From assembly GCF_023913515.1 (NCBI RefSeq), contig NZ_CP099391.1, forward strand, positions 620,001-684,000: a stretch of 64,000 nt of DNA, given 5' to 3'. This DNA is from Natronococcus sp. CG52. Its GTDB lineage: Archaea; Halobacteriota; Halobacteria; Halobacteriales; Natrialbaceae. Below are positions 1 through 64,000 of this stretch, piece after piece. The notes under the pieces were generated by a model. The model worked only from the letters and a program-made list of their open reading frames with translations. It did no database searches and was not told the origin of the DNA. The translations under genes and the position numbers were made by a program. Each line of letters begins with the position of its first letter. Position 1 is the first letter of the stretch.

Positions 1-1
1 C

Positions 2-577
2 GACCTGCAGTTCGTCCAGTACTCCTCGACCGCGATCGGACTCGGCTCCATCGCGGCCGCCTACCTCCTGTGGCGCGGCCACGGCCTGTCGTACCTCGAC
101 CTCGAGCGGCCGGACCTTCGATCGGTCCTCTGGACGGTCGGGGGACTGGCCATGATCTTCGGCGCGCTCGTCGCGATCTCGCTGCTCATGTCCGCCATCG
201 GGGTCGACACCGCAGAACACGGGACGGCACAGCAAGCCGAACAGAACCCCGAGTTGCTGGTCGTCATCATCCCCGCGATGATCCTGATCGTCGGACCGTT
301 CGAGGAACTGCTCTACCGTAACGTCATCCAGAAGTCGCTTTACGACACCTTCTCGAGATACGGCGCCGTCGTCGTCACGAGCGTGATCTTCGCGGGGGTC
401 CACGTCGCAGCGTACGGGACCGCGGGCGCCGGCGAGGTGCTCGCGAGTCTGGGCGTGTTGTTCGGGCTCTCGTTGATACTCGGATTCGTCTACGAACGGA
501 CGGACAACCTGATGGTTCCGGCCATCGTCCACGGCTGTTTCAACGCGGCACAGATGGCGATGATCTACCTCGCCTAA
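2..577 (+). CDS. CPBP family intramembrane metalloprotease (5' end outside window)
   Basis: The frame is open from base 2, so the start lies outside the window; 191 codons are visible. The protein is hydrophobic and carries the three CPBP (CAAX protease/bacteriocin-processing) motifs: EELLYRN near base 302, FAGVH near base 391 and HGCFNAA near base 530. These Glu, Arg, His and Asn residues form the membrane-embedded metal site in the family. It should act in the cytoplasmic membrane, but the substrate cannot be told. It converges on nob1 with no gap between the stop codons. Confidence 0.9.
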   Translation, partial: DLQFVQYSSTAIGLGSIAAAYLLWRGHGLSYLDLERPDLRSVLWTVGGLAMIFGALVAISLLMSAIGVDTAEHGTAQQAEQNPELLVVIIPAMILIVGPFEELLYRNVIQKSLYDTFSRYGAVVVTSVIFAGVHVAAYGTAGAGEVLASLGVLFGLSLILGFVYERTDNLMVPAIVHGCFNAAQMAMIYLA

Positions 578-1036
578 CTACGAGGGATTCTTTCGGGCCA
601 GCCCCGAGCCACAGATCGGACACCGGTCCTTCTCCTCGTCGAACTCCCGTCCGCAGCCCTGACACTGGAACAGCCAGTGGCGCTGCTCGTCGATGCCGTC
701 TCGAGCGATCACTTCGACGCCGACGTGGAGCTTCTCGGCGACGTTTTGCATCGCGTAGTCGTCGGTGACGAGGGTGGCGTCGAGTTCGAAGCTCGCGGCG
801 ACCAGTCGGATGTCGGTGTCCGAGAGGACCTCGAGATCGCCGGACTCCTTCGCCGCGCGGCGGACCTTCTCCGTGGTGTCCTCGTTCGGGATGTGAACGT
901 GCATCCCCGAGCCCTCCATCGCGTCGTAGCGATAGGCGCTCTCGTCCTCGAGTTCTTCGCGGACGAGGGGGATCGTTGCAGTCTGTTCTGCCGTGTGGAA
1001 GTCGTGGATAAAAGCCGAGGAGTCGAGAACGTACAT
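578..1036 (-). CDS. nob1: rRNA maturation endonuclease Nob1
   Basis: This 152-residue protein has a PIN domain (about 1-112) followed by a zinc ribbon. PIN acidic residues include D5, D73/D75 and D92/D93. The ribbon cysteines are C125, C128, C139 and C142. Archaeal Nob1 cleaves the 3' end of pre-16S rRNA within the small-subunit precursor. Size and domain order are normal for the family. It lies 4 bp downstream of the PRC-barrel gene on the same strand and close to infB, so it belongs to a translation-related neighbourhood. Confidence 0.93.
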   Translation of the reverse strand: MYVLDSSAFIHDFHTAEQTATIPLVREELEDESAYRYDAMEGSGMHVHIPNEDTTEKVRRAAKESGDLEVLSDTDIRLVAASFELDATLVTDDYAMQNVAEKLHVGVEVIARDGIDEQRHWLFQCQGCGREFDEEKDRCPICGSGLARKNPS

Positions 1037-1040
1037 ACCG

Positions 1041-1286
1041 TTAGCGCTGGACGACGATGTAGTCTTTCACCGCACGAACGCGGTTGACAGGAACGAGGAA
1101 TCGGCCGACATCGTCGGTTTCGAAATCGACCGCCCGGTCTGGTAGCTCTTCGTCGGGTTCGATGATGAGATCGTGTAGCGTCCCCGAGTTGATGTCCATC
1201 GTGATGTTGTAGAGCATCCCCAGTTCCGTTCCGTCGGAACCCATGACGGACTTCCCCGAGAGATTTTCAGCGAGTATCTCGCTCAT
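1041..1286 (-). CDS. PRC-barrel domain protein, probable CdpB-type cell-division factor
   Basis: This is an 81-residue single-domain PRC-barrel protein, beginning MSEILAENLSGKSVMGSDG. In Haloferax volcanii, small PRC-barrel proteins (CdpB1, CdpB2) are cell-division components that act with SepF and FtsZ. As I recall, one of them is encoded beside infB as here, but that assignment is from memory. The next gene, nob1, follows after 4 bp. The promoter has a TATA-like box and an ACTAGT motif in the same place as the ftsZ1 promoter elsewhere in this window. Family call is firm; the division role is inferred. Confidence 0.85.
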   Translation of the reverse strand: MSEILAENLSGKSVMGSDGTELGMLYNITMDINSGTLHDLIIEPDEELPDRAVDFETDDVGRFLVPVNRVRAVKDYIVVQR

Positions 1287-1300
1287 GCTACCCCGTACTT

Positions 1301-1317
1301 ACTAGTTGCTATTAAAG
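1301..1317 (-). promoter_or_regulatory. Core promoter of the PRC-barrel gene with ACTAGT motif
   Basis: Read on the minus strand, a TATA-like CTTTAATA (about 1310-1317) is followed by ACTAGT at 1301-1306. The TATA centre is about 27 bp from the ATG, which suggests leaderless or nearly leaderless transcription. ACTAGT then overlaps the expected start site, where a repressor would act. The same hexamer occurs at 49062 and 49114 around the ftsZ1 promoter. Confidence 0.5.
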
Positions 1318-1710
1318 TCCACGGGGGCATCCGCGATGATGTTCAGATTACACCGACTCGCTGAGAGAATCGACCACCGGACGCTGATCACTCACAGTAG
1401 TATCTGAACGCGGCCGGCATCGCCGTTTCCACCGGTCGTCCGAGGGTCGTCATCCGAGGGGGTGACCGTCGGCGACGATCAGACCGCGTTTCACAGCCGT
1501 TGGGGACACGAATCGTTCTCCCAGTCATCGGCTACTACACACGACCGCTCTGTGCCGTTCTCCTCGCGTCGTTCCACTTCTGCTCCAGGCTCGCGACGCG
1601 TCGTCGTGATCGAAACGCGCGGCGCGAACGGACGACCCAGTGCGACCGTGACGATGGGTTTAACTACCGTCCTACGGACGATTTACCAAAGACCTTCTCG
1701 GGTGGTCACC
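1318..1710. other. Intergenic region between the PRC-barrel gene and infB
   Basis: No convincing gene is seen in these 393 bases. An 8-bp inverted repeat, GTTCAGAT at 1341 and ATCTGAAC at 1402, encloses about 53 bases and could fold. A TTTAAC-containing AT-rich stretch near 1650 could serve the infB promoter. In-frame codons upstream of 1711 extend the infB frame, but the extra peptide does not resemble an IF-2 N-terminus. Confidence 0.4.
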
Positions 1711-3510
1711 ATGTCTGATTCAGATACGCGCGACCCTACATCTCTCCGAACGCCGATCGTTGCCGTCCTCGGACACGTCGATCACGGCAAGACCAGTCTC
1801 CTCGACAAGATCCGCGGCTCCGCGGTGATCGAGGGCGAAGCGGGGGCGATTACCCAGCACATCGGGGCGACCGCCGTTCCGCTGGACGTCATCTCCTCGA
1901 TCGCGGGCGAACTCGTCGATCCCGACGACTTCGACCTCCCCGGCCTGCTGTTCATCGACACGCCGGGCCACCACTCCTTTACGACGCTTCGCTCCCGCGG
2001 CGGCGCGCTCGCGGACATCGCCATCCTCGTCGTCGACGTTAACGACGGCTTCCAGCCCCAGACGCTCGAGGCGCTCGACATCCTCCAGCGCTCGCAGACG
2101 CCGTTTATCGTCGCGGCGAACAAGATCGACACCGTCCCCGGCTGGAACGCCAACGAGGACTCGCCGATCAACGCGACCTACGAGGCCCAGTCCGACCGCG
2201 TGCGCTCGCGGCTGGACGAGAGCCTCTACGAGATCATCGGCAACCTCTCGGACGAGGACTTCTCCGCGGACCTCTACTGGCGAGTCCAGAACTTCCAGCG
2301 CAACGTCGGCGTCGTCCCGGTCTCGGCGATGACCGGCGAGGGCGTTCCCGACCTGCTCGCCGTGATGATGGGCCTCTCCCAACGGTACATGAAAGAGGAG
2401 ATGGAGATCGACGTCACCGGTCCCGGCGTCGGCACCGTCCTCGAGGTCAAAGACGAGAAGGGCTTCGGGAAGACGATCGACATCGTCCTCTACGACGGGA
2501 CGATCCGGGCCGACGACACGATCGTCGTCGGCGGAACGAACGAGACCATCGTCACCGACGTTCGCGCCCTCCTCCAGCCGCGCCCGCTCGCGGAGATCCG
2601 CACCGAGAGTCGGTTCGAGAAGGTCGACGAGGTGCCGGCTGCGGCCGGGATCAAGGTCGCCGCGCCCGATCTCGGAGAGGCGATCGCCGGCGCCCCCGTT
2701 CGGATCGTTCGCGACCGCGATCTCGACGAGGTTATCGACGAGGTCGAAGCCGAACTCGCGAGCATCGCCGTCGACACCGAGGAGGAAGGCGTCGTCGTCA
2801 AGGCCGACACGCTCGGCAGCCTCGAGGCGATGGCGGACGCCCTGGAGGAGGCCGAGGTTCCCATCGTCCGTGCGGAGGTCGGCGACATCGCCCCGCGCGA
2901 CGTGTCGGTCGCCTCGACCGCCGACGATACGAAACAGCAGGCGATCCTCGGCTTCAACGTCGACGTTCTCGACGACGCGAAGCAGCGCGCCGAAATCGAG
3001 GACGTCCGGGTGTTCTCCGACGAGGTAATCTATCAGCTTATCGACGAGTACGAGGAGTTCGTCGACGAACTCGAGCGCGCCCAGCAGGACACGATCCTCG
3101 AGAACATCGTCCGACCCGCCCGGTTCCGGATCCTGCCGGATCACACCTTCCGCCAGAACGACCCCGCCGTCGTCGGCGTCGAGGTGAACTCGGGTACGAT
3201 CCAGAACAACACGAACGTCGTCAAGTTCGACGGCAACGAGCCCGAACGCGTCGGCCAGATCAAGGGGATTCAGGAACAGGGCGAGGACGTCGACGAGGCC
3301 CGCGCGGGCAACCGCGTCTCGGTCGCCATCGACGGCCCCACGGTCGGCCGTCAGATCGAGGAGGACGACGAACTCTGGACCGAGATTCCCGAGAAACACG
3401 GGAAGATCCTCGAGCAGGAACTCGCCAGCGAGATCCCCGGCGACGAACTCGAGGCGCTGAACATGTACCTCGACAAGCAGCGCAGCCGGGACCCCTTCTG
3501 GGGCAAGTAA
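1711..3510 (+). CDS. infB: Translation initiation factor aIF2/5B (IF-2 homologue)
   Basis: This 599-residue GTPase promotes subunit joining and initiator-tRNA placement. The P-loop GHVDHGKTS is at 21-29, followed by DTPGHH and the specificity motif NKID. The beta-barrel, linker and C-terminal domains of eIF5B/aIF5B follow. I chose the ATG at 1711 because the family starts about 20 residues before the P-loop (MSDSDTRDPTSLRTPIVAVL). The frame is open back to 1462, but that peptide is not family-like. It is divergent from the nob1/PRC-barrel pair. Confidence 0.97.
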   Translation: MSDSDTRDPTSLRTPIVAVLGHVDHGKTSLLDKIRGSAVIEGEAGAITQHIGATAVPLDVISSIAGELVDPDDFDLPGLLFIDTPGHHSFTTLRSRGGALADIAILVVDVNDGFQPQTLEALDILQRSQTPFIVAANKIDTVPGWNANEDSPINATYEAQSDRVRSRLDESLYEIIGNLSDEDFSADLYWRVQNFQRNVGVVPVSAMTGEGVPDLLAVMMGLSQRYMKEEMEIDVTGPGVGTVLEVKDEKGFGKTIDIVLYDGTIRADDTIVVGGTNETIVTDVRALLQPRPLAEIRTESRFEKVDEVPAAAGIKVAAPDLGEAIAGAPVRIVRDRDLDEVIDEVEAELASIAVDTEEEGVVVKADTLGSLEAMADALEEAEVPIVRAEVGDIAPRDVSVASTADDTKQQAILGFNVDVLDDAKQRAEIEDVRVFSDEVIYQLIDEYEEFVDELERAQQDTILENIVRPARFRILPDHTFRQNDPAVVGVEVNSGTIQNNTNVVKFDGNEPERVGQIKGIQEQGEDVDEARAGNRVSVAIDGPTVGRQIEEDDELWTEIPEKHGKILEQELASEIPGDELEALNMYLDKQRSRDPFWGK

Positions 3511-4449
3511 TCAGTTCCGCCCGCTCGCCGTCCGTTCGCTTCCTTCGACCCGCTCTCGAGCCTCCTCGAGCGCCGCGAGCACCGCCTCGGGGTCGTCGAT
3601 CACCGACCGATCGCAGCGAATATTCCTGAATCGGCGCTCGAGGACGAGTTCGTCGTCGGTGAGTTCGACGTCGGTGATCTTCTCCCAAGGGGTGAGCTTC
3701 CTCGAGCGGCCCTGATCGAAGCGGATCCCGCGCTCGTGGGCGTGCAACTCGCCCAGTGCGTTCTCCGAGACGGAACTCGCATCGAACGAGAACCGCGTTC
3801 CGTAGTACTTCTTGCCGCCGGAGTCGTTCTCGACGTCGAACCAGCTCCAGGCGGCCACGACGCCGCCGAAGGCGACCCAGAACAGGCCGGACAGGGTACC
3901 GGTGACGACGCTCGTGAGGCCGCCCACGAGCACGAAACACACCAGTATGACCCCGACACCTCCCCGAGAGAATGCGCTCGCCGGCCGATAGCTCCACGTG
4001 ACGGACGGCTCGTCGGCGGTGATCGCTTCGACGTACCGGTTGCGACACAGTTGTTGCAGGCCGAGCGCCGTGACGGCAAGCACCAGCGCGAGCGCGACCG
4101 TTACGGCGAGGTATCGCGAAGTGGCCTCGAGCGGCGTGACGCTCGGAGCGAGGACTGCCGCGGCGAAGCCGACGGCCGGCAGGTAGCAGGCGAGACGCCA
4201 GCGCCAGCGTCGGCCGATCCGCTCGGGGAGGCCGTGGGCTCGCTTCGCGAGGATGTGGCCGGCGAGCGTCACCGCCGTCACGACCGTTGGGAAGGTTCCG
4301 AGCAGCGTCGCCGTCGTCACGTCGGCGAGCAGGCCGGCGAACGCGGCGATGCCGCCGACCACGAGGCCGAGGTAGAAGCCGAACGCCGCCTGGAAGCCGA
4401 TGTCCGGCGGCTCGGAGTCGACGACTTCTCGCCGGCGCTCGAGGGACAT
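3511..4449 (-). CDS. Multi-pass membrane protein of unknown function
   Basis: The protein has 312 residues from the ATG at 4449; a start at 4476 is also possible. About six hydrophobic segments lie in the first 220 residues. A soluble C-terminal part (about 225-305) contains LTPWEKITDVELTDDELVLE, which looks like a small beta-rich PH-like domain of the kind used in membrane-associated bacterial and archaeal proteins. I do not recognise a named family. Its stop abuts the infB stop, so the two genes converge. Confidence 0.8.
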   Translation of the reverse strand: MSLERRREVVDSEPPDIGFQAAFGFYLGLVVGGIAAFAGLLADVTTATLLGTFPTVVTAVTLAGHILAKRAHGLPERIGRRWRWRLACYLPAVGFAAAVLAPSVTPLEATSRYLAVTVALALVLAVTALGLQQLCRNRYVEAITADEPSVTWSYRPASAFSRGGVGVILVCFVLVGGLTSVVTGTLSGLFWVAFGGVVAAWSWFDVENDSGGKKYYGTRFSFDASSVSENALGELHAHERGIRFDQGRSRKLTPWEKITDVELTDDELVLERRFRNIRCDRSVIDDPEAVLAALEEARERVEGSERTASGRN

Positions 4450-4703
4450 ACGCGGCGGTACGCTATCGGACTGCAAAAAGATTCCCTGTTGACGTGTTCG
4501 CTTCGCGACTACCGCGTGTCGGCTCGCTCGAGGTGCAGCGCCGCGTCCCCTCGCGCGGCCTCGTTTCGGGCGCGTCGTCGGTCCGGATCACTTCGAAGAC
4601 GAGGCCGACGGCTTCGAACTGCGCCGATCGTCCGAGACGAATATCGGGCGACCATTCTATTTCCCCGGCAAGCGTTAACACACTGGTCGTGGTGGCCTGT
4701 CGT

Positions 4704-5054
4704 ATGCTCGTGCATCTTCAGCAGTACAAACACGAGGAGGTCCAGTTCGACGACAACAGAACGACCGGCGAGTCCCAGACCGAAGACACGGTCGACAAAG
4801 AGCCGGAGGAGTACTTCGGCGAGAGCATCGACGACTTCGACCTCGAGACGTGGGAGACCGTCGAGTACGAGGACGATCCGATCCAGCGTCGAGACGTCTC
4901 CATCGGCGGAGTCACCGCCGTTTCCGTCCCGCAGGAGCCGACCGACGAGGACGATCCGGACCTGCCCGGGCGGACGATCCAGCTCCGCATGGGCGGCGGC
5001 ATCGAGTCCCTCGACCAGGCCGTGATCGTCGAAGTTCAGGACGAAGAGCCGTAG
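4704..5054 (+). CDS. Hypothetical acidic protein
   Basis: This 116-residue very acidic soluble protein begins MLVHLQQYKHEEVQFDDNRT. Residues 78-114 look like beta strands (DLPGRTIQLRMGGGIESLDQ). No signal peptide, membrane helix or known motif is seen. The ATG at 4704 gives the most typical N-terminus; an open frame extends upstream to 4287 but looks non-native. Codon use matches neighbouring genes. I do not recognise the family. Confidence 0.7.
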   Translation: MLVHLQQYKHEEVQFDDNRTTGESQTEDTVDKEPEEYFGESIDDFDLETWETVEYEDDPIQRRDVSIGGVTAVSVPQEPTDEDDPDLPGRTIQLRMGGGIESLDQAVIVEVQDEEP

Positions 5055-5241
5055 TATTCCTGGCAGGCCTCTCACCTCCGGTCGCCGTCTCTTACCGACG
5101 TGTCCCTGCGGTCCGGCTCCCCCGTCGGCTCGAGTTCGCTTAGCTGACGAACTGGGAACGTGTCACGAACGGTAATGATAGCCACTGACGGAGACGGCTC
5201 GGTCCCGAAATCGTTTTCAACTGCTCGCGCGCACACTCGGT

Positions 5242-6912
5242 ATGCCGACGGAATCGGACACTCATTATGATCCCTCGCTGGGGAACAAGTTTATCTTCGT
5301 CACCGGCGGGGTTATGTCGGGGCTCGGGAAGGGGATTACGGCCGCGAGCACCGGCCGACTGCTGAAGAACGCCGGGTTCGACGTCACCGCCGTGAAAGTC
5401 GACCCCTACCTGAACGTCGACGCGGGGACGATGAACCCCTACCAGCACGGGGAGGTGTACGTCTTGGAGGACGGTGGCGAGGTCGACCTCGACCTGGGGA
5501 ACTACGAGCGGTTCCTCGACATCGACATGACCTCGGACCACAACATCACCACCGGCAAGACCTACCAGCACGTCATCGAGAAGGAGCGCGCCGGCGACTA
5601 CCTCGGGAAGACGGTCCAGATCATCCCGCACATCACGAACGACATCAAGCGTCGCATTCGCGAGGCCGCCGAGGGAACCGACGTCTGTATCATCGAAGTC
5701 GGTGGTACCGTGGGTGACATCGAGGGAATGCCCTACCTCGAGGCGCTTCGCCAGTTCGCCCACGAGGAACCCGAGGAGAACGTCCTCTTCACCCACGTCA
5801 CGCTCGTCCCGTACTCGAAGAACGGCGAGCAGAAGACGAAGCCGACCCAGCACTCCGTGAAGGAGGTCCGCTCGATCGGGCTCCAGCCCGACGTGATCGT
5901 CGGCCGCTGCGAGGATCGACTCGATCCCGAAACGAAGGAGAAGATCGCGCTGTTCTGTGACATTCCCACCGAGGCGGTCTTCTCGAACCCGGACGTCGAG
6001 GACGTCTACCACGTTCCGCTGATGGTCGAAGAGGAAGGCCTCGATCAGTACGTCCTGGAACACTTCGGACTCGCCGACCGGGCGCTGCCCGAGGGCGAGC
6101 GAGTCCAGGAGTGGCGAGAGATCGTCACGTCCGAGAAGACCGGAACGGTCGACGTCGCGCTGGTCGGGAAGTACGACCTCGAGGACGCCTACATGTCGAT
6201 CCACGAGTCGCTGAAACACGCCGGCTTCGAACTCGGCGTCGACGTCGACGTCCGCTGGGTGTCCGCCGGCGAGATGGCCGAGGGCCACGACGGACAGCTC
6301 GAGGACGTCGACGGCGTCATCGTTCCCGGCGGCTTCGGGATGCGCGGCTCCGAGGGCAAGATCGAGGCCGTCCGGTACGCCCGGGAGAACGACGTCCCCT
6401 TCCTGGGACTCTGTCTGGGCTTCCAGATGGCCGTCGTCGAGTACGCCCGAAACGTGCTCGGCCTCGAGGACGCCCACTCGGCGGAGATGGAGGAAGAGTC
6501 GCCGCACCCGGTCATCGACATCCTGCCGGAGCAGTACGAGGTCGAGGATATGGGCGGCACGATGCGCCTCGGCGAGCACACGACCGTGATCGAACCCGAG
6601 ACGCTCGCCTACGACCTGTACGGCGACACGTCCTGTTCCGAGCGCCACCGCCACCGCTACGAGGTCAACCCCGAGTACTTCGACCAGTTCGAGGACGAAC
6701 CGCTCGTGTTCTCCGGCACGGCGGGCAACCGGATGGAGATCCTCGAACTCGAGGATCACCCCTACTTCCTCGGGACGCAGTTCCACCCCGAGTACACGTC
6801 CCGACCCGGCCAGCCGAGTCCGCCGTTCTTCGGCCTGCTCGAGGCCGTGGTCGATCGCGCGGCGATCGACGACGACACGACGACGGAGAACGAAACTGAG
6901 GTAACCCACTGA
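5242..6912 (+). CDS. pyrG: CTP synthase
   Basis: This 556-residue enzyme makes CTP from UTP, ATP and glutamine. The N-terminal synthetase domain has the [19 protein letters not shown]-loop near residue 15. The C-terminal class I glutamine amidotransferase has the nucleophile loop [11 protein letters not shown] and ends with the [10 protein letters not shown] histidine-glutamate pair. The stop overlaps the guaAb start (TGATG), so translation is probably coupled. Both products are glutamine-dependent nucleotide-synthesis enzymes. Confidence 0.98.
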
Positions 6913-7829
6913 TGGTCGATACACACACGTTCGTACCCGAGGCAGTCGAAGAGATCGAGAACGAAGTTGGCGACGCAAACGCCGTCATCGCCCTCTCGGG
7001 CGGGGTCGACTCTTCGGTCGCCGCCGCCCTCGCCTACGAGGCGATCGGCGACCAGTTGACGCCCGTCTACGTCGACACCGGACTGATGCGCAAGGGCGAG
7101 ACCGACCAGATCCGCGAGACCTTCGACTACATGGACTCGCTCCGGATCGTCGACGCCAAGGACCGGTTCCTCGAGGCGCTCTCGGGCGTCACCGACCCCG
7201 AGGCGAAACGCGAGATCATCGGCGAGCAGTTCATCCGCGAGTTCGAGCGCGAGGCGACGGAGGCCGACGCCGACTACCTCGTCCAGGGAACGATCTACCC
7301 CGACCGGATCGAGAGCGAAGGGGGGATCAAGTCCCACCACAACGTCGGCGGCCTTCCCGACGTCGTGGACTTCGACGGCATCGTCGAACCCGTCCGCGAC
7401 CTCTACAAGGACGAGGTTCGCGAGGTCGCTCGCCACCTCGATCTGGACGAAATCGTCGCCGAGCGCATGCCGTTCCCCGGTCCCGGTCTCGCCGTGCGCG
7501 TGATCGGCGAGATCACTGAGGAGAAACTCGAGGTCGCTCGCGACGCCTGCCACGTCGTCGAGGAGGAACTCGAGGAGTACGACCCCTGGCAGGCCCTCGC
7601 GGCGGTTATCGGCAAGGCGACGGGCGTCAAAGGTGACAACCGCGTTCACGGCTGGGTCGTCTCCGTGCGCTCCGTCGAGTCCCGCGACGGGATGACCGCT
7701 CGCGCCCAGGAGATCGACTGGGAGACGCTCCAGCGCATCCAGTCGCGGATCACCGGCCAGAACGAGAACGTCGCGCGAGTCGTCTACGACGTGACGCACA
7801 AACCACCCGCGACCATCGAGTACGAATGA
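6912..7829 (+). CDS. guaAb: GMP synthase subunit B (ATP-pyrophosphatase subunit)
   Basis: This is the 305-residue ATP-PPase subunit of archaeal two-subunit GMP synthase, which aminates XMP. The PP-loop SGGVDSS is at 29-35, and the C-terminal dimerisation domain ends [11 protein letters not shown] as in family members. The glutaminase subunit GuaAa is not encoded in this window and must come from elsewhere. The gene overlaps pyrG by 1 base and the next gene by 4 bases (ATGA). Confidence 0.97.
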
Positions 7830-8152
7830 GCACGAACGCCATCGTCGCCGGCCCCGACGAGGACGAAATCGGCGACGCGCTCGAGGCCGAAGGCGTCGAC
7901 GTCACCCGCGTCAACGGCGTCGTCTCGCGACCCTCGCTCGAGGAGGCGGGGATCGTCGACACGGACCTCTACGTCCTGACGGACGTCGGCCAGGCGACGA
8001 CGATTCCGATCGCCTGCGACCTGAACGACGAGATTCGGACCGTCACGTACACTCGAGACACGGTTCCGGAGTTCGTTCGCGGACAGCTCGACCTCGCGAT
8101 CGATCCGCGGCTGATGGACGCGGCGATCGTCGCCGAGGAACTGGTCGACTGA
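7826..8152 (+). CDS. DUF7126-type small protein in the pyrG-guaAb operon
   Basis: This 108-residue protein starts inside the guaAb stop (ATGA), so it is translationally coupled. It looks like a small alternating beta/alpha fold with an N-terminal strand followed by [18 protein letters not shown], reminiscent of TrkA-N/Rossmann-like proteins. Haloarchaeal homologues are sometimes mislabelled CTP synthetase because of position. Constant linkage to pyrG and guaAb suggests a role in nucleotide synthesis or its regulation, but no catalytic motif is visible. Confidence 0.8.
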
Positions 8153-8595
8153 TCCCCGCATCCGGACCTCGTTTCCGGACGACCCCTTATTTTCCTAATG
8201 TCGTTATACGGCCAGTGTGAACTTTCTCGAGCCTGATTTCGAGCGGATAAACTCGGGTTAAATCTGGAGGAATTCGACGTAAGAGACCGATACCGTCTCC
8301 CCCGTTCAAGTGGCTCCCGAGGATAGGAACGGACGGAGGTCGACGGGCAGACCCCACCAAGTGGCACCCATCTGCCAACCCGTGACTTCCAGCAACCCCA
8401 CCACAGCACCCTTCCCCCCACCATTGCCATACCGTTATCCGCGTGCTCGGTGACGCGGGTCCCTGCACCGGCCCGCTCACCGCTCGCGATTCTGCACCGG
8501 GACACAGGGTCGTGTCCCAGTATGGCTTCACTACTCCAGCGAGTGACGACGACGGCCGGGCTCGCGTAAGTTCTGACGATCGACGAACTGGCCAG
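8153..8595. other. 443-bp intergenic region with a T-tract, G-rich strand and hairpin
   Basis: No supported gene lies here. It begins with a T-rich tract near 8187 that could end the pyrG operon transcript. Bases 8190-8290 are much less GC rich than the surroundings. Bases 8340-8430 are C-rich on the plus strand and therefore have several G-runs on the minus strand. A perfect 7-bp hairpin (GGGACAC/GTGTCCC, 6-base loop) is at 8499-8518. I saw no SRP RNA or RNase P RNA signature. Confidence 0.4.
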
Positions 8596-9339
8596 CTATC
8601 GGTCCGGTTCCCGATCCCGAACCCGCTCCAGAACTGGAATCTCCTCGAGTCGCTCGTCCGCGAGCAGGTCCCAGTCGATGCCGGACGGCTGCTCGCGCGC
8701 CGGCGGTCGACGCACGCGCTCGGGCGTGACGATCAGGCCCATCGAGACGTCGTGATCGCCGGTCGCGACGTCGTCGTCGACCACCTGCCGTTCGTGGACC
8801 GTCGTGGCGACCGGCGTCGTCTCGTCGACGAGTCCGAGTTCTCGGAGCACGGCGTACTCGAGGTCGCTGTACCCCTCTCCCTTTCCGATTCGGTCGCCGT
8901 CATCGATCACGGCAACGCTCCCGGAGACGATAAGATCGATCGACTCGACCGCTTCCGGGCCCACCTGCTCGCCGTGTTTCGACGAGCCCGAGACGGTCGT
9001 CGCCGCGTCGTAGTCCTCGAGGACGTCGGGATCGAGTTTCAGGAAACACCGCTCGTCGCTGAGCCGCGGGACCGCCATGTAGACGGTCTTCCCCGCGCGC
9101 AGCGCCCGGCGCCGAACCGGAAGCTGCGGCGCGTCGGGGTTCGCCTTGATGGTCGTCGCCGCCTCCCACTCGGGCTGGTCGGCGAGCCGGTCGGCCGCCT
9201 CCTCGGCGCCGGCGAAGTTGGGAATCCGTCCGTGGGGCGGGAACGGAAATCGGGCGACGCCACTGTCCTCGAGGTCGTCCCAGACGCGTTCGCGGATCTC
9301 CTCTTTCTCGCCGGAACCGTCTCCGTCACTCGTCGGCAT
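8596..9339 (-). CDS. 5-formyltetrahydrofolate cyclo-ligase family protein
   Basis: This 247-residue protein is of the MTHFS family, which converts 5-formyl-THF to 5,10-methenyl-THF with ATP. The ATP-binding signature RIGKGEGYSDLEY lies at 150-162. An N-terminal basic region with RRRAL near 77-81 fits the family's substrate-binding part. Its start overlaps the 3' end of moaB by 14 bp, so the two are co-transcribed. The pab genes at 55-59 kb would supply the folate precursor. Confidence 0.9.
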   Translation of the reverse strand: MPTSDGDGSGEKEEIRERVWDDLEDSGVARFPFPPHGRIPNFAGAEEAADRLADQPEWEAATTIKANPDAPQLPVRRRALRAGKTVYMAVPRLSDERCFLKLDPDVLEDYDAATTVSGSSKHGEQVGPEAVESIDLIVSGSVAVIDDGDRIGKGEGYSDLEYAVLRELGLVDETTPVATTVHERQVVDDDVATGDHDVSMGLIVTPERVRRPPAREQPSGIDWDLLADERLEEIPVLERVRDREPDR

Positions 9340-9904
9340 CGTTCTCCTCGCCCTCGGTGGTGCCGGTTTCCGTCTCCGACGACTCCTCGCTCGTGCCCTC
9401 GCGGGCGAGGATCACGAGGTGGCGCGCCTCCGGCAGGATGATCTCCTCGAGGCCGAGTCGGACCGCGTCGCGGTTACCGGGGAGACAGAACACCGGCACC
9501 TCCTCGGAGACGCCCGCGGCCGTTCGTGCGGCGACGACCTGGGTTCCGAACTCCTCGTAGGCGACCGTCGTGAACAGTTCGCTGAACGCGGTGAGATCCT
9601 TCTCGATCAGCGGATCGACGGCCTCCAGGGTTGCGTCCTCGGGCTCGATACTGGTCCCGCCGCTGGTGACGATCATATCGACGTCGTCACGGTCGACCAG
9701 TCGGGAGACGACCGACTGGATCTTGTCGTAGTCGCTGTCGATGTGTTCCTGCATGACGACCTCGCAGCCGTTCTCCTCGAGGACCGTGGCGATCTCGGCG
9801 GCGGCGGCGCCGGTGTCGATGGAGCGATTCGTCGCGACGGTGACGAGGCCGGTCCCGATCGGACCGCCGATCGGGCCGTTTTCTTCCTCGTTCGACTGGG
9901 TCAT
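9326..9904 (-). CDS. moaB: Molybdenum cofactor biosynthesis protein MoaB/MogA
   Basis: This 192-residue protein has the MoCF-binding fold. The signature TSGGTS is at 80-85, within MIVTSGGTSIEPED, and the CLPGN motif follows later. The family adenylylates molybdopterin before molybdate insertion. The C-terminal tail is Glu-rich. It overlaps the downstream FTHF cyclo-ligase gene by 14 bp. Confidence 0.93.
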   Translation of the reverse strand: MTQSNEEENGPIGGPIGTGLVTVATNRSIDTGAAAAEIATVLEENGCEVVMQEHIDSDYDKIQSVVSRLVDRDDVDMIVTSGGTSIEPEDATLEAVDPLIEKDLTAFSELFTTVAYEEFGTQVVAARTAAGVSEEVPVFCLPGNRDAVRLGLEEIILPEARHLVILAREGTSEESSETETGTTEGEENDADE

Positions 9905-10019
9905 ACGCTCCGTTCGAGGAGCGGTGAGTAAAACGCTGGCAAACCGTCTTCATCGTCTTCCCCCGATGACACTTCGTCGACCCAACTGTTATGCTCGTGG
10001 TTTCCGTCGGACGACGTGT

Positions 10020-11060
10020 ATGCAAGCGGTCAAAGTCACCGAACACGGCGACACCGGCGTCATCGAGTACGGCGAGTATCCCGATCCCGAGGTGGGCCGC
10101 AACGAGGTGCTGGTCGACGTGAAAGCCGGCGCGCTCAACCACCTCGACGTGTGGGTGCGCCGCGGACTGCCGACGCTCGACCTCGAGATGCCCCACGTAC
10201 CGGGCAGCGACGCCGCCGGCGTCGTCGAGGAGGTCGGGGAGGACGTCACGCGCTTCGAACCCGGTGACCGCGTCGCGCTCACGGCGGGGGTCAACTGCGG
10301 TGACTGCGAGTTCTGCCGCGACGGCGATCCGACGCTCTGTGTCAACTTCCACCTGATCGGCGAACACGTCCCCGGCGTCCACGCCGAGTACGCCGCGGTT
10401 CCCGAGAACAACCTCATACCGGTCCCCGAGGGCGTCGACTGGATCACCGCCGGTTCGACCTCGCTCGTCTTCCAGACCGCCTGGCGACTGCTGATCGACC
10501 GCGCGGATCTCGAGGCCGGCGAGAAGGTGCTCGTCCTGGGCGCGAGCGGCGGCGTCGGACACGCGGCCGTCCAGATCGCCGACTACGCGGGCGCGGAGGT
10601 GTACGCCACCGGCAGCACGGAGACGAAACTCGAGCACGCCCGCGAACTCGGCGCGGACCGCGTCGTCAACTACGAGCAACGGAACTTCGCGGAGTGGGTC
10701 CGCAGCGAGACCGGCGGCCGGGGCGTCGACGTCGTCGTCGACTACATCGGCGCCGGCACCTGGCGCGACTCGATCAAGAGCCTCGCGAAGAACGGCCGAC
10801 TGGTGACCTGCGGCGGGACGGCCGGCGGAAACCCCGAGACCGACATTCCGCGGATCTTTTGGAACCAGCTGCAGATCATCGGCTCGACCATGGGGACGCC
10901 GGGCCAGGTCGACGACGTGATGGAACTCGTCTGGGACGGCACCTTCGAACCCGCGGTCCGCGAGGTGTTGCCGATGAGCGAGACCGCGCGCGCCCACGAG
11001 ATCATCGAATCCCGCGAGGGGTTCGGCAAGGTCGTCGTCCGCCCGGACAGCGAACTGTAG
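10020..11060 (+). CDS. Zinc-binding dehydrogenase of the quinone-reductase-like MDR type
   Basis: This 346-residue medium-chain dehydrogenase/reductase has a GroES-like N-terminal domain with structural-zinc cysteines C93, C96, C99 and C107. A Rossmann domain follows with GASGGVGHAA. The usual catalytic-zinc cysteine is replaced by the ALNHLD stretch at 38-43, so it resembles quinone oxidoreductases more than true alcohol dehydrogenases. NAD(P)H is the expected cofactor; the substrate is unknown. The start is the ATG at 10020, giving the typical MQAVKVTEHG. Confidence 0.92.
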   Translation: MQAVKVTEHGDTGVIEYGEYPDPEVGRNEVLVDVKAGALNHLDVWVRRGLPTLDLEMPHVPGSDAAGVVEEVGEDVTRFEPGDRVALTAGVNCGDCEFCRDGDPTLCVNFHLIGEHVPGVHAEYAAVPENNLIPVPEGVDWITAGSTSLVFQTAWRLLIDRADLEAGEKVLVLGASGGVGHAAVQIADYAGAEVYATGSTETKLEHARELGADRVVNYEQRNFAEWVRSETGGRGVDVVVDYIGAGTWRDSIKSLAKNGRLVTCGGTAGGNPETDIPRIFWNQLQIIGSTMGTPGQVDDVMELVWDGTFEPAVREVLPMSETARAHEIIESREGFGKVVVRPDSEL

Positions 11061-11138
11061 CGGATTCGACCGTCCGTCTTCGCCGAGAGCGATTCCGGAA
11101 CCGTGAGGGCTTTGACCACGGCCTCGAAACTGACGGCT

Positions 11139-11450
11139 GTGACCTCGAGCGACGACGGCGGGTACGTTCACGATCCCGCGGCCTTCGACGACGACGGCGA
11201 GCCTCGAGCGGGAGACGAGGACGCCGACAGCTGGGTCGACGAACCCGTTCATCCCGCAGCGACTGACCGCGAGTTCGACTGGCGCGGCTGGATCCTCGTC
11301 GTCGTCGTCGTCTTCGCGTTCGTCGTCTCGCCGCTCACCATTCTGCTGTGGCCCCCGGCGACCGACTATCTGTTCGCGCTGATCATCCTGCCGCTCGCGC
11401 CCGCCGTCGTGCTCGCGTTGACGGCCGTCTGGGCGACGACGCGGCCCTGA
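11139..11450 (+). CDS. Small two-helix membrane protein
   Basis: A GTG at 11139 gives 103 residues beginning MTSSDDGGYVHDPAAFDDDG; an in-frame GTG at 11103 adds 12. The first 60 residues are acidic and probably cytoplasmic. Two hydrophobic segments follow: GWILVVVVVFAFVVSPLTIL and a second one ending ALTAVWATTRP. This N-acidic, two-TM architecture is common in haloarchaeal small membrane proteins of unknown role. Confidence 0.75.
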   Translation: MTSSDDGGYVHDPAAFDDDGEPRAGDEDADSWVDEPVHPAATDREFDWRGWILVVVVVFAFVVSPLTILLWPPATDYLFALIILPLAPAVVLALTAVWATTRP

Positions 11451-11542
11451 ACTGCGGCGACGAATTCTCGCGACGATCCGAGAGGACCAGGAGACGCCCC
11501 GTCGGGTGCTGCTCGAAGGACGGGAGTGGAGAGGCGCGTGGT

Positions 11543-11558
11543 TTTCAGCGGCTACTAT
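11543..11558. repeat. Short dispersed motif, copy A
   Basis: TTTCAGCGGCTACTAT here matches TTTCAGTGGCTACTAT at 31458-31473 in 15 of 16 bases. Both lie in non-coding DNA just after a CCGTCGGG-containing stretch. They could be ends of decayed mobile elements. The gap 11451-11690 holds no supported gene. Confidence 0.35.
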
Positions 11559-11690
11559 CGGTGAGAGCGGAGAAAGAGTGTAACCTCATCGCTCGCTCAT
11601 CAGCATCCGTATTGTGGAAGGACTAGACTACGGCGCTAGAGAGCGGCCTTCAGCTGGAAATCTGTCCGGCTCAGGGGTAACGGGTCCGCG

Positions 11691-12596
11691 TCACGAACAC
11701 CGTTCAGCTCCGTTGATAAGCGCCGTCACGAGCGTGTTCGAGGGTACAGCGATATCTGCGGTCTCCGCCATCTCGAGAATCACTCCGTTCAACTCCTCGA
11801 TCTCCGTTCGCCGCCCCTGCTCGACATTCTGTGCCATGCTCACCCTGTGAGCGGCGTGTGAGCGGGCCATCGACGCGATCGTTTGCCGTATCGCAGCCAC
11901 GTCGACGTCGATCCCGTGGCTGGTGGCGACGCGGGCTGCTTCCGTCAGGAGTCGCGTAACCACACCGTCCAGCGGGTCGGTTGTCAACCGTGCGACCGGG
12001 CATCCCGTCAGCGTCAGTACGGGTGCCGTTGCCAACACGAGCGCACCTTTTTCCCAGATGACCGATCGGGGGTCGGTGACGGACTCGACATCAAATCCCG
12101 CGTCCGTAAGCGTTTCCCGAATCGTCGTGCGGGCAACCGCGTCTCCACCGCCGAACGTCGTCAGTCCGGCGGACGTACGGGTGACGACGCCCGGTTCCTC
12201 TGCGATCGCTGCTTCGTAGGTGACCCCACAGAACGCCCGTTCGCTTTCGACCTGACCGAGAAGATAGTCGTAATTTCGAAGTCCGTTCTGCAGCGACAGC
12301 ACCCACGTCTCCGACCCGATGCACGTCGCGTGATCGGCCAGCGCCGTCTCGGTTTGGTGTGCCCGAACCAGGACGAGGGCCAAGTCGGCTGTCCCCACGT
12401 CACTGGCAGTCGTCGTCGCGTTAACTTCGACTGTCAGCGGTGCATCCCCGTTTTGACGGATGGCGATTCCCGCTGTCGAGAGGGTACGGGCGCTCTCCTT
12501 CCTGCGGTGGAGAAGCCACACATCGTGACCGGCGGCAGCGAGTCGTCCGCCGAACAGACACCCGAGCGCCCCTGCGCCGATGACCGCGATTTTCAT
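11691..12596 (-). CDS. panE: 2-dehydropantoate 2-reductase
   Basis: This 301-residue ketopantoate reductase (NADPH-dependent pantoate synthesis for coenzyme A) has an N-terminal Rossmann motif GAGALGCLFGG at 7-17. It also has ILEMAETADIAVP near the C-terminus, and the ApbA/PanE C-terminal domain. The start at 12596 gives MKIAVIGAGALG; upstream in-frame sequence to 12680 is not family-like. The region has slightly lower GC than its neighbours. Haloarchaea may carry several PanE-like proteins, so the exact substrate is not certain. Confidence 0.9.
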   Translation of the reverse strand: MKIAVIGAGALGCLFGGRLAAAGHDVWLLHRRKESARTLSTAGIAIRQNGDAPLTVEVNATTTASDVGTADLALVLVRAHQTETALADHATCIGSETWVLSLQNGLRNYDYLLGQVESERAFCGVTYEAAIAEEPGVVTRTSAGLTTFGGGDAVARTTIRETLTDAGFDVESVTDPRSVIWEKGALVLATAPVLTLTGCPVARLTTDPLDGVVTRLLTEAARVATSHGIDVDVAAIRQTIASMARSHAAHRVSMAQNVEQGRRTEIEELNGVILEMAETADIAVPSNTLVTALINGAERCS

Positions 12597-12851
12597 GCAG
12601 TCCGTTTTCCGCCGACTGAGAAATACGTTTGCCGCACGCGCGGTTGATACGATACGTTTGCACGCGTAGCGAGTAGCCAATTCGGCCGAATCACTCCAAA
12701 CGAAATCTAAAGGACGTGCCGAACCTATTCCCTCCGTTCAGCGGGCGGCTCTCGACAGAGCTGGGAGGGTTGTAATCCGCAGCGGTACATCGTTGTCCCG
12801 TCCGTGACAGTCGTTCGCGGGTGATTTCGACTACCGAACTCGTATTACCGG

Positions 12852-13418
12852 CTACTCCGACTGGACGTCTCGGCGCATCGCGATCTCGAACCACGGACAG
12901 AGACGAAGCTGTCGGTACCACTCGGGGTTCGAGTGCAGACGGTCGTAGGGAACCCACATCAGGCCGGCGACCTCCTCCTCGTCGGGATCGAGGCTCCGAT
13001 CCGACAGCGTCAGCTTCAGGACGGCGCAGACCTCGTGTTCGACGCCCGCGTTCTCGAAGTAGCGCTTGTACTCGAAGCGATCGGTCAGTCGCACGTCGTC
13101 GTACTGGTCGGGCGTGACCCCGAGTTCCTCCTCGAGTCGCTGCTTGGTCGCCTCCTCCTGGCTCTGTCCCTGGACGGGGTGGGAGGCGACGGTGCCGTCC
13201 CAGTAGGTGCCCCAGAGGCGCTTGTCGGGTGCGCGCTGCGCCAGCAGGATGTTGTCGTCCCGGTCGAAGACGAGCGAGGTGAAGGCCCGATGACGGACGC
13301 CGTCGCCGGTGTGGGCCTCGAGTCGATTGACGAGTTCGAGTTCGGTGTCGTCTCCGTCGACGGCGATCACGTCCTGCTTTGCGTTCTCGTGGGGGTGATC
13401 GTCCTCTTGCGTGCTCAT
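12852..13418 (-). CDS. Isopentenyl-diphosphate isomerase-like Nudix protein
   Basis: This 188-residue protein matches type 1 IDI, which interconverts IPP and DMAPP for archaeal lipid synthesis. The region RHRAFTSLVFDRDDNILLA and the Nudix stretch EEATKQRLEEELG are clear. Metal ligands H80 and E127/E129 align. The catalytic cysteine of E. coli IDI (in VCGHP) is replaced by Ala here (VASHP, A78). Either haloarchaeal homologues use different chemistry or this is a Nudix hydrolase. The start at 13418 gives MSTQEDDHPHEN. Confidence 0.85.
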   Translation of the reverse strand: MSTQEDDHPHENAKQDVIAVDGDDTELELVNRLEAHTGDGVRHRAFTSLVFDRDDNILLAQRAPDKRLWGTYWDGTVASHPVQGQSQEEATKQRLEEELGVTPDQYDDVRLTDRFEYKRYFENAGVEHEVCAVLKLTLSDRSLDPDEEEVAGLMWVPYDRLHSNPEWYRQLRLCPWFEIAMRRDVQSE

Positions 13419-13482
13419 ACCCTCACAATTGCGGAGGGTCTTGAAACCAGTATCGTCTCCGGCCCGCGCCGTCGGCCGATCG

Positions 13483-14448
13483 TCAGGCGTCGAACGGCCA
13501 TCCGTCGTCCTCGTCCTCATCTGGGTTCGGGCGATAGTCGTCCCCGACGGCGACCTCGACCGCCGTCGGCTTCGTCTCGAGTTCGAGGGTTTCGGTCTCT
13601 AGCATCTCGCCGTCGAGGCTGTACTCGACCGAATCGTGGAGGCTCTCGATAGTGAGCGAGGGCGTCCGTCGACGGACGATGTGCGTGTTCTCGCGGTTGA
13701 ACAGGCGCTCGAGTGCCGCCTCACCGAGCAGGTCGACGGTCGCAGCCTCCTCGACGATCGTGACTTCGAAGAGTCCGTCTTCGACGTTCGCCTGTGCGGT
13801 TCGCGCGCCGGTGAACCGTCGACAGTTCCCGACCAGGACGAACATCGCCTTTCCCGTCCACGATTCGGCGACCTCCCCGTTCGGACCGTCGGCGGTCGTC
13901 ACCCGCAGGGGGAGCGAGTCGAACGACCTGACCGTCTCGAACGTGTTCAGGACGTACGCGAGGACGCCGAACTCCCGTTTCCCCTCGGAAGACGTCTCTC
14001 CGCTGGCCTCGGCGGTGACGCCGCCGACGCAGGAGTTGACGAACGACCGGTCGTTCGCGAGTCCGAGGTCGATCCTCCGTCGCTGCCCGTACTCGATCAC
14101 CTCGAACGCGTGTTCGATCCCCTCCAGGCCGACGTTCGACGCGAAATTGTTACCCGTCCCCGCGGGGATGACGGCGACGGTCGTCGTCTCGAGTGCGCTG
14201 GCGGCCACGACGCCGCCGACGACCTCGTTGACGGTTCCGTCACCGCCGGCCGCGGCGACGAGGTCGGCGTCCGGTGCGGCCTCGCGAGCGAGTCGCCGCG
14301 CGTCGCCGGCCTCCTCGGTCTTTCGCACGTCGAATCCGTGCTCGGCGGCCAGTTCGACGACGTCGTCGACGTGGTCCTCGCTGCCGCTAGCGGGGTTGAG
14401 GACGAGCACGCGTCCGTCCGTGCCGTCTGCTTGCATACTGTGGGACAT
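13483..14448 (-). CDS. Diacylglycerol kinase-family lipid kinase
   Basis: This 321-residue protein belongs to the DAGK/YegS/sphingosine kinase fold. The N-terminal domain has LVLNPASGS and GGDGTVNEVVGG, the nucleotide-binding loop. The beta-rich C-terminal domain follows. It probably phosphorylates a lipid at the membrane surface, or NAD-kinase-like chemistry is possible. The start at 14448 gives MSHSMQADGTDGR; an alternative ATG is 14436. It is divergent from the PHP gene across 42 bp. Confidence 0.9.
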   Translation of the reverse strand: MSHSMQADGTDGRVLVLNPASGSEDHVDDVVELAAEHGFDVRKTEEAGDARRLAREAAPDADLVAAAGGDGTVNEVVGGVVAASALETTTVAVIPAGTGNNFASNVGLEGIEHAFEVIEYGQRRRIDLGLANDRSFVNSCVGGVTAEASGETSSEGKREFGVLAYVLNTFETVRSFDSLPLRVTTADGPNGEVAESWTGKAMFVLVGNCRRFTGARTAQANVEDGLFEVTIVEEAATVDLLGEAALERLFNRENTHIVRRRTPSLTIESLHDSVEYSLDGEMLETETLELETKPTAVEVAVGDDYRPNPDEDEDDGWPFDA

Positions 14449-14490
14449 GCCGGGCGTGAGCAAAAGGGACTTCCCGGCGTATGCGCTCTC

Positions 14491-15282
14491 ATGTACGCTG
14501 TGGACCTGCACACTCACACGCGGTTCTTCCACGGTCACCGGGCGCTGGGCGATCGGTTCGATCCGGTGGGCGTTCGATTGCTCGCGCGAATGGCCCAGTA
14601 CCGCGGTCTCGAGGGGATCGCGACGACCAATCACGACTACTTCTCGCCGCTCGATCCGCCCGCGGAGGTCGTCACCGTGCCGGGGATCGAGATTACGACC
14701 GACCACGGCCACGTCCTCGTCGTGGGTCCCGACCCGCCCGCCGAGACGGAACCCGGCGAACTCACGCCGGGTGAAGCGGTCGAGTTGGCCCACGACCGCG
14801 ACTGTGCCGCGATCGTCGCCCATCCGTTTCGCAACAGCACGGTCCGGGAACTCGAGGACGTGCCGTTCGACGCGATCGAGGTCAACGGCAAACACCCGCG
14901 TTCGCGGCCGCTCGTCGAACGGTTGGCCGACGAGCGAGAATTACCCCTGGTCGGCGGCAGCGACGCCCACTATCCCTTCGAGGTCGGTCGGGCGTACACG
15001 ACCGTCGACGCCGACCGTCTCACGCCGAAGGCGGTCGCCGATGCGATCCGGGACGGGCGCGTCGACGCGAGGATCTCCCGATCGACGCTGGATCAGGTGC
15101 TTCGACGAGGGTACCGGACGATCCATCGGCGAAAGCAGGTGATAGACGCGATGAAACCGCCGACGCCCGGCGTCGGTACGCCGCCCGGCGAGGGGTCGGA
15201 CGAGGAACTCGACGGCGTCCGGACCGACCGGTCGGACACCCGCGGTGACGGGGCGGACGACGGTACCGCTGGACCTGACTAA
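14491..15282 (+). CDS. PHP domain metal-dependent phosphoesterase
   Basis: This 263-residue PHP protein begins MYAVDLHTHTRFFHGH. Metal ligands are seen in DLHTHT, TNHDYF, AHPFRN and GSDAHY. Family members hydrolyse phosphoesters such as 3',5'-phosphonucleotides or histidinol phosphate; the substrate here is not clear. The tail after residue 230 is disordered and rich in Gly, Asp and Arg. The 3' end overlaps the convergent lrp-like gene by 4 bp. Confidence 0.88.
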   Translation: MYAVDLHTHTRFFHGHRALGDRFDPVGVRLLARMAQYRGLEGIATTNHDYFSPLDPPAEVVTVPGIEITTDHGHVLVVGPDPPAETEPGELTPGEAVELAHDRDCAAIVAHPFRNSTVRELEDVPFDAIEVNGKHPRSRPLVERLADERELPLVGGSDAHYPFEVGRAYTTVDADRLTPKAVADAIRDGRVDARISRSTLDQVLRRGYRTIHRRKQVIDAMKPPTPGVGTPPGEGSDEELDGVRTDRSDTRGDGADDGTAGPD

Positions 15283-15692
15283 CCCAGCTGTTCGTCCAGA
15301 ATCAACCGGGTCTTCGTACTCACGACCTCCTCCTGGTCTCGAGCCTGCGTGATGAGGTCGTTCACGCCGCGGGTGTCGGCGGCGTCGACGACGAGCACGA
15401 CGTCCTGCTCGCCGGAGACCATCCAGACGAAGTCGACCTCCTCCCACTCGGCCATTCGTTCCGAGATGCCCTTGGTATCGACGTCGACCGCGACGCTGAC
15501 TTCGATCATCGCCTTGACGTTCCCGGTGTGCGTCGAGATCGTGAACCGTTCGATCACGTCCTCGTCCATCATCCGTTCGACGCGGTTCCGGACGGTTCCC
15601 TCGCTCGTCCCGACTTCGTCGGCGATCTCCGTGTACGGCGTCCGGGCGTCCCGCCGAAGCGTATCGAGAATCTGTCGGTCCAGATCGTCCAT
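15279..15692 (-). CDS. Lrp/AsnC family transcriptional regulator
   Basis: This 137-residue protein has an N-terminal winged helix-turn-helix (LDRQILDTLRRDARTPYTEI, recognition helix around SEGTVRNRVERM). A C-terminal RAM effector-binding domain follows. It is divergent from carA, with perfect and imperfect TACGAA-type palindromes in the 102-bp spacer. It may therefore autoregulate and control carA in response to an amino acid such as glutamine or arginine. The ligand is inferred only from the neighbour. Confidence 0.93.
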   Translation of the reverse strand: MDDLDRQILDTLRRDARTPYTEIADEVGTSEGTVRNRVERMMDEDVIERFTISTHTGNVKAMIEVSVAVDVDTKGISERMAEWEEVDFVWMVSGEQDVVLVVDAADTRGVNDLITQARDQEEVVSTKTRLILDEQLG

Positions 15693-15728
15693 GGAGATTC
15701 GTGAGTACGAACGACTCGCACTTACCGA

Positions 15729-15743
15729 TTACGAATTTCGTAA
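15729..15743. promoter_or_regulatory. Candidate Lrp operator 1 (perfect palindrome)
   Basis: TTACGAA-T-TTCGTAA is a perfect 7-1-7 palindrome in the lrp/carA spacer. It lies 36 bp upstream of the lrp start codon and about 52 bp upstream of carA. AT-rich palindromes of about 15 bp are typical for Lrp-family regulators. Confidence 0.6.
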
Positions 15744-15780
15744 CTCAGCTTCGAAGGCAACACTTATGCCCGGCTATCCA

Positions 15781-15796
15781 ATACGTAGTTCGTAAT
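15781..15796. promoter_or_regulatory. Candidate Lrp operator 2 overlapping the carA start
   Basis: ATACGTAGTTCGTAAT carries the same half-sites (TACG, CGTA) as operator 1, with TTCGTAA identical. It runs into the carA ATG at 15795. A TATA-like CTTATG lies near 15763. Binding here would block transcription start or early elongation of carA. Confidence 0.5.
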
Positions 15797-16871
15797 GACA
15801 GTTGCCTACGTTGCGCTGGAGGGTGGCCACGTAATCGAGGGTCGTGGTCGTGCTCCGGGAACCGCTCGTGGCGAACTCGTTTTCACGACAGCCTACACCG
15901 GCTACGAAGAGAGCCTGACCGACCCATCCTACGAGGAACAGGTCCTGACCTTTTCGTACCCGCTGATCGGGAACTACGGCGTCCGCGAGGAGCGCTTCGA
16001 GGACGGCCGCGTCCACCCGCGCGCCGTGCTCGCGCGAGAACTCACCGAGGACGTCGCGGCGTGGCTCGCCGAGGAGGGCGTTCCGGCCGTCGACCACCTC
16101 GACACCCGCGAGGTCGTCACCGACATCCGCGACGGCGGCGCGATGAAGTGCGGTATCGCCGTCGGCGAGGACGCCACCGAGGAGGACGCCCTGGCCGAAC
16201 TCGAGGCCTGCAAGGAGATGAGCGAACACACCGAGATCGGCGCCCAGGTCAGCGTCGACGAACCCGTCGTTCGCGGCGCCGACAACGACGGCGAGACCGT
16301 CGCGCTGATCGACTGCGGCGCGAAGGGCTCGATCGTCGACTCGCTGGTCGCCCGCGACGCGACGGTCCGCGTCCTGCCACACGATGCGAGCGTCGAAGAG
16401 GTCGAGGCGGTCGATCCCGACGTTCTGTTCGTCTCGAACGGTCCCGGAGATCCGGCCAACTACGAGCAAGCGGTCGCGCTCGTCGAAGCGTTCGTCGAGG
16501 ACACGCCGGTCGCCGGTATCTGTCTCGGCCAGCAGATCGTCGCCCGCGCGCTCGGCGGCACCACCGAGAAGATGGCCTTCGGCCACCGCGGCGTCAACCA
16601 GCCCGTCCTCGACCTCGAGTCGGGCCGGGTCGTCATGACGACACAGAACCACGGCTACACGGTCGCCGAACCCGGCGACCACCTCGAGGTCTCTCAGATC
16701 AACGTCAACGACGACACGCCGGAGGGACTCGACGGACTCGAGTACGACGTCATCACCCGCCAGTACCACCCCGAGGCCAACCCCGGTCCGGAGGACACCC
16801 TCGACTTCTTCGACGACGTCCTCGCGATGGCGGACTCTCGATCGCAACGAACCGTTCCAGCGGACGACTGA
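15795..16871 (+). CDS. carA: Carbamoyl-phosphate synthase small subunit
   Basis: This 358-residue glutaminase subunit supplies ammonia to CarB for carbamoyl phosphate (arginine and pyrimidine pathways). The N-terminal CPSase small-chain domain is followed by a class I amidotransferase with nucleophile C243 in GICLGQQ and the RQYHPEANPGPEDT histidine/glutamate motif. carB is not adjacent and is absent from the window. Expression is probably controlled by the divergent Lrp-family regulator. Confidence 0.97.
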   Translation: MTVAYVALEGGHVIEGRGRAPGTARGELVFTTAYTGYEESLTDPSYEEQVLTFSYPLIGNYGVREERFEDGRVHPRAVLARELTEDVAAWLAEEGVPAVDHLDTREVVTDIRDGGAMKCGIAVGEDATEEDALAELEACKEMSEHTEIGAQVSVDEPVVRGADNDGETVALIDCGAKGSIVDSLVARDATVRVLPHDASVEEVEAVDPDVLFVSNGPGDPANYEQAVALVEAFVEDTPVAGICLGQQIVARALGGTTEKMAFGHRGVNQPVLDLESGRVVMTTQNHGYTVAEPGDHLEVSQINVNDDTPEGLDGLEYDVITRQYHPEANPGPEDTLDFFDDVLAMADSRSQRTVPADD

Positions 16872-17339
16872 ACGGATTCTCGTCCGTTTTCGAGAGTTCG
16901 TCCTTCCGTGCCGGAGAAGGGGAGACGGATCACCGTGCGAGGGGCGAGACACAGAGCGATCGACCGTTGACACCGAAACGAGTCGGTGGAGATGTCGTAC
17001 CAGTACGAACCGGGGTTCTGTGATTCGCTATCGACGTTCCACACGAATCGCCGATAGAGGGATTGAGAACCCGCTGTGAGATCGCGTACGGCTGACTGAG
17101 ATTGCTAACGAAGTCACGGCACACTGCCTTTCGCTATCTCGGTGTCAGAGTCGGGAGCCTCGCCGGGTGCATATTCCGGACGCTCGCCAGCGACGGCGGA
17201 AAACTGTCGGCGGTCGGCGGTGAGACCCGACGGGCGACGGGAAATCGGCAAACCGAAGTTCGGCGCCGATCCGTGAACCGTTTCAGTACGGTCACTCGAT
17301 CCCCGGGATAAGTGACGATCGAGTTGTGCTCGCGCCGCC
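16872..17339. other. 468-bp intergenic region
   Basis: I see no gene, tRNA or clear repeat between carA and the ABC binding-protein gene. Both flanking genes end here (convergent), so terminators are expected. Base composition around 17000-17140 is somewhat less GC rich than coding DNA. Confidence 0.4.
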
Positions 17340-18530
17340 TCAGCGGTCCCCAGTGACGATGTCCGCGACGCGCTGGCGGTCGAACAGCCGCTCGTCGGCC
17401 GGGATATCGGGATAGGATTCGGCGGCCACGTAGCCCGGCCACTCGCCGAACCGTTCCGGATAGAGCTGTTTGGCGGTCATCTCGAGTTGGAACAGATTCA
17501 TGAGCGGACCCTGATAGCGCATTCCGCCGGCGACGACGCGTTCGTTCCGGACTGCGGTCAGATCGCTGCCGACGGGGTGGTCCTCGAGTGCGTCGCGAAC
17601 GCTCTCGATGGAGTACTGCGGCGTGATTCCCCAGAGGTGGAGGATAACATCCGGATCGGCTTCGGCCATCGCCTCGTAGTCCAGGACCCCCCAGTCGCCC
17701 GACCACTCGCGGTCGGCGAGGGCGTCGCGTGCGCCGAGCGGTCGCGTGTCCGCTTGCCAGAAGCCGGGTGCGTTGAGGTGGTAGGTGTAGAACTCGCCGT
17801 CACCGAGCGTGACCCGCGCGGCCGTCGGCCGTTCGCTCTCGGGCGGGAGGTTCGACTCGATATGCGACCGGAGGTCGTCGTACGCCGCCTCGAGCGCCTC
17901 GTAACGCTCGCGTTCCTGAAAAACCGCGGCAACCGTTTCGAAGAGTTCCCAGAGCGTGTAGTACTCGTAGCTGTCGGCGTACGCGTCCGCCGGGTCGCTG
18001 TGAACGCCGCTGTGAAAGTTCCCGACCCACGGGCCGATCGACTCGGCTATTTCGTCGATATCGGATTCGTCCCAGTCGCCCTCGGTCGTCAGCACGTACG
18101 ACGGATCGAGGAAGTGAACGTCGCTATCGAGGTCGTAAAGCCGTTCTCTGACGAGTCCCTGCTCGAGCGGATTCGACAGGCCGTCCCACTCGAAGCCGAC
18201 GCCCTCGAGGTGGTCGTAGAACGAGTTCATCGTCGGCCCCGCCATCTCGGGTGCGAACAGGGTGTTTGCCGCCTCGTCGTGGCCGAGTGCGACCATCATG
18301 TCCGCGTACTGTGGAAACGTGACGAAGGCGTTCTCGGGAACGTCGTCGAACTCGACTTCACCCGCGGGAGCCATCGTTACCGTGTACGGATCGTTCGTTG
18401 CGGTGTCGTCCTCGTTCGATTCTCCGGGATCGGTTCCGCTCACACACCCGGCCACGGCTGCGCTGCCGACTGCGACGCTCGTCGCGATCACCTCTCGTCT
18501 GGTTCGATCGAACCCGCTTGCTCTCCTCAT
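17340..18530 (-). CDS. ABC transporter substrate-binding lipoprotein, iron/siderophore type
   Basis: This 396-residue precursor has a twin-arginine-like N-terminus (DRTRREVIATSVAVGSAAVA) ending in a lipobox with AGC, so it should be anchored outside the membrane. The body fits the two-lobed class III periplasmic-binding fold (FYDHLEGVGFEWDG, DPDVILHLWGITPQ). Two DtxR-like iron boxes flank its promoter, supporting an iron-chelate ligand. No permease or ATPase gene is adjacent in the window. Confidence 0.85.
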   Translation of the reverse strand: MRRASGFDRTRREVIATSVAVGSAAVAGCVSGTDPGESNEDDTATNDPYTVTMAPAGEVEFDDVPENAFVTFPQYADMMVALGHDEAANTLFAPEMAGPTMNSFYDHLEGVGFEWDGLSNPLEQGLVRERLYDLDSDVHFLDPSYVLTTEGDWDESDIDEIAESIGPWVGNFHSGVHSDPADAYADSYEYYTLWELFETVAAVFQERERYEALEAAYDDLRSHIESNLPPESERPTAARVTLGDGEFYTYHLNAPGFWQADTRPLGARDALADREWSGDWGVLDYEAMAEADPDVILHLWGITPQYSIESVRDALEDHPVGSDLTAVRNERVVAGGMRYQGPLMNLFQLEMTAKQLYPERFGEWPGYVAAESYPDIPADERLFDRQRVADIVTGDR

Positions 18531-18534
18531 AGGA

Positions 18535-18550
18535 TTTAGGCCTCCCTAAA
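18535..18550. promoter_or_regulatory. DtxR/SirR-like iron box, proximal
   Basis: TTTAGGCCTCCCTAAA is an inverted repeat (TTTAGG/CCTAAA, 4-base spacer) of the DtxR-family type. It lies 5 bp upstream of the start codon at 18530. With the TATA-like box at about 18551-18562, it covers the expected transcription start. Confidence 0.7.
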
Positions 18551-18562
18551 AGATTAAAAACG
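18551..18562 (-). promoter_or_regulatory. TATA-like box of the ABC binding-protein gene
   Basis: On the minus strand this reads CGTTTTTAATCT, centred about 26 bp from the ATG. That spacing predicts a leaderless transcript. It is sandwiched between the two iron boxes. Confidence 0.55.
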
Positions 18563-18568
18563 GATCGA

Positions 18569-18584
18569 TTTAGGCCGGCCAAAA
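18569..18584. promoter_or_regulatory. DtxR/SirR-like iron box, distal
   Basis: TTTAGGCCGGCCAAAA differs from the proximal box mainly in the spacer and one half-site base. It lies upstream of the TATA-like box. Centre-to-centre distance between boxes is 34 bp, close to three helical turns, so two dimers could sit on the same DNA face. Confidence 0.65.
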
Positions 18585-18659
18585 CAACTGCTCCGTCGGG
18601 GGTCGTCTGGAGGGCGCGCTCGACAGTACGCCGGTGAGGAGTCGCCGTCGTGTCGTCGG

Positions 18660-18990
18660 TCGTCGGACCGTCTCACTGCGGTCGAGTTCGTCGAACGCCC
18701 GATCGGGTCGGTTCGTGACCAGCACGTATAGGCCGGCCTCGAGGGCGTCGCGAACGCTGCTTTTCGTATCGGCGACTGTTCAGATGTCGTCACAGAGCCG
18801 ACCGGTCCAGTCGAAACGCCCTCGCTTCGCGTCGACCCGAGTGCGGCTGCGTCGAAGGCGATGATCGGCAGCCGATCGTACAATTCGTAGGCGTCGATCG
18901 TCTCGAGGGTCGCGTCGGTGTCGCCCGTCTCTTCGACCTCGAGATAGATCGAGATATCCGTCTCGGTGGGTTCCTCGAGGCAGCGAACCG
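18660..18990 (-). pseudogene. Decayed glycerophosphodiester phosphodiesterase gene
   Basis: Minus-strand translation gives DISIYLEVEETGDTDATLET and YDRLPIIAFDAAALG, which align with the GDPD encoded at 21478-22293 (DATIFLEVKAAGYTESILET, LDRLVIISFDPAALD). After GPVGSV, about 45 residues are missing and the frame shifts. Then TKSSVRDALEAGLYVLVTNR resumes, matching TKQTVRDVLEVNLDVLVTNR. The N-terminal half, including the catalytic HRG region, is absent. It is thus truncated, internally deleted and frameshifted. Confidence 0.8.
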
Positions 18991-19104
18991 TTCCTGCCGG
19001 CGGCTGAACGGACACGTCTCGTTTTGAACGGCCGAGCGCGCGGTCCTCGTCGCGCTGCTCGAAACTCGGAACGTTGAACAGCCGGGCGCTCGCTTGCTCG
19101 AGCG

Positions 19105-19641
19105 ATGGAGCGTCCGCTCGGCCTCGCGAGCTTCGACGACCGGAGTCGGTTTGCACACGCGCTGACGGTCGCCGTCGCCGTCGTCGTCTTCTGGTTCGGT
19201 TACTTCGGTGCCGTCGCCGCCGCCTACGGCGACCTTTCGGTGCTCGCACCGGAGACGAGCATCGAGCAACAGCGCGTCGGCGGCGTCGTCGGTTCGGTCT
19301 GCGTCTGGACCTACTTCGCGCTCGCGTTCGTCCGCGGCTACGGCGGTCCCGCCCTGAACGCCTTGGCCTACCCGCTCGTGATCGTCCTGCTCGCACCGTT
19401 CGTCGGCCGCTGGGCGCTTTTCGGGCCGGACTTCCCGGGACTGACCGCTCGCTTCGTCGGACTGCTCGTCGTCGAACCGCTGCTCACGACGGTACTCGTG
19501 ATCGTCCCCGGCATCGGGTCGTTCGTCACACTGCTAGCGCTCTGGGCGTCGATGACCGACGAGTCCGATCGGCGAGCGTGGGAGCGACGGCACCTCTCCG
19601 ACGAGTTTCACGAGGAGTTCGTCGGCCGGGACTACGAGTGA
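19105..19641 (+). CDS. Four-helix membrane protein of unknown function
   Basis: This 178-residue protein has about four hydrophobic segments (ALTVAVAVVVFWFGYFGAVA, a segment around VCVWTYFALAFV, ALAYPLVIVLLAPFV, and LLTTVLVIVPGIGSFVTLLA). A charged C-terminus ends DEFHEEFVGRDYE. No catalytic motif is seen. It follows the GDPD pseudogene divergently and precedes a convergent SIMPL gene. Confidence 0.78.
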   Translation: MERPLGLASFDDRSRFAHALTVAVAVVVFWFGYFGAVAAAYGDLSVLAPETSIEQQRVGGVVGSVCVWTYFALAFVRGYGGPALNALAYPLVIVLLAPFVGRWALFGPDFPGLTARFVGLLVVEPLLTTVLVIVPGIGSFVTLLALWASMTDESDRRAWERRHLSDEFHEEFVGRDYE

Positions 19642-19687
19642 CCGCCGGTGGCGGTACCCCGCGCGACTCGCGTCGCGAGTCGAACGA

Positions 19688-20431
19688 TTACTCGAAGCCG
19701 TAGGTGACTGTCACCGACGCGGTCACGCTCACCGGATCGGCGTCGATCTCCGTCGGTGGTCCGTCGGCGGCGTCGTCCTCGGCGACGTCGGCCGCGACTC
19801 GGACCGTATTCAGCCGGACGTCGCCGGTTTCGACCGCTTTCGTTCCTGTGATCGTGACGCCGCGGTTGTCGGCGATGTGTCGGGCCTCGTCGTCCGCGTT
19901 CGCCAGCGCGTCGTCGATCGCCTCCTTCCGGATCTCGTCGTGCGTCTCGTCCTGCAGACTGAAGGTCACGCGGCCGACGTCGTCGGCTCCGGCGGCGGTT
20001 AGTTCGTCGATAATTTCGCCGACGCGGTCGACATCCTCGAGCGTAAGCTGGAACGAGTGCTGCCCCTCGTACCCCGCCGTGTCACCGTCCCGTCTGCGCT
20101 GGGGGTGAACGCGATACCGTCCCTCCTCGACGTTCTCCTCGGGAATCCCGAGGTCGTCGAACGCCTCGCGAAGCGCCTCGGCCCGCGCGGCTAACTCGTC
20201 GGTGACCTCCTCTGCGGTATCGCCGCTCGCTTCGGCGCCGACGCTGAGGGTCGCCGCGTCGGGGTCGGCCGTGGCCTCGCCGCTGGTGCTGACCACGATT
20301 TCGTTGTCGTCGGTACCGGTGGATCGCGTCGTCGATCCGGGGTTGTCGCTCCCGAACGCGTTCGTCACGCAGCCGGCCGTCGCCACGGTAACGACGGCGC
20401 CCGATCCTGCGAGGAACTGTCGTCGATTCAT
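19688..20431 (-). CDS. SIMPL (DUF541) domain lipoprotein
   Basis: The start at 20431 gives 247 residues beginning MNRRQFLAGSGAVVTVATAG, a Tat-type signal with a lipobox cysteine (AGC). The mature part has the SIMPL core: EIVVSTSGEATADPDAATLS at the start, FQLTLEDVDRVGEIIDELTA in the middle, and SVTASVTVTYGFE at the end. SIMPL proteins are exported and linked to envelope stress or signalling, with no known enzymatic role. Confidence 0.9.
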   Translation of the reverse strand: MNRRQFLAGSGAVVTVATAGCVTNAFGSDNPGSTTRSTGTDDNEIVVSTSGEATADPDAATLSVGAEASGDTAEEVTDELAARAEALREAFDDLGIPEENVEEGRYRVHPQRRRDGDTAGYEGQHSFQLTLEDVDRVGEIIDELTAAGADDVGRVTFSLQDETHDEIRKEAIDDALANADDEARHIADNRGVTITGTKAVETGDVRLNTVRVAADVAEDDAADGPPTEIDADPVSVTASVTVTYGFE

Positions 20432-20550
20432 GTGGGACTGCACACGTGGCAGGGAAATAACACTACCTGAAGCTCAAACGGCTCTTTGAGTTTCGGAGAC
20501 CGGGGAGAGAGTACTTGGTCGCCCGCGTTGACCGGTTCCGCATACGACGC

Positions 20551-21411
20551 ATGCCGAACGCTCGTCTGCTCGTTCCCGTCGCGAACCCGGAAACCGCGGA
20601 TCGGTTGCTCGACACCGCGGTCGATATCGCCGCCGATCGCGACCTCGAGGTCCTCGTGCTTACCGTCGTCACCGTTCCGATGCAACTGTCGCTCGAGCAG
20701 GCTCGCAGCGAGTTCGACGTCGCAGGCCGGGAGTCGATGGTCACCGAGGCGGTCGACCGCGTTCGCGGCTACGGAATCTCGGCGACCGGTCGGATCAGGT
20801 TCGGGCGGAGCGTCGCAGGCGGCATCCGAGGCATCGCATCGAAGGAGTCCGTTGAGACGATCCTGCTCGGCTGGCGCGGCCGTCCTCGCCGCCGAGACGT
20901 CGTACTGGGTAGCCACATCGACGACGTGCTGGCCGACGCGCCGTGTGATGTCCTCGTCAAGCGGATCGATCGCGACCGACGCGCCGTCTCGTCCGTCCTC
21001 GTTCCCGTCGCCGGCGGTCCCAACACCGAGTTCGCCGCGGAAACCGCCGGCGCGCTCGCCCGCGCTCACGACGCTCGGATCGAACTCGTGACCGTCGTCC
21101 CGGACCGCGAGGAGGCGACCGTCGCCGAAGCGCGGGACTTCCTCGACCGAACGGCACCCGCGCTGGGAGCCGTCGAGTCGGTCGAGCAGACCGTCTTCGA
21201 GGGCTCCGTCGTCGAGACGATCGTCGATCGCTCGGCCGATCACGACGTGACCGTCGTCGGCGCGGCCGAGGGTGGATTCCTGCGACGTGCGCTCGTCGGC
21301 GACGTTCCCGAAGCGATCGGTCAAGAAGCCGATGGCGTCGTCCTCATGGCTAAACGGCGGCGGGACGTCTCGGATGCGCTGTGGCGGCGGATCCGGAATC
21401 GGCTGCGGTGA
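20551..21411 (+). CDS. Universal stress protein (two UspA-like halves)
   Basis: The ATG at 20551 gives 286 residues. The first half begins MPNARLLVPVANPETADRLL and the second begins SVLVPVAGGPNTEFAAETAG, so it is a tandem Usp protein. Strands ending ILLGWRG and VTVVGAAEGG correspond to the ATP-binding strand region. Usp proteins are soluble dimers induced by stress. It is a single gene, divergent from the SIMPL lipoprotein. Confidence 0.88.
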   Translation: MPNARLLVPVANPETADRLLDTAVDIAADRDLEVLVLTVVTVPMQLSLEQARSEFDVAGRESMVTEAVDRVRGYGISATGRIRFGRSVAGGIRGIASKESVETILLGWRGRPRRRDVVLGSHIDDVLADAPCDVLVKRIDRDRRAVSSVLVPVAGGPNTEFAAETAGALARAHDARIELVTVVPDREEATVAEARDFLDRTAPALGAVESVEQTVFEGSVVETIVDRSADHDVTVVGAAEGGFLRRALVGDVPEAIGQEADGVVLMAKRRRDVSDALWRRIRNRLR

Positions 21412-21477
21412 CGGATTCGACGGAACCGCGCTCGGTTAATCCCGCCACGGTACTAATTCTCTAATTCGGACCGACGG

Positions 21478-22293
21478 CTACGACTCGGCGCGCAGAATCT
21501 CGTACGCGTAATCGGGACGGTTCGTGACGAGAACGTCGAGGTTGACCTCGAGAACGTCGCGGACGGTCTGTTTCGTATCGACGAGTTTCCAGACTCCGGC
21601 AGTGACCGATTCGGTCCGGGCCGCGCTGATGAAATTCGAGACGCCGCGCGGCGCGTAGTGGCTGAACGCCAGATCGGCGCCGCACGCCGCAGCCTCCTCC
21701 GCCAGCCAGGGTGACGGAACCGAACCGATCAGTCCCGTTCTGATCCCGTTGTCTCGCGCGGGGTCGAGCGCCGCGGGATCGAAGGAGATGATCACCAGTC
21801 GATCGAGCAGGTCGTACTCGGCGACGGTCTCGAGTATCGATTCCGTGTATCCGGCGGCTTTCACCTCCAGAAAGATCGTCGCGTCGGACGCCGCGAGTTC
21901 GTCGAGTCCGTCAGACAGTCTGATGAGCGGTTCGCCGTCGATCCTGGCGCCGTCGATCTCGCTCCATGGGGTATTCTGGACCCAGCCGTGCGCCGTCGAA
22001 TCCCAGTCGAGTACGGGGTCGTGGAACAGTACCAGTTCACCGTCGCCGGTTCGTCGGACGTCGAGTTCGACGCCGTCGACGCCGACCTCGAGCGCCGCGC
22101 GAACGGCGGCTCTCGTGTTCGGTGGCGCGAGCCCTTCCGCGCCGCGGTGGCCGACGATTAGCGGGCGATCGCTCGTTACGGTTTCCCCGGTGACCAGCGG
22201 TGTAAGTCCCCAGGCCGACGTCGCCACGATTCCCGCGCCAAACCCGGCCAGTAGCCGTCGACGAGAGAGTGACGGACCGGTTCCGGGAGACAT
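21478..22293 (-). CDS. Glycerophosphodiester phosphodiesterase, exported
   Basis: This 271-residue protein has a Tat signal (SLSRRRLLAGFGAGIVATSA). The catalytic domain includes VGHRGAEGLAPPNTRAAV, GVDGVELDVRRTGDGELVLF and HDPVLD, giving the HR, ExD and H residues of GDPD. It would release sn-glycerol 3-phosphate from glycerophosphodiesters outside the cell. It ends VLVTNRPDYAYEILRAES, the part shared with the pseudogene at 18660. Confidence 0.93.
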   Translation of the reverse strand: MSPGTGPSLSRRRLLAGFGAGIVATSAWGLTPLVTGETVTSDRPLIVGHRGAEGLAPPNTRAAVRAALEVGVDGVELDVRRTGDGELVLFHDPVLDWDSTAHGWVQNTPWSEIDGARIDGEPLIRLSDGLDELAASDATIFLEVKAAGYTESILETVAEYDLLDRLVIISFDPAALDPARDNGIRTGLIGSVPSPWLAEEAAACGADLAFSHYAPRGVSNFISAARTESVTAGVWKLVDTKQTVRDVLEVNLDVLVTNRPDYAYEILRAES

Positions 22294-22445
22294 TTCGTTC
22301 CGAACGAAGCGAGTGCAGCCACATGAAGGTTCGCTCCGGGTTCGGTTACGTTCGGCCGCTGCTCGGTCCGTCTCGCTCGACCCGGAGAACGAAGTTCGTC
22401 ACCTCGGTCTCGACTCTCGACGTAGAGCTCTGCGTATCACCCCTC

Positions 22446-22805
22446 GTGAGGCGACTCGAGCGCGTTTCGAAACTGGTCCGGGACATCCCCTCCCTTACGA
22501 TGTTCGTTCTCCTCGGGCTCGTTCCGGCCGGTCTCGCGGCGCCCTCCTTTCGTCAGCCGGTCGTCCTCCCGGCCTCGGTGATCGGTCGCGTCGAAGTCAC
22601 GTTCCGGCTTCTCGTCTACGTCCCGGTCGCCGGAATCGGAGCGATCCTCCTCGAACCGCTCGACATCGGCGGAGTCCTCGGAATTCCGGTTCTCGAACAG
22701 GTCGTCGTGTTCGCCGCGCTGCTCGGGTTTTGCTCCCTTCTCAGTCGCGCGCTCGTTCGGGTCGGGCTGATCGTCTCCCGTCGACTCGAGATCGGGCAGC
22801 GGTGA
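22446..22805 (+). CDS. Small membrane protein (start uncertain)
   Basis: A GTG at 22446 gives 119 residues with about three hydrophobic segments (TMFVLLGLVPAGLAAPSF, LLVYVPVAGIGAILLEPL, VLEQVVVFAALLGFCSLLSR). Third positions are GC rich, which supports coding. In-frame starts at 22323 and 22500 are alternatives. No family is recognised. It sits between the divergent GDPD gene and the convergent purNH. Confidence 0.55.
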   Translation: MRRLERVSKLVRDIPSLTMFVLLGLVPAGLAAPSFRQPVVLPASVIGRVEVTFRLLVYVPVAGIGAILLEPLDIGGVLGIPVLEQVVVFAALLGFCSLLSRALVRVGLIVSRRLEIGQR

Positions 22806-22864
22806 GTCGCGAACCGGAATCAGAAACCGATTCGGAAGAATCGATCGCGTGGCGGCGCGTTCAG

Positions 22865-22896
22865 TCGCGTCTGACCGACCGCTGCCCGGTGAACGC
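22865..22896. repeat. Partial duplicate of the purNH 3' end
   Basis: These 32 bases match 22997-23028, the last codons of purNH, with two mismatches. On the minus strand they read AFTGQRSVRRD followed by a stop, against AFTGQRSFRHD-stop in the gene. The similarity does not extend upstream. It may mark a small tandem duplication or the relic of a second copy. Confidence 0.5.
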
Positions 22897-22992
22897 GGCA
22901 CCCGCCTTTTTCCGCACGGGTTCGGGTTCGTTCACCGCTCGCGCAAAAATCTGGACCGAAAATCCGCTCGCTCACGCCGTTCACTCGCGGCG

Positions 22993-24630
<1,638 letters not shown>

Positions 24631-24798
24631 GGTCGAACCCGCGCCCGCGAGGGGCAAAGTGGTTGCGGTCTCGACCGGCCAGTTATACACAACCTCGCAT
24701 TACTCTGGAGGTATTTCTCCGGATAACCGTCGAGATATACACGCTCGTGGCTTCCCGTTTCGATACGTTTTTGCACCGCGCTGGAAAGCATCCGAACG

Positions 24799-26184
24799 AT
24801 GACCGACACCAACGCGCTGTACGCCGTCTCGCCGCTGGACGGCCGGTACGGAGGGCGGACCGAACGGCTCTCGCCGTACGCGAGCGAGGCCGCGCTCATG
24901 CGCGCTCGCGTCCGCGTCGAAGTCGAGTACCTGATCGCGCTGGCCGACCTCGAGGCGACGCCGCTGACCCTCGACATCGACGAGCGCGAACACCTGCGCG
25001 GACTGTACAAGCACTTCGCCGAGGAGGACGCCCGGCTGATCAAAACGCTCGAGACCGAGGGCTACGCGGAGTTCGACGCGACGAACCACGACGTGAAGGC
25101 CGTCGAGTACTTCGTCCGCCACCGGTTGCCCGAGGAGAGCGACGCCTCGGCCTGGATCCACTTCGGGCTGACCAGCGAGGACGTGAACAACCTCGCTCAC
25201 CGGCTGCTCGTCCGGGACGCCGTCAACGAGGTGCTGCTGCCCACGCTGTACGACGTGCAGGACGCGCTCGCGGCGATGGCCCGCGAGCACCGCGACCTGC
25301 CGATGCTCGCGCGCACCCACGGTCAGCCCGCGACGCCGACGACGTTCGGCAAGGAGATGGCGGTCTACGCGGCCCGCCTCGGTCGCGCAACGGGACGGGT
25401 TCGCGAGGCGACCGACGACCTCAGCGGAAAGCTCGGGGGCGCGTCGGGAACCTACGCGGCTCACGTCGCGGCGTATCCCGACGTCGACTGGCCGGCGTTC
25501 GCCGAGGAGTTCGTTCGGGGACTGGGCCTCGAGTTCGTCCCGCTCACGACGCAGGTTAACCCCTGTGACGACCTCGCGGCGCTGTTCGATGCCTTCCGCG
25601 GGGCGAACGACGTCCTGCTGGATCTGGATCTGGACATGTGGCTCTACGTCTCGGATCGCTACCTCGGCCAGGAAACCGTCGCCGGCGAAACCGGCTCCTC
25701 GACGATGCCCCACAAGGTCAACCCGATCGACTTCGAGAACAGCGAGGGCAACCTCTCGAAGGCGAATTCGGATCTCGCCTTCCTCGCCGACTACGTCACG
25801 ACCTCGCGGCTCCAGCGCGACCTCTCGGACTCGACGGTCAAACGGAACATGGGGGCCGCCCTCGCACACTGTCTGATCGGCTACGACAAGGCCGCGGCCG
25901 GTCTCGGAAAGGTCGTCCCCAACGAACACGTGATGCGCGCGGAACTCGAGGAGACCCCCGAGATCATCGGCGAGGCGGTCCAGACGATCCTCCGGCGCGA
26001 GGGACAGGAGGACGCCTACGAGCGGGTCAAGGAACTTACCCGCGGGCGGGAGGTCGCACTCGAGGACTTCCACGACCTGTTCGACGACCTCGAGGTCGAC
26101 GACGACGTTCGCGAGGAGCTTCGTGAGCTAACACCCGCCTCGTACACGGGCGTCGCGAGCGACCTGGTCGACGAGCAGCAGTAG
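24799..26184 (+). CDS. purB: Adenylosuccinate lyase
   Basis: This 461-residue fumarase-superfamily enzyme splits SAICAR and adenylosuccinate. The flexible signature loop GSSTMPHKVNPIDFENSEGN and the ARTHGQPATPTTFGKE motif (catalytic His) are present. The start at 24799 gives MTDTNALYAVSPLDGRYGG, typical of the family. It is divergent from purNH across 168 bp, so both purine genes may share regulation. Confidence 0.97.
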   Translation: MTDTNALYAVSPLDGRYGGRTERLSPYASEAALMRARVRVEVEYLIALADLEATPLTLDIDEREHLRGLYKHFAEEDARLIKTLETEGYAEFDATNHDVKAVEYFVRHRLPEESDASAWIHFGLTSEDVNNLAHRLLVRDAVNEVLLPTLYDVQDALAAMAREHRDLPMLARTHGQPATPTTFGKEMAVYAARLGRATGRVREATDDLSGKLGGASGTYAAHVAAYPDVDWPAFAEEFVRGLGLEFVPLTTQVNPCDDLAALFDAFRGANDVLLDLDLDMWLYVSDRYLGQETVAGETGSSTMPHKVNPIDFENSEGNLSKANSDLAFLADYVTTSRLQRDLSDSTVKRNMGAALAHCLIGYDKAAAGLGKVVPNEHVMRAELEETPEIIGEAVQTILRREGQEDAYERVKELTRGREVALEDFHDLFDDLEVDDDVREELRELTPASYTGVASDLVDEQQ

Positions 26185-26248
26185 CCACGGATCGCCTCCT
26201 GGAACCCCGATCAGTACTGATTTGAGCGGAGGATACTAACTGCCGACT

Positions 26249-26347
26249 ATGATCGAGTCTCTCTTCCCGGAGATCGCCACGATCCTGCTCTTTCTCATCG
26301 TGATCATCTGTATGATCATCCTGCTGTACATCTCGATCAAGTGGTGA
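26249..26347 (+). CDS. Very small single-helix membrane protein (32 aa)
   Basis: ATG to TGA gives 32 residues: MIESLFPEIA, a hydrophobic run TILLFLIVIICMIILLYI, then SIKW. A GGAGG lies about 13 bases upstream of the ATG, and ATACTA-like sequence is nearby. The hydrophobic run is long enough to span the membrane once with a short cytoplasmic Lys-Trp end. It lies alone between purB and the dapE-like gene. Real coding is likely but unproven because of size. Confidence 0.55.
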   Translation: MIESLFPEIATILLFLIVIICMIILLYISIKW

Positions 26348-26486
26348 GGGTTCTCCTCGAGCCTCCCGAGTCGACGAGCGGTGATCGACTTCCGGAGCCG
26401 GGTGGATCGGGTGTGGAGAGGTCCGTCCAGCTCCCCGAGCTATCAGCTCGTACCCGCTGAGATCGAGGCCTCCGATTCGGTCTCGC

Positions 26487-27563
26487 TCACCTCGCCACTT
26501 TCTCGAGCGTCTCAGCGACGGCGTCGGAGGCGGTCTCCACCTGCGGCAGGCGGACGTACTCGCGTTCGGCGTGTGCGACTGCCCCTTTCTCGTCGGCGAG
26601 CACGCCCGGCCCAAAGACGACCGTCGGGGCGTCGGCCGCGAAGAACGACGCCTCGGTCGCCGCCTCGAAGGGGCGAACGTCGCCGCCGCTCGCCTCCCGG
26701 AGGATCCGTACCAGTCGGTCGCCTTCGTCGGTCACGAACGGATCGGGAAACGGCGTGTCGGGACGGATCAGATCGACGGAGACCGAGAGGTCGTCCGGGA
26801 CGCGCGACTCGAGGAACGCCTCGAGGTCTCCGCGGAACGAATCGCTGGTCTCCGGCGGCACGTTTCGGCGGTCGAACGTGACTCGACACGTCTCCGGTAC
26901 CCGATTCGGAGCCTCACCACCGGCGAGCACGGTCGGCGTCAGCTTCGGGGCGCCGAGCACCGGATCCGGGTCCGGTCCGGCCTCGTCGTCGTAGGCTCGC
27001 AGCGCCTCGAGCACATCGGGGAGTCCGAACGCCGGATTCCGTTCGGCGGAAACGCTCGCCGCGTGGCCGCTCTCACCCTCGAGGGTAATCGTCCCCTCAC
27101 ACTGCCCGCGGGCGGCTACACAGACGTCGAGATCGGTCGGCTCGCCGACGATATAGCCGTCGGCGGACAGGGTCTCCCGCAGGCGGGCAGCGCCGGTCAT
27201 CAGCGTCTCCTCGTCGGGGGTCAGCGCCAGCGTGACTCGACCCGCGGTCGGTTCGACTCGCAGGAACGCGGCGAGCAACGCGGCGAGCGGTCCCTTCGCA
27301 TCGCACGCGCCCCGTCCGTAGACCGTGTCGCCGTCTCGCTCGTACGAGACGTGCGGCGCCACGGTATCGAAGTGCGTGTTCAGGACGATGTGGGGGCCGC
27401 CGTCCGTTCCGCGGCTCGCGAGGACGTTTCCGCGGGCGTCCACACTCGGCTCGAGACCGGCGTCCCGAAGCGTCTCGAGCACCAGTTCGCGCATCTCCGA
27501 GACGTCCTCGTGGGAGGGCGTCCCGACGGCGTCGGCGTGAAAGGTGGTGATATCGAAGCTCAT
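26487..27563 (-). CDS. dapE: M20 peptidase, probable succinyl-diaminopimelate desuccinylase
   Basis: This 358-residue zinc peptidase has LNTHFDTVAP, YGRGACDAKGPLAA and LTPDEETLMTG, with GEPT and a C-terminal AHAEREYV. These supply the two-zinc ligands of M20 enzymes. It would free LL-diaminopimelate from its N-succinyl form. The call as DapE rather than ArgE rests on lysA and dapABD on the same strand nearby. The start at 27563 (MSFDITTFHA) is preferred over 27569. Confidence 0.85.
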   Translation of the reverse strand: MSFDITTFHADAVGTPSHEDVSEMRELVLETLRDAGLEPSVDARGNVLASRGTDGGPHIVLNTHFDTVAPHVSYERDGDTVYGRGACDAKGPLAALLAAFLRVEPTAGRVTLALTPDEETLMTGAARLRETLSADGYIVGEPTDLDVCVAARGQCEGTITLEGESGHAASVSAERNPAFGLPDVLEALRAYDDEAGPDPDPVLGAPKLTPTVLAGGEAPNRVPETCRVTFDRRNVPPETSDSFRGDLEAFLESRVPDDLSVSVDLIRPDTPFPDPFVTDEGDRLVRILREASGGDVRPFEAATEASFFAADAPTVVFGPGVLADEKGAVAHAEREYVRLPQVETASDAVAETLEKVAR

Positions 27564-27708
27564 GAGCACTCGCGCCGTCGTCGAAACGACGACTTGTCGA
27601 TATCGCCTCTTTCAAACGTCGAGTGATAAGCCCGTGCATTCGCCTCGAGACCGGCGGCAAACCGATCGAACCGTCCGCACAGACCGCTGAAAGTACGGCT
27701 TTGCCGAC

Positions 27709-28104
27709 CTACGCCCCGGTCGCAGTCGCGGTTCTCCGCCGCCAGCTACCGTAGACGCCGGCAGCGGCCAGGATCGTCACGAGCCCACCCGCGACGACGT
27801 TGCTCCAGAACAGAACGTCCACGGGCGTCCCGAAGACGAACGGCGCCGCGACGGTCCACAGTCCGAGGGGAACGAGCGGCAGCGGGGCGGCGAGCGCCGG
27901 GAGGCGGCCGCCCGACGGCTGAGCGGCGGTGTACGCGGCGAGGGTGGCGATCGCGGCACCGACCAGGACGTTGTTCAGGATGATCCAGCCGGACCCCGTG
28001 AAGAAGACGCCGGACCAGAATATCCAGGTGCCGAGAACGGCGGCGAGTCCGGCGACCCGTGGAACTGGAACCGTTGCATCTCGAGTCGATCGGCGGTCGC
28101 TCAT
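27709..28104 (-). CDS. SPW repeat membrane protein
   Basis: This 131-residue protein has four hydrophobic segments. SPW-type signatures are GTWIFWSGVFFTGSGWIILN and FVFGTPVDVLFWSNVVAGG (tryptophan before an Asn in each half). The family is of unknown function in archaea and bacteria. It sits between dapE and lysA, the place where I would expect dapF in related haloarchaea. Confidence 0.85.
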   Translation of the reverse strand: MSDRRSTRDATVPVPRVAGLAAVLGTWIFWSGVFFTGSGWIILNNVLVGAAIATLAAYTAAQPSGGRLPALAAPLPLVPLGLWTVAAPFVFGTPVDVLFWSNVVAGGLVTILAAAGVYGSWRRRTATATGA

Positions 28105-28187
28105 AGCCCCGTCTACGAGGTCTACCCGTCTAAAACTATCACGCGGTCACGTTCGCAACCCGGACCGTCAGATTCGCCGAGGCGACG

Positions 28188-29417
28188 TTACCGTTCGACG
28201 CGCGTGACGTCCTCGAGCGTCTCGCGTCGCCGAACGACGCGGGCCTCGTCGTCTTCGATGGCCACCTCGGCGGGCCGGGGCTGGGAGTGAAACTGGCTGG
28301 CCAGTTCGTAGCCGTAGGAGCCCGCGTTACCGATCGCGAGCACGTCCTCGCGGTCCGGACGGGCGATCGGCCGATCGTGGGCGAAGACGTCCGCGCTGGT
28401 ACAGACCGGACCGCCGACGGTCACCGGTTCGGGGTCGCGGTCGGGGGCGCTGACGTTGTACATCGGGTGGTAGGAGCCGAACATCGCCGGTCGGATTAGC
28501 GTCGCCAGGCTGGCGTCGATCCCGACGACTGTCGTGTCGGGAGCCTCCTTGATCGTGTTGACCTCGCTCAGGATGAGTCCCGCGTCGGCGACGACGTACC
28601 GGCCGGGCTCGAGCTTGAGCGTCGCGTCGATATCGCCGACGGCGTCGCGGACCATGTTCGAGGTCTTCTCGAGGTCCAGCGGTTGTTCGTCCTCGCGGTA
28701 CGGCACGCCGTAGCCGCCGCCGACGTCGACGAACTCGAGGTCGCCCACGCGGCGAGCCATCTCGCCGACCCGCTCGATCGCCCGGCAGTGCTCCTCGAGT
28801 CCCTCCGTGAGCACGCCGCTGCCGGCGTGGGCGTGGAGGCCGACGAGTTCGAACCCCTCGCGGACCTGTTCGGCGACCTCGGGCACCTGCTCGTAGGGAA
28901 TGCCGAACTTCGCATCGGCGCCGGTCGCGACCTTCTCGTGGTGGCCCGTCCCGATGCCGGGGTTGATGCGGATCGCGATCCGGCCGTCGTAGCCCCGGTC
29001 TGCGAGGCGCTCGAGCGTGTCGGTCGCGCCGATCGTGACCGTCAGGCCGGGGTTCTCGGCGCCCAGTTCCGCGGCGTAGTCGAGGTCGTGATCCGGCGGA
29101 TTGACGGCGGTGTACTGCAGCGCGTTCGGATCCGCGCCGGCGTCGATCGATCGCTGGAGTTCGCCCCAGGCCGCACACTCGATGGTACCGTCGGCCTCGA
29201 GGACGGCCTCGAGGACGGCCTTCCCGGTGTGCGCCTTCGCGGCGTACATGACGTCGGCGTCGGGAAACGCCGCGGCGAAGCGGCTGTAGTTTTCTTTGAC
29301 GCGGTCGAGGTCCATCACGTACAGCGGCGTTCCGTACTCGTCAGCGAGGGACTCGAGTCGCTCGCGGTCCCAGTCGGAGAGCCGGCGAACGGCCGCCGAA
29401 TCGGCGAAGTCGGTCAT
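28188..29417 (-). CDS. lysA: Diaminopimelate decarboxylase
   Basis: This 409-residue PLP enzyme of fold III carries out the last step to lysine. The lysine that binds PLP is in VMYAAKAHTGKAVL. A glycine-rich PLP phosphate site is in FVDVGGGYGVPY. The active-site cysteine region is GPVCTSADVFA. The start at 29417 gives MTDFADSAAVRRLSDWD. It lies on the same strand as dapABD but 2.3 kb away from dapD. Confidence 0.96.
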   Translation of the reverse strand: MTDFADSAAVRRLSDWDRERLESLADEYGTPLYVMDLDRVKENYSRFAAAFPDADVMYAAKAHTGKAVLEAVLEADGTIECAAWGELQRSIDAGADPNALQYTAVNPPDHDLDYAAELGAENPGLTVTIGATDTLERLADRGYDGRIAIRINPGIGTGHHEKVATGADAKFGIPYEQVPEVAEQVREGFELVGLHAHAGSGVLTEGLEEHCRAIERVGEMARRVGDLEFVDVGGGYGVPYREDEQPLDLEKTSNMVRDAVGDIDATLKLEPGRYVVADAGLILSEVNTIKEAPDTTVVGIDASLATLIRPAMFGSYHPMYNVSAPDRDPEPVTVGGPVCTSADVFAHDRPIARPDREDVLAIGNAGSYGYELASQFHSQPRPAEVAIEDDEARVVRRRETLEDVTRVER

Positions 29418-29558
29418 CGTTCCTCTCGAGTAACCGTGAGCAGTCAAGGGTTTGGGTTTAGGTTTGGCGGTCCTGATCCGGTGGAAGCCTCTCAGGTCGT
29501 CGTTCAGAACGTTAGGTGGAGTTTGTGTTCAATACAGGTCAATTACAGAGTACAGTGG

Positions 29559-29897
29559 TCAGGTAGAGAGATACCGCCGATAAACGTCCGCTCCAATAAA
29601 ACCCAGTCCTGCAGTTGTACCGACTACACCTAACACAGCAAACAGAAGTGGACTTTCACGGTCATTACATCCGTCGTTCCAGATGAGTGAGCCCACCCGG
29701 TTAGGTCCCCCCGTTCCGGGCAGGGTCACACCTTCGATTGAACTTCGAGTCGGATGTATTTCAATCAGATTATACATTGCACTGTCTAATTGGCAAGAAA
29801 TTAATGTTTGGAAGGAAAATTCGATGGTAGCAATAAGCATCAACAACCCAAAGGCAAATATTCCATAGCTCGTGTATCCAGACGGTATCGAAACCAT
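29559..29897 (-). CDS. Hypothetical two-helix membrane protein in an AT-rich segment
   Basis: This 112-residue ORF has two hydrophobic segments (YGIFAFGLLMLIATIEF and LLFAVLGVVGTTAGLGFIGA). It has many AT-ending codons, Asn and Ile, and a less acidic composition than neighbours, suggesting recent acquisition. No family is recognised. It lies within the lysA-dapD gap. Confidence 0.55.
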   Translation of the reverse strand: MVSIPSGYTSYGIFAFGLLMLIATIEFSFQTLISCQLDSAMYNLIEIHPTRSSIEGVTLPGTGGPNRVGSLIWNDGCNDRESPLLFAVLGVVGTTAGLGFIGADVYRRYLST

Positions 29898-29908
29898 ACA
29901 TCAGGAAT

Positions 29909-29931
29909 TAATATATATATATATATATATT
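29909..29931. repeat. (AT)n microsatellite
   Basis: Ten uninterrupted AT dinucleotides cover 29911-29930, just upstream of the ORF at 29559-29897. Such a run is very unusual in this GC-rich genome. It could act as that gene's promoter, or it may simply mark foreign DNA. Confidence 0.85.
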
Positions 29932-30238
29932 CAGATTAACGTTATGGTCGCTGGATGTGTCTTGTAGATTCTACTTGCTGTTGACTGTTCAGTTCGCACC
30001 TTTCGATCCCGAATCAACTAATTTGAGTCCTCATCCAGCAGTATAGGATCACGGTTGTTCTGAGGAACAGTACCGCTACTGGCAACAGGGGATTCCACGT
30101 CCTCCCCAGCCGATTCGCTCGCTCACTGCGTTCGTTCGCTCATCCCTCGCACGGCTTCGTCCCGCGATTCACTCGTCGTTCATCGCGGTCCAGCGCGCGC
30201 CACTGCGACGTGGACTGGTCGGTCATCGGGCAATGCCA
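29932..30238. other. AT-richer non-coding segment
   Basis: No supported gene is seen. The first half is AT rich. The second half (30110-30220) is a run of short inverted GC-rich repeats around GCTCGCTCACTGCGTTCG, of the kind found at the ends of decayed haloarchaeal mobile elements. No transposase fragment is recognisable. Confidence 0.4.
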
Positions 30239-31003
30239 CTATTCCGGAAACAGCTCTTCAGTTCGCTCGACGGCGTCGATCCGCTCGCGGTCGTCGTCCG
30301 TGAGCTCGAGGTCCAGCGCCTCGAGGTTCGCCTCCAGGTGCTCGCGGCTGCTCGATTTCGGGATCGTCACGACGCCCTCTTTCGCGGTCAGCCACGCGAG
30401 ACAGACCGCCTCGGGCGTCGCGTCGTGATTCTCGGCGACGGCGACGACCTCGTCGATCTCGCCGGCGCGGCCGTTGGCGAGCGGCGAGTAGGCCACCAGC
30501 GGATAGCCGTGTTCGCGTGCGTGCGAGAGAAGCTCCTCGCGCTGGAACAGCGGGTGGTACTCGACCTGGTGGGCCGCCATCGGCGCCTCGAGGATGCCCT
30601 GCGCGGTCTCGACTTCCTCGACGGTGAAGTTGCTCAGGCCCACGCCGCCGACGAGTCCGTCGTCGCGCAGGTCGTCGAACGCCGGCAGCGTCCGCTCGGG
30701 ATCGTACGTCTCGATCGGGCGGTGGACGTACAGCAGGTCGACGGACTCGAGTCCCAGCCGCTCGAGGCTCTCCTCGGTCGTCCGGCGGACGTCTTCGGGT
30801 GCGAGGCTGTCGGCCCAGACCTTCGTCGCGACGGTCGCGTCCTCGCGGGGAACGGAACTCCGGGCCAGTCCCTCGCCGACGACGGCCTCGTTCTCGTAGA
30901 TCTGGGCCGTGTCGAGGTGTTCGTAGCCGACGTCGATCGCGGTCGCGATCACGTCGGGATCGTCGATCCCCATCGTCCCGAGACCGATCGGTGGAAGGTT
31001 CAT
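30239..31003 (-). CDS. Aldo/keto reductase
   Basis: This 254-residue (alpha/beta)8 barrel begins MNLPPIGLGTMGIDDPDVIA. The catalytic tetrad is visible: D in GYEHLDTAQIYENE with the Tyr, K in VATKVW and H in LLYVHRP. The C-terminal NADPH-binding part has TIPKSSSREHLEANLEAL. It probably reduces aldehydes or ketones, substrate unknown. The start at 31003 is chosen over the open upstream frame. It interrupts the lysA-dapD stretch. Confidence 0.93.
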   Translation of the reverse strand: MNLPPIGLGTMGIDDPDVIATAIDVGYEHLDTAQIYENEAVVGEGLARSSVPREDATVATKVWADSLAPEDVRRTTEESLERLGLESVDLLYVHRPIETYDPERTLPAFDDLRDDGLVGGVGLSNFTVEEVETAQGILEAPMAAHQVEYHPLFQREELLSHAREHGYPLVAYSPLANGRAGEIDEVVAVAENHDATPEAVCLAWLTAKEGVVTIPKSSSREHLEANLEALDLELTDDDRERIDAVERTEELFPE

Positions 31004-31150
31004 ACGGTACGTTCTCGGTTCTGTTGTAAGGTAATTCGTATTCTCGCCACGGTCGCTCGATCGGTCGCCGAAGCCGCTCGAGCGCGCGGAGCACCCCGCC
31101 GGCACTCGGGTCGGGACCGCACGCTCCGTGCGTCCCGGTGAGCTGTCGTC

Positions 31151-31297
31151 GTGAAGCCGACACGACAAGGGTTTCTGATTCCGAGACTGTATCGCCGAAT
31201 TCTATCGGATATTCTAGGAGTTGTCGCGTTCCTCGCACTCGCGTGGCTGTTCGTTCTCGCTCTCGTATACGGCGATGCGAAAGAGAACAGGACGTAG
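31151..31297 (+). CDS. Candidate small membrane protein (48 aa), possibly a gene remnant
   Basis: A GTG at 31151 opens 48 codons starting MKPTRQGFLIPRLYRRILSD, followed by a clear transmembrane run (LGVVAFLALAWLFVLALV). The same frame just after the stop still reads membrane-like (ALVAFFGGISGLL, then another stop). This could therefore be the start of a decayed longer gene. No ribosome binding site is obvious. Confidence 0.35.
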   Translation: MKPTRQGFLIPRLYRRILSDILGVVAFLALAWLFVLALVYGDAKENRT

Positions 31298-31457
31298 AAT
31301 GCACCCCTGTAGGCGCTGGTCGCGTTCTTCGGCGGGATCTCCGGGTTGCTCTAGTACCAACTGAAACGATTCACACATCGATCGCACTGTGCGCGGTTCT
31401 CGCTTGCTTCGCTCGCTCCGAACCGCGCTCCCGTCGGGCGATCGGGTGTGCAGTGAC

Positions 31458-31473
31458 TTTCAGTGGCTACTAT
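31458..31473. repeat. Short dispersed motif, copy B
   Basis: TTTCAGTGGCTACTAT matches copy A at 11543-11558 in 15 of 16 bases. It lies in the non-coding stretch 31298-31676, where I see no gene. Confidence 0.35.
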
Positions 31474-31676
31474 AGTCTACGTTCTTCTCGGCCGAGACGA
31501 TGCGGCGGCCGACGGATAGAACGAACCGGTGTTTCCATAACGCAGAGGATATTTCGTATCTTCGGAGTGCTCTGATGACGTCGATTCGGTGCGACTCCTC
31601 CGGAGAAGGGGTCTTCGCGCGACCTGACGTGCGACCGGTCGACGCGACCAACTCGAGGTCACGTTCCGGACGGGAG

Positions 31677-32513
31677 TTACTCCCGCAGCGCGTCCTCGCG
31701 CTCGGTCGCCTCGAGCGTCTCCGTCTCCAGATCGGTGGCGACGACGGCGGGCTTGTAGGCGCCACCCTCGAAGAGGTCGTGGTCGCTGACCGAGGATTCG
31801 ACGAACCGCGTGAACGCGCGGCGGTCGGCGGGCAGTTCGCCGTAGATGACTTCCTCCTCGACGAGGTCGTAGACGGGGATGCGCGGCGTCAGCAGGGTGT
31901 TCTCGCCGACGACGCTGTTCTCGCCGACGACGAAGCCCGAAGTGACCCGGCAGCCGGCGCCGAGCGAGACGTCGTCCTCGACGATGACCGGCGCGCTCTC
32001 GACGGGCTCGAGAACGCCGCCGATGAGCGTGTTCGCGCCGAGTTTGACGTTCTCGCCGATCTGGGCGCAGGAGCCGACGGTGTCACAGGAGTCGACGAGC
32101 GTCCCGTCGCCGACGTAGGCGCCGACGTTGACGAAGCTCGGACTCATCATGATGCAGTCGGAGCCGAGGTAGGCGCCGCGGCGGATCGTCGTTCCGTCCG
32201 GCGTGTTTCGGGTTCCGCGCTCGCCGAGATCCTCCGTGTCGCGGAGCGGGAGAACGTCGTAGTGGTCGACGTCGCCGTAGTCGTACGCCTGGTTCTGCCG
32301 CAGACCGAAGTTGAGCAGGATTCCCCGCTTGACCCATTCGTTGGCCTCCCACTCGTCGCCGTTCTTCTCGGCGGCCCGGATCTCGCCGTCCTCCAGGGCG
32401 TCGAGGAAGGCGTCGAGCGTCGCGTACTGGTCTCCGCCGACGCTATCGGCGCTGTGTGCGTCGTTCTGGTACTGTACCCACAGATCGTCGATTTCGGTCT
32501 CGAGCGCACTCAT
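31677..32513 (-). CDS. dapD: Tetrahydrodipicolinate N-succinyltransferase
   Basis: This 278-residue left-handed beta-helix acyltransferase shows hexapeptide repeats such as GAYLGSDCIMMSPSFVNVGA and LGAGCRVTSGFVVGENSVVG. It succinylates tetrahydrodipicolinate in the succinylase branch of lysine synthesis. Its start overlaps the dapB stop by 4 bp (ATGA), so translation is coupled. Confidence 0.96.
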   Translation of the reverse strand: MSALETEIDDLWVQYQNDAHSADSVGGDQYATLDAFLDALEDGEIRAAEKNGDEWEANEWVKRGILLNFGLRQNQAYDYGDVDHYDVLPLRDTEDLGERGTRNTPDGTTIRRGAYLGSDCIMMSPSFVNVGAYVGDGTLVDSCDTVGSCAQIGENVKLGANTLIGGVLEPVESAPVIVEDDVSLGAGCRVTSGFVVGENSVVGENTLLTPRIPVYDLVEEEVIYGELPADRRAFTRFVESSVSDHDLFEGGAYKPAVVATDLETETLEATEREDALRE

Positions 32514-33274
32514 TCGTCGATCACGTCCGCAAAGTCGTAGTTCCCTGCCTTCTGTCCGGCGATCCAGACCGCCGCGTCGACCGCGCCGGCCGCGAAGACG
32601 CCGCGATCCTCGGCCCGGTGAGTCAACCGAACCTCCTCGTCGTTTCCGGCGAGGACGATCTCGTGCTCGCCGGTGATGTCGCCGGCGCGGAGCGCGTGAA
32701 CGCCGATCTCACCCGCTTCGCGGGGTGAATCCCCTTCGCGGCCGTGGCTGCGCTCGGTGAACTCGCCGTTTTCCTCGATCTCCTCGAGGAGCCGGTTCGC
32801 GGTTCCGCTCGGCGCGTCGCGCTTGCCGTTGTGGTGAGTCTCGACGAGTTCGACGTCGTACCCCGGAAGATTCCGGACGGCTTCGCCGACGACGTTCACG
32901 AGCGCCTGGACGCCGCGAGCGAAGTTCGGGGCGTGGAGGACGGCGATCTCGTCGCTCGCGGCCTCGAGCGCGGCCGACTGGTCGCCGTCGAAGCCGGTCG
33001 TTCCCGTAACGAAGGCGACGCCGGCGTCGGCGCAGGCCTCGGCGTAGTCGACCGCCGACTCCGGGCCGGTGAAGTCGATCACGACCGTCGGCTCTCGTTC
33101 GGTCAGCAGCGAGTCGAACGCCTCGGCCGACTCGATGTCGACGTCTTGGACGGTTCGATCGGCGGGATCGCGGTTGACGGCGAAGACGACCTCGCACTCG
33201 TCGTGGTCGGCGGCGGCGATCACCGCTCGACCCATTCGGCCGGTCGCGCCGGTGACGCCGACGCGGACCGTCAT
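32510..33274 (-). CDS. dapB: 4-hydroxy-tetrahydrodipicolinate reductase
   Basis: This 254-residue enzyme has an N-terminal Rossmann motif VGVTGATGRMGRAV. It also has the DapB substrate/catalytic motif VELVETHHNGKRDAPSGTAN, with the paired His and the Lys. It reduces the DapA product with NAD(P)H. Four-base overlaps with dapA and dapD make a coupled dapA-dapB-dapD unit. Confidence 0.97.
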   Translation of the reverse strand: MTVRVGVTGATGRMGRAVIAAADHDECEVVFAVNRDPADRTVQDVDIESAEAFDSLLTEREPTVVIDFTGPESAVDYAEACADAGVAFVTGTTGFDGDQSAALEAASDEIAVLHAPNFARGVQALVNVVGEAVRNLPGYDVELVETHHNGKRDAPSGTANRLLEEIEENGEFTERSHGREGDSPREAGEIGVHALRAGDITGEHEIVLAGNDEEVRLTHRAEDRGVFAAGAVDAAVWIAGQKAGNYDFADVIDE

Positions 33275-34191
33275 CGGTTCGCCCCCGCGTCGGGAATCGA
33301 CGCCGACTCGCGCTCGAGGTCCTCGAGTACGGCCTCGAGGTCCGCTCGATACTCCTCGGAGAGGCGAGAGAGCGGCGATCGCATGCGTGCGGGGCCGTAG
33401 CCGCGGATCTCCATAGCTTCCTTGACCGGAATCGGATTCGTCTCGACGAACAGCTCGCGGAAGAGGGGGCCGAGTTCGTGGTGGATGTTGCGTGCGCGCT
33501 CGTAGTCGCCGTCGAGGGCGGCCCCGACCATCGCGCAGGTTAGTTCGGGCTCGATGTTCGCTGCGACGCTGATCGTTCCGGTGCCGCCGACGGAGATCGT
33601 CGGCAGAGTGAGCGCGTCGTCACCGGAGAGGACGGCGAACTCCTCGTCGTTCGTTCGTTCTGCGATCTCGCCGATCTGTCCCAGGTCGCCGCTCGCGGCC
33701 TTGTAGCCCGCGATGTTCTCGTGGGATGCGAGTTCGACCGCCGTGTCGGGCTCGATGTTCCGACCCGTCCGGGAGGGGACGTTGTAGACGATCTGGGGCA
33801 GATCGACGGCGTCCGCGATCGTCCGGTAGTGGTCGACCAGCCCGCGCTGTTCGGGCTTGTTGTAGTACGGCGATATCAACAGGAGGCCGTCGGCCCCAGC
33901 CTCGACCGATCGCTCGGAGAGTTCCAGGGCCTCTCGGGTGTTGTTCGAGCCCGAGCCCGCGATAACGGGAACGTCGTCGACGGCCTCGATTACGGCCTCG
34001 ACGACCTGGACGTGTTCGTCGTGGGTCAGTGTCGCCGACTCTCCCGTGGAGCCGACGGGGACGAGCCCGTCGACGCCCGCGGCCTCGAGGCGCTGTGCGT
34101 CGGTCTGCAGTGTTTCGAAGTCGATCTGTTCGTCGTCGTCGAAGGGCGTACACATCGCCGGAAAGACGCCCGAAAGGTCGAGTGCTGTCAT
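33271..34191 (-). CDS. dapA: 4-hydroxy-tetrahydrodipicolinate synthase
   Basis: This 306-residue TIM-barrel aldolase condenses pyruvate with aspartate semialdehyde. Visible features are VPVGSTGESATLTHDEH (substrate loop), YNVPSRTGRNIEP (catalytic Tyr region) and IAGYKAASGDLGQI (Schiff-base Lys). It is the first gene of the dapABD unit; the promoter must lie in 34192-34250. Confidence 0.97.
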   Translation of the reverse strand: MTALDLSGVFPAMCTPFDDDEQIDFETLQTDAQRLEAAGVDGLVPVGSTGESATLTHDEHVQVVEAVIEAVDDVPVIAGSGSNNTREALELSERSVEAGADGLLLISPYYNKPEQRGLVDHYRTIADAVDLPQIVYNVPSRTGRNIEPDTAVELASHENIAGYKAASGDLGQIGEIAERTNDEEFAVLSGDDALTLPTISVGGTGTISVAANIEPELTCAMVGAALDGDYERARNIHHELGPLFRELFVETNPIPVKEAMEIRGYGPARMRSPLSRLSEEYRADLEAVLEDLERESASIPDAGANR

Positions 34192-34577
34192 GGTTGTCGT
34201 CTGGTGGTGGAGTGGTCAATCGGTTTCGCTATCGTCGGATATCGCCGGTCCTGCGCGTCCGAACCGCACCCGGGACGGGGACGCTACTCCCGCCGCGAGC
34301 GCACGCAGACGCGTTTAGGTTTCGAAAAACGAGGGGACACGCCGCTCACGACGCCGATATCGGATCGGTGAGCGACGCGGCACATACTGGGACCAGCTAT
34401 CCGGACGGACTTATCGGTTGTGACTTCGGCACATCTGTCCGAGCCGCGGCTCCGAACCACTGGACGGCTCCGGATCCCCGGAGGTCAGATCACTGGTACG
34501 TGTGATCTCGGTGCACTCGTTCGGTTCGCTCGCCGCTTCCCGCGTCATTTATAGTTCTCGATTGCTAACCGGAGGGT
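34192..34577. other. Divergent spacer between dapA and htpX
   Basis: No gene or RNA is recognised in these 386 bases. Near the htpX end, a TATA-like TTTATAG at about 34548 and GGAGG five bases before the ATG at 34578 form a plausible promoter and ribosome binding site. Promoter elements for dapA should lie near 34215 but are not distinctive. Confidence 0.45.
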
Positions 34578-35387
34578 ATGCGAAACGCACAGCTGAAACT
34601 TCGGATGGCGCTGGTGGGAACCATCCTGTTCGCACTCTACTTTGGCGCCGCCCTGTTCTTCTCCGCCGCGTGGGGCGTCTCGCTGATTCCGGTGTTGCTC
34701 GTCAGCATCGTCGTGCTTCCCGCGATACAGTACAAGCTCGGAAAGTGGATGGCTCTCAGGGGAACCGAGGAGATGCCCGACGAGGGCCAGTACCGGCAGG
34801 TCCACCAGATGACCGAATCGCTCTCGCGCGATATGGGTCTCGAGAAGCCGAAGCTCGTCGTGCAGGATATGGGCGTTCCCAACGCCTTCGCGACCGGGCG
34901 AAAGGGAGCCGGGGTTGTCTGTGTCTCCAACGAACTCATTCAACTGCTCGAGCGCGACGAACTCGAGGGCGTGATCGCTCACGAACTCGCTCACCTGAAC
35001 AACCGCGACACGATCACGATGATCCTGGGGCAGTCGGTGGGGATGGTCGTCAGCTACGCGGTCTTCTTCCTCCTGCGGGAGGACAACAACTTCTTCGTCG
35101 CCTACGCCGCCTCGATCGCGGCCCAGATGCTGACGATGATCTTCGTGATGGCGATCTCCCGGTACCGGGAGTACGTCGCCGACGACGATGCCAAACAGTA
35201 CATCGGCAGCGGCGACCCCCTCGCACGCGCGCTCGAGAAGATCTCGAAGGGGTCGGAGGGTCGGGAGTCGAAGATCGACGACAACGTCAGCGCGCTCTGT
35301 ATCCTGAACGTCGATCGGAGCACGTTCCAGAAGATTTTCTCGACCCACCCGCCGACCGAGAAGCGAATCGAGAAACTTCGGAACTGA
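34578..35387 (+). CDS. htpX: HtpX-like M48 membrane metalloprotease
   Basis: This 269-residue protein has two N-terminal membrane segments, then the zinc motif HELAH in GVIAHELAHLNNRDT. Further membrane segments follow, and the third zinc ligand Glu is in YREYVADDDA. HtpX homologues degrade damaged membrane proteins. A strong GGAGG precedes the ATG. The protein is a little shorter than the usual 290 residues of bacterial HtpX. Confidence 0.94.
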   Translation: MRNAQLKLRMALVGTILFALYFGAALFFSAAWGVSLIPVLLVSIVVLPAIQYKLGKWMALRGTEEMPDEGQYRQVHQMTESLSRDMGLEKPKLVVQDMGVPNAFATGRKGAGVVCVSNELIQLLERDELEGVIAHELAHLNNRDTITMILGQSVGMVVSYAVFFLLREDNNFFVAYAASIAAQMLTMIFVMAISRYREYVADDDAKQYIGSGDPLARALEKISKGSEGRESKIDDNVSALCILNVDRSTFQKIFSTHPPTEKRIEKLRN

Positions 35388-35496
35388 ACCGCCGTTCGGT
35401 TTCGTTCTGTCGCGTTCTGTCCGGCGTAGTCTGGCGGTTGGCGAGAAACCGACCGTTGTGAGAAGGGTTTTTACGATCGCACGTTACGGGTAAGAT

Positions 35497-35994
35497 ATGA
35501 CCGAGATTCATCCGAACCAGCGCGTCGCCGTTCTCGTCGACGCGCAAAACCTCTATCATACTGCACAGAGCCTTCACAGCCGTAATATCGACTACTCTGC
35601 ACTGCTCGAGAAAGGCGTTCAGGGCCGGCAGCTCACGCGTGCAATCGCGTACGTCATCCGTGCCGAAGCGCCCGAGGAGGAGAGTTTCTTCGAGGCGCTG
35701 GTCGACATCGGCTTCGAGACGAAGATCAAGGACATCAAGCGGTTCTCGGACGGGACGAAGAAGGCGGACTGGGACGTCGGAATGAGTCTCGACGCCGTCA
35801 CGCTCGCCAATCACGTTGACACGGTCGTTCTCTGTACTGGCGACGGCGACTTCTCGAGACTCTGCTCGCACCTGCGTCACGAGGGCGTCCGCGTCGAAGT
35901 AATGGCGTTCAAATCGTCGACGGCCGACGAACTCATCGACGAGGCGGATTCGTTCCTCGATCTCGAGGAACGCCACGAGACGTTCCTGCTCTGA
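35497..35994 (+). CDS. NYN (LabA/DUF88) domain protein
   Basis: This 165-residue PIN-like NYN nuclease-fold protein has conserved acidic sites in VAVLVDAQNLYHTA, KKADWDVGMSLDAV and VVLCTGDGDFSRLC, with EVMAFKSSTADELIDEADSF at the end. NYN proteins are predicted metal-dependent RNases. A single domain of normal length is present. No operon partner is apparent. Confidence 0.92.
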   Translation: MTEIHPNQRVAVLVDAQNLYHTAQSLHSRNIDYSALLEKGVQGRQLTRAIAYVIRAEAPEEESFFEALVDIGFETKIKDIKRFSDGTKKADWDVGMSLDAVTLANHVDTVVLCTGDGDFSRLCSHLRHEGVRVEVMAFKSSTADELIDEADSFLDLEERHETFLL

Positions 35995-36011
35995 TCGTCC
36001 CGGATCTTTCC

Positions 36012-36188
36012 TCACTCTGACTGGGCGTCACGAGCGACACTGACGAGCCAGGCGCCCGTGCCGACTGCCAGCGCCGAACCTGTCATAGCGTAGACTAATC
36101 CGTGCGATTCGAGGAGGCTGGGCCCGGCGAGCGTCAGACTGCTCACTGCCAGTAGCGTCAGTCCGAGCACAATCTGTGCGAGATCCAT
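36012..36188 (-). CDS. Small membrane protein (58 aa)
   Basis: ATG at 36188 to TGA gives 58 residues. Two hydrophobic segments, AQIVLGLTLLAVSSLTLAG and GLVYAMTGSALAVGTGAWLV, are joined by a short PSLLESH turn; the tail is VARDAQSE. The codon third positions are GC rich as in neighbouring genes. An AT-rich stretch (ACTATATAATATT) 19-31 bases before the start on the plus strand can act as TATA box. It converges with the NYN gene. Confidence 0.7.
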   Translation of the reverse strand: MDLAQIVLGLTLLAVSSLTLAGPSLLESHGLVYAMTGSALAVGTGAWLVSVARDAQSE

Positions 36189-36343
36189 CCGACCGTTGAA
36201 TACACCACGGACTATATAATATTCCTGATGACAGTCGTGAACGGATGTCTGTCAGCACGACACGACGATCCCGAAACGCCCTTCGAAGCCCGTCGGCGAC
36301 ACCAGTCGAAGGGCTTTCGACCCACCGCGGCAAACACCGGCCA

Positions 36344-36832
36344 ATGAGCGACCCAGCCGACGGGAACGCGGGACTCTCGAGCCTTCGGACGATCGCAGAC
36401 TACCAGTTCGGCGCCGGTGCTGGCGAGGCGCTCTTCCCACCCGAGGAGTCGCTGACGGTCAAACGCACCACCTCGGGACGTCCCCAGCAGGTCCACGACG
36501 AGACCGGCCGCCTCGTCTCCTTCGGCATCGACGGCCGGTTCACGCTGGGAATCGAGGGCGGACGCCGACTGGACGCCGCCCTCGACTACCCGGCCTACCG
36601 CGTGGTCGTCGACGACGAGAGCGAACCGTTCGTCCGCGACGAGATGAACGTTTTCGCGAAGTTCGTCCTCGAGGCCGGCCCCGAAATCCGCCCCGGCGAC
36701 GAGGTCCTGGTCGTCCACGAGCGCGGCGAGGTGCTCGCGGTCGGGACGGCGGAACTCGACGCCGCGGCGATCGAAGACTTCGAGACGGGGATGGCGGTGA
36801 GCGTGCGCGAAGGAGTGCCCGCGGAGAACTGA
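36344..36832 (+). CDS. PUA domain protein (archaeosine-transglycosylase/pseudouridine-synthase-like PUA)
   Basis: This 162-residue protein has a poorly defined N-terminal half and a C-terminal PUA domain. The PUA includes RDEMNVFAKFVLEAGPEIRP, GDEVLVVHERGEVLAVGTAE and MAVSVREGV. PUA domains bind structured RNA, so a role in tRNA or rRNA modification or maturation is likely. The start at 36344 gives MSDPADGNAGLSSLRTIADY. nac and trmI follow after repeat copy 1. Confidence 0.88.
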   Translation: MSDPADGNAGLSSLRTIADYQFGAGAGEALFPPEESLTVKRTTSGRPQQVHDETGRLVSFGIDGRFTLGIEGGRRLDAALDYPAYRVVVDDESEPFVRDEMNVFAKFVLEAGPEIRPGDEVLVVHERGEVLAVGTAELDAAAIEDFETGMAVSVREGVPAEN

Positions 36833-36865
36833 CGTTTTATCGAATCGCTCGCCGTCTGGCGCTGT

Positions 36866-37177
36866 GGCCGGGAGTGTGGCTCGAGCGCTGCGAGAGCCGC
36901 GTTCCCCGGGGAAGGGCAGGCTGTTCACCAACACTCGCCGCGAGAGCGCACCGGAGGTGCGCTCGAGCGGGCCGACGACCGATGTAGAGGCCCGAAGGGG
37001 TCGAACGAAGGCTCGGAAGCCGCAGCCCACGCAGCGAACGAAGTGAGCGAGTCGGAACGTCTTCCGGTGCTTTTGATCAACCTTTTGCCGAGGGACGCCG
37101 CGCTGGACGGCGAAGCCGCCAGCGCGGCAGACTGCAGCGTAAAAGGTTGGCGGGCCAGACCGCAGAGTAAAAGGTTG
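36866..37177 (+). repeat. Dispersed structured element, copy 1 (upstream of nac)
   Basis: In order, this copy has GGCCGGGAGTG at 36866, GGGGAAGGGCAGG at 36908, then GAGCGGGCCGACGACC. An expanded variable part follows, then TGCTTTTGATCAACC and the terminal stem CAACCTTTT (37078-37086) with AAAAGGTTG (37141-37149). Inside the stem a 10-bp hairpin GCCGCGCTGG/CCAGCGCGGC sits between GAGGGAC and GACTGCAGC. The 3' arm is repeated at 37169-37177, 20 bp before the nac ATG. Homologous copies are at 38360, 45637 and, partial, 57190. Confidence 0.8.
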
Positions 37178-37197
37178 CGGGTGGCGATGTACCGGGT

Positions 37198-37587
37198 ATG
37201 TTTGGAGGAGGCGGCGGAATGAACCCGCGCAAGATGGAACAGATGATGGAACAGATGGGAATCGACGTCGAGGACGTCGAGGCCGAAGAGGTAATCATCC
37301 GCACCGACGAGTTCGACCTCGTCTTCGACGACGCCGAGGTTACGAAGATGGACGCTCGAGGCCAGGAGACCTACCAGATCATCGGCTCGCCGGAGCAGGT
37401 CGAATCCGGTGCGGCGGGCGGTGCCGCCGCCGGCGATGCCGGTGCCGACGAGGAGAGCGGCTCCTCGATTCCCGACGACGACGTGGAGATCGTCGCCACC
37501 CGCACGGGTGTCAGCGAGGGCGAGGCCCGCGAGGCGCTCGAGGACAACGACGGCGACCTCGCCGCTGCAGTCGAGGACCTCGAGTGA
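37198..37587 (+). CDS. nac: Nascent polypeptide-associated complex protein
   Basis: This 129-residue archaeal NAC begins [20 protein letters not shown]. The NAC domain lies at about 20-70, then a Gly/Ala/Glu-rich linker. A C-terminal UBA domain follows ([20 protein letters not shown]). It binds emerging chains at the ribosome. trmI follows 7 bp downstream and is likely co-transcribed. Structured repeat copy 1 lies directly upstream. Confidence 0.96.
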
Positions 37588-37594
37588 CACACGC

Positions 37595-38329
37595 GTGAGT
37601 GTCCCGGTCCTGCTGGTTCGCGACGACCGCGAGTACCTCGTCGAACCCGGCGAGGAGATGGGAACCGATCTGGGCGTGCTCGAGGTACCCGACGACGTCG
37701 AACCGGGAGAGACGCTCGAGACCCATCTCGGGAACGAGTTCCAGGTGCGGCGGCTTCGGGGACCGGATCTCTTTCATCACTTCGAGCGCACGGGCGCGCC
37801 GATGGTGCCCCGAGATATCGGCCTGGTGATCGGCGAGACCGGTATCTCGCGGGGCGACCGCGTGCTCGACACCGGAACCGGAACGGGCGTCCTCTCGGCG
37901 CTGATGGCCCGCGCCGGCGCGTCGGTGGTCACCTACGAGCGCGACCCCGAGTTCGCCGACGTCGCTCGAGAGAACATGAAACTGGGGGGCGTCGCCGACG
38001 CCGTCGACGTCCGGACGGGTGATCTCACCGAGGAAATCGACTCCCTCGAGCCGTCGTCGTTCGACGTCCTCACCCTCGATACGGGCGATGCACCGTCGGT
38101 GGTCGCGCACGCGCCCGAACTGCTGGTCGACGGCGGCTTCGTCGCGGTCTACAGTCCGTTCATCGAGTCGACCAGAGAGGTCGTCGAGACCGCTCGAGAG
38201 GCGGGCCTCTCGAACGTCCGCACGCGGGAGACGATCCAGCGCGAGATGCAGTTCGACGACCGCGGCTCGCGACCGTCGACCGCTCCCGTGGGTCACACGG
38301 GATACCTGATGCTCGCTCGGAACGAGTAG
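37595..38329 (+). CDS. trmI: tRNA (adenine-N1)-methyltransferase TrmI
   Basis: A GTG start at 37595 gives 244 residues. A small N-terminal beta domain (VPVLLVRDDREYLVEPGEEM) is followed by a class I SAM fold with DTGTGTGVLSALMARAGASV. The family tail APVGHTGYLMLARNE is also present. It would form m1A at positions 57/58 of tRNA. It is seven bases behind nac and ends 30 bp before repeat copy 2. Confidence 0.92.
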   Translation: MSVPVLLVRDDREYLVEPGEEMGTDLGVLEVPDDVEPGETLETHLGNEFQVRRLRGPDLFHHFERTGAPMVPRDIGLVIGETGISRGDRVLDTGTGTGVLSALMARAGASVVTYERDPEFADVARENMKLGGVADAVDVRTGDLTEEIDSLEPSSFDVLTLDTGDAPSVVAHAPELLVDGGFVAVYSPFIESTREVVETAREAGLSNVRTRETIQREMQFDDRGSRPSTAPVGHTGYLMLARNE

Positions 38330-38359
38330 CTCTCTTCTACTCCCTCCTCGACCGAAAAC

Positions 38360-38593
38360 GGCCGGGAGTGGGCTCCGAGTACCGCGAGGAGTCCGCGACT
38401 CGGGGAAGGGCAGGCCGTCACACCGTTACCGACCGCGAGCGAAGCCGAAGGTTGAGAGAGCGGGCCGACGACTGATGTGGAGAGCGCTATGCGCTCAAAA
38501 CGGAAGGAGGAGTGCTTTTGATCGAAATTTCACCGAGGGACGTCGCGGCCGCGGCAATACCGCGGCCGCGATAGACCGCAGTGTAAAATTTCG
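38360..38593 (+). repeat. Dispersed structured element, copy 2 (between trmI and tfs)
   Basis: This is a 234-bp copy with the same block order as copy 1: GCCGGGAGTG, GGGGAAGGGCAGG (38402), GACCGCGAGC, GAGCGGGCCGACGACTGATG, GGAAGGAGGAGTGC, TTTTGATC. Here the terminal stem is CGAAATTT (38523-38530) with AAATTTCG (38586-38593), so both arms differ from copies 1 and 3 but still pair. A perfect 12-bp apical hairpin is at 38543-38571. The last base abuts the tfs stop codon. It may act as a terminator for both convergent genes. Confidence 0.8.
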
Positions 38594-38902
38594 TTAGTTG
38601 TCGTCTTCGCGCCACTTGTACTCGCACTCGGTACAGATGAAAAATCGCGTTTCGGATTCGTCGGCGGCCCGGATCTGTTTCATGTACCAGTAAGCGCGGT
38701 CGTTGCCACACTCGGGACACTGCGCGTTGGTTTCGGGAAGCGACGTTTCTCCGGAGGATTCGATGACCTCGCTCGCTTCCTGATCTTCGGTTACCGTGTA
38801 CTGCGAGGCGTCGCCCTTCGGTTTCGTGAAGCCGCAACTGCCGCACTCCCACGTCCCGTCTTCCGCTTTCATCATCGAACCGCATTCGTCGCAAAATTCC
38901 AT
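38594..38902 (-). CDS. tfs: Transcription factor S (TFIIS/RPB9-like)
   Basis: This 102-residue protein begins MEFCDECGSMMKAEDGTWEC, an N-terminal zinc ribbon. The C-terminal TFIIS ribbon has CPECGNDRAYWYMKQIRAAD, then ESETRFFICTEC. The Asp-Glu pair in AADESE is the acidic tip that stimulates transcript cleavage by RNA polymerase. The start at 38902 is chosen because the frame upstream is non-native. Its stop touches structured repeat copy 2. Confidence 0.96.
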   Translation of the reverse strand: MEFCDECGSMMKAEDGTWECGSCGFTKPKGDASQYTVTEDQEASEVIESSGETSLPETNAQCPECGNDRAYWYMKQIRAADESETRFFICTECEYKWREDDN

Positions 38903-38999
38903 CGTTACCCGGGATACGTCGACCGAGCGACTTAAGCGACCCGTTTGGGGCTGTCGTGGTCTCGGCGGCGGTCTCGTTCCGTAACCGACCGCGGACGGA

Positions 39000-39257
39000 T
39001 TATCCTTCGCCCTCCGACTGGTATGGTTCGCCGACGGCTTCCCGCGGCAACACGTTGTGGAGCGCCGACACGAGATCGTCGGCGGATTGGAACTGATCCC
39101 TGTCACTGCGCTCGATCAGTTTTCCAAGGTTTCGTTCGCCGTCGGCGAGCAGGAGCGTGACGTCGTCGAATTCGCTCGCCGCGTCGTCGGCGTCGATCGG
39201 GTACTCGAGCGTGTCGAACGTCGCATCGATTCGGCTGAGTTTGACCTTCCGGCTCAT
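39000..39257 (-). CDS. DUF5789 family protein
   Basis: This 85-residue protein begins MSRKVKLSRIDATFDTLEYP. A central strand-rich part DDVTLLLADGERNLGKLI and a helix SADDLVSALHNVLPREAVG follow. It matches the small haloarchaeal DUF5789 family, which has no known function. It is on the same strand as tfs but 97 bp upstream, so may be separately transcribed. Confidence 0.85.
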   Translation of the reverse strand: MSRKVKLSRIDATFDTLEYPIDADDAASEFDDVTLLLADGERNLGKLIERSDRDQFQSADDLVSALHNVLPREAVGEPYQSEGEG

Positions 39258-39373
39258 ACGACAGGGGAGGACGGCCGGCGTCTTGTAATGCAGTTCAGTT
39301 TGACCGGACTGTCACTCGTTCCGCTACTTTCGATTCGAAACGATAATCGGGGTGGATCACGCAGTCCGATTCG

Positions 39374-40696
39374 ATGCGGCGTCTCGTTCGATGGGTCCTG
39401 GCACGATTTTCCGGCCTCGTCCGGCTGATACTCGCGCAGTTCGCCGTCGACAGACGGGTGCTCGCGCTCGCGTTCGCTCGAATGGCCGACGGGATCGGCA
39501 ACTCCTTTCTGATCATCGTCATCCCGCTCTACGTCGCGGACGACGTCGTCGGCGGGATGACGTTCGGACTCGGCGAGGCGATGATCATCGGAATAATCCT
39601 CTCGCTGTTCGGGTTCCTTAATAGCTCGTTTCAACCCCTCACCGGTCGCTTTTCGGACCGGACGGGGAAACGAAAGCGATTCATCCTGATCGGTCTCGGC
39701 GGACTCGCGATCACGAACGTGGCCTACCTGTTCGCGGAGACGTACGTTTCGTTGCTGCTCATCCGCGGACTGCAGGGTATCAGCGTCGCCTTCATCATCC
39801 CCACGTCCGTCGCGCTGGTCAACGAACTCGCGACGACCGGCGACCGGGGCGGAAACATGGGCGTCTACAACACGTTCCGCCTGATCGGGTTCGGCGCGGG
39901 TCCCGTCGCCGCCGGCGGGATCGTCAGCGCCGGTCCCTACTCGCTTCCCGTCGGCTGGACGATCAGCGGCTTCGACGCGGCCTTCTACATCGCGGCGATC
40001 ACGGCGGTGATCAGCTACCTGCTGGTAACGGTGCTGATCACGGACCCCGAGTCGACGGGGGCGAACGCCGCCGCGGATCTCTCGATCGACGTCTTCGACC
40101 CCACGGGACGGAACGTGCTCGACCCGATCTTTACGCTGGGGATCGTCTCGCTGCTCATGGCGACGGCGATCGCCCTCTTCGCGACGATCCAGCCGCAGGT
40201 CAACGCCCGCCTCGAGCAGGGGGCGACCTGGTTCGGTCTCCAGTTTGCGGCGTTCATCATCGCACAGATCGTGTTACAGACGCCGATCGGGCGGGCGTGC
40301 GACCTGTACGGACGGCGTCCGTTCATCTTCCTCGGAATGGTAATCCTGGTGCCGTCGACGCTCGCCCAGGGGCTGGTCACCACCTCGGAGACCATGTTCC
40401 TGGCTCGACTCGCACAGGGAATCGCCGGGGCGATGGTGTTCGCGCCGGCGCTGGCGCTGGCCGGCGACCTCGCGGGGGAGGGCGAGTCCGGATCGAAGCT
40501 CTCGGTGCTCACGATGGCCTTCGGCTTCGGGATCGCGATCGGTCCCCTCTCCTCCGGCGCGCTGATCAGCTACGGGTTCGAGGTTCCGTTCATCTTCGGG
40601 ACCGTGCTCGCAGCGTTCGGAGCGATTCTCGTCTACACGCAGGTCGAGGAGACTCTCGAGACGACGGCGTCGGTGCCGGTCGTCGGCGACGACTGA
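39374..40696 (+). CDS. Major facilitator superfamily transporter
   Basis: This 440-residue protein has about 12 membrane segments. MFS motif A is seen as GRFSDRTGKRKRFILIGLGG after helix 2, with a second copy GRACDLYGRRPFIFLG in the C-terminal half. The N-terminus RRLVRWVLARFSGLVRLILA suggests that the true start could be somewhat later. The substrate is unknown; drug-efflux relatives are common. It is divergent from the DUF5789 gene. Confidence 0.9.
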   Translation: MRRLVRWVLARFSGLVRLILAQFAVDRRVLALAFARMADGIGNSFLIIVIPLYVADDVVGGMTFGLGEAMIIGIILSLFGFLNSSFQPLTGRFSDRTGKRKRFILIGLGGLAITNVAYLFAETYVSLLLIRGLQGISVAFIIPTSVALVNELATTGDRGGNMGVYNTFRLIGFGAGPVAAGGIVSAGPYSLPVGWTISGFDAAFYIAAITAVISYLLVTVLITDPESTGANAAADLSIDVFDPTGRNVLDPIFTLGIVSLLMATAIALFATIQPQVNARLEQGATWFGLQFAAFIIAQIVLQTPIGRACDLYGRRPFIFLGMVILVPSTLAQGLVTTSETMFLARLAQGIAGAMVFAPALALAGDLAGEGESGSKLSVLTMAFGFGIAIGPLSSGALISYGFEVPFIFGTVLAAFGAILVYTQVEETLETTASVPVVGDD

Positions 40697-40844
40697 CCGG
40701 CGCTCGGCGCGGTACTCGCATCTCGGTCGCGGCCACTCGATCGGTGTGTCAGATCGAACTCGCGGACGGGGCGTCGTCGAGCGCGAACGACGATCGTCGG
40801 GAAAGAAAGACTGGTACAGGAACGGCGCCGTCCGTGTCCAGCTA

Positions 40845-41201
40845 TCAGAGATCGACGCCGATGTCGTCCATCAGGTCATCGGAAACGACGTCGTCCAGAT
40901 CGGGTGTGTCGGCCGAGTCGTCAGGAACGAGATCGTCCTGATCAGGCAGTTCGTCTATCCCGCCGGGGACGTCAGGGCTGGTATCCTCGGCCGACTCCTC
41001 TTCGCTTTCGACTACCGTCTGTTCCTCTTCGGTAACGTCTTCACTCACCTGCTCGGTCGATTGGTCTTCGATGGCCTCTCCCTGTTCCACCGTCTGTGCT
41101 GCTCCGACGCCGGCGCTCAGCGCGAGGAGACCGACGGCGAGGACTACCACCATCACTGTTCGTCGATGCGCGTGAAGCAAACGTGTCGTACGATCGGTCA
41201 T
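40845..41201 (-). CDS. Secreted acidic low-complexity protein
   Basis: This 118-residue precursor begins MTDRTTRLLHAHRRTVMVVV, a basic stretch followed by a hydrophobic core VVVLAVGLLALSAGVGAAQT, i.e. a Sec-type signal with cleavage after GAA. The mature part is almost wholly Asp, Glu, Ser and Thr (TEEEQTVVESEEESAEDT), ending in repeated DD pairs. Likely an exported, unstructured protein; no family is recognised. Start at 41201. Confidence 0.7.
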   Translation of the reverse strand: MTDRTTRLLHAHRRTVMVVVLAVGLLALSAGVGAAQTVEQGEAIEDQSTEQVSEDVTEEEQTVVESEEESAEDTSPDVPGGIDELPDQDDLVPDDSADTPDLDDVVSDDLMDDIGVDL

Positions 41202-41635
41202 AGGTACTGCCCGCGGCGGGCAGAGACGTGTCATCGATAGCAGCAATAAACGCGGTCAATCGTTCGGTCTCCAAACAAGACGTTGGGATGATTAAATCAA
41301 CACCTATCGGTAGTGAACGTTCGGCCGCCGCCGCGAGATTTGGCTCGCTACACCGTTCCAGTACTCGACCGGGTTCGACCCGGCGAGCGGTTTCGACGAC
41401 TGAGAGCTACTACGAATGCGACTAGTCGGCCCCTATCGTTCTACGGTCACGGTAACGCGTCGGATAAGGAACTGTTCCGAGAGATTGCAACTCAGTATCC
41501 ACTCGTCCTCGACCCCACTCGTTTCCACCTTCGATCGAGACGCCGGAACGTCCGGCGGTGACGACACGGCGCTCCGAACGCGAACCAATCGGCAGGACGC
41601 AACGCAAAAGTACCGGATCCGCATAGCTCTCGACG
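41202..41635. other. 434-bp intergenic region
   Basis: I see no supported gene. It has promoter-like AT-rich stretches near 41295 (GATTAAATCAAC), a GGGTTCGACCC palindrome near 41371, and a single ACTAGT at 41421. Open frames here have poor codon use. Confidence 0.35.
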
Positions 41636-42136
41636 ATGACGCTCTCGGACGAGGCCAGGGACCGGTTGGCCGACGTGGTGGAACTACAACCGACGAAAAA
41701 TTCCGAGCTCCAGGAACGGTGGGCACTGGAAAGCGGCAGCGAGGTCCACCAGTACCTGGAGGACGAACTCGGGGACTACTACTTCCGGGACGACAACAGC
41801 CTGATCCGCGCGACCGCGGAGGCAGCGGACCTCGTCGACGTCGAACCGGGAATCGAGAGCGACCCGGACGAGGGAACCCCCTCGCGGATTCGCGTTCCCG
41901 AGTTACAGGCGCAGATCGTCGAGGTTCTCGCCGGCCCCGAGGAGAAGTCGGAAAGCGTCGTCTCGGTGCTACACAAGCTCCGGGACGCCTACGACGTCGA
42001 TCCCGACTCCGAGGACGTCCGCTCGAGCCTCCAGAGTCTCCGTCGCAAAGGTGTCGTCGAGATCGAGTACCGAACCATTCCCACGTTTCGGCTGTCCGTC
42101 GAGCGCGACGACCTCGAGGTCGCAATCGCCGATTGA
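41636..42136 (+). CDS. DUF5797 family protein (probable HTH protein)
   Basis: This 166-residue protein begins MTLSDEARDRLADVVELQPT and looks like a tandem winged-helix protein. The N-terminal half (KNSELQERWALESGSEVHQY) and C-terminal half (VRSSLQSLRRKGVVEIEYRT) each have helix-turn-helix character. It matches haloarchaeal DUF5797. A transcriptional or DNA-binding role is inferred only from the fold. Confidence 0.85.
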   Translation: MTLSDEARDRLADVVELQPTKNSELQERWALESGSEVHQYLEDELGDYYFRDDNSLIRATAEAADLVDVEPGIESDPDEGTPSRIRVPELQAQIVEVLAGPEEKSESVVSVLHKLRDAYDVDPDSEDVRSSLQSLRRKGVVEIEYRTIPTFRLSVERDDLEVAIAD

Positions 42137-42181
42137 AGCGGCCGGCCGGCGACGATCGAATCGGCGCTAGCGGTTCGTCCC

Positions 42182-43234
42182 CTATAGCCCGGGTCGTCGG
42201 CGCCGTCGGCGCTCCTCGAGCAACTGTTTGCTTCGTTTTCCGGGTCCGCCCTCGATCGGCCAGCCGCGGGTCCGCCAGACCGGCGGTTCCGGTTCGAACG
42301 CGGAACAGGAGCCGGAGCACTCCGCGGCCGTCTGGCAGCGCTCCTTGGACTCGCAGTAGGGCAGCAACTGGATTCCGTCGGTTCCGCGCAGCGCGAAGTG
42401 TCGACAGTCGGGCCGCATCGTGTCGACGAACGAGCGCCAGCCGCGCTCGTAGGCGCGTTCGGCGATCCGAAGCCGCGTCTCGGCTTTCGTCTCCGAGGTG
42501 ACGGAGTCGAAACGGGCGGCCGAGCCGTCCCGGCTCCCGCCGTCCGGTCGCTCGAGGATTCGCGTTCCCGGTTCGTCGACCGCGAGCGAGCGCGGATACC
42601 ACGAGACGTCGGCGGCGAGCGTCTCGGGATCGAGCGCGAGCACGCCGGCCTCGACCGGCAGGTCCTCGAACAGTACCGGTTCGACGCGCTCGCCCGTCTC
42701 CCGGGTGGCGACCCAGACCTCGTCGGCGAGCGCGAGCGCGACGTCGTACTCGAGTTGTGTCCCCAGGTTCCGGGCGGCGCTCGCGTCGAGGTCCGGCTTG
42801 TTCTCGATGGCGACGATTCGGTCGACCCAGTTCGGATAGGACCACTTCCGGCGGATCTCGATCCGGTTGCCGTTCTTGCGGGTCTCGAGGATTCCGCGGT
42901 CGTCGGCGCGGTGGATCGCCTCGCGAACGTATCGCCACGGGTAGCCGGGGTGCGGGAGCGCGTCGCGGTAGTACGCCCACTCGGCGGGCGCGTTCCGGAC
43001 GACGTGTAACAGGTCGCTGTCGAGTCGCTTCGGACCGTAGTTCGCCCGCTGCTCGAGGGCCTCGCGGTCGCACTCGAGAACGATCGTGTCCCAGCGCCGG
43101 CGTTTCGTACCGAGTTGGCGGGCGACGATGACCGCGCGGTCGGCCCCGCCGCCGTCGTCGGGGGGCCACGCGCGCTCCGCCCAGCGGCAGGTACGAAGCT
43201 CGAAGGCGAACTCGCTGTCGTCCGCTCGGTTCAC
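42182..43234 (-). CDS. DUF5787-type protein, candidate Fe-S PD-(D/E)XK nuclease-like
   Basis: This 350-residue protein has D138 and E144-x-K146 (WVDRIVAIENKPDL), which looks like a PD-(D/E)XK nuclease core strand. A lone N-terminal cysteine C16 and a C-terminal cluster C294, C300, C306 and C310 recall the iron-sulphur staple of Cas4/AddB nucleases. A winged-helix-like middle (about 100-130) is also seen. The tail is very basic (LLEERRRRRRPGL). Family membership is from memory; the nuclease idea is inference. No cas or rec genes are nearby. Confidence 0.75.
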   Translation of the reverse strand: MNRADDSEFAFELRTCRWAERAWPPDDGGGADRAVIVARQLGTKRRRWDTIVLECDREALEQRANYGPKRLDSDLLHVVRNAPAEWAYYRDALPHPGYPWRYVREAIHRADDRGILETRKNGNRIEIRRKWSYPNWVDRIVAIENKPDLDASAARNLGTQLEYDVALALADEVWVATRETGERVEPVLFEDLPVEAGVLALDPETLAADVSWYPRSLAVDEPGTRILERPDGGSRDGSAARFDSVTSETKAETRLRIAERAYERGWRSFVDTMRPDCRHFALRGTDGIQLLPYCESKERCQTAAECSGSCSAFEPEPPVWRTRGWPIEGGPGKRSKQLLEERRRRRRPGL

Positions 43235-43372
43235 TACCGATCGTACGGAAATCGAGGATAAGTGCGCTGTGGTCCGTCGCCGAGCGTGTCGAGCGGCGTC
43301 GGCGCTACACGCGAGAGGGCCGGTGCTCTCGGCGGGTCGAACGCGCCGCGGTTGTCGGTTGTGATTCGCCGG

Positions 43373-43813
43373 TTACTCCTCGTCGTCCTCGTCTTCGATC
43401 TCGTCGATGAACTCGTGCGCCTCCTCCAGGATCTCTCGCGGCCCGTCCTGCGTGACGGTGTTTACCGCCTGCTCGTAATCGCGCCACTGGAGGTCACGAT
43501 GCTCGTTCGACAGTTCCGCGCTCGCCTCGAACGAGCGTGCGATAAAGAGGTGAACGGTCTTGTGGATCGTCTTGCCGTTCGCCTCGAAGACGTAGTCGTA
43601 GTCGTCTCGAAAGCCGTCGAGTAATCGGAACTGCTCGATACCTGCCTCTTCCTTTATTTCGCGGATCGCCGTCTGCTGTAGCTCTTCATCTCCTTCGACA
43701 CCGCCCTTCGGAAACTCCCAGTCGCCCGGGCGGCTCTTGAGTAGAAGATACTCGCGCCGGCCCCGCGTATCGCGGAAGAGGATCGCGCCTGCGCTCGTAG
43801 CTTCGACTGCCAT
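43373..43813 (-). CDS. Nudix hydrolase, Ap4A-hydrolase type
   Basis: This 146-residue Nudix protein begins MAVEATSAGAILFRDTRGRR. The Nudix box runs GGVEGDEELQQTAIREIKEE with AGIEQ following, matching GX5EX7REUXEEXGU. It resembles archaeal bis(5'-nucleosyl)-tetraphosphatases. The C-terminus is very acidic. It is convergent with nothing and divergent from the uS10-like gene. Confidence 0.93.
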   Translation of the reverse strand: MAVEATSAGAILFRDTRGRREYLLLKSRPGDWEFPKGGVEGDEELQQTAIREIKEEAGIEQFRLLDGFRDDYDYVFEANGKTIHKTVHLFIARSFEASAELSNEHRDLQWRDYEQAVNTVTQDGPREILEEAHEFIDEIEDEDDEE

Positions 43814-43923
43814 TACCTTGAGTAGCGGGCGGGACGTTAAGAGAATATCGGACTGTTCGTTCGACGTAGGCGTATCTCAGCAGGTTTTTACACGCCGGCC
43901 GTCGACGATTGCACAACACAGCC

Positions 43924-44262
43924 ATGACCTTCGTTACCCGTCTCACGCTCCAGAGCGGCGATAGAGCCGCGCTCGATGGGATCGTCGACGACATCAAATC
44001 TTCCGCCGAGCGGAAAGGGGCCGCGCTGAAAGGTCCACACTCCCGTCCGCCGGAGAAACTGACGGTCCCCCAGCACGCCCGCCTGCACGGCGACGACGAG
44101 CGCCGGTTTCCCTCCTGGGAGTACACGGTCTTTACGCGCGAACTCGAGATCCACGGCCACGACAACCTCGCGCGGAACATCGCCTCGCAGAACTTCCCGG
44201 ACTCGGTCCACATCGAGGCCGAGGTCGAGCAGATCCACGGCGCGGGACGCGGCGGAAACTGA
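43924..44262 (+). CDS. uS10/mL48-like ribosomal-fold protein
   Basis: The ATG at 43924 gives 112 residues beginning MTFVTRLTLQSGDRAALDGI. It has the S10 ferredoxin-like fold pattern: KGPHSRPPEKLTVPQHARLH is the S10 loop region, and YTVFTRELEIHGHDNLARNI the closing strand and helix. It is an S10 paralogue found in haloarchaea beside the standard ribosomal S10; function unknown, probably RNA or ribosome linked. Confidence 0.87.
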   Translation: MTFVTRLTLQSGDRAALDGIVDDIKSSAERKGAALKGPHSRPPEKLTVPQHARLHGDDERRFPSWEYTVFTRELEIHGHDNLARNIASQNFPDSVHIEAEVEQIHGAGRGGN

Positions 44263-44330
44263 GTACCGGAGTCGAGACGCGGAGCGGCATCTTCGATAGC
44301 ACTTTTTAACGTCCCCGACGACTGGGGGAT

Positions 44331-45605
44331 ATGACCGACGAAACCCTCGTTTCGTTGCGCCGCGACTTGCACCGCAAACCGGAACCCGCTTGGCGCGAGT
44401 TCTACACCACGGCACGGATCGTCGAGGAACTCGAGTCCCGCGCGGATCTCGACGAACTCCACGTCGGCCCGGCTGCCATCGCCGCCGAGCACCGGATGGG
44501 CGTTCCCGACGAGGCCGAACTGACCGCGTGGTACGAGCAGGCCCGCGAGTACGACGTCGACGAGTCCGTCCTCGAGTCGCTCGAGGGCGGCTACACGGGT
44601 GCCGTCGCGGTCCTCCGCAAAGGCGAGGGACCGACCGTCGGCCTCCGCGTCGACATCGACGCCCTGCCGCGTGCCGAGTCCGACGACGCACAGCACCATC
44701 CCGTCGCGAACGAGTTCCGCTCGGAACACGAGGGCGCGATGCACGCCTGCGGCCACGACGCCCACGCGACGATCGGGATCGGCGCGCTCGAGGCGGTCGC
44801 CGAGAGCGAGTTCTCGGGAACGCTGAAGGTGTTCTTCCAGCCCGCGGAGGAGGTCGTCGGCGGCGGCAAGTCGATGGCGAAGAGCGAACACATTCGGGAC
44901 GTCGACCACCTGCTCGCGCTCCACATCGGGCTGGACCACCCGACCGGCGAGGTCGTCGCGGGTATCGACGGCTTCCTGGCCGTCCGACACCTCGAGGCCA
45001 CTTTCACGGGCGAACCCGCCCACGCGGGCGGCCACCCCGAACAGGGTCGCAACGCCGTCCAGGCGATGGCGACGGCGGTCCAGAATCTCTACGCCGTTCC
45101 GCGCCACAGCGACGGCGCGACCCGCGTTAACGCGGGCGTCGTCGAGGGCGGCAGCGCGGCGAACGTCATCCCTGAGGAGGCGCGGATCGTCGCCGAGGTC
45201 CGAGGCGAGACGACCGAACTGATGGAGTACATGCACGAGAAGGCCGAGCGCGTGCTTCGCTCCGCCGCCGAGATGCACGACTGCGAGGTCGAGACCGAGA
45301 TCGGTGCCGCCGCACCGAGCGCGACGAGCGACCAGGAGCTCGTCTCGATCGTCGCCGACGTGGCGAACGACGTCGCCGGCGTCGAGAGCGTCCTCGAGCG
45401 CGACCAGCTCGGCGGCAGCGAGGACGCGACGTTCCTGATGCGCGAAGTACAGCAAAACGGCGGCAACGCCTGCTACGTCGGCGTCGGCACCGACCACCCC
45501 GGCGGCCACCACACCGCGACGTTCGACGTCGACGAGGCGAGCATCGGCCACGCCGTCGAGACGCTTGCGGGCGCGATCGAGCGGATCGGTCTCGAGCACG
45601 AGTAA
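44331..45605 (+). CDS. M20 family amidohydrolase (AbgB-like)
   Basis: This 424-residue enzyme has LRVDIDALPR, HACGHDAHATIGIGALEA and FFQPAEEVVGGGKSM, which hold the M20D metal ligands. HIGLDHPTGEVVAG and GGHHTATFDVDE come later in the protein. Relatives cleave N-acyl amino acids or aminobenzoyl-glutamate. It is about 30 residues longer than typical IAA-amino-acid hydrolases because of an insertion after residue 40. It ends 31 bp before repeat copy 3. Confidence 0.92.
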   Translation: MTDETLVSLRRDLHRKPEPAWREFYTTARIVEELESRADLDELHVGPAAIAAEHRMGVPDEAELTAWYEQAREYDVDESVLESLEGGYTGAVAVLRKGEGPTVGLRVDIDALPRAESDDAQHHPVANEFRSEHEGAMHACGHDAHATIGIGALEAVAESEFSGTLKVFFQPAEEVVGGGKSMAKSEHIRDVDHLLALHIGLDHPTGEVVAGIDGFLAVRHLEATFTGEPAHAGGHPEQGRNAVQAMATAVQNLYAVPRHSDGATRVNAGVVEGGSAANVIPEEARIVAEVRGETTELMEYMHEKAERVLRSAAEMHDCEVETEIGAAAPSATSDQELVSIVADVANDVAGVESVLERDQLGGSEDATFLMREVQQNGGNACYVGVGTDHPGGHHTATFDVDEASIGHAVETLAGAIERIGLEHE

Positions 45606-45636
45606 CTGCTCGACACGTCCGATCCGAGGTATCGAT

Positions 45637-45871
45637 GGCCGAGAGCGCGGCTCGAGCACCGCGAGAGGCGTGCGATCCGGGGAAGGACAGGTGATTCATC
45701 GGTTCCGACCGCGAGCCTCCAAGAGGCGAGCGGGCCGACGACTGACGTGGAGGACGCGTAGCGTCCGGAACGGAAGGAGGAGCGCTTTTGATCAACCTTT
45801 TACCGAGTGACAGCGCGACGTGCGACAGCAACGCTGTCGCCGTCGCGTCTCGAACGCAGCGTAAAAGGTTG
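45637..45871 (+). repeat. Dispersed structured element, copy 3
   Basis: This is a 235-bp copy, almost the same length as copy 2. The block order is GGCCGAGAG, GGGGAAGGACAGG (45679), GACCGCGAGC, GAGCGGGCCGACGACTGACG, GGAAGGAGGAGCGC, TTTTGATC. The terminal stem is a perfect 11 bp, CAACCTTTTAC (45793-45803) with GTAAAAGGTTG (45861-45871). Inside is a 14-bp hairpin with one bulge at 45815-45846. It lies between convergent genes and ends 3 bp from the stop of the reductase gene. Confidence 0.8.
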
Positions 45872-45874
45872 GTG

Positions 45875-47281
45875 TTAGTACTTCGGCTCCGCCCCGGTCG
45901 TCTCGTAGACTGCGTCCATCAGGTCGTCGCGACGATCCTGCCAGCTGTCGAGCGCGCCGGGGTGGGACGGGTAGTTCTCGTAGTGGGCGAGCAGTTCGTC
46001 GGCCCGCCGCTTCGTCCGGTAGAGGTTCCAGATCGTGCCCCAGTGGCCGCGGCTCTTGAGCAGGGCCTCCGCCTTGAGCTTCGGTCCGATGTCCGTGCTG
46101 CCGGAGTACAGCGCCTCGGCGAGTTTGTCGCCCGGCATCGCGGCGAGCAGCCCCATCAGGTCGTCGACGTCGACGGCCGTCGAAAGGATGTTGTAGACGT
46201 CCAGCGCGGCGTAGCGGGCGCCGAAGTGCTCCATCACGCGCTGATTGTACTCCCAGAGGGTAGCCTCGCCGCAGTCGCCGGTCTCGAGCGCCTCGATCGC
46301 CTGGTCGGCGGCGTACTTGCCGGCGTAGGCGGCTCCGGCGATACCGCCGCCCGTCGTGGGGTTGACGTGTCCGGCGGCATCGCCGACGGCCATGTAGCCG
46401 GGATGGACGGCCGAATCGTACGGCCGCCGCGTCGGAAGCGCGGCGCCGAGTTTGTCCTCGACCTCGGCGCCGTCGAACTCCGCACGGCTCTGGAGGTCGC
46501 GCTTGAGATCCTCGACGAGTTCCATCGGCTCCTCGGTCATCTGGAAGCCGAGTCCGGCGTTGATCTCCGTCTCCGTGCGCGGGAAGTACCAGAGGTAGCC
46601 CGCCGCGCGCTCGGTCGGCTTGAAGACGAGCGCGTCGGACCACTCGACGGGTTCGTCGACGGTGACGATCTCGCGGTAGGCCGAACAGAAGTGCGTGTAG
46701 TTGACGTTCGTGTCGAACGTCGACTCCGAGAAGTCGACGTGGTCCTGGAGTACCGACAGCGAGCCGGCGGCGTCGATGACGATATCGGCCTCGTACTCGA
46801 GTCGCTCTCCCTTCCGCGTCGCCGTGACGCCGGTCACCTGGCCGTCGTCGGCCTGGGTGACGTCCTGGACGACGGTGTCGTAGTGGACGTCGGCGCCGGT
46901 CTCCTCGGCGCCCTCGATGATCAGCTTGCCGTACTCCAGGCGGTCGATGACGGCCAGCTCCCCGGGAACGGGGATCTCGAGGACCGTATCCTCCTGCGGG
47001 ATCTCGAAGCGGCCGTGGTCGACGCCGGTGTTGGTGAACGCGGGTTCGATCTTCGACTTGGGAATCGACTCGGGGAAGGCGTCCGCACCCTTCAGCGCGT
47101 CCCCGCAGGCGATGTGCCCCGCCTCTTCCTCGGACTTTCGCTCGAGGATGACGGCGTCGTATCCCTCGCGTGCGACGGTCGCTGCGGCGTAACAGCCTGC
47201 GGTCCCGGCGCCGACGACGACCACGTCCGGCGATCGAGTCTCGGGCGTCGCGGCGGTGGCCGACTGTTCCTGCGTACTCAT
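45875..47281 (-). CDS. Geranylgeranyl reductase family protein
   Basis: This 468-residue FAD-dependent reductase begins MSTQEQSATAATPETRSPDV. The FAD-binding VVVVGAGTAGCYAAATVARE and the second FAD motif VGDAAGHVNPTTGGGIAGAA are present. The GGR family saturates isoprenoid chains of archaeal lipids or respiratory quinones. It is longer than the classic 400-residue GGR, with an added C-terminal domain. The exact substrate is not clear. The start at 47281 is preferred to 47347. Confidence 0.92.
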   Translation of the reverse strand: MSTQEQSATAATPETRSPDVVVVGAGTAGCYAAATVAREGYDAVILERKSEEEAGHIACGDALKGADAFPESIPKSKIEPAFTNTGVDHGRFEIPQEDTVLEIPVPGELAVIDRLEYGKLIIEGAEETGADVHYDTVVQDVTQADDGQVTGVTATRKGERLEYEADIVIDAAGSLSVLQDHVDFSESTFDTNVNYTHFCSAYREIVTVDEPVEWSDALVFKPTERAAGYLWYFPRTETEINAGLGFQMTEEPMELVEDLKRDLQSRAEFDGAEVEDKLGAALPTRRPYDSAVHPGYMAVGDAAGHVNPTTGGGIAGAAYAGKYAADQAIEALETGDCGEATLWEYNQRVMEHFGARYAALDVYNILSTAVDVDDLMGLLAAMPGDKLAEALYSGSTDIGPKLKAEALLKSRGHWGTIWNLYRTKRRADELLAHYENYPSHPGALDSWQDRRDDLMDAVYETTGAEPKY

Positions 47282-47465
47282 ATCGATAATGTGTATTCCG
47301 CGGTAAGAAAACGTTTTATGAGCGATCCGGCGATCCGTCGGCGACAAAACTCCGGCCGATGCCGGGCGGCCGGGCCGTGCCGGGTCGACCCCGGGTAGCT
47401 TCCGTCGGAACTGTCACGAGCGATTGTAATAAAGAGTTTTGGTGGGGTCTTTCGTACCGTCCCGT

Positions 47466-47801
47466 ATGACAGAGTACACCGTCGAGTTCGTCGGCACGGG
47501 CGAGACGATCACCTGCACGGACAAGGAGACCATCCTCAGCCGCTGTCTCGAGGAGGGAATCGCCCAGGAGTACTCCTGCCGCGTCGGGATGTGTCTGGCC
47601 TGTTCGGCCGAGATCGTCGAGGGCGAGGTCACCCAGCCGGCGGCTCGCGGGCTCACGGAGAAAGAAGCAGAGAACTACGCGCTCACCTGCATGGCGCGAC
47701 CGCAGTCGGACCTCAAACTCGACCGCGGAAAGTACCCGCCGAGCATCGAGGGCGACCTCGAGGCGGACACCGGAAACGAACCGACGCCGGCTGACGACTG
47801 A
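47466..47801 (+). CDS. 2Fe-2S ferredoxin
   Basis: This 111-residue plant-type ferredoxin has cluster cysteines in YSCRVGMCLACSAEIVEGEV plus the fourth in YALTCMARP. The spacing CX4CX2C...C fits the family. It lacks the extra N-terminal halophilic insertion of the main haloarchaeal ferredoxin, so it is probably a specialised electron carrier. It is divergent from the geranylgeranyl reductase, which needs reduced cofactors, so the two could be functional partners. Start at 47466. Confidence 0.93.
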   Translation: MTEYTVEFVGTGETITCTDKETILSRCLEEGIAQEYSCRVGMCLACSAEIVEGEVTQPAARGLTEKEAENYALTCMARPQSDLKLDRGKYPPSIEGDLEADTGNEPTPADD

Positions 47802-47895
47802 CCCTCCGTCCCCTACTTCTAGACGAACTCTCGAGAAACGACGATAGCGTCAGAACGATCCGAGATCGCGTCGGTCTGTGGCCGATCCCGGTCGA

Positions 47896-49050
47896 TCAGT
47901 CGACGAAGTCGATGTCGTCGCCCTGCGGCGCCTGCTCGGGCTGGACCGCTTCGCCCTCTCCGCGGCCGTAGATCTGTGGCGACTCGACGCCCGTGACGAC
48001 GATCATCGTCCGCATGCTGCCCTCGAGGGTCTCGTCGATCGAGGTCCCCCAGATGATGCGGGCGTCGGGGTCGATCCGGTCGTAGATCTCTTCGACGACT
48101 CCCTCCGCCTCCTCGATGGACATGTCGTTGCCGCCGGTGACGTTGACCAGCGCGGAACTCGCGCCGGAGATGTCGACGTCGAGCAGCGGCGATCGGAGGG
48201 CGGTCTTGACCGAGTCCTCGGCCTTGGCTTCCGAGTCGGACTCGCCGAGACCGATCATGGCGACGCCGCCGCGTTCCATCACGGTGCGGACGTCGGCGAA
48301 GTCGAGGTTGACGAGGCCGGGTTTCGTGATCAGCTCCGTGATCCCCTTCACCGAGCGCATCAGCACCTCGTCGCTCACCTTGAACGCCTGGCGGACGGGA
48401 AGTTTGCCGACCGAGTCGAGCAGGCGGTCGTTCGGGACGACGATGACGGTGTCGCTCACGTCGCGAAGTCGCTCGAGACCGGCTTCGGCGTTCGTCCGGC
48501 GGACCTCTCCCTCGGCGGTGAACGGCGTGGTAACGATCGAGATCGTGAGTGCACCGGACTCGCGGGCCGCCTTCGCGACGACGGGCGCGGATCCGGTACC
48601 GGTGCCACCGCCGAGGCCGGCCGTAACGAAGACCATGTCGGAGCCGTCGATGGCGTCGTAGATGTCCTCCTGGCTCTCGAGGGCGGCCTCTTCACCGACC
48701 TGGGGGAGCGAACCGGCGCCGCGGCCGCCGGTCTTGTCCTCGCCCATCAGAATCTTGGTGTCGGCCTCGATCTCCACGAGGTGTTGAACGTCCGTGTTCG
48801 CGGCGACGAGTTTCGCGCCGTGGATTCCCTCCTCGTGCATCCGGTTGATCGTGTTTCCGCCGGCACCCCCGCAGCCGACGACCGTGATGTCGGTCTGGAG
48901 ATCCTGCAGAACGTCTTCCAGTTCGTCGTCCGTCATCGTCCCTGTGTTGGTGTCCGATCCGTCCGCGGTCGACGGGCCGGACCCCGACTCGGGAACCTCC
49001 CCCTCCGCGTTTTCGGCCTCGTCGATCGCGTCTTCGATGAGAGAGTCCAT
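47896..49050 (-). CDS. ftsZ1: Cell division GTPase FtsZ1
   Basis: This 384-residue protein has the tubulin/FtsZ core: [13 protein letters not shown], the signature [14 protein letters not shown], and the T7 loop [10 protein letters not shown]. The acidic N-terminal extension with [19 protein letters not shown] and the acidic tail are those of haloarchaeal FtsZ1, not FtsZ2. FtsZ1 recruits and stabilises the division ring. secE and nusG, which I would expect next to it in many haloarchaea, are not adjacent here. Promoter elements lie at 49059-49119. Confidence 0.97.
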
Positions 49051-49058
49051 TCCTGGCC

Positions 49059-49119
49059 CTGACTAGTAGATGGAGCGTAATTACCTTTCCCCTACACGTC
49101 AGACTTCTGGCTGACTAGT
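49059..49119 (-). promoter_or_regulatory. ftsZ1 promoter with paired CTGACTAGTA repeats
   Basis: The direct repeat CTGACTAGTA occurs at 49059-49068 and 49111-49120 (plus-strand reading), 52 bp apart. A TATA-like GGTAATTACG (minus strand) lies between them, about 31 bp from the ATG. The first repeat thus lies at the expected transcription start and the second upstream of TATA. Each contains palindromic ACTAGT, as does the PRC-barrel promoter at 1301. Confidence 0.6.
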
Positions 49120-49207
49120 AAGGAGATCTTACCTATCACGACCAGTGAATTAAAAATCCCGCAATAGCGGGCGGGAATGATACAATTACTGTTCTCTTTC
49201 GATTCGG

Positions 49208-50527
49208 TCAGATCGGGAACCGATGCGTCCGCTCGCGATGAACTGTTTCGGGTTTGATGGTTTCGCCGTTAACGGTGACGGGTTCACCGGAGGTGAGCGC
49301 ACCGAACTTCGGCCCCTCGGGAATACCGAGCGTCCGGGCGAGTTCCGGATCGAAGGCCAGTTCCTCGACGAGGACGGCGTCGTCCTCGACCGTCACCGAC
49401 TCGTACTTCGTCTCGAGGACGGCGGCTCCCTCCTCGACGATCCGGCGCCGACTCTCGGACTTCGGGACGGCGGCTCGCGCGCCGACGCGGCTCCCGCTGT
49501 TCTCGGTCTCGAACGCGACGCTGTGGTGTTCGACGATCTCGCGAACCCGGACGGGATCGATCCCTTCCGCCGTCTCGATCAGTTCCGTCGGGAGGTCGAC
49601 GACCGCAAACGACGACTCGGATCGGACACCGAATCGGACGCCGCCCCCGATCGTCCCGAGTCTCGACTCGACGGCGTCGACGAGTTCCAGAGAGCGGTTG
49701 CCGACTTCGCGCAGCCAGGTTTCGCCGACGATCCGACAGTCGAGTTCGGCCAGCGTCTCCTCGAGCACCGGCCACTCGCCGTCGAGCATCGCGACGTCGG
49801 CCCGACTCGCCGCGAACGCCTGCTCGAGGACCTGACGGTGGCTCTCGGGGTGGCCCATCGCCTCGAGCGCCCAGTCGGCGGCGATGTGGCCGACCGCCCA
49901 CGGCGTCTCCCGGGTGATCCGTCCGAACCGCGGCGCGTAGTGGTTACCGCCAAAGCCGACGAACTGTCCGGAACTGTGGGGGTCGACGTCGCGCAGGTCG
50001 AGGATAGCGCGCGCGACCGCTTCCGCGCCGTCGGGGTCGTCCCACTGTTCGTCGCCGCTGCCGAGTTCGGCGAACAGCGACGGACAGCCGACGTCGCTCG
50101 GCCCGTGGTGGGTACACTCCATGCCAACCTCGTACTCGTCGGGCGCGTACTCCTCGAAGGCCTCGAGCAGCCGAGAGAGGGCGTTCGGACACGCCTCGGC
50201 GAGCGTATCGTCTTCGCCGCCGAACTCCGCCGGCCCGAAGCTCCCCGTGAAGTGGCCCGTGAGCAGGGCGCCAGTGTCGCCGGAGTGACGCGACGCGAAC
50301 ACGAGCAGGTCGGGGTCGCAGTCGAACGCGGCGGCCGGGCGCTCGAGTTCGAGATGTAAGTCGTCGAAGGAGCGAAGTTCGGCGTTCTCGAGTCGGTAGA
50401 AGGTGCCGCCGCCGCCGGCGTCGGGACTGGTGTCGTCCTCTTGGGCCGTCCAGTCGGCGCGCTCGCGGAGGTGGTCGCAGATGCGGACGGACGCGCGGTC
50501 GGCGCGGCTCTCGACGATTGCGATCAC
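49208..50527 (-). CDS. dtdA: D-aminoacyl-tRNA deacylase
   Basis: This 439-residue archaeal/plant-type DtdA (GEK1 family) removes D-amino acids from tRNA. Conserved parts are VFASRHSGDTGALLTGHFTG, GMECTHHGPSDVGCPSLFAE and GFGGNHYAPRFGRITRE, which hold the zinc and active-site histidines. Haloarchaeal members carry a long C-terminal extension, seen here after about residue 270. It is on the ftsZ1 strand, 157 bp upstream. Confidence 0.95.
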   Translation of the reverse strand: MIAIVESRADRASVRICDHLRERADWTAQEDDTSPDAGGGGTFYRLENAELRSFDDLHLELERPAAAFDCDPDLLVFASRHSGDTGALLTGHFTGSFGPAEFGGEDDTLAEACPNALSRLLEAFEEYAPDEYEVGMECTHHGPSDVGCPSLFAELGSGDEQWDDPDGAEAVARAILDLRDVDPHSSGQFVGFGGNHYAPRFGRITRETPWAVGHIAADWALEAMGHPESHRQVLEQAFAASRADVAMLDGEWPVLEETLAELDCRIVGETWLREVGNRSLELVDAVESRLGTIGGGVRFGVRSESSFAVVDLPTELIETAEGIDPVRVREIVEHHSVAFETENSGSRVGARAAVPKSESRRRIVEEGAAVLETKYESVTVEDDAVLVEELAFDPELARTLGIPEGPKFGALTSGEPVTVNGETIKPETVHRERTHRFPI

Positions 50528-50595
50528 GAGTCGAGTGTCGGTTACGACGCCTCGAATACCCTGCGTTTTCGGCCGTTCGGGCCGCGAGTCGAGAA

Positions 50596-51063
50596 TCAGT
50601 CGGAGGCGATCGGCTGCTCCGGCGCGGGGGCTTCAGTCGAGAGTAGCTGCGCGTAGTCGTCGAGATCCAGCGCGAACTCGCGGGCGGTCGTCGGACTGAC
50701 CCACTCGTACTCGAACTCGGAGCCGTGTTCCTCGCCGCCGTCGGCGACCGTGTGAGTCCACTCGTCGCGCGGTTCGTGAACGGTCGCGTGGAAGAAGTGG
50801 CGGACGTACCGCTTCGGCGGCGACCGGCGACGCGTCCAGACGTCCGTCGTGACGTGTCGCGCTCCGTGCAGGTTCTCGAGTCCGCTCTCCTCTCTCACTT
50901 CCCGGAACAGTCCCTCCCGGGGAGATTCGCCCGTCTCGAGCGTTCCCTTCGGAATCTGCAGTCCGTCGTGGCCTGGTCCCTCGAATACGAGCAACTCGCC
51001 CGTTTTCCGCGTGATGTACGCACAGGCCTTGTGTACGTACGTCACGTTCTCCGTTTCGTTCAT
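50596..51063 (-). CDS. Nudix hydrolase
   Basis: The start at 51063 gives 155 residues beginning MNETENVTYVHKACAYITRK. The Nudix box is GTLETGESPREGLFREVREE with SGLEN following. An aromatic, basic middle (RRRSPPKRYVRHFFHATVHE) suggests a distinct substrate pocket. The substrate is unknown. It lies upstream of dtdA on the same strand, 68 bp apart. Confidence 0.9.
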   Translation of the reverse strand: MNETENVTYVHKACAYITRKTGELLVFEGPGHDGLQIPKGTLETGESPREGLFREVREESGLENLHGARHVTTDVWTRRRSPPKRYVRHFFHATVHEPRDEWTHTVADGGEEHGSEFEYEWVSPTTAREFALDLDDYAQLLSTEAPAPEQPIASD

Positions 51064-51138
51064 GGCCGTACCTATCACGTGTTTCAGGTAAAGCCCTCTC
51101 CCAAAGTGTTTGGGGCGAGACTGCCAGCGCCTCGTCGA

Positions 51139-52083
51139 TCACGGCAGTAGCAGGGTGACGAACGCAACGTAGCCGGCGACGAGTGCGACCCCGTCGAGGC
51201 GAGACAGTCGTCTGCCGTACCCCATCATCGCGACCAGTACGACGGTGAAGACGACCAGCACCGGCAGTTCGAACCGGAGCGTGCTCGGGGCGATCTCGAT
51301 CGGCGTGATCAGTGCGACGATGCCGAGCACCGCGAGGACGTTGTAGATGTTCGAGCCGACGACGTTCCCGACGGCGAACGCCGTCTCGTCCCGGATCGCG
51401 CCGATGACCGAAGCCGCCAGCTCGGGCAGCGAGGTGCCGAGTGCGAGCACCGTGAGTCCGACGAACAGTTCGGAGAAGCCGAGCTTCAGGAGGAGATCGG
51501 AGCCGCCGGCGACGAGCCAGCGCGAGCCGATAACGAGCGCCAGGAGTCCGCCGACGACGAGCGCGCCGTCGCGGAGTTCGACGCCGTTTCCCGCATCGGG
51601 GGTATCCTCGAGCGGCGCGGGATCGGCGTTGACGTAGTAGAGCAGGTACGCCGTGAAGCCGCCGAGAACGAGCAGGAAGAGCGCTCCCTCGAGACGACCG
51701 ATCGTCCCGTTCGATCCGAAGGCGACGAGCAGGATCGCCGCGAACGCCATGAACGGGACGTGTCGCTTCACGACCGTCTCGCTGACCGAAAGCGGCTTGA
51801 TCAGCGTGGCGACGCCGAGGACCAGTCCGATGTTCGCGATGTTCGAGCCGATGACCGCTCCCAGTCCGATGTCCGTCGAGACGTCGAGCGCGCCGATGGT
51901 CGCGACGAACAGCTCCGGCGCGGTCGTCGCGAACGCGATCACCGTCACGCCGACGGTCGCCGCCCGGAGGCCGATCCCGAGCGCGAGTCGACCGGCGCCG
52001 GCGACGAGCAACTCCGCGCCGCCGTAGAGGGCGACGACCCCGCCCAGGAGCAACAGCAGAGAGAACGCGGTCTCGGAGAGCAT
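51139..52083 (-). CDS. Calcium/sodium antiporter (CaCA family)
   Basis: This 314-residue exchanger has about 10 membrane segments in two inverted halves. The ion-binding alpha repeats are FATTAPELFVA with GSNIANIGLVLG in the first half and LGTSLPELAAS with GNVVGSNIYNVLAVLG in the second. These acidic, Ser and Asn residues bind Ca2+ and Na+. The start at 52083 gives MLSETAFSLLLLLGGVVALY. Confidence 0.95.
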   Translation of the reverse strand: MLSETAFSLLLLLGGVVALYGGAELLVAGAGRLALGIGLRAATVGVTVIAFATTAPELFVATIGALDVSTDIGLGAVIGSNIANIGLVLGVATLIKPLSVSETVVKRHVPFMAFAAILLVAFGSNGTIGRLEGALFLLVLGGFTAYLLYYVNADPAPLEDTPDAGNGVELRDGALVVGGLLALVIGSRWLVAGGSDLLLKLGFSELFVGLTVLALGTSLPELAASVIGAIRDETAFAVGNVVGSNIYNVLAVLGIVALITPIEIAPSTLRFELPVLVVFTVVLVAMMGYGRRLSRLDGVALVAGYVAFVTLLLP

Positions 52084-52175
52084 ACGTGTCGCTACTCGAG
52101 AGCGTGGTATAAGCGACGCGGAGATGAGTGAGGCCGAGACATTATTATGTATTGCTCGATAAGTATCGGCAGCAA

Positions 52176-53747
52176 ATGAGTGACGACCCGGAGTCAATTG
52201 CTCCACTTGTCGCTGACTCCGCAACGGCGGTCTTCGATCGAATCAGCGATGCGGTTTTCGCGCTCGACGAGGAGTGGCGGTTTACCTTTCTCAACGAACA
52301 GGCGGAGCACATCCTCCGGCAAAGCGAGGCGGAACTGCTCGGAAAGCCCATCTGGGAGGCGTTTCCCGGCGCGGTCGGATCGACGTTTCAGCGGGAGTAC
52401 GAACGGGCCATGGAGACCCAGGAGGCGGTCACGTTCGAGGAGTTCTACCAGCCGCTCGACACCTGGTTCGAGGTCCGGGCGTACCCCTCGGAGAACGGAC
52501 TCTCCGTCTACTTTCGCGACATCAGCGCGCGTGCCGAGCGAGAGCGGGAGCTTCGGAAACGCAAGCGAGCGCTCCGCCAGGCCTACGAGATCGTTGCGGA
52601 CCCGGATCGGACGTTCTCCGAGCAGGTCGACGCGCTCTTGACGACCGTCCGCGACGTGATCGGAACCGACTACGCGACGCTCTCGCGCGTTCGCGAGGAC
52701 GCCGACGAGTACATCTTCGAAACGATCGACATCCCGGACGGCGTCGAACTCCAGGAGGGCGACGTGGTATCGCTCTCGCTCCTGCCGAACTGCGCGACGG
52801 TCGTTCGGACCGGGCAAACGCTCGTCCTCGAGGACGTCGCGGCGGAGGCACCGGAGCTGGTGGATCCCGAGTTCGGCATCGCCTGCTATCTCGGGGCGCC
52901 GATAACCGCCAACGGAGAGGTGTACGGGACCTTCTGCTTCTACGGTACGGAGGCGCGATCCGAAGCGTTCTCCGAGTGGGACGTGACGTTCGTCGAACTG
53001 TTGAGCAACTGGGTGAGCTACGAACTCGAGCGCAAGCAGCGCGAGCACGACCTCGAGGCGTCGAACGAACGCTTGGAGCAGTTCGCCTACACCGTTTCCC
53101 ACGACCTGCAGGAGCCGCTGCGAATGGTCTCGAGCTACCTCTCGCTCATCGAACAGCGCTACGAGGACGAGTTCGACGAGGAGGGACGGGAGTTCCTCGA
53201 GTTCGCCCTCGACGGTGCGGATCGGATGCGCGAAATGATCGACGCGCTGCTCACGTACTCGCGGGTCGAAACGCAGGGCCAGGAGTTCGAACCCGTCGAC
53301 CTGGACGACGTCCTCGAGGACGTACTCGACGACCTCCACCTGCAACTCGAGGAAAACGACGCTTCGGTCTCGACGGAGTCGTTACCCCGTGTCCAAGGAG
53401 ACGACGACCAACTGCGGCAGGTGTTCCAGAACCTGGTCGAGAACGCGATCACCTACTGCGGCGACGAACCGCCGCGGATCCACGTCACCGTCGAACGAGA
53501 CGACGGCACCTGCGTGGTCTCCGTCCGCGACGAGGGGATCGGCATCGATCCGGCGGAGACCGACCGGATCTTCGAGATCTTCGAGCGTCTCCACTCGGTG
53601 GAGGAACACGACGGCACCGGCATCGGCCTCGCGCTCTGTCGGCGGATCGTCGATCGTCACGACGGTGAAATCTGGGTCGAGTCCCAACCCGGCAGGGGTT
53701 CGACGTTCTCGTTCACGCTGCCGTCAGCGGACGCGGCCGACGACTGA
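52176..53747 (+). CDS. PAS-GAF sensor histidine kinase
   Basis: This 523-residue soluble kinase has a PAS domain at about 20-135 (FDRISDAVFALDEEWRFTFL), a GAF domain at about 155-300 and a HisKA domain with the phosphorylated His in YTVSHDLQEPLRM. The HATPase domain has NLVENAITYC, DEGIGIDP and HDGTGIGLALCRRI. No transmembrane segment is seen, so it senses a cytoplasmic signal such as redox or light. No response regulator is adjacent. The start at 52176 gives MSDDPESIAPLVADS. Confidence 0.93.
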   Translation: MSDDPESIAPLVADSATAVFDRISDAVFALDEEWRFTFLNEQAEHILRQSEAELLGKPIWEAFPGAVGSTFQREYERAMETQEAVTFEEFYQPLDTWFEVRAYPSENGLSVYFRDISARAERERELRKRKRALRQAYEIVADPDRTFSEQVDALLTTVRDVIGTDYATLSRVREDADEYIFETIDIPDGVELQEGDVVSLSLLPNCATVVRTGQTLVLEDVAAEAPELVDPEFGIACYLGAPITANGEVYGTFCFYGTEARSEAFSEWDVTFVELLSNWVSYELERKQREHDLEASNERLEQFAYTVSHDLQEPLRMVSSYLSLIEQRYEDEFDEEGREFLEFALDGADRMREMIDALLTYSRVETQGQEFEPVDLDDVLEDVLDDLHLQLEENDASVSTESLPRVQGDDDQLRQVFQNLVENAITYCGDEPPRIHVTVERDDGTCVVSVRDEGIGIDPAETDRIFEIFERLHSVEEHDGTGIGLALCRRIVDRHDGEIWVESQPGRGSTFSFTLPSADAADD

Positions 53748-53914
53748 CGTCGGTCGTACGGTCGTAACAATCCGTGCGATTCCAGATCCGCACGGCACCC
53801 GCGAACGGGTTGATTGCAGCGGAGCGCCGGGTCGGTTTGAACGGAGAGCAGACCTCGAGCCACCGCGTCGTCGAAGCCACACTGATTATGACCCCGCCGG
53901 ATCGAGTACCGGCC

Positions 53915-54724
53915 ATGACGATGAAGGTCTTCGGACTGCTCGGCAACCCCGTCGGTCACTCGCTTTCACCGCCGATGCACGAGGCGGCCTACGACGAACT
54001 CGGGCTCGAGGCGCGCTACGTCACCCTCGAACCGGAGCCGGCGGAGATCGCGGACGCGATCCACGGCGCCGACGCGCTCGGGGTTCGCGGGCTGAACGTG
54101 ACGATCCCGTTCAAGCGGGACGCCCTCGAGATCGTCGACGCGGACGAGCTGGCCACCCGGATCGGCGCGGTAAACACGATCGATTTCAGCGGGTCCGGAC
54201 CGCCGACCGGCCACAACACCGACGCCGGCGGCGCGCTGCGGGCGCTCCGCGATCACGGCGTCGACCTCGAGGGCGCACGCGCGGTGGTCGTCGGTGCCGG
54301 CGGCGCCGGCCGGGCGATCTCGTTCGGACTCGCCGACGCGGGAGCGACGGTAACGATCGCGAACCGGACCGAGTCGACGGCGCACGAACTCGCCGACGAG
54401 GTGCCCGGCGCGTCCGGACAGGGGCTCGAGGACCTTACCGACCTGCTCGCCGACGCCGACGTGCTGGTCAACGCGACGAGCGTCGGGATGGAGGAGGACG
54501 CTACGCCGGTCCCGTCGGAGGCGCTCCACGGCGACCTCGCCGTGATGGACGCCGTCTACCGTCCGCTCGAGACGCGACTGCTGCGCGAGGCCGCCGCCGT
54601 CGGGGCGACGACCGTCGACGGCGCCTGGATGTTGCTCTATCAGGGCGTCGAGGCGTTCGAACTGTGGACGGGTCGCGAGGCACCGGTCGCGACGATGAAC
54701 GAGGCGCTCCGGTCGCGACTCTGA
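53915..54724 (+). CDS. aroE: Shikimate dehydrogenase
   Basis: This 269-residue enzyme reduces 3-dehydroshikimate with NADPH. The substrate region is PVGHSLSPPMHEAAYDELGL, the catalytic Lys lies in NVTIPFKRDA, the Asp in GHNTDAGGAL, and the Rossmann motif is VVVGAGGAGRAISFGL. The start is the ATG at 53915 or 53921. The pab operon downstream uses chorismate, the end product of this pathway. Confidence 0.96.
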   Translation: MTMKVFGLLGNPVGHSLSPPMHEAAYDELGLEARYVTLEPEPAEIADAIHGADALGVRGLNVTIPFKRDALEIVDADELATRIGAVNTIDFSGSGPPTGHNTDAGGALRALRDHGVDLEGARAVVVGAGGAGRAISFGLADAGATVTIANRTESTAHELADEVPGASGQGLEDLTDLLADADVLVNATSVGMEEDATPVPSEALHGDLAVMDAVYRPLETRLLREAAAVGATTVDGAWMLLYQGVEAFELWTGREAPVATMNEALRSRL

Positions 54725-54798
54725 AGCGTCTCCGTTGGAACGCCGCTCGTGCTGGTATCAGGCGAATTTAAGTGAGGGGAGCGGACTATATTCAGCTA

Positions 54799-55395
54799 AT
54801 GGCAATCCTCCAAAAGCTGAAGTCGCTGTTGGGGTTCGACGATTCGGGCTCGGAGCGAGGGGACACTCGGGAGGTCGGGGTAACGGTCGAACGCGAACGG
54901 TCCGGGGAGACCGACACCGAGACAGTCACCGACGATGAATCGACGTCGACCAGCACCGACAGTGCGGCGGCCGGCACCGACGCTGCGGCGTCGACTGACT
55001 CGATGACTGAACCGTCGGACGCTCCCCACAAGCCGGCTGAACCGGCGGAATCGACGGGGCCGGATCAGACCGACGCGATGCCGGAGGGGGAGAAGGCTCC
55101 GGACGAAGCGGGCCTCGAGGACTCCGTAGAAGAGACCGCAGACGAGCCGGAGACCGAAGCCGAAACGGAGACGGAAGAAGATGCGGGCGCGGACGACGAT
55201 CTCGACGAGGAGGAGCGCAGCGAACCCGTCGACGTGATCAAGGGGATCGGTCCCGCCTACGCCGACCGGATGGCCGATGCGGGCGTCGAGACCGTCGCCG
55301 ACCTCGCCGACGCCGACGCCGCCGAACTCGAGTCCGAGACCGACATCTCGGAGAAGCGCATCCAGGGCTGGATCGACCGGGCGAAGGTCCGATAA
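54799..55395 (+). CDS. Helix-hairpin-helix protein with long acidic linker
   Basis: This 198-residue protein begins [20 protein letters not shown], a short amphipathic helix. Then about 110 disordered residues rich in Asp, Glu, Ser and Thr follow. A C-terminal helix-hairpin-helix ([20 protein letters not shown]) ends with WIDRAKVR, the non-specific DNA-binding type. A TATA-like AATTTAAGTG lies about 35 bp upstream. It may tether DNA to a protein partner through its N-terminal helix; function unknown. Confidence 0.85.
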
Positions 55396-55490
55396 CGAAC
55401 GCCGCTTCGATCTCTCGTCTCTCCATTGCTACCGCTCGTTTCGAGCGCGGAATCGCAAAAGGATTAGTCCTAGACTCCGTCAGCAGGGGT

Positions 55491-57152
55491 ATGAGCGATC
55501 CGCGCGTCGTTACCTCGTTCGACTCGTTCCGAGCCGCCGCTCGCGGCCCCCTCGAGTGCGTCGACGAGGCCGAGACGACGCGCACGATCCGCGTTCCCGT
55601 CGAAGTGCAGGTTTCTACCGTCGATCCGTTTCTGGCGTACCGACGGGTGCGCGATGGACCCGGAAGCGTCTATCTCGAGACGACCGGCGGCCAGCCCGGC
55701 TGGGGCTACTTCGGCACCGACCCGGTCGACCGCCTCACGGTCGGCCCGGACGCGACGGCATGGAACCGAAACGCCGACTCGCCGACGCTGGCCGCGCTCG
55801 AGGGGCTGCTGGAGCGCGATCGACTCGTCCGCGGCGACTGCGACGTCCCCTACCCCTGCGGGGCGGTCGGCTGGCTCTCCTACGACGTCGCGCGCGAACT
55901 CGAGACGCTGCCGGAATCGGCCGTCGACGACCGCGGACTGCCGCGGCTGGAACTGGGGATCTACGATTGCCTGGCCGCCTGGGAGGCGCCGGCGGAAACG
56001 GCGGATGCGACGGACGGGGAGGTCACACTACGGATCACCGCCTGTCCGCGGCTCCCCGGGGAGGCCGCGGCGGCGGACCTCGAGGCCGCCTACGAGCGCG
56101 GCCGGGATCGAGCGCTCGAACTCGCCCGCGCGTGTCTCGAGGGCGATCCGGGGATCGGCGAGGCGCCGGTCGACGCCGACGAGGCGAACTTTGAGAGCGA
56201 CTGCGGCCGCGACGCGTTCGCCGACCGCGTTCGTCGGGTCAAGGAGTACGTCCGCGACGGCGACACCTTCCAGGCGAACGTCTCCCAGCGGCTGGTCGCA
56301 CCCGCCGCGGTCCATCCCGTCGCCGCCTACGACGCCCTGCGGCGGGTGAACCCGGCGCCCTACTCGGGACTGCTCGAGTTCCGATCCGCCGACCTGGTGA
56401 GCGCGAGTCCGGAGTTGCTGCTCGAGCGCGGGGAGCCACGGTCCCCGGAATTCTCGAGCGGCGGGCGAGGCGGTTCCACCGCCTCGAACGAGACGGCGTC
56501 GCCGTCTCGCGATCCGCGAGAGCGCGACGGAGAGTTCGTCCGGACGGAGCCGATCGCCGGAACCCGGCCGCGCGGCGCAACGCCCGAGGAGGACGACGCG
56601 TTCGAGGACGATCTGCGAACCGACGAGAAGGAGCGCGCCGAGCACGCGATGCTCGTCGACCTGGAGCGCAACGACCTCGGCAAAGTGTGCGAGTACGGCT
56701 CCGTCGAGGTCGACGAGTACCGACGGATCGACCGCTACTCCGAGGTGATGCACCTCGTCTCGAACGTGACCGGTCGGCTCCGACCGACCGAGACGCTCGC
56801 GGACGCCGTCGCGGCCGTTTTCCCGGGCGGGACGATCACCGGCGCGCCCAAGCCGCGGACGATGGAAATTATCGACGAACTCGAGGCGACCCGACGCGGC
56901 CCCTACACCGGTAGTATCGGGATCTTCGGCCTCGACGGCCGCGCGACGCTGAATATCGTCATCCGGACGCTCGTCTGTCACGCCGACGAGTACCACCTCC
57001 GGGTCGGCGCGGGAATCGTCCACGACTCGGAGCCGAACCGGGAGTACGACGAGACCCTCGACAAGGCGCGGGCGCTGCTCACTGCCGTCGACGAGGCGCT
57101 CGGCGAGCGGGCCGGAATAGCGCTCGAGAGCGATGGAGGAGATCAGCGATGA
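55491..57152 (+). CDS. pabB: Aminodeoxychorismate synthase component I (or anthranilate synthase component I)
   Basis: This 553-residue chorismate-binding enzyme has [12 protein letters not shown] at the end and [20 protein letters not shown] in the core. The motif PIAGTRPRG begins at residue 354; A356 stands where E. coli PabB has its catalytic Lys, so the motif is TrpE-like. The operon partners are a glutaminase and a class IV aminotransferase (ADC-lyase fold), which favours p-aminobenzoate synthesis. Residues about 326-344 are encoded by a palindromic insert. It overlaps pabA by 4 bp. Confidence 0.88.
56466..56520. repeat. Triple-hairpin insert inside pabB
   Basis: Three consecutive palindromes occur within the coding sequence: CGAGGCGG/CCGCCTCG (5-base loop, 56466-56486), CGAGACGGC/GCCGTCTCG (3-base loop, 56489-56509) and CTCGCG/CGCGAG (3-base loop, 56506-56520). 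They encode a low-complexity loop ([20 protein letters not shown]) just before the conserved [10 protein letters not shown]. The reading frame is kept. Confidence 0.7.
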
Positions 57153-57922
57153 CGGACACCGACAGCACCTGCGAGCGAGTGGACACGAGCGAGCGGCCCG
57201 ACGATCGACCAGCGGGAGGGAGGAAGGGTTTTCATCAACGTTTTGCCAGGGAACGAGCGTCAGCGAGTGACCGCAGCAAAAGGTTGCTGGTGGTCGACAA
57301 TTACGACTCTTTCGCGTACAATCTCGTCCAGTACGTCGGCGAGGTCGCCGACGAGGTCGTCGTCCGACGAAACGACGAGATCGACCTCGAGGGCGTTCGC
57401 GACCTCGACCCGACGGGGATCGTCGTCTCACCGGGGCCGGGGACGCCCCGGGAGGCCGGCGTTTCGATCCCGCTGTTCGCCGAATCCGAGTATCCGACCC
57501 TGGGCGTCTGTCTCGGTCATCAGGCGCTGTGTGCGGCCGAGGGCGCCCCGGTCGTCCACGCACCGCACGTCGTCCACGGGAAGCCGTCGACGGTCTCCCA
57601 CGACGGCGAGGGGCTCTTTTCGGATCTTCCCGAGACGTTTCGGGTCGGCCGGTACCACTCGCTGGCGGTCGAGCGCGAGGACCTCCCGGAGACGCTCGCG
57701 GAGACGGCCCGGACGACCGACGAGCGCGGCGTCCTGATGGCGGTCCGCCACCGCGAGAAGCCCCACCTCGGCGTGCAGTTCCACCCCGAGAGCATCCTCA
57801 CGCGGAGTCACGAGGACGCCGCCGCGGGGGACGGCATCTCGCTTCGAGTCGGCAAGCGGATGATCGCCAACTTCTGTCGGTTCGCCGCCGACCACGAGGG
57901 GACCGAGCCGAATCGGGGGTGA
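57149..57922 (+). CDS. pabA: Aminodeoxychorismate/anthranilate synthase glutaminase subunit
   Basis: This is a class I glutamine amidotransferase with [20 protein letters not shown], the nucleophile in [15 protein letters not shown], and [10 protein letters not shown]. The ATG at 57149 overlaps the pabB stop (ATGA) and gives 257 residues. Its first 45 residues ([20 protein letters not shown] onwards) are not family-like and are partly encoded by repeat copy 4. A TTG at 57284 would give the canonical [13 protein letters not shown] start. pabC follows 4 bp after the stop. Confidence 0.93.
57190..57286 (+). repeat. Dispersed structured element, copy 4 (short, inside the pabA 5' end)
   Basis: This copy keeps GAGCGGCCCGACGA, GGGAGGGAGGAAGG and the terminal stem CAACGTTTTGC (57236-57246) with GCAAAAGGTTG (57276-57286). 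That is 10 of 11 pairs, with one mismatch. Between them lies AGGGAACG, a small GCG/CGAG-type loop, and GACCGCA, matching the GAGGGACG and GACYGCAG blocks of the longer copies. The 5' blocks are missing. It lies in the open frame that joins pabB to pabA. Confidence 0.7.
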
Positions 57923-57926
57923 ACCG

Positions 57927-58796
57927 ATGAGCGACGAGTTGCTGTACCACGTCGACGGCGAACTCGTTCCCGCGAGCGAGGCGACCGTCAGCGTCGACGA
58001 CCGGGGCTTTCGCTACGGCGACGCCGCCTTCGAAACGCTGCGGGCCTACGGCGGGACGCTCTTCGAGTGGAGCGCCCACGTCGAGCGCCTCGAGCGAACC
58101 TGCGACGCGCTGCGCCTCGAGCACGGCCTCTCCGCCGACGACCTCCACGAGCGGGTTCGGGAGACGCTCGCGGCCAACGACCTCGCGGACGCCTACGCGC
58201 GACTGTCGGTCACCCGCGGCGTCCAGCCGGGAAAGCTGACGCCCCAACCGGAGGTCGATCCGACAGTCGTCGTCTACGTCAAACCGCTCCCTCGCGGCGG
58301 ACTCGAGGGCGCCCCCGTCTGGGACGGGCCGGCAACGGTCCAATCCGTCGAGACCAGGCGGGTCCCCGACGCGGCGATTCCGGCGAGCGCGAAGACCCAC
58401 AACTACCTGAACGGGATCCTCGCGCGGGCGGAACTCGAGGGCGACGCGGACGAGGCGCTGCTTCGCGATCTCGAAGGGAACGTCGCGGAGGGCGCGACGA
58501 GCAACCTGTTCTTCGTCCGGGGCGGCACGCTTTGCACCCCTTCGACCGACGGCGACGTGCTGCCGGGGATCACCCGCGAGATCGTGCTCGAACTGGCCGA
58601 CGAGGCCGGTGTGCCGACCGAGGAGGGACGTTACGGACTCGAGGACGTACTCGAGGCTGACGAGGCGTTTCTCACCAACCGGACCTGGGAGCTCCGTCCG
58701 GTGGCCGAATTGGACAGGGCCGAGATCGGCGGGGGCGAGGTGACGGAACGACTCTCGAGGAGCTACGACGAGCGCGTTAAGGAGGTCTGTTACTAG
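57927..58796 (+). CDS. pabC: Class IV aminotransferase / aminodeoxychorismate lyase
   Basis: This 289-residue PLP enzyme of fold IV has VSVDDRGFRYGDAAFETLRA, the PLP Lys in AIPASAKTHNYLNGIL, and LEGNVAEGATSNLFFV. The alternative is a branched-chain amino acid aminotransferase; the operon with pabB and pabA favours release of pyruvate from aminodeoxychorismate to give p-aminobenzoate. The pABA would serve tetrahydrofolate or methanopterin-like cofactors. Confidence 0.9.
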   Translation: MSDELLYHVDGELVPASEATVSVDDRGFRYGDAAFETLRAYGGTLFEWSAHVERLERTCDALRLEHGLSADDLHERVRETLAANDLADAYARLSVTRGVQPGKLTPQPEVDPTVVVYVKPLPRGGLEGAPVWDGPATVQSVETRRVPDAAIPASAKTHNYLNGILARAELEGDADEALLRDLEGNVAEGATSNLFFVRGGTLCTPSTDGDVLPGITREIVLELADEAGVPTEEGRYGLEDVLEADEAFLTNRTWELRPVAELDRAEIGGGEVTERLSRSYDERVKEVCY

Positions 58797-59153
58797 TGGC
58801 AGAAACGGACTCGAGGGTTACTCATCGGATGTGGTGGCGCGCGCTGAGCGACAGTGAGCGAACAGCGAACTGTCGCTCGGCCGTCTTCCAAGCCTTCGCT
58901 CGTTCCATCTGCTCACGGACGCTACGCGTCCGTTCGCACGGGACGCGGGACCGCGCCGGTCCCGCGCTACTCGCGAAGATCTCGCACGGCGTCGACCGAC
59001 GGCTCACTCGATGTTCGCCGTCGGCCAGCGCGCACCACCGTACAGGCAGCAAGTGGATTGACTCGGGATCCGCTCCCCGTCACTAATACCGTCGGTCGCT
59101 CGCAGCGTGCCGGCTCCCACAGTTTCAAGCCCGGCCGAACGGGAGACGGAAAC
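58797..59153. other. Hairpin-rich intergenic region
   Basis: There is no supported gene. Three perfect inverted repeats are seen: GAGCGACAG/CTGTCGCTC (58846-58878), ACGGACG/CGTCCGT (58915-58933) and CGCGGGACC/GGTCCCGCG (58944-58966). One or more may end the pab operon transcript. Open frames upstream of 59154 extend the MATE frame but are not family-like. Confidence 0.5.
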
Positions 59154-60500
59154 GTGTTCTCGAGGGGACGCCGGCGACTGCTCGAGGTCTGGCGGCGGGT
59201 GTTCCACCTGTCCTGGCCCGTGATGGCCGAGCAGTTCCTCCGGACGCTGATGCGGACGACTGACGTCGCCGTTACGGGGCTGTTCTCGCCGGCGGCGGTC
59301 GCCGCGGTCGGGCTGGCGGACCTGTACGCCCGGCTCCCCCTCCGGATCGGGCTGGGACTCGGCAGCGGCGCGATCGCGAATCGGGACGAGGCGATCACGC
59401 AGGCGGTGATTCTCGGCGCGCTCGCGGGGATCCCGTTCGTGCTCTTCGGCTTCCTCCTCGGCCAGTGGGCGATCCGGATCCTGGGCGCCGAGGCCGAAGT
59501 CGCCCGTATGGGCGGGCTCTACCTGGCGATCATCTTCGCGACGAGCCCGGCCCGCCACGTCGCGATCGTCGCCGCGCGGTCGATTCAGGGGGCCGGCGAC
59601 ACGCGAACGCCGATGTACGTCAACGGGGTCTCGAACGCGCTCAACATCGTCGGCACGGTCGTCCTCGGACTGGGACTCGGGCCGGTGCCGGAACTCCACA
59701 TCGTCGGCGTCGGCATCGCGACCGCCTTCGGCAACGTCTTCTCCGCGCTGGCGCTCGTCGCGGCCATCAACTCGTCGTGGACGCCCGCCGGCTTCGCTCG
59801 TCCCTCGCGGGTGACGATCACGAAGCAGTTGCTCGCGATCAGCGCCCCGCGGATCGTCGAGGGAGGGATCACGTTCCTCCTCGAGTTCCCGTTCAACGCA
59901 ATTCTGCTGTACTTCGGAACCGAGGTCAACGCCGCCTACCAGATCGGGCGACGGGTCTACCAGCAGCTGACGTCGCCGCTCTCGCGAGGCTACCGCACCG
60001 GCACGAGCATCGTCGTCGGACAGAGCCTCGGAGACGGCGACCCCGCTCGAGCGCGGTACGACGGCTGGGCCGCGGCCGCGCTCGGTCTGGTGACCGTCGG
60101 CTCGCTGGGCGTCGTCCTCTTCGTGCGAGCCGAGTGGCTGGTCTCCCTGTTCACCGACGATCCGGAGACGCTGTCGTACGCGGCCGGCTTCGCCAGGGCC
60201 TACGCCGCGGCGGCGCCGGTTACCGTCCTCTACGTCGTTCTCGCGGGCGCGCTGACCAGCGGCAGTGATACTATGACTCCCCTTATCGCCCGCGTGACGG
60301 GGATGTTCTTCGGGATGCTCGGAATCTCGTACGTCGCCGGCGTTCGCCTCGGTTACGGCGTCCCGGCGATCTACGCCTCGATCGTCGTCTACTACGTCTG
60401 GGCGACGATCTACGTCGCGGTCGGCTTCCACCGCGGCCGCTGGATCGAGCGCACCCAGTCGATGATGGACGAACGGGGGAGCACGACCGGCGAAGACTGA
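59154..60500 (+). CDS. MATE family efflux transporter
   Basis: A GTG start at 59154 gives 448 residues, near the family length of about 450. Twelve membrane segments are expected. The N-terminal motif is FHLSWPVMAEQFLRTLMRTT, and each half carries the family GDTRTPMYVNG- and GSDTMTPL-type loops. It exports drugs or metabolites using an Na+ or H+ gradient. The open frame upstream to 58854 is probably not translated. Confidence 0.92.
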   Translation: MFSRGRRRLLEVWRRVFHLSWPVMAEQFLRTLMRTTDVAVTGLFSPAAVAAVGLADLYARLPLRIGLGLGSGAIANRDEAITQAVILGALAGIPFVLFGFLLGQWAIRILGAEAEVARMGGLYLAIIFATSPARHVAIVAARSIQGAGDTRTPMYVNGVSNALNIVGTVVLGLGLGPVPELHIVGVGIATAFGNVFSALALVAAINSSWTPAGFARPSRVTITKQLLAISAPRIVEGGITFLLEFPFNAILLYFGTEVNAAYQIGRRVYQQLTSPLSRGYRTGTSIVVGQSLGDGDPARARYDGWAAAALGLVTVGSLGVVLFVRAEWLVSLFTDDPETLSYAAGFARAYAAAAPVTVLYVVLAGALTSGSDTMTPLIARVTGMFFGMLGISYVAGVRLGYGVPAIYASIVVYYVWATIYVAVGFHRGRWIERTQSMMDERGSTTGED

Positions 60501-60514
60501 CGGTCTCGGCGCGG

Positions 60515-61612
60515 TCACCTGCCGGGTTCGAGCGGCGCCGGCTTGCCTTTGGCGGGCGTCTCGAGCAGTTCCCGATCCGTTCCCGAGAGCTCCAGCGCGA
60601 AGTCGGCGCCGAACGCGCGGGCGGGCGTCTGGAACCCCGGCTCGACCCGCTTGTCCGCGAGCACTCGTTCGGCGGCGCTCACCGCGGACTCGGCGGTCAG
60701 CGCGTAGGGATCGGGCGTTCGGAGTCGAGCGCGCGCTCGCCATCCGCTCTCGCCGTCGCGGACCTCGCCCCAGACGACGGCGGTCCCGGTCGCCAGTTCG
60801 CGCTCGTCCGGCCCGTCGACGACGGCATCGATCGCGCCGTTTGCGACGCGTTCGACCGGTTCGCTCTCGAGGAGCCACCGGAACGAGTCGGCCGCCGACA
60901 GCAGCGGTTCGGCCCACTCGGGGACGGCGCCGTACACCTCGATCGAGTCGATGCCCGTCGTGTGAGCCGCGGTGACGACGTCCCCCATCGGAATCGTGAC
61001 GGCGTGTTCGGGGCCGTCACCGAAGTCGATCTCGCGGGTCCGGTACGTCGCCGGCACGCTCAGCAGGCGATCGTTCCGGCGAACGACGCTGCCGTGGTCC
61101 GCGAGTTCGACGAACGTCCGCGCGGTCCCGCGCGAGAACGCGAGGTCGCCCTTGATTCCGAGTCGCAACTGATCGGCTTCGGGGAGTCGCTCGTGGAGGG
61201 TTGCCGCCAGACAGTCCGTCGGCACGACGTCGAAACCGACGCCGGGGAGTACCGTGATCTCCGCCGCTCGAGCCGCCTCGTCCTTCCGGCGAAGCCGCTC
61301 GAACACCGGGAACTCGCCGGTGACGTCGAGATAGTCCGTTTCCGCCTCGAGACACGCGTCGACGAGTGGTTCGGCCGTTTCGACGAACGGACCCGCACAG
61401 TTCAACACGGCGTCGAAACTCCCGAGTTCGGTCTCGAGGTCGTCCGCCTCGAGATCGATCGTCCGCCCTTCGAGACCGAGCGCGTCGGCCTGTTCGGCGA
61501 CGCGGCGGCCGTCACGTCCGGCGACCGTCGGCGCGCCGCCCCGCGAGACCGCTTCGCTCGCGATCAGCCGCCCGGTGTAGCCGTACGAGCCGTAAACGAG
61601 AAGGGAGTCCAT
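60515..61612 (-). CDS. Saccharopine dehydrogenase-like / trans-acting enoyl reductase family protein
   Basis: This 365-residue protein begins MDSLLVYGSYGYTGRLIASE, an NAD(P)-binding Rossmann motif G-S-Y-G-Y-T-G. It has LNCAGPFVETAEPLVDACLE and DYLDVTGEFPVFE, typical of the saccharopine dehydrogenase-like oxidoreductases that act on lipids or polyketides. The lysine-pathway enzyme itself is not expected here because the dap route is present. It is divergent from the Rieske gene. Confidence 0.9.
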   Translation of the reverse strand: MDSLLVYGSYGYTGRLIASEAVSRGGAPTVAGRDGRRVAEQADALGLEGRTIDLEADDLETELGSFDAVLNCAGPFVETAEPLVDACLEAETDYLDVTGEFPVFERLRRKDEAARAAEITVLPGVGFDVVPTDCLAATLHERLPEADQLRLGIKGDLAFSRGTARTFVELADHGSVVRRNDRLLSVPATYRTREIDFGDGPEHAVTIPMGDVVTAAHTTGIDSIEVYGAVPEWAEPLLSAADSFRWLLESEPVERVANGAIDAVVDGPDERELATGTAVVWGEVRDGESGWRARARLRTPDPYALTAESAVSAAERVLADKRVEPGFQTPARAFGADFALELSGTDRELLETPAKGKPAPLEPGR

Positions 61613-61696
61613 AGCCGTCGTTGATCGGTCAGAGTGTTAAAAGCCCGTCAGACGGTGTCGAAACGTTCACCACGGACGACTCGTAACCGGGGACTA

Positions 61697-62125
61697 ATGG
61701 CGGCCACACAGCGGATCGTCTCGCTCGAGGAGATGCCTGCGGAATCGACGTTTCTCTTTCGCGTCGCCGACGAGTTAGGTGACGAACGGGAGGCAATTCT
61801 CGTCACGAACGGGGAAGCGTCGGCGGACGACGTCTCCTGCTGGCTGAACTACTGTCAGCACTTCACCCACATCAAACTCGACAAGGGCGACGGCGCACCG
61901 ATGCGCGAGGGCGAGGTGATCTGTGCGAACCACGGGGCGTACTTCGACGCCGACTCCGGCGAGTGCACGTTCGGTCCCTGCGAGGGCGCGTACCTGTCCG
62001 ATCTCGAGGTAACCGTCGACGACGGGGACGTCTACCTCGTCGACGACGAGTACGAGTTCGTCGGGACGGGGCCGGTCGAAACCGACGACGCGGACCTGAC
62101 CTCGACCTCGAACGTCGAGTTCTGA
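61697..62125 (+). CDS. Rieske 2Fe-2S domain protein
   Basis: The start at 61697 gives 142 residues. The cluster ligands are C53-x-H55 (NYCQHFTHIK) and C76-x2-H79 (ICANHGAYF). The second histidine loop GAYFDADSGECTFGPCEGAY resembles ferredoxin-type Rieske proteins such as NirD or oxygenase ferredoxins. It has no membrane segment, so is a soluble carrier. No oxygenase partner is adjacent. Confidence 0.93.
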   Translation: MAATQRIVSLEEMPAESTFLFRVADELGDEREAILVTNGEASADDVSCWLNYCQHFTHIKLDKGDGAPMREGEVICANHGAYFDADSGECTFGPCEGAYLSDLEVTVDDGDVYLVDDEYEFVGTGPVETDDADLTSTSNVEF

Positions 62126-62342
62126 GCGATCGTCGTTTTTCGACGACGATCGGGTTAGACGCGAGTTCGGAAGTGTCGACCCCTCCGTAGCCTTCCAGCG
62201 GACGCGCAGAGATCGGACGGGAGTCGCACGTCGATGGACGTCACCGACCGTCTCGGGAGATACAGGCCGGCTAGACCGCAAAACGGTCGATGACATCCTT
62301 GAGAACGGCGAATAGTTTCGTCGACGACTCGGGTCGACGTCG

Positions 62343-63614
62343 TCAAGTTCGCTCGTTGACTTCGAGGACCTTGCCAGCCGCGATGGTCTGGCCCATGTCG
62401 CGGATGGCGAAGCTTCCGAGTTCGGGGATCTCGCCGGACGGTTCGATGCTGAGGGGCTTCTGCGGTCGGATGGTGACCACGGCAGCGTCACCCGACTGGA
62501 TGAAGTCGGGGCTCTCTTCGGCGACTTCACCCGATGCGGGATCGATCTTCTGGTCGATGGACTCGATGGTGCACGCGACCTGCGCGGTGTGGGCGTGGAA
62601 CACCGGCGTGTAGCCCGCCGTGATAACCGAGGGGTGTTGCATGACGACGATCTGGGCCTGGAACGTCTCGGCCACCGTCGGCGGGTCGGCGGCGGGGCCA
62701 CAGACGTCACCGCGGCGGATGTCGTCCTTCCCGATGCCGCGGACGTTGAACCCGACGTTGTCGCCGGGCCTGGCCTCGGGAACCTCTTCGTGGTGCATCT
62801 CGATCGTCTTGACCTCGCCGCCGACGTCCGAGGGCTGGAACGAAACGCTGTCGCCCACGTTGAGTATCCCCGTCTCGATGCGGCCGACCGGGACCGTCCC
62901 GATGCCGGAGATCGTGTAAACATCTTGAATGGGAAGACGCAGCGGCGCGTCCGTCGGCGGTTGAGGCTCGGGAAGACCGTTGAGGGCGGCCAACAGGATG
63001 TTCCCGTCGTACCAGGCTGTGTTCTCCGACTCTTCGGCGACGTTGTCTCCCTTGAACGCGGAGACCGGAATGAACTCGGCGTCGTCCGTGTCGAAGCGGA
63101 CCTGATTGAGGAGTTCCCTGACTTCGGTAACGACGCTCCTGTACTCGTCCTCGTCGTAATCGACGAGATCCATCTTGTTGACCGCGACGATGAGTTCGCC
63201 GATACCGAGCGTGCGGGCCAGGAAGACGTGTTCCTGGGTCTGGGGCGCGACGCCGTCGTCGGCGGCGACGACGAGGACCGCGTGATCGGCTTGGCTCGCG
63301 CCAGTGATCATGTTCTTGACGAAGTCGCGGTGACCGGGTGTATCGACGATCGTGAAATTGTACGTGTCCGTGTCGAACTTCTGGTGGGCGATGTCGATGG
63401 TGACACCGCGTTCGCGCTCCTCGGCGAGGTTGTCCATGACGTAGGCGAACTCGAAGCCGCCTTTGCCCTTCTCTTCGGCTTCCTCGCGGTGCTGTTCGAT
63501 GACGTGCTCCGGCACGCTCCCCGTCTCGTAGAGGAGGCGTCCCACGAGCGTGCTCTTCCCGTGGTCGACGTGGCCGATGATGGCCAGGTTCTGGTGTGGT
63601 TTGTCTTGACTCAT
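62343..63614 (-). CDS. tuf: Elongation factor 1-alpha (EF-1A), apparently a solitary copy
   Basis: This 423-residue GTPase delivers aminoacyl-tRNA to the ribosome. The P-loop is [20 protein letters not shown], then DTPGHRDF and NKMDL, with domains 2 and 3 complete ([20 protein letters not shown]). Switch II reads VDTPGH where most archaeal EF-1A have DCPGH or DAPGH. The usual rps12-rps7-fusA-tuf-rps10 context is missing, so this may be a second copy. Its own promoter with TTATATA lies about 40 bp upstream. Confidence 0.95.
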
Positions 63615-63653
63615 ACTGGTGGGAGTAGGGTGTTGTTACGACACCACGAGTCG

Positions 63654-63661
63654 TTATATAG
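63654..63661 (-). promoter_or_regulatory. TATA box of the EF-1A gene
   Basis: TTATATAG (plus-strand reading) is the strongest TATA-like match near this gene. It lies 40 bp from the ATG at 63614, so a leader of about 12-15 nt is expected. A strong promoter fits an EF-1A gene. Confidence 0.6.
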
Positions 63662-63838
63662 TGGTGGGGGTACTGCGCACCGTCCACCGATGAAGGGGTC
63701 GAGTTTCCCGGAGACCACTCGCACGAGTTGCGTCATCTCCTCCAGAAAAGACGCTCGTATCGAAGTGGTGAACTGAGCGAAAGGGGGCGCTAGACTCTTC
63801 GATAACGGGTTATCTGTTCGATCCGCGACTCTCTCTGA

Positions 63839-64000
63839 GATCACACTATCGGGAGGGACTTCGACAAAAGTCGAGATCGTCCTGAGTATCCTTTCGATCG
63901 ATACATCCCCGACCTCGAGGCCGCGAACGAGGCGAAACCCGATTCAGAGCGACTGATCCCGAACTTCGACCGGGATGACCAGATCCCGTTCCTGGTCGTA
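63839..64000 (+). other. Open frame running off the window end (partial or decayed gene)
   Basis: After a TGA at 63836 the frame is open to base 64000, reading GRDFDKSRDRPEYPFDRYIP then DLEAANEAKPDSERLIPNFD. The composition and codon use look like real protein. No start codon occurs within the first 35 codons, so it is either a fragment of a decayed gene or one with an upstream frameshift. No family recognised. 63662-63838 holds no gene. Confidence 0.35.

Follow-up and report, generated by a model that had tools for sequence, protein, structure and literature searches.

Two DtxR-type half-site boxes on either side of the core promoter of an orphan FhuD-like gene in Natronococcus are probable operators of the haloarchaeal iron regulon

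Two near-identical palindromic boxes flank the core promoter of a substrate-binding lipoprotein gene in the 64-kb stretch of Natronococcus sp. CG52 DNA analysed here (the window). We consider it quite probable that they are operators of a DtxR-family metal-dependent repressor, clamping the core promoter of a leaderless siderophore-receptor gene. In the mechanism we propose, one repressor dimer would bind each box, on either side of the BRE-TATA region. The ATG-proximal box 1 would cover the stretch from the TATA box to the start, so that a dimer on it would stand in the way of RNA polymerase; box 2 directly adjoins the BRE, and a dimer there would impede TFB/TBP. With abundant metal (most likely Fe2+), both boxes would be occupied and the gene would be off, while under iron starvation the repressor would be released and the binding protein made. 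The receptor would then take a ferric siderophore, of the type that the host genome appears to make, to the FecCD permease/ATPase of the siderophore locus. Polymerase blocking by archaeal repressors is reported for MDR1 and Phr, and the passages concerned describe MDR1 of Archaeoglobus fulgidus, an archaeal metal-dependent regulator, as repressing by preventing RNA polymerase recruitment (PMC4158304, PMC2995911); we liken it to the present system by this mode of repression and not by operator layout.

Table 1. Features of the binding-protein promoter, DUF7331-like loci and boxes of the host genome
Feature	Position	Strand	Remarks
Box 1 (ATG-proximal operator, putative), TTTAGGCCTCCCTAAA	18535..18550		perfect TTTAGG-N4-CCTAAA; 14-mer core 18536-18549
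Box 2 (upstream operator, putative), TTTAGGCCGGCCAAAA on +	18569..18584		one mismatch; directly upstream of BRE/TATA region of the minus-strand promoter
TATA-like element, TTTTTAATCT	18551..18560	-	centre about -26 from A of ATG
BRE position, TCGATCCG	18561..18568	-	poor fit to the ATCGGAACG-like block of relatives
Start codon ATG of binding-protein gene	18528..18530	-	read from sequence
Substrate-binding lipoprotein, 396 aa, Peripla_BP_2	17340..18530	-	Pfam PF01497, 47.2 bits (above cut-off)
DUF7331-like locus, host	G000:C1:1424986-1425027; L039 ~9810-10027	minus	
DUF7331-like locus	L040:10324-10515		
Host box			before ferric-type SBP
Host box			before two-domain permease of ferric-type SBP
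Host box			before unlinked TOBE-type ABC ATPase
Host box			before second Peripla_BP_2 gene (siderophore SBP)
Host box			before FecCD permease-ATPase pair
Host boxes, two			before dat-bdb-iucABDC operon (aminotransferase-decarboxylase-IucA-acetyltransferase-monooxygenase-IucC)
Host box			before window gene 17340-18530
Host boxes, two			before two copies of 55-aa DUF7331-like gene next to Dps

The initial annotation of this DNA had placed two boxes at 18535-18584, 34 bp apart centre to centre with a TATA-like box between them, and both coordinates and sequences were confirmed exactly (Table 1). Read along the minus strand, the promoter runs TTTTGGCCGGCCTAAA (box 2), TCGATCCG, TTTTTAATCT, TTTAGGGAGGCCTAAA (box 1), TCCT and ATG. 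Four bases (TCCT) separate box 1 from the ATG, and the gene lies on the minus strand; the palindrome of box 2 is broken at a single base. This promoter has a weak BRE position, with no AA at -34/-33. Between the boxes, aligned relatives have two blocks at constant offsets, one BRE-like (about CGGAAC/CGAAAC) and the other a T/A-rich TATA block, which stands at the matching offset from box 1. The centre of the TATA-like block is some 26 nt upstream of the A of the ATG, and this is the distance at which an archaeal TATA precedes the start site (about -26/-27; PMC4158304); a leaderless transcript is therefore probable, with a predicted start at or next to the ATG.

A search of the window for TTTAGGN4CCTAAA, allowing up to two mismatches, returns exactly two sites, box 1 and box 2, where 0.17 are expected; two matches were found in one of 100 shuffled windows, with no distance condition imposed. 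A position weight matrix (PWM) gives 24.4 and 24.5 bits at the two boxes, at most 7 bits anywhere else in the 64 kb, and a mean best score of 1.9 bits in simulated windows, but since it was trained on the box pairs of relatives, with the window's own two boxes in the training set, the scores of these boxes are not independent. The pattern searches of the window, the host genome and 41 related genomes are independent of the matrix, and the host-genome box counts below come from such searches and not from a genome-wide PWM scan.

To assess conservation, we used 80 relatives of the binding protein from named haloarchaeal genomes, ranging from Natronococcus and Natrinema to Haloferax, Haloarcula and Halobacterium. 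At least one upstream box is present in 71 of the 80, compared with 0/80 and 1/80 for internal controls, and in 66 of these 71 an in-frame ATG follows the end of the downstream box by 3-8 bp. A box pair 30-38 bp apart is present in 30 of the 80, and of 42 single-box relatives just one has any site with a positive score at 33-38 bp. Thus a degenerate, hidden box 2 is rejected as a general rule, remnants being visible by eye in a few close relatives. From the position of box 1 near the ATG, the number of pairs and the rarity of hidden sites we conclude, on sequence comparison, that the conserved putative operator is box 1, with box 2 as an optional addition that is not essential. That box 2 is far less conserved than box 1 also counts against the clamp reading.

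The 41 related genomes hold 72 box pairs at 19-49 bp, while a reversed-pattern control gives none. Centre distances are 33-38 bp in 48 of these pairs, 25-26 bp in 18 and other values in six; the interval of 27-32 bp is empty, and just five pairs in these genomes lie 50-80 bp apart. A wider draw from the class adds at least 61 further pairs, whose spacings, transcribed by hand, show the same two peaks, together with five at 28-29 bp among the matches listed. A fixed 34-bp spacing is thus rejected as a strict rule, given that relatives span 33-38 bp and that 25-26 bp and minor 28-29 bp classes exist. In the 33-38 bp class, an ATG follows box 1 by 1-10 bp in 36 of the 48 pairs, and the targets of those 36 include 20 Peripla_BP_2 genes, four SBP_bac_6 genes, three class-III aminotransferases (siderophore-type dat) and one FecCD gene. 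Paired boxes were also seen before genes for DUF7551/DUF7552 proteins (loci L117, L137 and L113) and for DUF5059/plastocyanin-like proteins (L074 and L116), which may belong to the iron regulon with a role in copper or electron transfer.

There are two possible explanations for the spacing. The first, to which we give an even chance, is that it is a by-product of promoter geometry and that the two dimers bind independently, without cooperation. Placing box 1 right after the TATA box and box 2 right before the BRE would alone yield about 34-36 bp, and the existence of the minor 28-29 bp group means that a strict helical phase is not needed. Against this, the 25-26 and 33-38 bp classes are filled in the 41 genomes while the gap between them is empty, and they differ by about one helical turn; such a pattern is suggestive, with the caveat that the 25-26 bp class is mostly one orthologous promoter. 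For this reason, and because 28-29 bp spacings exist, strict helical phasing is not claimed. The second explanation, which we find unlikely though worth stating, is a true spacing rule by which two DtxR half-sites clamp BRE and TATA at 34-36 or 25-26 bp, the dimers being bridged across the promoter. The 34-36 bp class would then belong to siderophore receptors and biosynthesis, and the 25-26 bp class, in which box 2 would overlap the BRE, to the small DUF7331-like gene tail-to-tail with dpsA; the difference of about one helical turn would reflect dimer bridging, for example via C-terminal FeoA domains.

The optional nature of box 2, set beside a nearly universal box 1, could also mean that the two have opposite jobs, with box 1 repressing and box 2 activating through TFB/TBP recruitment, by way of another regulator state or a DtxR paralogue. 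The archaeal regulator TrmBL1/Tgr behaves in this manner, repressing from downstream of the TATA box and activating from upstream of the BRE (PMC4158304), and the weak BRE of the window promoter would suit such an arrangement. We nevertheless regard it as distinctly unlikely, given that box 2 abuts the BRE so closely (1-3 bp in most relatives) that hardly any room is left for TFB, and that one consensus is common to both boxes.

As to the type of operator, the TTAGG-N4-CCTAA core is identical to the first 14 bp of the bacterial DtxR consensus, the 19-bp IdeR/DtxR operator of actinobacteria, TTAGGTTAGCCTAACCTAA (PMC7762939). The haloarchaeal box thus corresponds to the single-dimer half-site of the bacterial operator, an IdeR half-site with two CCTAA repeats having been bound by a single dimer at 78 nM (PMC8464063). 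The overlapping second half-site, at a 5-bp offset, is absent from 139 of 139 boxes, with 4-9 of its 10 positions mismatched, and the classical 19-bp DtxR/IdeR box is therefore rejected. From the half-site match and this absence we infer one dimer per box. Whereas the second dimer site of IdeR/DtxR overlaps the first, that of haloarchaea would lie some 34-36 bp off, beyond the core promoter.

In the 4.74-Mb host genome, TTAGGN4CCTAA occurs at 14 sites, against three for the reversed-pattern control. The contig ends (G000:C1:25615-27045 and 3961909-3963339) repeat each other at an offset of 3936294, an unresolved circular overlap in the assembly; this terminal duplication inflates the count by three, leaving 11 distinct exact boxes. 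Nine of these are at siderophore or ferric-iron uptake genes, including an operon resembling the hexacistronic siderophore operon of Haloferax volcanii (PMC7407949), and the other two lead a DUF7331-like gene beside Dps/ferritin. The refuting outcome named in the initial annotation, no further boxes near iron genes, is thus not what we find. Pairs at 34 bp stand at three host loci, namely 26996/27030, 215523/215557 and the window gene; box 27030 has the ferric SBP gene on one side and a methyltransferase gene on the other, and its target is ambiguous. Boxes are present at two of the four host Peripla_BP_2 genes, the siderophore-like ones only, and at one of two clear FecCD permeases, that of the siderophore locus.

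A FerR (DtxR-family) regulon of haloarchaea was reportedly described by Leyn and Rodionov in 2015. According to the passages on this regulon in a study of Haloferax, every fhu gene is preceded by a ferR signal, and iron starvation raises 5 of the 11 fhuD paralogues more than 4-fold (PMC11349517). Common to that regulon, as far as those passages describe it, and to the present one are a box before fhu genes or orphan fhuD paralogues, siderophore genes and a DtxR-family regulator (PMC11349517). Haloferax volcanii has many siderophore-binding proteins for two permeases, with a ferR signal and induction by iron starvation (PMC11349517); its fhuD paralogues number eleven, compared with two box-bearing fhuD-like paralogues in Natronococcus sp. 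CG52. At the window gene we find a promoter palindrome and a conserved box, which recurs at iron-uptake and siderophore genes of this genome, with a DtxR-family regulator in the genome. Given that the ferR signal and fhuD induction are already published for Haloferax, in the passages cited, the window gene adds a member to a haloarchaeal ferR regulon that is already known. The paired-box geometry is not mentioned in the passages of that study which cite the regulon (PMC11349517), and it may have been described earlier in the literature.

The DUF7331-like gene encodes 55 amino acids (MDVPARR...RPGKxVFTERNNTDGWIATDLxVDLEP) and scores below the Pfam cut-off. A DtxR double box, spaced at 25-26 bp, precedes it, and in most of the haloarchaeal loci that we examined the gene and dpsA are arranged tail-to-tail; the host has another copy, which has a single box and lies beside a second Dps. 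The locus might encode a small protein under iron control, or give rise to a transcript that opposes dpsA.

The candidate repressor is a 226-aa DtxR-family protein of the host genome, with HTH, dimerisation and FeoA domains, and is the only DtxR paralogue with intact metal ligands. When aligned with IdeR it keeps the ancillary ligands H79/E83/H98 and E105/H106, but the primary site has Asp for both IdeR Met10 and Cys102, as in MntR-like proteins (MntR/SloR-like), and the protein scores 206.6 bits with the MntR model vs 113 with DtxR, both below NCBIfam cut-offs. These Asp residues and scores would fit a repressor that senses Mn2+, or both Mn2+ and Fe2+, at the same operators, in which case the gene would not be strictly iron-regulated. 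We hold this to be improbable. All targets are iron-uptake or iron-storage-linked genes, ligands alone are an unsafe guide to metal preference, and the published ferR regulon and Haloferax proteome, in the passages cited, link fhuD paralogues to iron (PMC11349517). Fe2+ is thus the most likely metal, on the strength of the target genes and the Haloferax data and not of the ligands, the primary ones being MntR-like. The iron-dependent DtxR-type repression first proposed stands insofar as such a regulator is present and boxes lie at iron genes; from these we infer the iron response and the paralogue that binds. No box was found near the 226-aa regulator gene within the 16 kb searched in the host genome, which, like the MntR-like character of the protein, counts against the main reading. 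In one relative (L105, G023:C1:628889-628928) the DUF7331-like gene and the gene for a 226-aa-type regulator are divergent, with a 26-bp double box between them, an arrangement that would tie the regulator to its own box. A second host paralogue, of 143 aa, is encoded beside the suf Fe-S assembly cluster (L042:7560-7991; G000:C1 ~891.6 kb); several of its metal ligands are lost in the alignment, and it may therefore be metal-independent.

The binding protein itself has a twin-arginine/lipobox-like leader (TRREVIA...VAGC), read from the sequence, and its AlphaFold2 model (pLDDT 87) has a class III SBP fold. The closest PDB folds are PiaA, YfiY-schizokinen, HtsA (staphyloferrin A), CeuE and FhuD2, with HmuT also among the matches, and a profile search likewise leads to the siderophore-receptor class. 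Sequence and model thus point to an orphan FhuD-like siderophore receptor. Its ligand is probably a ferric siderophore of hydroxamate/citrate (schizokinen) type, a best guess that follows from the receptor folds and the schizokinen-type operon in the host genome.

An iron-chelate ligand for a transporter had been proposed at the outset; the family and fold agree with the ligand, but neither a FecCD permease nor an ATPase adjoins the gene at 17340-18530, whose neighbours are carA and an Lrp/AsnC regulator, and the partner transporter would therefore be encoded elsewhere. The nearest box-bearing FecCD gene (host contig 214109-215092) lies in the siderophore locus, some 423 kb away. Given that this locus holds the only box-bearing FecCD, and that in Haloferax one permease serves many fhuD paralogues (PMC11349517), sharing is likely, and the receptor is probably served by the box-controlled FecCD/ATPase at G000:C1:213-215 kb. 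Just upstream of the boxes, at about 18670-18980 on the minus strand of the window, lies the remnant of a glycerophosphodiester phosphodiesterase gene, in two frames and with 49-60% identity to an intact copy at 21478-22293.

An iron box might report regulation alone, with the protein binding a non-siderophore ligand such as heme or cobalamin, since Peripla_BP_2 also covers heme and B12 receptors and HmuT is among the fold matches. To this we assign about the same low probability as to the manganese signal: among the annotated folds the top matches are siderophore receptors, YfiY with schizokinen being one of them, the siderophore cluster contains the paralogue at 212 kb, and a box-less Peripla_BP_2 gene at 1559130, which adjoins its own FecCD, is a better B12-type candidate. 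That the two boxes are chance palindromes is next to impossible, nothing but the AT-rich promoter context favouring the idea and the window and genome pattern counts, the PWM and above all the conservation in relatives, by which it is already refuted, ruling it out.

Our conclusion is that the finding is correct, well supported and mostly ordinary, and that the class-wide clamp geometry is the part of experimental interest. With fair confidence we can place the window gene in the iron-starvation response and in siderophore uptake, though it stands alone between carA and unrelated genes. The survey further ties to this iron regulon an uncharacterised protein of 55 aa encoded beside dpsA, and it yields a simple, testable architecture in which a bacterial-type repressor would act on archaeal (TBP/TFB) promoters with one dimer on each side of BRE-TATA.
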